From an uncultured Micrococcales bacterium (GTDB lineage: Bacteria; Actinomycetota; Actinomycetes; Actinomycetales; Microbacteriaceae), in the NCBI GenBank assembly GCA_903831585.1, contig CAIKYE010000171.1:1-14191 (forward strand): a stretch of 14,191 bases of DNA, in the 5' to 3' direction. Shown here piece after piece: positions 1-14,191 of the stretch. The notes under the pieces were generated by a model. It did no database searches, was not told the origin of the DNA, and worked only from the letters and a program-made list of their open reading frames with translations. The translations under genes and the position numbers were made by a program. Every line of letters begins with the position of its first letter. Position 1 is the first letter of the stretch.

Positions 1-28
1 AGAGTTTTGCCTCGTGTTTCACACTCAT
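1..28 (-). CDS. N-terminal fragment of an unidentified gene (cut by window edge)
   Basis: Only nine codons are visible, reading MSVKHEAKL from an ATG at 28 on the minus strand. The start is supported by a good Shine-Dalgarno (AGGAGT on the minus strand) seven bases upstream. The gene is divergent from the 517-residue protein. Nothing about its function can be read from so short a piece. It could be chance, but the ribosome site and a TATACT -10-like box further upstream make a real gene likely. Confidence 0.5.
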
Positions 29-60
29 GCGATAACTCCTGACCCGGCGGTTGAGGTGCT

Positions 61-104
61 TGCGGCTAGGCTGAAATTGCCTAGGCGTTGAGACCAAGTA
101 TAAA
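61..104. promoter_or_regulatory. Divergent promoter region with an overlapping palindrome
   Basis: On the plus strand TTGCCT (77-82) and TATAAA (99-104) are separated by 16 bases, a plausible -35/-10 pair for the gene starting at 125/128. On the minus strand TATACT (complement of 97-102) is a good -10 for the gene starting at 28; I see no good -35 for it. The two -10 boxes overlap. A perfect 6-base inverted repeat, CTAGGC (66-71) and GCCTAG (79-84), has a 7-base centre and overlaps the plus-strand -35. It could be an operator acting on both genes. All of this is pattern matching. Confidence 0.4.
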
Positions 105-124
105 GAACTCCGAATTGGGGTTCG

Positions 125-1678
125 TTGGTGAAACTGCCTTTCGGCCGGTCAGAAAAGGTAGACAGGGTGAAATTCAGTTTCAGAGACCCGCAGGGTAACC
201 AAGTTGGTTCCACCGATTTCGCCAAGCAGGTGCTGGCGGCATCGGTGCAGGGCGCAGACCCCGTTCTTGCTCGAGACATTCTTGCCGAGTCAAATTGGCG
301 CAAAAACTATCAGGTTTACTTCATGCGGCTTAGCAAAATCGAGTTTGGCGATCGGGCAATTGCCCTCGAGGTCATGCAGTCGGCCCTAGCGGCGATGACC
401 GCGCAGATTAGAAACGAAGACAATAACTCCATAGCCGAATTAGCGCTTAACGGTTTTGCAACTGCCAATCTGGTCGACACCGTTGAGATCACCGGAACCG
501 CACAAACTTTGAAGCGCTGGCCGGGTGCAAACCAAAATCTTTCACAGCTTGCCGCCGACTGGGTCGCACGAGACTTGGCGGAGCCTGACGTGTTAGAAGC
601 TTTCAAGTTTTTAGATGCCAACCCAAACGTTCGACCGGCTGGCGATTTGTTATTTGCTCTTGCCGGCAATGCCGAGTTATCAGGAGCAAAAGATTGGCTG
701 AGCCTCGGTGGAAGAGTGGCGGTCGTTGCTCGTCCAAACCCCGCAGCTTGGCAGTCGCTCATCGAACATGCGGAACGCTCTGCCGGAACGCTATTGGTTC
801 CTGTTCTGAGATCACGATCATCAGAAGGCTCTATTGCCGAACGTGCGGGTCTAGACCTGGTTCAAGATGTCGTAGCGATCGCAAGTTGGTTGCATCAGGT
901 TTCGCGCAGTGCATCTCGCGTTGTCATTGCAAGCTATGCCTACATCGGCGGCTCGAATCAGATCATCTCTCAGGCAGCCCAGGATGCGCTTATCGCCTCG
1001 GCCTCGACCAACCTTGCCAAGTCAAAGTTGGCACTCACCTGGTTGGCAACTCCGCTCGACGTTATTGTCGTCGGTGCAGAGGTGCTTGCCCGGCAGAACT
1101 CAAAGCTGAGTGAGCGATCGGTCGCGGTGCGCATGCGTGATGTCTTCTGGCGAATGTTCGGGCAACTTCAACCGGCGCAAACCGTGCCACTCGAGACCAC
1201 CTCGGGTGCTGCCTGCCTGTTCGACGCGTCTTCAGTGATGCAGGGTTCGAGTTATCTGCTTGCCAAGCACAGTGAAAAGTGGAGGGCGATGGTTGCCGCC
1301 AGACAGGGCAACCTCGTTTCTTATACGGTTGCTCCGCCGGCCGCAACGCGCTCGGTGCTGTCGGTTCGAGTCTTGAACTACACCTACCGCGCTCTAGATC
1401 GTTTCGGCGTGCATCCGTTTTCGGCGCAGGCCACCAGTCGAGCTTTGGCTCTGCTGTTGCTGCGCAATCTAAACGACCCGGCTTCGCCGGCCGCAACCAG
1501 CAACAGCGGCAATCAGGTTGCACTGGTGTCTGCGACTGCTATTCACGGAGGCACTTGGCGAATGGCATACCGCCCAGATTCGATTTGGGTTGCTGCGACA
1601 GTGCTCGGTGTCTTTTCACGGCAGAAGAAAAATGCAATTGTCGAAGTTGATTCGGCTTCGAGCAAAGCGAGCGACTAA
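125..1678 (+). CDS. Uncharacterised 517-residue protein, possible degenerate Rossmann-fold domain
   Basis: I do not recognise a named family. The protein has no signal peptide and no clear membrane segment, so it is probably cytoplasmic. Residues about 173-200 (GDLLFALAGNAELSG, then a strand reading RVAVVARP) resemble a glycine-poor beta-alpha-beta nucleotide-binding unit. Residues about 262-290 (RVVIASYAYIGG, then SQAAQDALI) resemble the strand and helix that carry the Tyr of short-chain dehydrogenases, but no YxxxK motif is present. A non-catalytic or diverged NAD(P)-fold protein is therefore my inference, at low confidence. The start may be TTG at 125 or the adjacent GTG at 128; GGGG at 117-120 is a weak ribosome site that suits the GTG better. 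A plausible promoter lies at 77-104. The DUF998-like gene follows within about a dozen bases, suggesting a two-gene operon separate from the arabinose genes. Confidence 0.85.
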   Translation: MVKLPFGRSEKVDRVKFSFRDPQGNQVGSTDFAKQVLAASVQGADPVLARDILAESNWRKNYQVYFMRLSKIEFGDRAIALEVMQSALAAMTAQIRNEDNNSIAELALNGFATANLVDTVEITGTAQTLKRWPGANQNLSQLAADWVARDLAEPDVLEAFKFLDANPNVRPAGDLLFALAGNAELSGAKDWLSLGGRVAVVARPNPAAWQSLIEHAERSAGTLLVPVLRSRSSEGSIAERAGLDLVQDVVAIASWLHQVSRSASRVVIASYAYIGGSNQIISQAAQDALIASASTNLAKSKLALTWLATPLDVIVVGAEVLARQNSKLSERSVAVRMRDVFWRMFGQLQPAQTVPLETTSGAACLFDASSVMQGSSYLLAKHSEKWRAMVAARQGNLVSYTVAPPAATRSVLSVRVLNYTYRALDRFGVHPFSAQATSRALALLLLRNLNDPASPAATSNSGNQVALVSATAIHGGTWRMAYRPDSIWVAATVLGVFSRQKKNAIVEVDSASSKASD

Positions 1679-1689
1679 AGTTGGCGACC

Positions 1690-2307
1690 ATGGAAAAGAA
1701 ATTGCAACGCATTCACCGACCGGCTTTGGTGGCTGCAATACTCGGGCCGATTCAGGTTGTCGTCGGTTTCAATCTCGCCCAGGCTCTCTGGCCCGAATTC
1801 GACCCGGTTGCCAAAACCATTAGCGATCTTGCCGCAGACGATTCGCCGGTTCAAGCGCTGATGACCTCTTTCTTCTACTTCGGCGGAACACTTTCGTTTC
1901 TCGTTGCCGGTTGGGCAAGAAGCTTCTCGATGCCGGGTCGAGTGACTCTTGCACTCGCCGGTTTGGCCACCTATGGTTTGGCATTCTTCACAACGCCTGA
2001 TCAAGACAGTTCTTCTTTGGCGCACAGAATTTTTGCCATCATCTCGTTCGTGCTCTCGGCCGGATGGCCGCTTGCAGCCATGCGTTTTGATAAGCGCTAT
2101 CCATGGATACTTCGCCCCACCGGTGCGATTATCGGAACGACTCTATTGACCGCCTCGGCGCTCATATTTCTTGCCAGCTGGGCTGACCCCGCCTCGACCA
2201 TGACCGGAGTCTGGGAGCGCGTCATTGCTGTCAGCCAAACCTGGTACCTGGCGCTGGTCATCTGGATCTGCTGGTTCAGTGAGCGAAAGTTGCGCTCGAA
2301 AAGCTAA
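1690..2307 (+). CDS. DUF998-family integral membrane protein
   Basis: This is a hydrophobic protein of about 205 residues with roughly six predicted membrane spans. The first follows a short basic N-terminus (KKLQRIHR), and a basic tail (ERKLRSKS) ends the protein. The family call rests on the conserved pattern near the first loop, DPVAKTISDLAADDSP, which matches the PxSDLgA-SP signature of DUF998 proteins, and on WERV before the last span, as DUF998 members often have. The molecular function of the family is unknown. The first possible start is TTG at 1681, only two bases after the upstream stop; ATG at 1690 is chosen as the more usual codon. Neither has a clear ribosome site, so translation is probably coupled to the upstream gene. 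Only 24 bases separate its stop from the next gene, and I see no terminator there. Confidence 0.75.
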   Translation: MEKKLQRIHRPALVAAILGPIQVVVGFNLAQALWPEFDPVAKTISDLAADDSPVQALMTSFFYFGGTLSFLVAGWARSFSMPGRVTLALAGLATYGLAFFTTPDQDSSSLAHRIFAIISFVLSAGWPLAAMRFDKRYPWILRPTGAIIGTTLLTASALIFLASWADPASTMTGVWERVIAVSQTWYLALVIWICWFSERKLRSKS

Positions 2308-2318
2308 TTCACTGGCGC

Positions 2319-2324
2319 TATTGT
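2319..2324 (+). promoter_or_regulatory. Putative -10 box (TATTGT) of a leaderless promoter for the epimerase operon
   Basis: TATTGT fits the actinobacterial TANNNT -10 pattern and ends seven bases before the GTG at 2332. That is where transcription would begin if the mRNA started at the start codon. There is no Shine-Dalgarno upstream of the GTG, which fits leaderless translation. I find no convincing -35 at the right distance. Inferred, not measured. Confidence 0.4.
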
Positions 2325-2330
2325 TATTTT

Positions 2331-2344
2331 TGTGAGCGCTCTCA
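2331..2344. promoter_or_regulatory. LacI-family operator O1, overlapping the start codon of the aldose epimerase gene
   Basis: TGTGAGCGCTCTCA is an even-centred palindrome with six of seven pairs matching. It differs from the operator at 7455-7468 at only two positions, and it carries the TGTGAGCGCTCA core typical of the ideal lac operator. The GTG start codon at 2332 lies inside it, so bases 2332-2344 also encode MSAL and part of the next codon. A repressor bound here would cover the transcription start predicted from the -10 at 2319 and block the whole operon, including the repressor's own gene. Confidence 0.75.
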
Positions 2345-3240
2345 TTTCTAGCGATATTCTGCAGCTCGCCTCTGCAGATGGGTTCTGGCGCGCCGAGGTC
2401 AACCTGGTAGCCAGTGCGCTCGTGAGCCTTTGGTTTGAAGACATCGAGATTGTCACCTCGCCCTACCATGAGCCGGGCCGTGCCGCCGCTGGCGTGATTA
2501 TGGCGCCGTGGCCTAATCGACTTGAAGACGGTCGCTGGCAAATGGGCGCTCGCGAGTTTGCTGCCCCGATCAACGACGCTGAAGGTCACAACGCAAATCA
2601 CGGATTGGTTCTTGGCAAGGCTTTCGACGTGCTTGAGCGCAGCGAAAGTAGTTTGCGTTTAGAGACGAACCTGTTCGATGCCGCCGCCTATCCCTTTGAC
2701 GTCACTTTGACAGTAAATTTCATATTGCAAAACACCGGCCTCGAGATAAACATTTCAACCAAGAACTGCGACAAGGTCTCTGCACCAATTGCATTTGGGT
2801 TACACCCCTATTTCGTGGCCGAACAAAGCTCTCAGTTGCAACTCAACGCCAAAACGTTGATTTCAAAGAATGAGCGCAACCTGCCCACGCAAGCAATATC
2901 AATCGAAGAGTCGACGGTTGCAAAACAGGGCCTCAATCTGGTTGAGCATTTGCAAGTTGATGACTGTTTTACCGATCTGATTGCAGAAGACGGTTTCTCT
3001 GTTACGCGCTTGAGCAGACCGGCCGCAGGCCTGACCGTAGAAATACGACAGACAGAAGAGCTCAGTTATTTGATGCTCTATACCTTGCAAGAAGAGGCAA
3101 AGCAAAAACGCAGGCTTATCGCTATTGAGCCGCAAACGGCACCGGTAAATGCCTTCAAGAAACTAGACCAGGTAAAAATTCTCGGCGCTGGCGAATCATT
3201 TGGCGCAACCTGCATGATCAACCTTAGGAAAAACACATGA
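2332..3240 (+). CDS. Aldose 1-epimerase (mutarotase) family protein
   Basis: The gene encodes 302 residues, the usual size of a mutarotase-fold (galactose mutarotase-like) protein. The family is supported by APWPNRLEDGRW near residue 60, the NHG motif with H90, GLHPYF with H158 (the expected catalytic acid), VDDCFTDL, and EPQTAPVNAF with E266 (the expected catalytic base). The enzyme interconverts alpha and beta anomers of aldoses in the cytoplasm, which would feed AraA the anomer it uses. GTG at 2332 is the only standard start between the upstream in-frame stop and the first conserved strand (VNLVASALVSL). No ribosome site precedes it, so a leaderless mRNA is likely. The start lies inside a LacI-type operator. 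The stop overlaps the next start by ATGA at 3237-3240, making this the first gene of the arabinose operon. Confidence 0.88.
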   Translation: MSALISSDILQLASADGFWRAEVNLVASALVSLWFEDIEIVTSPYHEPGRAAAGVIMAPWPNRLEDGRWQMGAREFAAPINDAEGHNANHGLVLGKAFDVLERSESSLRLETNLFDAAAYPFDVTLTVNFILQNTGLEINISTKNCDKVSAPIAFGLHPYFVAEQSSQLQLNAKTLISKNERNLPTQAISIEESTVAKQGLNLVEHLQVDDCFTDLIAEDGFSVTRLSRPAAGLTVEIRQTEELSYLMLYTLQEEAKQKRRLIAIEPQTAPVNAFKKLDQVKILGAGESFGATCMINLRKNT

Positions 3241-3611
3241 GCCAAGACCTGCGCTGGAAGCCTTTCGGTAACTACTCGAAGGATGCAAGAGTGAGTATCG
3301 CTGTTTCGGCCATCGCGGTGATTTTTGCAGCCGAGACGTTTCTGAATCCGGCTGGTGCCTATGAACCCTTCATGTCGGTTCTGGCATTTGCGTCGGCTGG
3401 AGTCGCTGGCTTCAGAGCCTTCAAGACCAGGGCCTACCTGGGCTTTCTGGCTCTGCCGCTATCGCTCGTTTGGCTCAACCCGCTGCTCGGTGGCAACTGG
3501 TTCGACTCGATCTCGCAGATTCACTTTGCCGCCCACTCGGCCTATGCCATGCTCTTCGCGCTCTATGCCTATACCTTCATGCGCATGGCGGTGACCAAGC
3601 CAAATGCCTAA
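3237..3611 (+). CDS. Small uncharacterised membrane protein inside the arabinose operon
   Basis: This 124-residue protein has about four hydrophobic segments: residues about 19-36, 43-60, 66-84 and 97-114. The short polar N-terminus (MSQDLRWKPFGNYSKDAR) probably faces the cytoplasm. The stretch LALPLSLVWLNPLLGGNWFD with following helices recalls small actinobacterial membrane proteins of the DUF6804 type, but I hold that weakly. There are no catalytic motifs, and its function is unknown. It starts by a 4-base ATGA overlap with the epimerase gene and overlaps the next start by eight bases, so it must be co-transcribed with the sugar genes. Whether it takes part in arabinose use or simply hitchhikes cannot be told from the sequence. 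Confidence 0.8.
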   Translation: MSQDLRWKPFGNYSKDARVSIAVSAIAVIFAAETFLNPAGAYEPFMSVLAFASAGVAGFRAFKTRAYLGFLALPLSLVWLNPLLGGNWFDSISQIHFAAHSAYAMLFALYAYTFMRMAVTKPNA

Positions 3612-4038
3612 CGAAAATTGGGTTGGCTTCGCCAAGTCGCCTAAGCCGAACCCAGATCTGTCAGCTTTGCACGTTGCGTCGACAGTCGAGTTCGCTTCTC
3701 CAGTCGACAAGGTTTTCAAGTTAGTAACCTCCGTTGAAGGTTTGAGTTCGTGGCTGCACAAGCTTGAAAAAAGCGAGGTGCGAACTTCGGGAAAAATTCA
3801 GTTTGCCGATGTTGCCGAAGAGTTACAGAGTGCAGTTTTCTCGCATGTTGAGCTTGGTCGCCGAGTCGTCATCAACAGCGAAATGTTTGGCGAGATCTCG
3901 ATTGCTTTTGAAAAGCGCACGCCTGAGATGTCCATCAGTTTTACAAAACTTGTCAGCGCTGAGAACCGAGAGCAAGAGCAGAAACTCTTTGATGGATTGA
4001 TTTCGAAGCTCAGGGACAAAGTGGGTGAGCTGTCTTGA
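3604..4038 (+). CDS. SRPBCC (START/Bet v 1-like) superfamily protein
   Basis: The 144-residue protein shows the opening typical of the SRPBCC fold: a strand (STVEFASPVDKVFKLV) followed by a helix containing a 'WL' (VEGLSSWLHKLE). Alternating strands follow, then a C-terminal amphipathic helix (QEQKLFDGLISKLRDKVGEL). Such proteins form a deep hydrophobic pocket and bind lipids, polyketides or other small ligands; some are co-chaperones (AHSA1-like). No ligand can be assigned here. The gene starts eight bases before the upstream stop, and its TGA shares bases with the TTG start of the repressor gene (TTGA at 4035-4038). It is thus locked between a membrane protein and the LacI-family regulator, which is unusual for a sugar operon. 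Confidence 0.7.
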   Translation: MPNENWVGFAKSPKPNPDLSALHVASTVEFASPVDKVFKLVTSVEGLSSWLHKLEKSEVRTSGKIQFADVAEELQSAVFSHVELGRRVVINSEMFGEISIAFEKRTPEMSISFTKLVSAENREQEQKLFDGLISKLRDKVGELS

Positions 4039-5081
4039 ACACAAAAAAGTCAAACATCTACGACGTTGCTGCTCTCGCTGGTGTTTCGCACCAAACCGTT
4101 TCTAGAGTGCTAAACAATCAGCCGAACATAAGACCGGCAACCAAGTCGAGGGTTGAGGCTGCCATGGCAGAACTCGGTTATCAGCCAAACCCGGCAGCTA
4201 GGTCGATGGGCGCTGGTCGAAGCAACATGATTGGTCTGCTCGTCGCAGACACCGGTCTATATGGACCGGCGGGAATGCTTAATGCAATGGAGCGTCAGGC
4301 GCGACAGGCAGGCTACTTTGCAATCACGGTAGCGGTTAAGTACGACTCTCGCGAATCCTGGGCCGAGGGTATGCAGCACTTTGCGAAGCTGCACGTCGAG
4401 GGAGTCGCAACTATTGCTTTGCCATCTGAGGTGCTCGATCTCGCCGCGGGCTTGATGCCCAATGTGAAGCTAGTTGCCATAGATGCCGACCAAAGTGTCG
4501 ACAATGGACAGTCTGTCGGCATCGACAATCTCGAAGGTGGCTACATTGCAACAAAGCACTTGCTTGAACTTGGGCATCGCAAAATTCTGCACATCTCTGG
4601 ACCGTCAGCGTCGTCTGAGTCGAAAAATCGTGTTCGCGGTTATGAGCGGGCCATGAAAGAGGCGGGGCTAGAGCCGTTCATAATTCAGGGTGACTGGTCG
4701 TCTGAAACGGGCCATCGAATCGGAATCGAACTTGATATCGATACAAAAGGATTTACGGCTATTTTCACTGCCAACGACCACTTGGCCCTTGGCGTTTACA
4801 AGGCCCTTTCGAGTCGAGGTTTGCGTGTGCCAGAAGACCTAAGCATCGTGGGCTTCGACGATATTCCTGAGGCTCCTTACCTCAATCCACCGCTAACCAC
4901 CGTTCGCCAAGACTTCGCTCAACTGGGCGAGCTGGCAATTCAACTTCTTCTGAGTGACCTTGCAGGCGCTAAACGCAAGAAAACCGCCTCAATCAAGCCG
5001 CAACTTGTTCTTCGTGATTCAGCAACCAGATATTCAGGCAAGAGCCAAACTTCAAGCAATAGAAAGCCGGGCAACAAATGA
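4035..5081 (+). CDS. LacI-family transcriptional repressor, probable regulator of the arabinose genes
   Basis: The 348-residue protein has an N-terminal helix-turn-helix at residues 8-27 (YDVAALAGVSHQTVSRVLN), a hinge helix at about 51-60, and a periplasmic-binding-protein-like effector domain from about 65 to 330. Late conserved blocks include FTANDHLALGVYKAL and DLSIVGFDDIP. In the recognition helix, H19, Q20 and R24 correspond to Y17, Q18 and R22 of E. coli LacI, the residues that read TGTGAGC. Two such operators lie in the window, at 2331 and 7455. The usual hinge leucine that intercalates into operator DNA is M58 here (ARSMGAGRS). Start: TTG at 4035 overlapping the upstream TGA. A weak start codon would keep repressor levels low. 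The stop overlaps araB by ATGA. The inducer is unknown, but arabinose or a pathway intermediate is the natural candidate. Confidence 0.92.
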   Translation: MNTKKSNIYDVAALAGVSHQTVSRVLNNQPNIRPATKSRVEAAMAELGYQPNPAARSMGAGRSNMIGLLVADTGLYGPAGMLNAMERQARQAGYFAITVAVKYDSRESWAEGMQHFAKLHVEGVATIALPSEVLDLAAGLMPNVKLVAIDADQSVDNGQSVGIDNLEGGYIATKHLLELGHRKILHISGPSASSESKNRVRGYERAMKEAGLEPFIIQGDWSSETGHRIGIELDIDTKGFTAIFTANDHLALGVYKALSSRGLRVPEDLSIVGFDDIPEAPYLNPPLTTVRQDFAQLGELAIQLLLSDLAGAKRKKTASIKPQLVLRDSATRYSGKSQTSSNRKPGNK

Positions 5082-6736
5082 GCGCAAAGTACACAATCGG
5101 AGTCGATTACGGAACCCTATCCGGCCGTGCGGTAGTGGTCAGGGTTTCTGACGGCACCGAAATGGCGAGTGCTGTCTTTGAATATCCAAACGCGGTCATG
5201 GATGAGCAACTCAACTCAACCGGAAAGCCGTTGGCACCCGACTGGGCTTTGCAAGACGCAAACGACTATGTAGAGGTTTTGAAGCATGCCGTTCCAGAAG
5301 CGGTCAAGTTAGCGGGCATAGATGCTGCTGACGTAGTGGCAATCGCAACCGACTTCACGGCTTGCACAATTTTGCCGGTGCTCGAAGACTCGACGCCATT
5401 GTCGAATCTTGATGAGTTTCGAGATCGGCCGCACGCCTACGTGAAGCTCTGGAAGCATCACGCGGCGCAGCCGCACGCCGATCGAATAAATCAGATGGCG
5501 CGCGATAGAAACGAAGCGTGGTTGCCACGATACGGTGGCCAAATTTCTTCGGAGTGGGAACTTGCCAAGGGGTTGCAGCTTTTCGAAGAAGACCAAGAGA
5601 TTTACGACCGCATGTTTAAGTTCGTCGAGGCCGCCGACTGGATTGTTTGGAAACTCGCAGGTAAGTATGTTCGCAACGCTTGCACCGCCGGCTACAAGGG
5701 CAATCTGCAAGACGGCAAGTATCCGTCGACAGAGTTCTTTGCCGCGCTCAACTCAGGCTTCGCCAACTTTGCCGTTGAAAAGCTCGACCACGAAATCGGG
5801 CAACTCGGTGCCGAAGCCGGAAAGCTGACGGCAGAGGCAGCAGCCTGGACCGGCCTTCGCGAGGGAATCACGGTTGCCGTTGGCAACGTCGACGCACACG
5901 TGACGGCACCGGCTGCGCAGGCCACCCAGCCGGGCCAGATGGTTGCCATCATGGGCACCTCGACCTGTCACGTTATGAACAGCGACAAACTCGTCGAGGT
6001 TCCTGGCATGTGCGGAGTGGTTGACGGCGGCATTGTCAGCGGGCTCTATGGCTATGAGGCCGGGCAGTCTGGCGTCGGCGACATCTTCGCCTGGTATGTC
6101 AACAATCAGGTGCCTGCCGAATACTTTGAAGCTGCCGAGAAGGCCGGCAAGAGCATTCACCAGCACCTGACCGATCTCGCGGCCGAAGAAGCAGTCGGTG
6201 CCCACGGATTAGTTGTGCTCGACTGGCACAGCGGAAACCGCAGCGTTCTGGTTGATCACGAGTTGAGCGGTTTGGTTGTCGGGCTTACCCTAACAACCAA
6301 GCCCGAGCAGATTTATCGTGCACTGCTCGAGGCAACCGCATTCGGTACACGCAAGATTGTTGAAACCTTTCAAAAGTCTGGAGTGCCGGTTACCGAATTC
6401 ATCGTTGCCGGTGGCTTGCTAAAGAACCAGTTTCTGATGCAGCTCTACAGCGATGCAACGCGCTTGCCGCTATCAACCATTGCGAGTGACCAAGGCCCGG
6501 CACTCGGTTCTGCGATTCACGCTGCGGTTGCTGCTGGCGAATACGCAAACATCCGTGATGCGGCCGAGGCCATGGGAAAATCAAACCGTGGCGTATATCA
6601 ACCAAACGAGGCTGCGTCTCTTGAATATGACAAGTTGTATGCAGAGTATGAAACATTGCACGACTACTTTGGTCGTGGAGTAAACGACGTAATGAAACGG
6701 CTAAAGAACATTCGACGTGAGGCAATCAATGAGTAA
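5078..6736 (+). CDS. araB: Ribulokinase (AraB), L-arabinose catabolism
   Basis: AraB phosphorylates L-ribulose with ATP to L-ribulose 5-phosphate in the cytoplasm. The 552 residues match the FGGY kinase family in the ribulokinase subgroup: an N-terminal phosphate loop (GVDYGTLSGRAVVV, residues 8-21), AIATDFTACT, LWKHHAA, GGQISSEW, and the catalytic aspartate region GNVDAH with D272. MGTSTCH and EAGQSGVGDIFAW follow, then the C-terminal GGLLKNQF and SDQGPALGSAIHAAVA nucleotide-binding segments. The length is normal (about 560 residues in E. coli), and no truncation is seen. ATG at 5078 overlaps the repressor stop by ATGA; the stop overlaps the start of araD by eight bases, so translation is coupled through the whole unit. 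Expression should follow the operator at 2331. Confidence 0.96.
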   Translation: MSAKYTIGVDYGTLSGRAVVVRVSDGTEMASAVFEYPNAVMDEQLNSTGKPLAPDWALQDANDYVEVLKHAVPEAVKLAGIDAADVVAIATDFTACTILPVLEDSTPLSNLDEFRDRPHAYVKLWKHHAAQPHADRINQMARDRNEAWLPRYGGQISSEWELAKGLQLFEEDQEIYDRMFKFVEAADWIVWKLAGKYVRNACTAGYKGNLQDGKYPSTEFFAALNSGFANFAVEKLDHEIGQLGAEAGKLTAEAAAWTGLREGITVAVGNVDAHVTAPAAQATQPGQMVAIMGTSTCHVMNSDKLVEVPGMCGVVDGGIVSGLYGYEAGQSGVGDIFAWYVNNQVPAEYFEAAEKAGKSIHQHLTDLAAEEAVGAHGLVVLDWHSGNRSVLVDHELSGLVVGLTLTTKPEQIYRALLEATAFGTRKIVETFQKSGVPVTEFIVAGGLLKNQFLMQLYSDATRLPLSTIASDQGPALGSAIHAAVAAGEYANIRDAAEAMGKSNRGVYQPNEAASLEYDKLYAEYETLHDYFGRGVNDVMKRLKNIRREAINE

Positions 6737-7403
6737 TGAAATTCAAATCGAGCTGGCAAGCAAAGTAGTTTGCGATCTTCACCTAGAGTTGGTAAAAAAC
6801 CATCTTGTCGTTTGGACCGGTGGAAACATCTCAGAGCGAATCAGATTCGCAGATGGTTCGCCAGACCTTTTCGTGATTAAGCCATCTGGGGTTTCTTATG
6901 ACAGCTTGAAACCCGACGTCATGGTGGTCTGCGATCTCGATGGCAACGTCGTTACCGGTTCGCAAAAGCCCTCAAGTGACACAGCAGCTCACGCCTATGT
7001 CTACAGAAACATGCCAGAGGTCGGGGGAGTCGTGCACACCCACAGCAACTACGCGACCGCATGGGCCGCCATCGGCGAACCAATTCCCTGCGTGCTCACC
7101 GCAATCGCAGACGAGTTCGGTGCCGAGATACCGGTTGGTCCATTTGCCAAGATCGGTGATGACAGCATCGGCCAGGGCATCGTTGCGACTCTCAAGGGGC
7201 ATCGCTCGCCTGCAGTGCTCATGCAAAACCACGGTGTCTTCACAATTGGCAAGAATGGCAGGGATGCCGTCAAGGCTGCCGTGATGTGCGAAGACGCCGC
7301 CAAGACCGTGTTTATTGCTCGTCAACTGGGCGGCCCGCTGCCGATCAGCCAGGCCGATATCGATTCTTTACACAGTCGTTATCAAAACGTTTATGGAAGT
7401 TAA
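6729..7403 (+). CDS. araD: L-ribulose-5-phosphate 4-epimerase (AraD)
   Basis: This class II aldolase-fold zinc enzyme converts L-ribulose 5-phosphate to D-xylulose 5-phosphate, the last step before the pentose phosphate pathway. The 224 residues show TGGNIS (30-35) and KPSG (51-54) phosphate-binding segments, SSDT with D84, the metal ligands H103 and H105 in VVHTHS, and the third metal histidine H168 in QNHGVF. These are equivalent to D76, H95, H97 and H171 of E. coli AraD. ATG at 6729 is chosen over the GTG at 6717 because GAGG at 6719-6722 sits six bases before it. It overlaps the araB stop by eight bases. It is the last gene of unit 1; I see no clear hairpin terminator directly after it, only a short T run at 7407-7411. 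Confidence 0.95.
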   Translation: MSNEIQIELASKVVCDLHLELVKNHLVVWTGGNISERIRFADGSPDLFVIKPSGVSYDSLKPDVMVVCDLDGNVVTGSQKPSSDTAAHAYVYRNMPEVGGVVHTHSNYATAWAAIGEPIPCVLTAIADEFGAEIPVGPFAKIGDDSIGQGIVATLKGHRSPAVLMQNHGVFTIGKNGRDAVKAAVMCEDAAKTVFIARQLGGPLPISQADIDSLHSRYQNVYGS

Positions 7404-7454
7404 CCCTTTTTGTTCTTGGCAGTCGCTGGCATGTGGCAGAGTTTGAATTGGAAA

Positions 7455-7468
7455 TGTGAGCGCTCACC
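7455..7468. promoter_or_regulatory. LacI-family operator O2 upstream of the sugar-binding protein gene
   Basis: TGTGAGCGCTCACC contains a perfect 12-base palindrome (GTGAGCGCTCAC, 7456-7467). Beyond one mismatched pair, the flanks AAA (7452-7454) and TTT (7469-7471) extend the symmetry, giving a 20-base site. The core equals the ideal symmetric lac operator, and it matches the site at 2331-2344 in 12 of 14 positions. It lies just upstream of a strong ribosome site and controls, by inference, the chvE-mmsA-mmsB-araA unit through the LacI-family protein encoded at 4035-5081. Confidence 0.85.
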
Positions 7469-7482
7469 TTTAGGAGGATGAC

Positions 7483-7602
7483 ATGGATCTTGTCCGCCAG
7501 TCGCCTCTTGGTGCGGCGCTCATATTTTTCTTAAGCTTCTGGTCGAGATGGACGCGATCAGGGATGGCACATAAGTCCAACTCAATCCCGAAAGGAACAC
7601 AA
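7483..7602 (+). other. 40-codon in-frame leader upstream of the binding-protein gene (leader peptide or N-terminal extension)
   Basis: An ATG at 7483 follows a consensus AGGAGG (7472-7477) by five bases and stays open, in frame, into the binding-protein gene. The encoded stretch begins [20 protein letters not shown] and continues with basic residues. Read through, it would give the lipoprotein a second hydrophobic segment and a non-standard 61-residue region before the lipobox cysteine. Its codons (for example TTA, AGA, GGG and ATA) are unlike the strongly biased codons of the gene body. I think the mature gene starts at 7603 and this is an untranslated or regulatory leader. A true N-terminal extension cannot be excluded. 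Confidence 0.4.
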
Positions 7603-8706
7603 TTGATTAAGAAAGTACTCGGCGTCGTAGCCGCAGGTGCTCTTCTAGTCGCGACCCTAACCGGTTGCGCTAGCTCGACCACCGCAGAAGGCGGCCTGAT
7701 TGGTGTATCAATGCCAACTCAGTCGTCAACCCGTTGGATTTCAGACGGTAACAGCATCAAAGACAAGCTCGTCGCAGACGGCTTCGATGTAGACCTACAG
7801 TATGCAGAAGATGACATTCCTACCCAGGTAACTCAGCTTGAAGGCATGCTAACCAAGGGTGCAAAGGCGCTAATCATTGCAGCAATCGACGGAACTCAGC
7901 TAACTGACGTTCTACAGAAGGCAGCAGATGCAAAGGTTCCAGTTATCTCTTACGACCGTTTGATCCGTGACTCAGCAAACGTTGACTACTACGCAACATT
8001 CGACAACTTCAAGGTGGGCGTGCTTCAGGCAACTTCACTTCTAGTTGGCATGGGCGTATACGCAACCGAAGCTAGCACTTCAGCAGACGGCGCAAACGCA
8101 GCAGGCCCATTGAACGTTGAGTTGTTCGCTGGTTCACCAGACGACAACAACGCAACCTTCTTCTTCAACGGTGCAATGTCAGTTCTTCAGCCACTAATCG
8201 ACAGCGGTGTTCTAGTTGTCAAGTCTGGCCAGACTGACTTCACTCAGGTAGCTACCCTCCGTTGGGACGGCGCAGTTGCTCAGAAGCGTATGGACGACAT
8301 CCTTGTTGGTTCATACAAGGGCGGCGCAAAGGTTAACGGTGTTCTTTCACCATATGACGGTCTAAGCCGCGGAATCATCGCGTCTCTAACCGCAGCTGGT
8401 TACACCGCAGCTGACCTTCCAACCGTTACTGGTCAGGACGCAGAAGTTCTATCGGTTAAGTCAATGATCGCTGGCGAGCAGTACTCGACCATCTTCAAGG
8501 ACACCCGTGAGCTAGCTGCAGTTGCAGTTGCAATGGCTGAGGCTCTTCTAAAGGGAGAGACCCCAGAGACCAACGACACCACAACCTATGACAATGGCGT
8601 GAAGACTGTACCTTCATACCTATTGACCCCTTACATCGTGACCACTGACAACTACAAGGAATTGCTAGTTGACTCGGGTTACATCGCAGAGGCTGACCTA
8701 GGTTAG
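7603..8706 (+). CDS. chvE: ChvE-like monosaccharide-binding lipoprotein of a CUT2 ABC transporter
   Basis: This is the extracellular solute receptor that delivers sugars to the MmsA/MmsB transporter. From the TTG at 7603 the protein begins with a lipoprotein signal peptide (basic IKK, hydrophobic core, lipobox LTGC with C22), so it is anchored to the outer face of the membrane. The body is a periplasmic-binding protein type 1 fold, very close by eye to Agrobacterium Chv[90 protein letters not shown] and VPSYLL. ChvE binds arabinose, xylose, galactose and glucose, so arabinose fits. TTG has AAAGGA (7591-7596) six bases upstream; ATG at 7483 is an alternative start 40 codons earlier. Codon choice is strongly skewed to GCA, CTA, TCA and CCA, suggesting high expression. 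A hairpin follows the stop. Confidence 0.95.
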
Positions 8707-8727
8707 TAACAAAGCAACATTTGCGAG

Positions 8728-8754
8728 CCGGTGGGGTGCCTAGCACCCCACCGG
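8728..8754 (+). repeat. Intercistronic GC-rich hairpin between binding-protein and ATPase genes
   Basis: CCGGTGGGGTGC (8728-8739) and GCACCCCACCGG (8743-8754) are perfect 12-base complements around a 3-base loop, 21 bases after the chvE stop. No run of T follows, so it is not a classical terminator. By analogy with other transporter operons, it may stabilise the upstream mRNA against 3' exonucleases or cause partial termination, giving more binding protein than membrane components. The structure is seen; the role is inferred. Confidence 0.85.
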
Positions 8755-8764
8755 TAAGCACACT

Positions 8765-8790
8765 AAGGCAACAATTTTCAAAGGCAACAA
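8765..8790 (+). repeat. Pair of 10-base direct repeats (AAGGCAACAA)
   Basis: AAGGCAACAA occurs exactly at 8765-8774 and 8781-8790, a 16-base period, and a partial copy (AAGGC) begins at 8795, close to the next period. All lie between the intercistronic hairpin and the GTG start of the ATPase gene at 8809. The function is unknown. The last partial copy lies near the position of a ribosome binding site. Confidence 0.7.
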
Positions 8791-8808
8791 ACCAAAGGCG
8801 GTAGCAGA

Positions 8809-10341
8809 GTGAACAACAACATTCTTGAGATGAAATCAATCACCAAGTTGTTTCCAGGCGTAAGAGCCTTGGATAACGTTTCACTGACCGTCGAGCGCGG
8901 CGAGATTCACGCAATTTGCGGTGAAAACGGCGCAGGCAAATCAACCCTCATGAAGGTGCTTTCTGGTGTTTACGCACACGGCACCTATGAGGGCGACATC
9001 GTCTATGAGGGCGAAGTCATGTCATTCAAAAACTTGCGAGACAGCGAAGCCAAGGGCATCGTAATCATTCACCAGGAGCTAGCTCTAAGCCCCTACCTCT
9101 CGATTGCCGAGAACATTTTTCTAAACAACGAAATCAAACGCTTCGGGCTAATCGACTGGAACAAGACCGGCCAGGAAGCCCAGAAGCTCATCGCGCGAGT
9201 CGGTTTGCGCGAAAGCCCAGACACCAAGATCAAAGAAATTGGAGTTGGCAAGCAGCAGCTGGTTGAAATTGCAAAAGCGCTTTCGAAGCGCGTAAAGCTG
9301 CTCATTCTCGACGAGCCAACTGCAGCCCTAAACGACGAAGACTCGGCCCACCTGCTCGATCTATTGCGACACCTCAAGGGCCAGGGCATCACCTGCATCA
9401 TCATTTCGCATAAATTGAACGAGATTGCTTCGATTGCAGACAAGACTACGATTCTTCGCGATGGCAAGACCATTGAGACCCTCGACATGAATGGCGGCAA
9501 AGTCGACCAAGAGCGCATCATCAAGGGCATGGTTGGTCGCGAAATGGAAAACCGCTACCCGAAGCACACAGCCACCATCGGTGAAGAGATTTTTAGAGTT
9601 GAAAACTGGACCGCGCACCACCCAGAAGAGACCTCTCGCGTGGTTGTCGACAACGTGAACATCAATGTGCGTCGCGGCGAGATTGTCGGTCTGGCCGGAA
9701 TCATGGGAGCGGGTCGAACCGAGCTCGCTCGCAGTATCTTCGGGCACAGCTGGGGATCTAAAATCAGCGGCAAGGTATTCATTAACGGCAAAGAGGCAAA
9801 GGTCTCGACAATTCGGGACGCAATTGATAGCGGAATTGCCTACGCCACCGAAGATCGCAAGCGATACGGCCTGAACCTAATCGATGACATCAAACGCAAC
9901 ATTTCTATGGCTTCGCTCAAGGACTTTGTTAAGCGCGGGCTAGTCGATGACAATCGCGAGTATGTGGTGGCCTCTGAATTCAGAACCAGCATGAACATAA
10001 AGGCTCCGTCGGTGAACTCAATCGTCGGAAAACTCTCTGGAGGCAACCAGCAAAAGGTTGTTCTGAGCCAGTGGATTAACACAAAACCGGAGATTTTGAT
10101 ACTCGACGAGCCAACACGCGGAATTGACGTTGGAGCTAAGTATGAGATTTACACCATCATTCAGAACCTGGCCGACACCGGCAAGGGGGTAATCGTGATT
10201 TCCAGCGAGCTTCCGGAGCTCCTTGGAATTTGCGATCGCGTCTATGCAATTGCCGAAGGGCGAATCACGGGCGAGGTTGAGAAGAAAAACTTCAAACCCG
10301 AATTACTAATGAAATACATGACCACCGAGAAGGGCAACTAA
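8809..10341 (+). CDS. mmsA: Double ATP-binding subunit of monosaccharide ABC transporter (MmsA/GguA)
   Basis: The 510-residue cytoplasmic ATPase has two fused nucleotide-binding domains, as in all CUT2 sugar importers (XylG, AraG, GguA). Domain 1 has an intact Walker A (GENGAGKST, 38-46), a signature-like [14 protein letters not shown], Walker [10 protein letters not shown] (D168, E169) and the switch histidine in IISHKLNEI. Domain 2 has a degenerate Walker A in which the lysine is R303 (GIMGAGRTE, 297-305), a good signature LSGGNQQKV (409-417), Walker [11 protein letters not shown] (D433, E434) and ISSELPELL with no switch histidine. This asymmetry is normal for the family. The GTG start has only a weak ribosome site, which with the hairpin upstream predicts lower expression than the binding protein. 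It is followed two bases later by the permease gene. Confidence 0.95.
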
Positions 10342-10343
10342 TA

Positions 10344-11594
10344 ATGTCAATTCAGAACGCGAAGAAAACTTCGCTCATGGATAACTTGCGTTCACGACTC
10401 GAGGGTGTAAACCTTCGTCAAAACGGAATCTTCTTGGCCCTAATCGGCCTGGTTATCTTCTTTGCAGCGACTACACCCGGTGCTGCCAGCATCACACCTG
10501 ACAACGTCTCGAACCTAGTGATGCAGAATGGCTACATCCTTGTTCTTGCCATCGGTATGGTCATGGTCATCATCGCTGGCCACATCGATCTATCGGTTGG
10601 TTCGGTAGCTTGCTTCATCGGCGCGGTCGCCGGTGTATTCGTGGTTCGCCCGCTCGAGCAAGACGGATGGGAATGGCTCCCAGTCATGCCTTGGTTCATC
10701 GGAATCATTGCCGCCATCCTGGTCGGAGCCCTCGTTGGCGTCTGGCAGGGCTTCTGGATCGCCTACGTTGGCATTCCAGCATTTATCGTGACTCTTGCCG
10801 GAATGCTCATCTTCCGCGGCCTCGCTTTGATGACACTGCAGAACTCAAACATTGGCCCATACCCTGATGAGTTTCGTGCTATCGGAAACGGATTCTTCGA
10901 TAAAGAGAACACCTTGGGCGTCTCGCTTGGATTTCCGGTAGATCTAAATGCGGCCGCACTTGTATTGACCGCCGTTGGAATTCTTGCTCTTTGGTTCCGC
11001 GAGGTCTCGACTCGACGCGGTCGCGCCAAGTTCGGCCAGGCGGTAGAGCCTTGGGTCTGGTTTCTGATCAAGAACAGCATGCTTGCCGTGATGATTGGCG
11101 CGGTTGGCTATCAGCTCGCGAGGGCAAACGGAATTCCTTACCTGCTAATTCTCATGGTCTTCTTGATCGTGATTTATAGCCTCGTGATGAACAAAACCAC
11201 TTTTGGTCGTCACATCTACGCAATCGGTGGAAACCTAAACGCCGCGATGCTTTCGGGCATCAACGTTCGTCGTGTGAACTTCTGGTTGTTCGTCAACATG
11301 GGTGCACTCGCCGCGCTGTCGGGAATTTTGATTACCGCTCGCATGAACTCTGCTGTGCCAAAAGCAGGAGACGGCTTCGAGCTCGATGCAATTTCGTCCG
11401 TGTTTATCGGTGGTGCAGCAGTTCAGGGTGGTGTCGGAACAGTAACCGGCTCGATGATCGGTGGCATGATTCAGGGTGTTCTCGGTAACGGCATGAACCT
11501 AAACTCGGTCGGTATCGACTCGCAGATGTTCATCAAGGGTCTTGTGCTCTTGTTTGCAGTTGCCTTCGACGTGTGGAGCAAGCGCCGCAAGTAG
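10344..11594 (+). CDS. mmsB: Permease subunit of monosaccharide ABC transporter (MmsB/GguB)
   Basis: The 416-residue integral membrane protein belongs to the BPD_transp_2 (CUT2) family and forms the translocation channel with MmsA. It has around ten hydrophobic spans beginning at about residue 28. The hallmark segment IIAGHIDLSVGSV (G79-S87 region) lies after the second span, and the ATPase-facing loop and end regions show SGINVRRVNFWLF, SAVPKAGDGFELDAISSVFIGG and GGVGTVTGSMIGG. The extra length relative to RbsC (about 320 residues) matches the XylH/GguB subgroup, which has a longer middle part, here around residues 160-240. ATG at 10344 directly follows the mmsA stop, with AAGGG about nine bases upstream. 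The short basic tail SKRRK ends the protein. araA begins 12 bases later. Confidence 0.95.
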   Translation: MSIQNAKKTSLMDNLRSRLEGVNLRQNGIFLALIGLVIFFAATTPGAASITPDNVSNLVMQNGYILVLAIGMVMVIIAGHIDLSVGSVACFIGAVAGVFVVRPLEQDGWEWLPVMPWFIGIIAAILVGALVGVWQGFWIAYVGIPAFIVTLAGMLIFRGLALMTLQNSNIGPYPDEFRAIGNGFFDKENTLGVSLGFPVDLNAAALVLTAVGILALWFREVSTRRGRAKFGQAVEPWVWFLIKNSMLAVMIGAVGYQLARANGIPYLLILMVFLIVIYSLVMNKTTFGRHIYAIGGNLNAAMLSGINVRRVNFWLFVNMGALAALSGILITARMNSAVPKAGDGFELDAISSVFIGGAAVQGGVGTVTGSMIGGMIQGVLGNGMNLNSVGIDSQMFIKGLVLLFAVAFDVWSKRRK

Positions 11595-11606
11595 GCGTCT
11601 AACAGA

Positions 11607-13112
11607 ATGGCAAAAGTGAATAAGAAGTATGAAATTTGGTTTCTAACCGGAAGCCAGAATCTCTACGGCGAAGAAACCCTCAAGCAGGTTGCCGAACAGT
11701 CCAAGTTGGTTCTCGAGCAGTTGCAGAAGAACGTGTCTGCCCCGGTCGACTTGGTCTGGAAGCCCGTTCTTAAGACGCCAGACGCGATTCGTCGCCAGAT
11801 GCTCGACGCTAGCGCCGATGACAACTGCGTCGGTGTTATCACCTGGATGCACACCTTCTCGCCGGCAAAGATGTGGATTGCCGGTCTAGACGCACTGCAG
11901 AAGCCACTGCTTCACCTTCACACTCAGGCAAACCAGTCACTTCCTTGGGCAACCATCGACATGGATTTCATGAACCTCAACCAGGCCGCTCACGGAGATC
12001 GCGAGTATGCCCACATGGTCAGTCGCATGTCGATAGCGCGCAAGGTCGTCGTCGGCGAACCGGCGTCGAAGACGGTCGGCAGTCACGTGACCGCTTGGGC
12101 CTATGCGACCATCGGGTGGAACACTTCTCAGAACCTGAAGCTAGCCCGCTTCGGCGACAACATGCGTTACGTGTCGGTTACCGACGGCGACAAGGTTTCG
12201 GCCCAGATGCAGTTCGGTATGTCTATCGAGCAGTTCGGCGTCAACACTCTCGTCGATGCGGTAGCTAAGGTCTCTGATTCGGCTGCCGAAGCGCTGTGCG
12301 AGGTTTACGAGCGCGATTACGACGTGGTTGCAGAGTTGCGCAAGAATGGCGCTCGCCACGAATCGTTGGTCTACGGAGCCAAGATTGAGATCGCTCTGCG
12401 TTCAATTCTGGAGGCCGGAGACTTCAACGCTTTCACTAGCAACTTCGAAGATCTGGGTGAATTACGTCAGCTTCCTGGTCTAGCCGTTCAGCGACTAATG
12501 GCAGACGGCTATGGCTTCGGTGGCGAGGGCGACTGGAAGACCAGCGCGCTCGGGGCAATTCTGAAGAGCATGACCCCGACCGGTGGCGGAACCTCATTCA
12601 TGGAGGACTACACCTATCACTTTGGTCCAGGACCCGCGCTTGTGCTCGGCGCACACATGCTCGAGGTTTGCCCAACAATCTCGGGTCAGAAGCCTCGCAT
12701 TGAAATTCACCCGCTCGGAATCGGCGGCAAAGAAGACCCGGTTCGCATGGTCTTCACGGCAAAGCCCGCCGAAGGTCGAGTGGTTTGTCTCGTCGACTTG
12801 GGCGACCGCTTCAGAATGATTTCGAACGAAATCGAAATCGTTGATCCAACAGAAGACCTGCCTAACCTGCCGGTTGCCCGTGCGGTTTGGAAGCCACAAC
12901 CATCACTCGAAACCTCGGCTGAGGCATGGATGCTGGCTGGCGGTAGTCACCACACGGTATTGACTAACTCGGTAACCGCAGAGGCCATCGAAGACTTCGC
13001 GCGAATTGCAAAGGTTGAGCTTGTCGCAATAGATGAGAGCACAGAAATGCGTGCGTTCCGCAAAGAACTTCAGTGGAGCGCCGCCTACCACCGATTGGCA
13101 GAGCGCCTCTAA
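11607..13112 (+). CDS. araA: L-arabinose isomerase (AraA)
   Basis: AraA converts L-arabinose to L-ribulose in the cytoplasm using a divalent metal, usually Mn2+. The 501 residues equal the normal length and align by eye with E. coli AraA throughout: [56 protein letters not shown] and [23 protein letters not shown]. The four metal/catalytic residues are all present: E307, E333 (FMEDYTYHF), H350 ([10 protein letters not shown]) and H449 (GGSHHTV), equivalent to E. coli E306, E333, H350 and H450. ATG at 11607 begins 12 bases after the permease stop with no good ribosome site, so translational coupling is likely. It is the last gene of the transporter unit and is thus separated from araB and araD. 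Its stop overlaps the stop of the opposing dehydrogenase gene. Confidence 0.97.
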
Positions 13113-14158
13113 ATAGTCTTTGCGTCTATCACGAAGCGGTAGCGCACGTCTGACTTGAGCATCTTGTCATAGGCTGCGTCGATTGAAGCCGCCTCGGTTG
13201 CATCAACCATTTCAATTGTCGCTGCGATATTGTGTTCGGCGCAGAAGTTCAACATCTCTTGAGTCTCTTTTATGCCACCGGTGTTAGAGCCCGAGATTGA
13301 CTTCATCGATGCGATCAGGCTAAACGGGTTGAAGTGTTCGTCCTTGCCTGGCAAACCTACGTTCACGAGACTGCCGCCAACTCGCAACATTGAGAGAATC
13401 TTGTCGACCTCGAGGCTTGCCGAGGTGGTGTTCAAGATGATGTCAAAAGTGTTTGGGTACTTTTCGAAGGTGTCATCCTCAGCTGTCATGATGTATCGAA
13501 CGGCACCGAACGATTTGGCATCTGCCTCTTTATCGCTGCTGTGACCGAGCACCGAAACCTCGGCACCAAAAGCCGCGGCAAACTTGATGGCCATGTGGCC
13601 GAGCCCGCCCAGCCCGATTACGGCAACCTTCTTGCCAGGGGCTGCGCCCCAGCGCTTGAGAGGCGAGAATACGGTTACTCCTGCGCAAAGCAAAGGTGCT
13701 GCCTCAGCCATATCTAGAGACTCGGGGATGCTCAGAACGAAGTCTTCGGTGACCACAATCTCGCGGGCATAGCCGCCGTAGGTCTCTTTGCCGTCATAGA
13801 AGCGGCCGTTATAGGTCTGAATGTTGCCCTTCAGGCACACGTTTTCACGACCCGCCTTGCAGTATTCGCACTCGCCGCAGCTGCCGACCATGGTGCCAAC
13901 GCCGACTCGGTCGCCAACCTTGTGCTTGGTTACCTTGCTACCGGTTTCAACAACGTAACCAGAGATCTCGTGGCCTGGAACCATCGGAAAAATGCCTTCG
14001 AACCATTCGTTGCGTGCTTGATGCAAGTCACTGTGACAGATTCCAGAGAACGCAATGTCGATGCGAACATCGAAGTCGCCAACCTCGCGAGTTTCGATTG
14101 TGGTCTTAGCGAATGGGCTGGTTGCGCTGGCTACTGAAAGCACTTTGATTGAGGTCAT
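13109..14158 (-). CDS. Zinc-dependent alcohol dehydrogenase (NADP-type, YahK/CAD-like)
   Basis: The 349-residue medium-chain dehydrogenase/reductase is expected to interconvert alcohols and aldehydes in the cytoplasm. Catalytic zinc ligands are C41 (GICHSD), H63 with E64 (PGHE) and C158 (LLCAG). Structural zinc ligands are C94, C97, C100 and C108. The cofactor loop is GLGGLG (182-187). The following [11 protein letters not shown] segment, with Ser and Lys where NAD enzymes carry an acidic residue, favours NADPH as in E. coli YahK and plant cinnamyl alcohol dehydrogenases. ATG at 14158 has no ribosome site; a TAGACT box ends six bases upstream, which suggests a leaderless mRNA. The gene converges on araA and the last four bases overlap. 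Nothing links it to arabinose metabolism except position, and the physiological substrate is unknown. Confidence 0.93.
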
Positions 14159-14164
14159 AAGTCA

Positions 14165-14170
14165 AGTCTA
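14165..14170 (-). promoter_or_regulatory. Putative -10 box (TAGACT) for the alcohol dehydrogenase gene
   Basis: On the minus strand TAGACT matches TANNNT and lies six bases before the ATG at 14158. There is no Shine-Dalgarno between them. This spacing is what a leaderless actinobacterial promoter would show. No clear -35 fits within the 33 bases left in the window. Confidence 0.35.
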
Positions 14171-14191
14171 AGCAACGAAAAGAAGAAACTA

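Follow-up and report, generated by a model that had tools for sequence, protein, structure and literature searches.

The locus described here raises the question of how one short segment of DNA can serve both as a repressor site and as the beginning of a gene, and which of these functions holds its sequence constant. In the window (the whole stretch of 14,191 nucleotides analysed, from an uncultured Micrococcales bacterium), a probable LacI-family operator, TGTGAGCGCTCTCA, lies at positions 2331-2344 of the forward strand, as judged from its dyad, its conservation and related sites. It holds the GTG start codon (2332-2334) of an aldose 1-epimerase gene (2332-3240, forward strand; PF01263, E 3.7e-30). 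This GTG is the first start of the 302-residue ORF and is followed by AGC GCT CTC A(TT), which gives M-S-A-L-I. A probable −10 box, TATTGT (TANNNT), occupies 2319-2324 with its first base at −13, and seven bases (2325-2331) separate it from the GTG. The co-oriented upstream gene, encoding a DUF998 protein, stops at 2305-2307, 24 bases before the GTG, and no purine-rich ribosome site is present in the gap between them (2308-2331). The −35 match upstream of the box is poor. The initial annotation had described the start codon and the MSAL codons within the site, as well as a TANNNT box ending seven bases before a GTG that lacks a ribosome site, and all of this is read directly in the sequence. 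Its palindrome stood in part: six of the seven base pairs match, but T2333 and T2342 do not pair and the dyad is imperfect. The idea that this imperfection avoids a hairpin over the start codon was abandoned, because the folding differences were inconsistent among the window's genome (G000, no change) and two relatives discussed below (G035, 0.5 kcal/mol; G087, 3.8 kcal/mol).

The genes around the site, all on the forward strand, indicate what it may control. In the presumed operon, the second gene (3237-3611) encodes a small hydrophobic protein which has no family match and is kept in G035 and G087, and the third (3604-4038) encodes a protein with weak polyketide cyclase/AHSA1-type (SRPBCC-like) similarity, both matches being below the curated cut-off. 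A LacI-family regulator gene (4035-5081), araB for L-ribulokinase (5078-6736; TIGR01234 above cut-off) and a gene for an araD-like L-ribulose-5-phosphate 4-epimerase (6729-7403) follow. The araD-like product scored above the cut-off of NF005123 and below that of the araD equivalog TIGR00760; its start was chosen by alignment to relatives. Further downstream are the gene of a sugar ABC transporter substrate-binding lipoprotein (7603-8706; NF040907, ChvE, above cut-off on a longer ORF), with a likely TTG start preceded by AAAGGAA in all five aligned genomes, and araA for L-arabinose isomerase (11607-13112; NF002795 above cut-off). The genes between these two were named from their sequences, outside the family scan, as encoding an ATP-binding protein and a permease. 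The scan covered 10 proteins of the window and gave no family match for the first ORF and the small hydrophobic protein. With araA, araB and an araD-like gene next to a transporter and a regulator, the locus is, by its gene content, one for L-arabinose utilisation. Just before the likely TTG start, an ATG preceded by AGGAGG opens a 40-codon in-frame stretch (7483-7602, containing SFWSRWTR), which is kept in G035 and G087 and is absent from two further genomes, G029 and G031. Its differences are spread over all codon positions, and it may be a leader peptide, an extension of the protein or conserved DNA.

The product of 4035-5081, encoded near the operator, carries a LacI-type helix-turn-helix and a sugar-binding domain (PF00356, E 4.6e-21; PF13377, E 5.3e-37), and the Lac and Pur repressors were among its best PDB matches. 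Orthologues which are 74% (G035) and 72% (G087) identical occupy the same place in the gene cluster. The LacI matches in G087 and G063 (L048, L054) were flagged with one internal stop, and the ORF list of G087 holds a normal 338-residue frame. The regulator is probably an arabinose-responsive repressor. A candidate second operator, the near-identical 14-mer TGTGAGCGCTCACC, lies about 5 kb away at 7455-7468, between genes and before the transporter genes; the same word is found in G035 and G087, and G029 and G031 have TGTGAGCGTTCACA and TGTGAACGCTCACA at the same place. Both sites in the window share the centre AGCGCT, and related sites occur in other loci; a palindromic site with a central CG thus recurs in the putative regulon.

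We consider it likely that a LacI-family arabinose repressor, predicted to bind at 2331-2344, blocks transcription initiation of a leaderless operon. RNA polymerase would bind at the TATTGT box and start transcription at or next to G2332, and the epimerase-membrane protein-SRPBCC-lacI-araB-araD mRNA would begin with its own GTG start codon. Without the inducing sugar, a dimer of the regulator encoded at 4035-5081 would lie across +1 (from about −1 to +13) and block initiation; the centre of the site is at about +6.5 from G2332, where a LacI-type dimer should stop it. The sugar would release the repressor, and the leaderless mRNA would be translated from its 5′ end. The repressor gene would limit its own synthesis, as it lies within its own operon. 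Of the steps in this scheme, the precise point where the transcript begins and the identity of the inducing sugar are the most doubtful.

Sites related to the operator were also compared in seven loci (L070-L075, L077) whose regulators are 45-50% identical to that of the window. Fourteen related dyads precede araB, araA or a transporter gene there; the following gene could be placed for 13 of them, and in 11 of the 13 no overlapping start codon opens a frame into that gene. The other two, the araB sites of G024 and G060, end on the A of an in-frame ATG; 27 bases further on is a second ATG, which has a Shine-Dalgarno word before it (AAGGAAAAGG). According to these comparator sites, a start codon together with the first codons inside the site is seen only in the operon that begins with the epimerase gene. 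The contact of the araB operator TGTTATCGCTAACA with the ATG in G024 and G060 (L072:11307-11322, L073:11857-11872) may be a milder form of overlap or chance. In G029 and G031 (L070:10261-10290, L071:2837-2866), about 12 bases separate the araB operator TGTTAGCGATAACA from a GTG start; it ends in TAACAT, a potential −10 box, and this may be a further compact layout.

The operator does not stand out as a word. When three mismatches are allowed, the window has two places that match it. The four strand-wise matches compare with 1.82 expected, and 28 of 200 shuffles also reached four, so that the word alone is not significant. Across the genome (1.26 Mb in 278 contigs) no enrichment of operator-like words was detected, with 39 sites at up to two mismatches from TGNGAGCGCTCNCA versus 65 for the reversed control. 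The size of this genome and its relatives hint at a link to the freshwater Luna-1 group (Rhodoluna, Aquiluna), which is a guess. Three exact or one-mismatch matches were found in the genome, at 2331-2344, at 7455-7468 and on another contig, the last being a one-mismatch operator-like word, TGTGAGCGCTGCCA, at G000:C111:5001-5014 (L002:1501-1514). Since palindrome word statistics were unenriched in both window and genome, they were dropped as evidence. The case for the site rests on its position and conservation.

Conservation was assessed in relatives with the same gene order. At E ≤ 1e-30, an epimerase match was found in 26 of 67 genomes of the genus, counting that of the window, and the epimerases of G035 (about 54-55% identical) and G087 (41%) stood out from the other 23, which were at most 37% identical. 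Both G035 and G087 share the order DUF998-epimerase-membrane protein-SRPBCC-LacI-araB-araD with the window, and the DNA comparison was made with these three genomes. In both relatives CTATTGTTATTT is kept, followed by one variable base and TGTGAGCGCTCTCATTTC. By the initial annotation, a palindrome not conserved in close relatives of like gene order would have counted against the idea; it is present in two of two. In an alignment of window positions 1681-5081, where overall identity is 48%, the longest identical runs are 18 bases (from 2331) and then 12 bases (from 2318). The block 2318-2348, comprising the −10 box, operator, start codon and first codons, is the best 31-column window in the 3.4 kb, with 30 of 31 columns identical in the three genomes versus 25 of 31 for the next best elsewhere. 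TATTGT is identical in all three, whereas the rest of the gap between the DUF998 and epimerase genes is not conserved and is tens of bases longer in G035. The pattern TGN[GAT]AGCGCT[CAT]NCA was found only in the window, G035 and G087 when the loci collected at that stage were scanned. A search with the 27-base block with one N retrieved only two genome_contigs records, which we take to be G035 and G087, from a collection of 84,980 species that may leave out near relatives of the window. A first scan of genome_contigs with a single protein found no relative, a scan of viral contigs gave no match, and a family sample of 398 genomes, assembled without G035 and G087, contained no epimerase at E ≤ 1e-40 except the window's own.

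Leaderless initiation was judged from the spacing of TANNNT to starts, with ORFs of at least 150 amino acids collected by a mechanical rule; 400,000 bases came from a same-genus genome in one contig (G006) and 226,057 bases from the window's genome. In G006, TANNNT begins at −12 in 42 of 295 ORFs and at −13 in 13 of 295, the second most common position upstream of starts; the average at the other printed offsets (excluding −14 and −11) is about 2.8. The 58 G006 ORFs with the box at −14 to −11 carry a Shine-Dalgarno-like word in six cases versus 120 of the 295 in all, and 16 of the 58 start with GTG. The −13 placement is thus usual for presumed leaderless starts in G006, and it is weakly supported in the sample from the window's genome (−12 in 13 of 160 ORFs, −13 in 3 of 160 with the epimerase counted; average about 1.5). 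A −10 box 6-7 bases before the start with no ribosome site, the layout taken as the mark of a leaderless gene, is what the epimerase gene has. In agreement with the initial annotation, the gene is probably leaderless, as the spacing statistics of the genus relative suggest.

Alternatively, the operator may be real and the gene not leaderless: the mRNA would come from the DUF998 promoter or from further upstream, the repressor would act as a roadblock and the GTG would be reached by coupled or Shine-Dalgarno-independent initiation. The weak −35 match and the position of the DUF998 gene, on the same strand so close upstream and kept there in both relatives, speak for such a transcript. We nevertheless regard it as improbable, since the TATTGT block is identical in a gap which is otherwise not conserved and is longer in G035, in G006 leaderless starts are marked by TANNNT at such a spacing, and the epimerase gene has no ribosome site.

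A promoter and operator overlapping the start would be expected to leave a trace in the codons. The three epimerases have 100 residues in common over 307 columns. Their codons 1-5 are identical, in a run of 17 nucleotides, and elsewhere in the gene such runs do not exceed 8; from column 7 onward, a single codon is common to all three in only 12 of the 89 same-residue columns other than M or W. The expectation that the first five codons are conserved at the synonymous level was thus borne out in the three genomes, the synonymous sites overlapped by the operator being conserved beyond the rest of the gene. The control starts of the DUF998, small protein, SRPBCC, LacI, araB, araD and araA genes (araA compared in G087 only) all differ within 17 bases, that of araB despite about 91-92% identity. 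The start of the one transporter gene compared out of three, which is 92-95% identical, is unchanged in its first 17 bases.

The frozen start could serve leaderless translation or mRNA stability, with the 5′-terminal sequence read by the ribosome, instead of repressor binding, and the conserved block does extend over the opening codons of an mRNA that is probably leaderless. That a near-identical 14-mer is kept 5 kb away, in an intergenic region before the transporter, makes this very unlikely. So does the homologue P0081, in which the block seems to be kept no further than the end of the operator. The protein predicted there begins upstream and reads SSAIVIF-VSAL, where the frame of the window through the −10 block reads AIVIF-VSAL, and it departs from the window's protein at codon 5, the operator end (as far as residues tell); the N at the point of divergence is compatible with the last A of the operator.

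The N-terminus was also compared among 84 protein homologues found at E ≤ 1e-40, a set which includes the window's own protein (P0001) and is therefore not independent of the three genomes. Five fragments beginning inside the protein (P0072, P0074, P0075, P0076 and P0084) were set aside; P0009 and P0073 were kept although shorter. Of the 79 that reach the N-terminus, 72 (the window's own counted) start with M or V followed by SALIS, and one more, P0081, diverges just past the operator. After thinning, the numbers for the SALIS starts are 29 of 36 at 90% identity, 17 of 20 at 80%, 14 of 16 at 70% and 5 of 5 at 60%. The proteins with this start include pairs down to 39% identity, and the 17 of them that are JGI entries all begin with V, taken here to stand for an actual GTG codon. 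Among 298 five-column windows, columns 2-6 take a rank between 8th and 25th, depending on thinning, which makes them highly but not uniquely conserved. It is hardly credible that MSALIS is conserved for the sake of the protein, the palindrome being a by-product: the peptide is kept in those 72 homologues, but in the three genomes the codons as well as the residues are identical, versus 12 of 89 columns elsewhere, the conservation runs into the untranslated −10 block and the more distant epimerases, among those with starts printed, begin differently.

Six homologues in three groups lack the MSAL start. P0002, P0003 and P0009, 81-82% identical to the window's protein, start with MSESCALI(P); P0069 and P0071 start with MNSIS and VNSLS; and P0070, 84% identical to the conserved homologues, starts with MRATS. 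Given these exceptions, one group of which is so close to the window's protein, the arrangement can be lost. In P0002, P0003 and P0009, the peptide MSESCALIP would fit a nine-base insertion splitting the operator. The initial annotation had predicted that the N-terminus should be frozen in relatives; this agrees with the DNA of both relatives and with most of the proteins, but not with these three groups. With transcription starting, translation starting, the repressor binding and MSAL being encoded on one stretch, the first four to five codons of the gene would evolve far more slowly than its remainder. Returning to the repressor, we lean somewhat towards the view that the GTG and Ser-Ala-Leu are kept because the repressor must read TGTGAGCGCTC, and that the protein tolerates them. 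With the same slight preference, the lineages with MSESCALI, MNSIS/VNSLS and MRATS may be those that moved or lost the operator and regained freedom of start and peptide.

LacI-family operators that also encode protein are exemplified by lac O2 in lacZ and gal OI in galE of E. coli; these serve as auxiliary operators, lie at a distance from the start codon and belong to genes that have leaders. Among the closest counterparts is the bifidobacterial LacI-family regulator AraQ, which, in passages of the report (PMC5928203), controls arabinose genes through operators that precede araBDA and, in some species, an ABC sugar transporter; the likeness is one of description, and the AraQ sites are described there as upstream of genes, whereas here the operator contains the start codon. 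In Corynebacterium glutamicum, the Zur (PMC2823685) and DtxR (PMC1382209) regulons include leaderless genes whose promoters carry regulator sites, and transcript starts were mapped there to the A of the ATG. The legend of the DtxR table (PMC1382209) states that start-codon bases in predicted motifs are underlined, so that an overlap with the start codon is not unheard of. These regulators belong to other families, and codon-level freezing of first codons is not claimed in the available parts of the two reports. A further mapped leaderless transcript of C. glutamicum is that of cysR, according to an excerpt of PMC2580772.

Leaderless catabolic operons under their own regulator are represented by acuR-acuI-dddL of Rhodobacter sphaeroides, with similar layouts reported in other taxa, but the excerpted report (PMC3017554) describes a TetR-family repressor whose operator overlaps the promoter upstream of the ATG and not the codons. 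Likewise, nreAXY of Mesorhizobium is, in the available sections of PMC12724321, a leaderless operon with its own repressor and a compact control region, the operator being located in the −35/−10 spacer. Leaderless starts are common in Actinobacteria: the text available from the respective reports gives about 33% as the share of leaderless transcripts in C. glutamicum (PMC5401885) and puts GUG at 29% of the leaderless starts in P. acnes (PMC3848588). Such overlaps may for this reason recur. In the accessible portions of the open-access literature, no account was found of a leaderless gene whose first codons are frozen by an operator. Each ingredient is known; the clean overlap of operator and start codon is a new variation on them.

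In this compact natural example, regulatory constraint appears to outweigh the drift of codons by a measurable margin: promoter, probable operator, start codon and peptide share one block of 31 columns. The arrangement allows a direct test of how a repressor shapes the end of a protein. Overlaps of this kind may also mislead start-site annotation, as with the predicted P0081, which begins upstream of the GTG.

A search for TANNNT followed by TGTGAGCGCTC, a narrow pattern that would miss other versions of the design, was made in the 398 family genomes sampled without G035 and G087. With a spacing of six it gave one place, in G254, where the frame stops after 17 residues. With a spacing of seven, it gave only the window site and one place in G329, a member of another genus of the family. 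There (L128:1501-1523), TAAGCT is followed after seven bases by GTGAGCGCTCC, which opens a frame of at least 100 codons, possibly an independent case of the same design.
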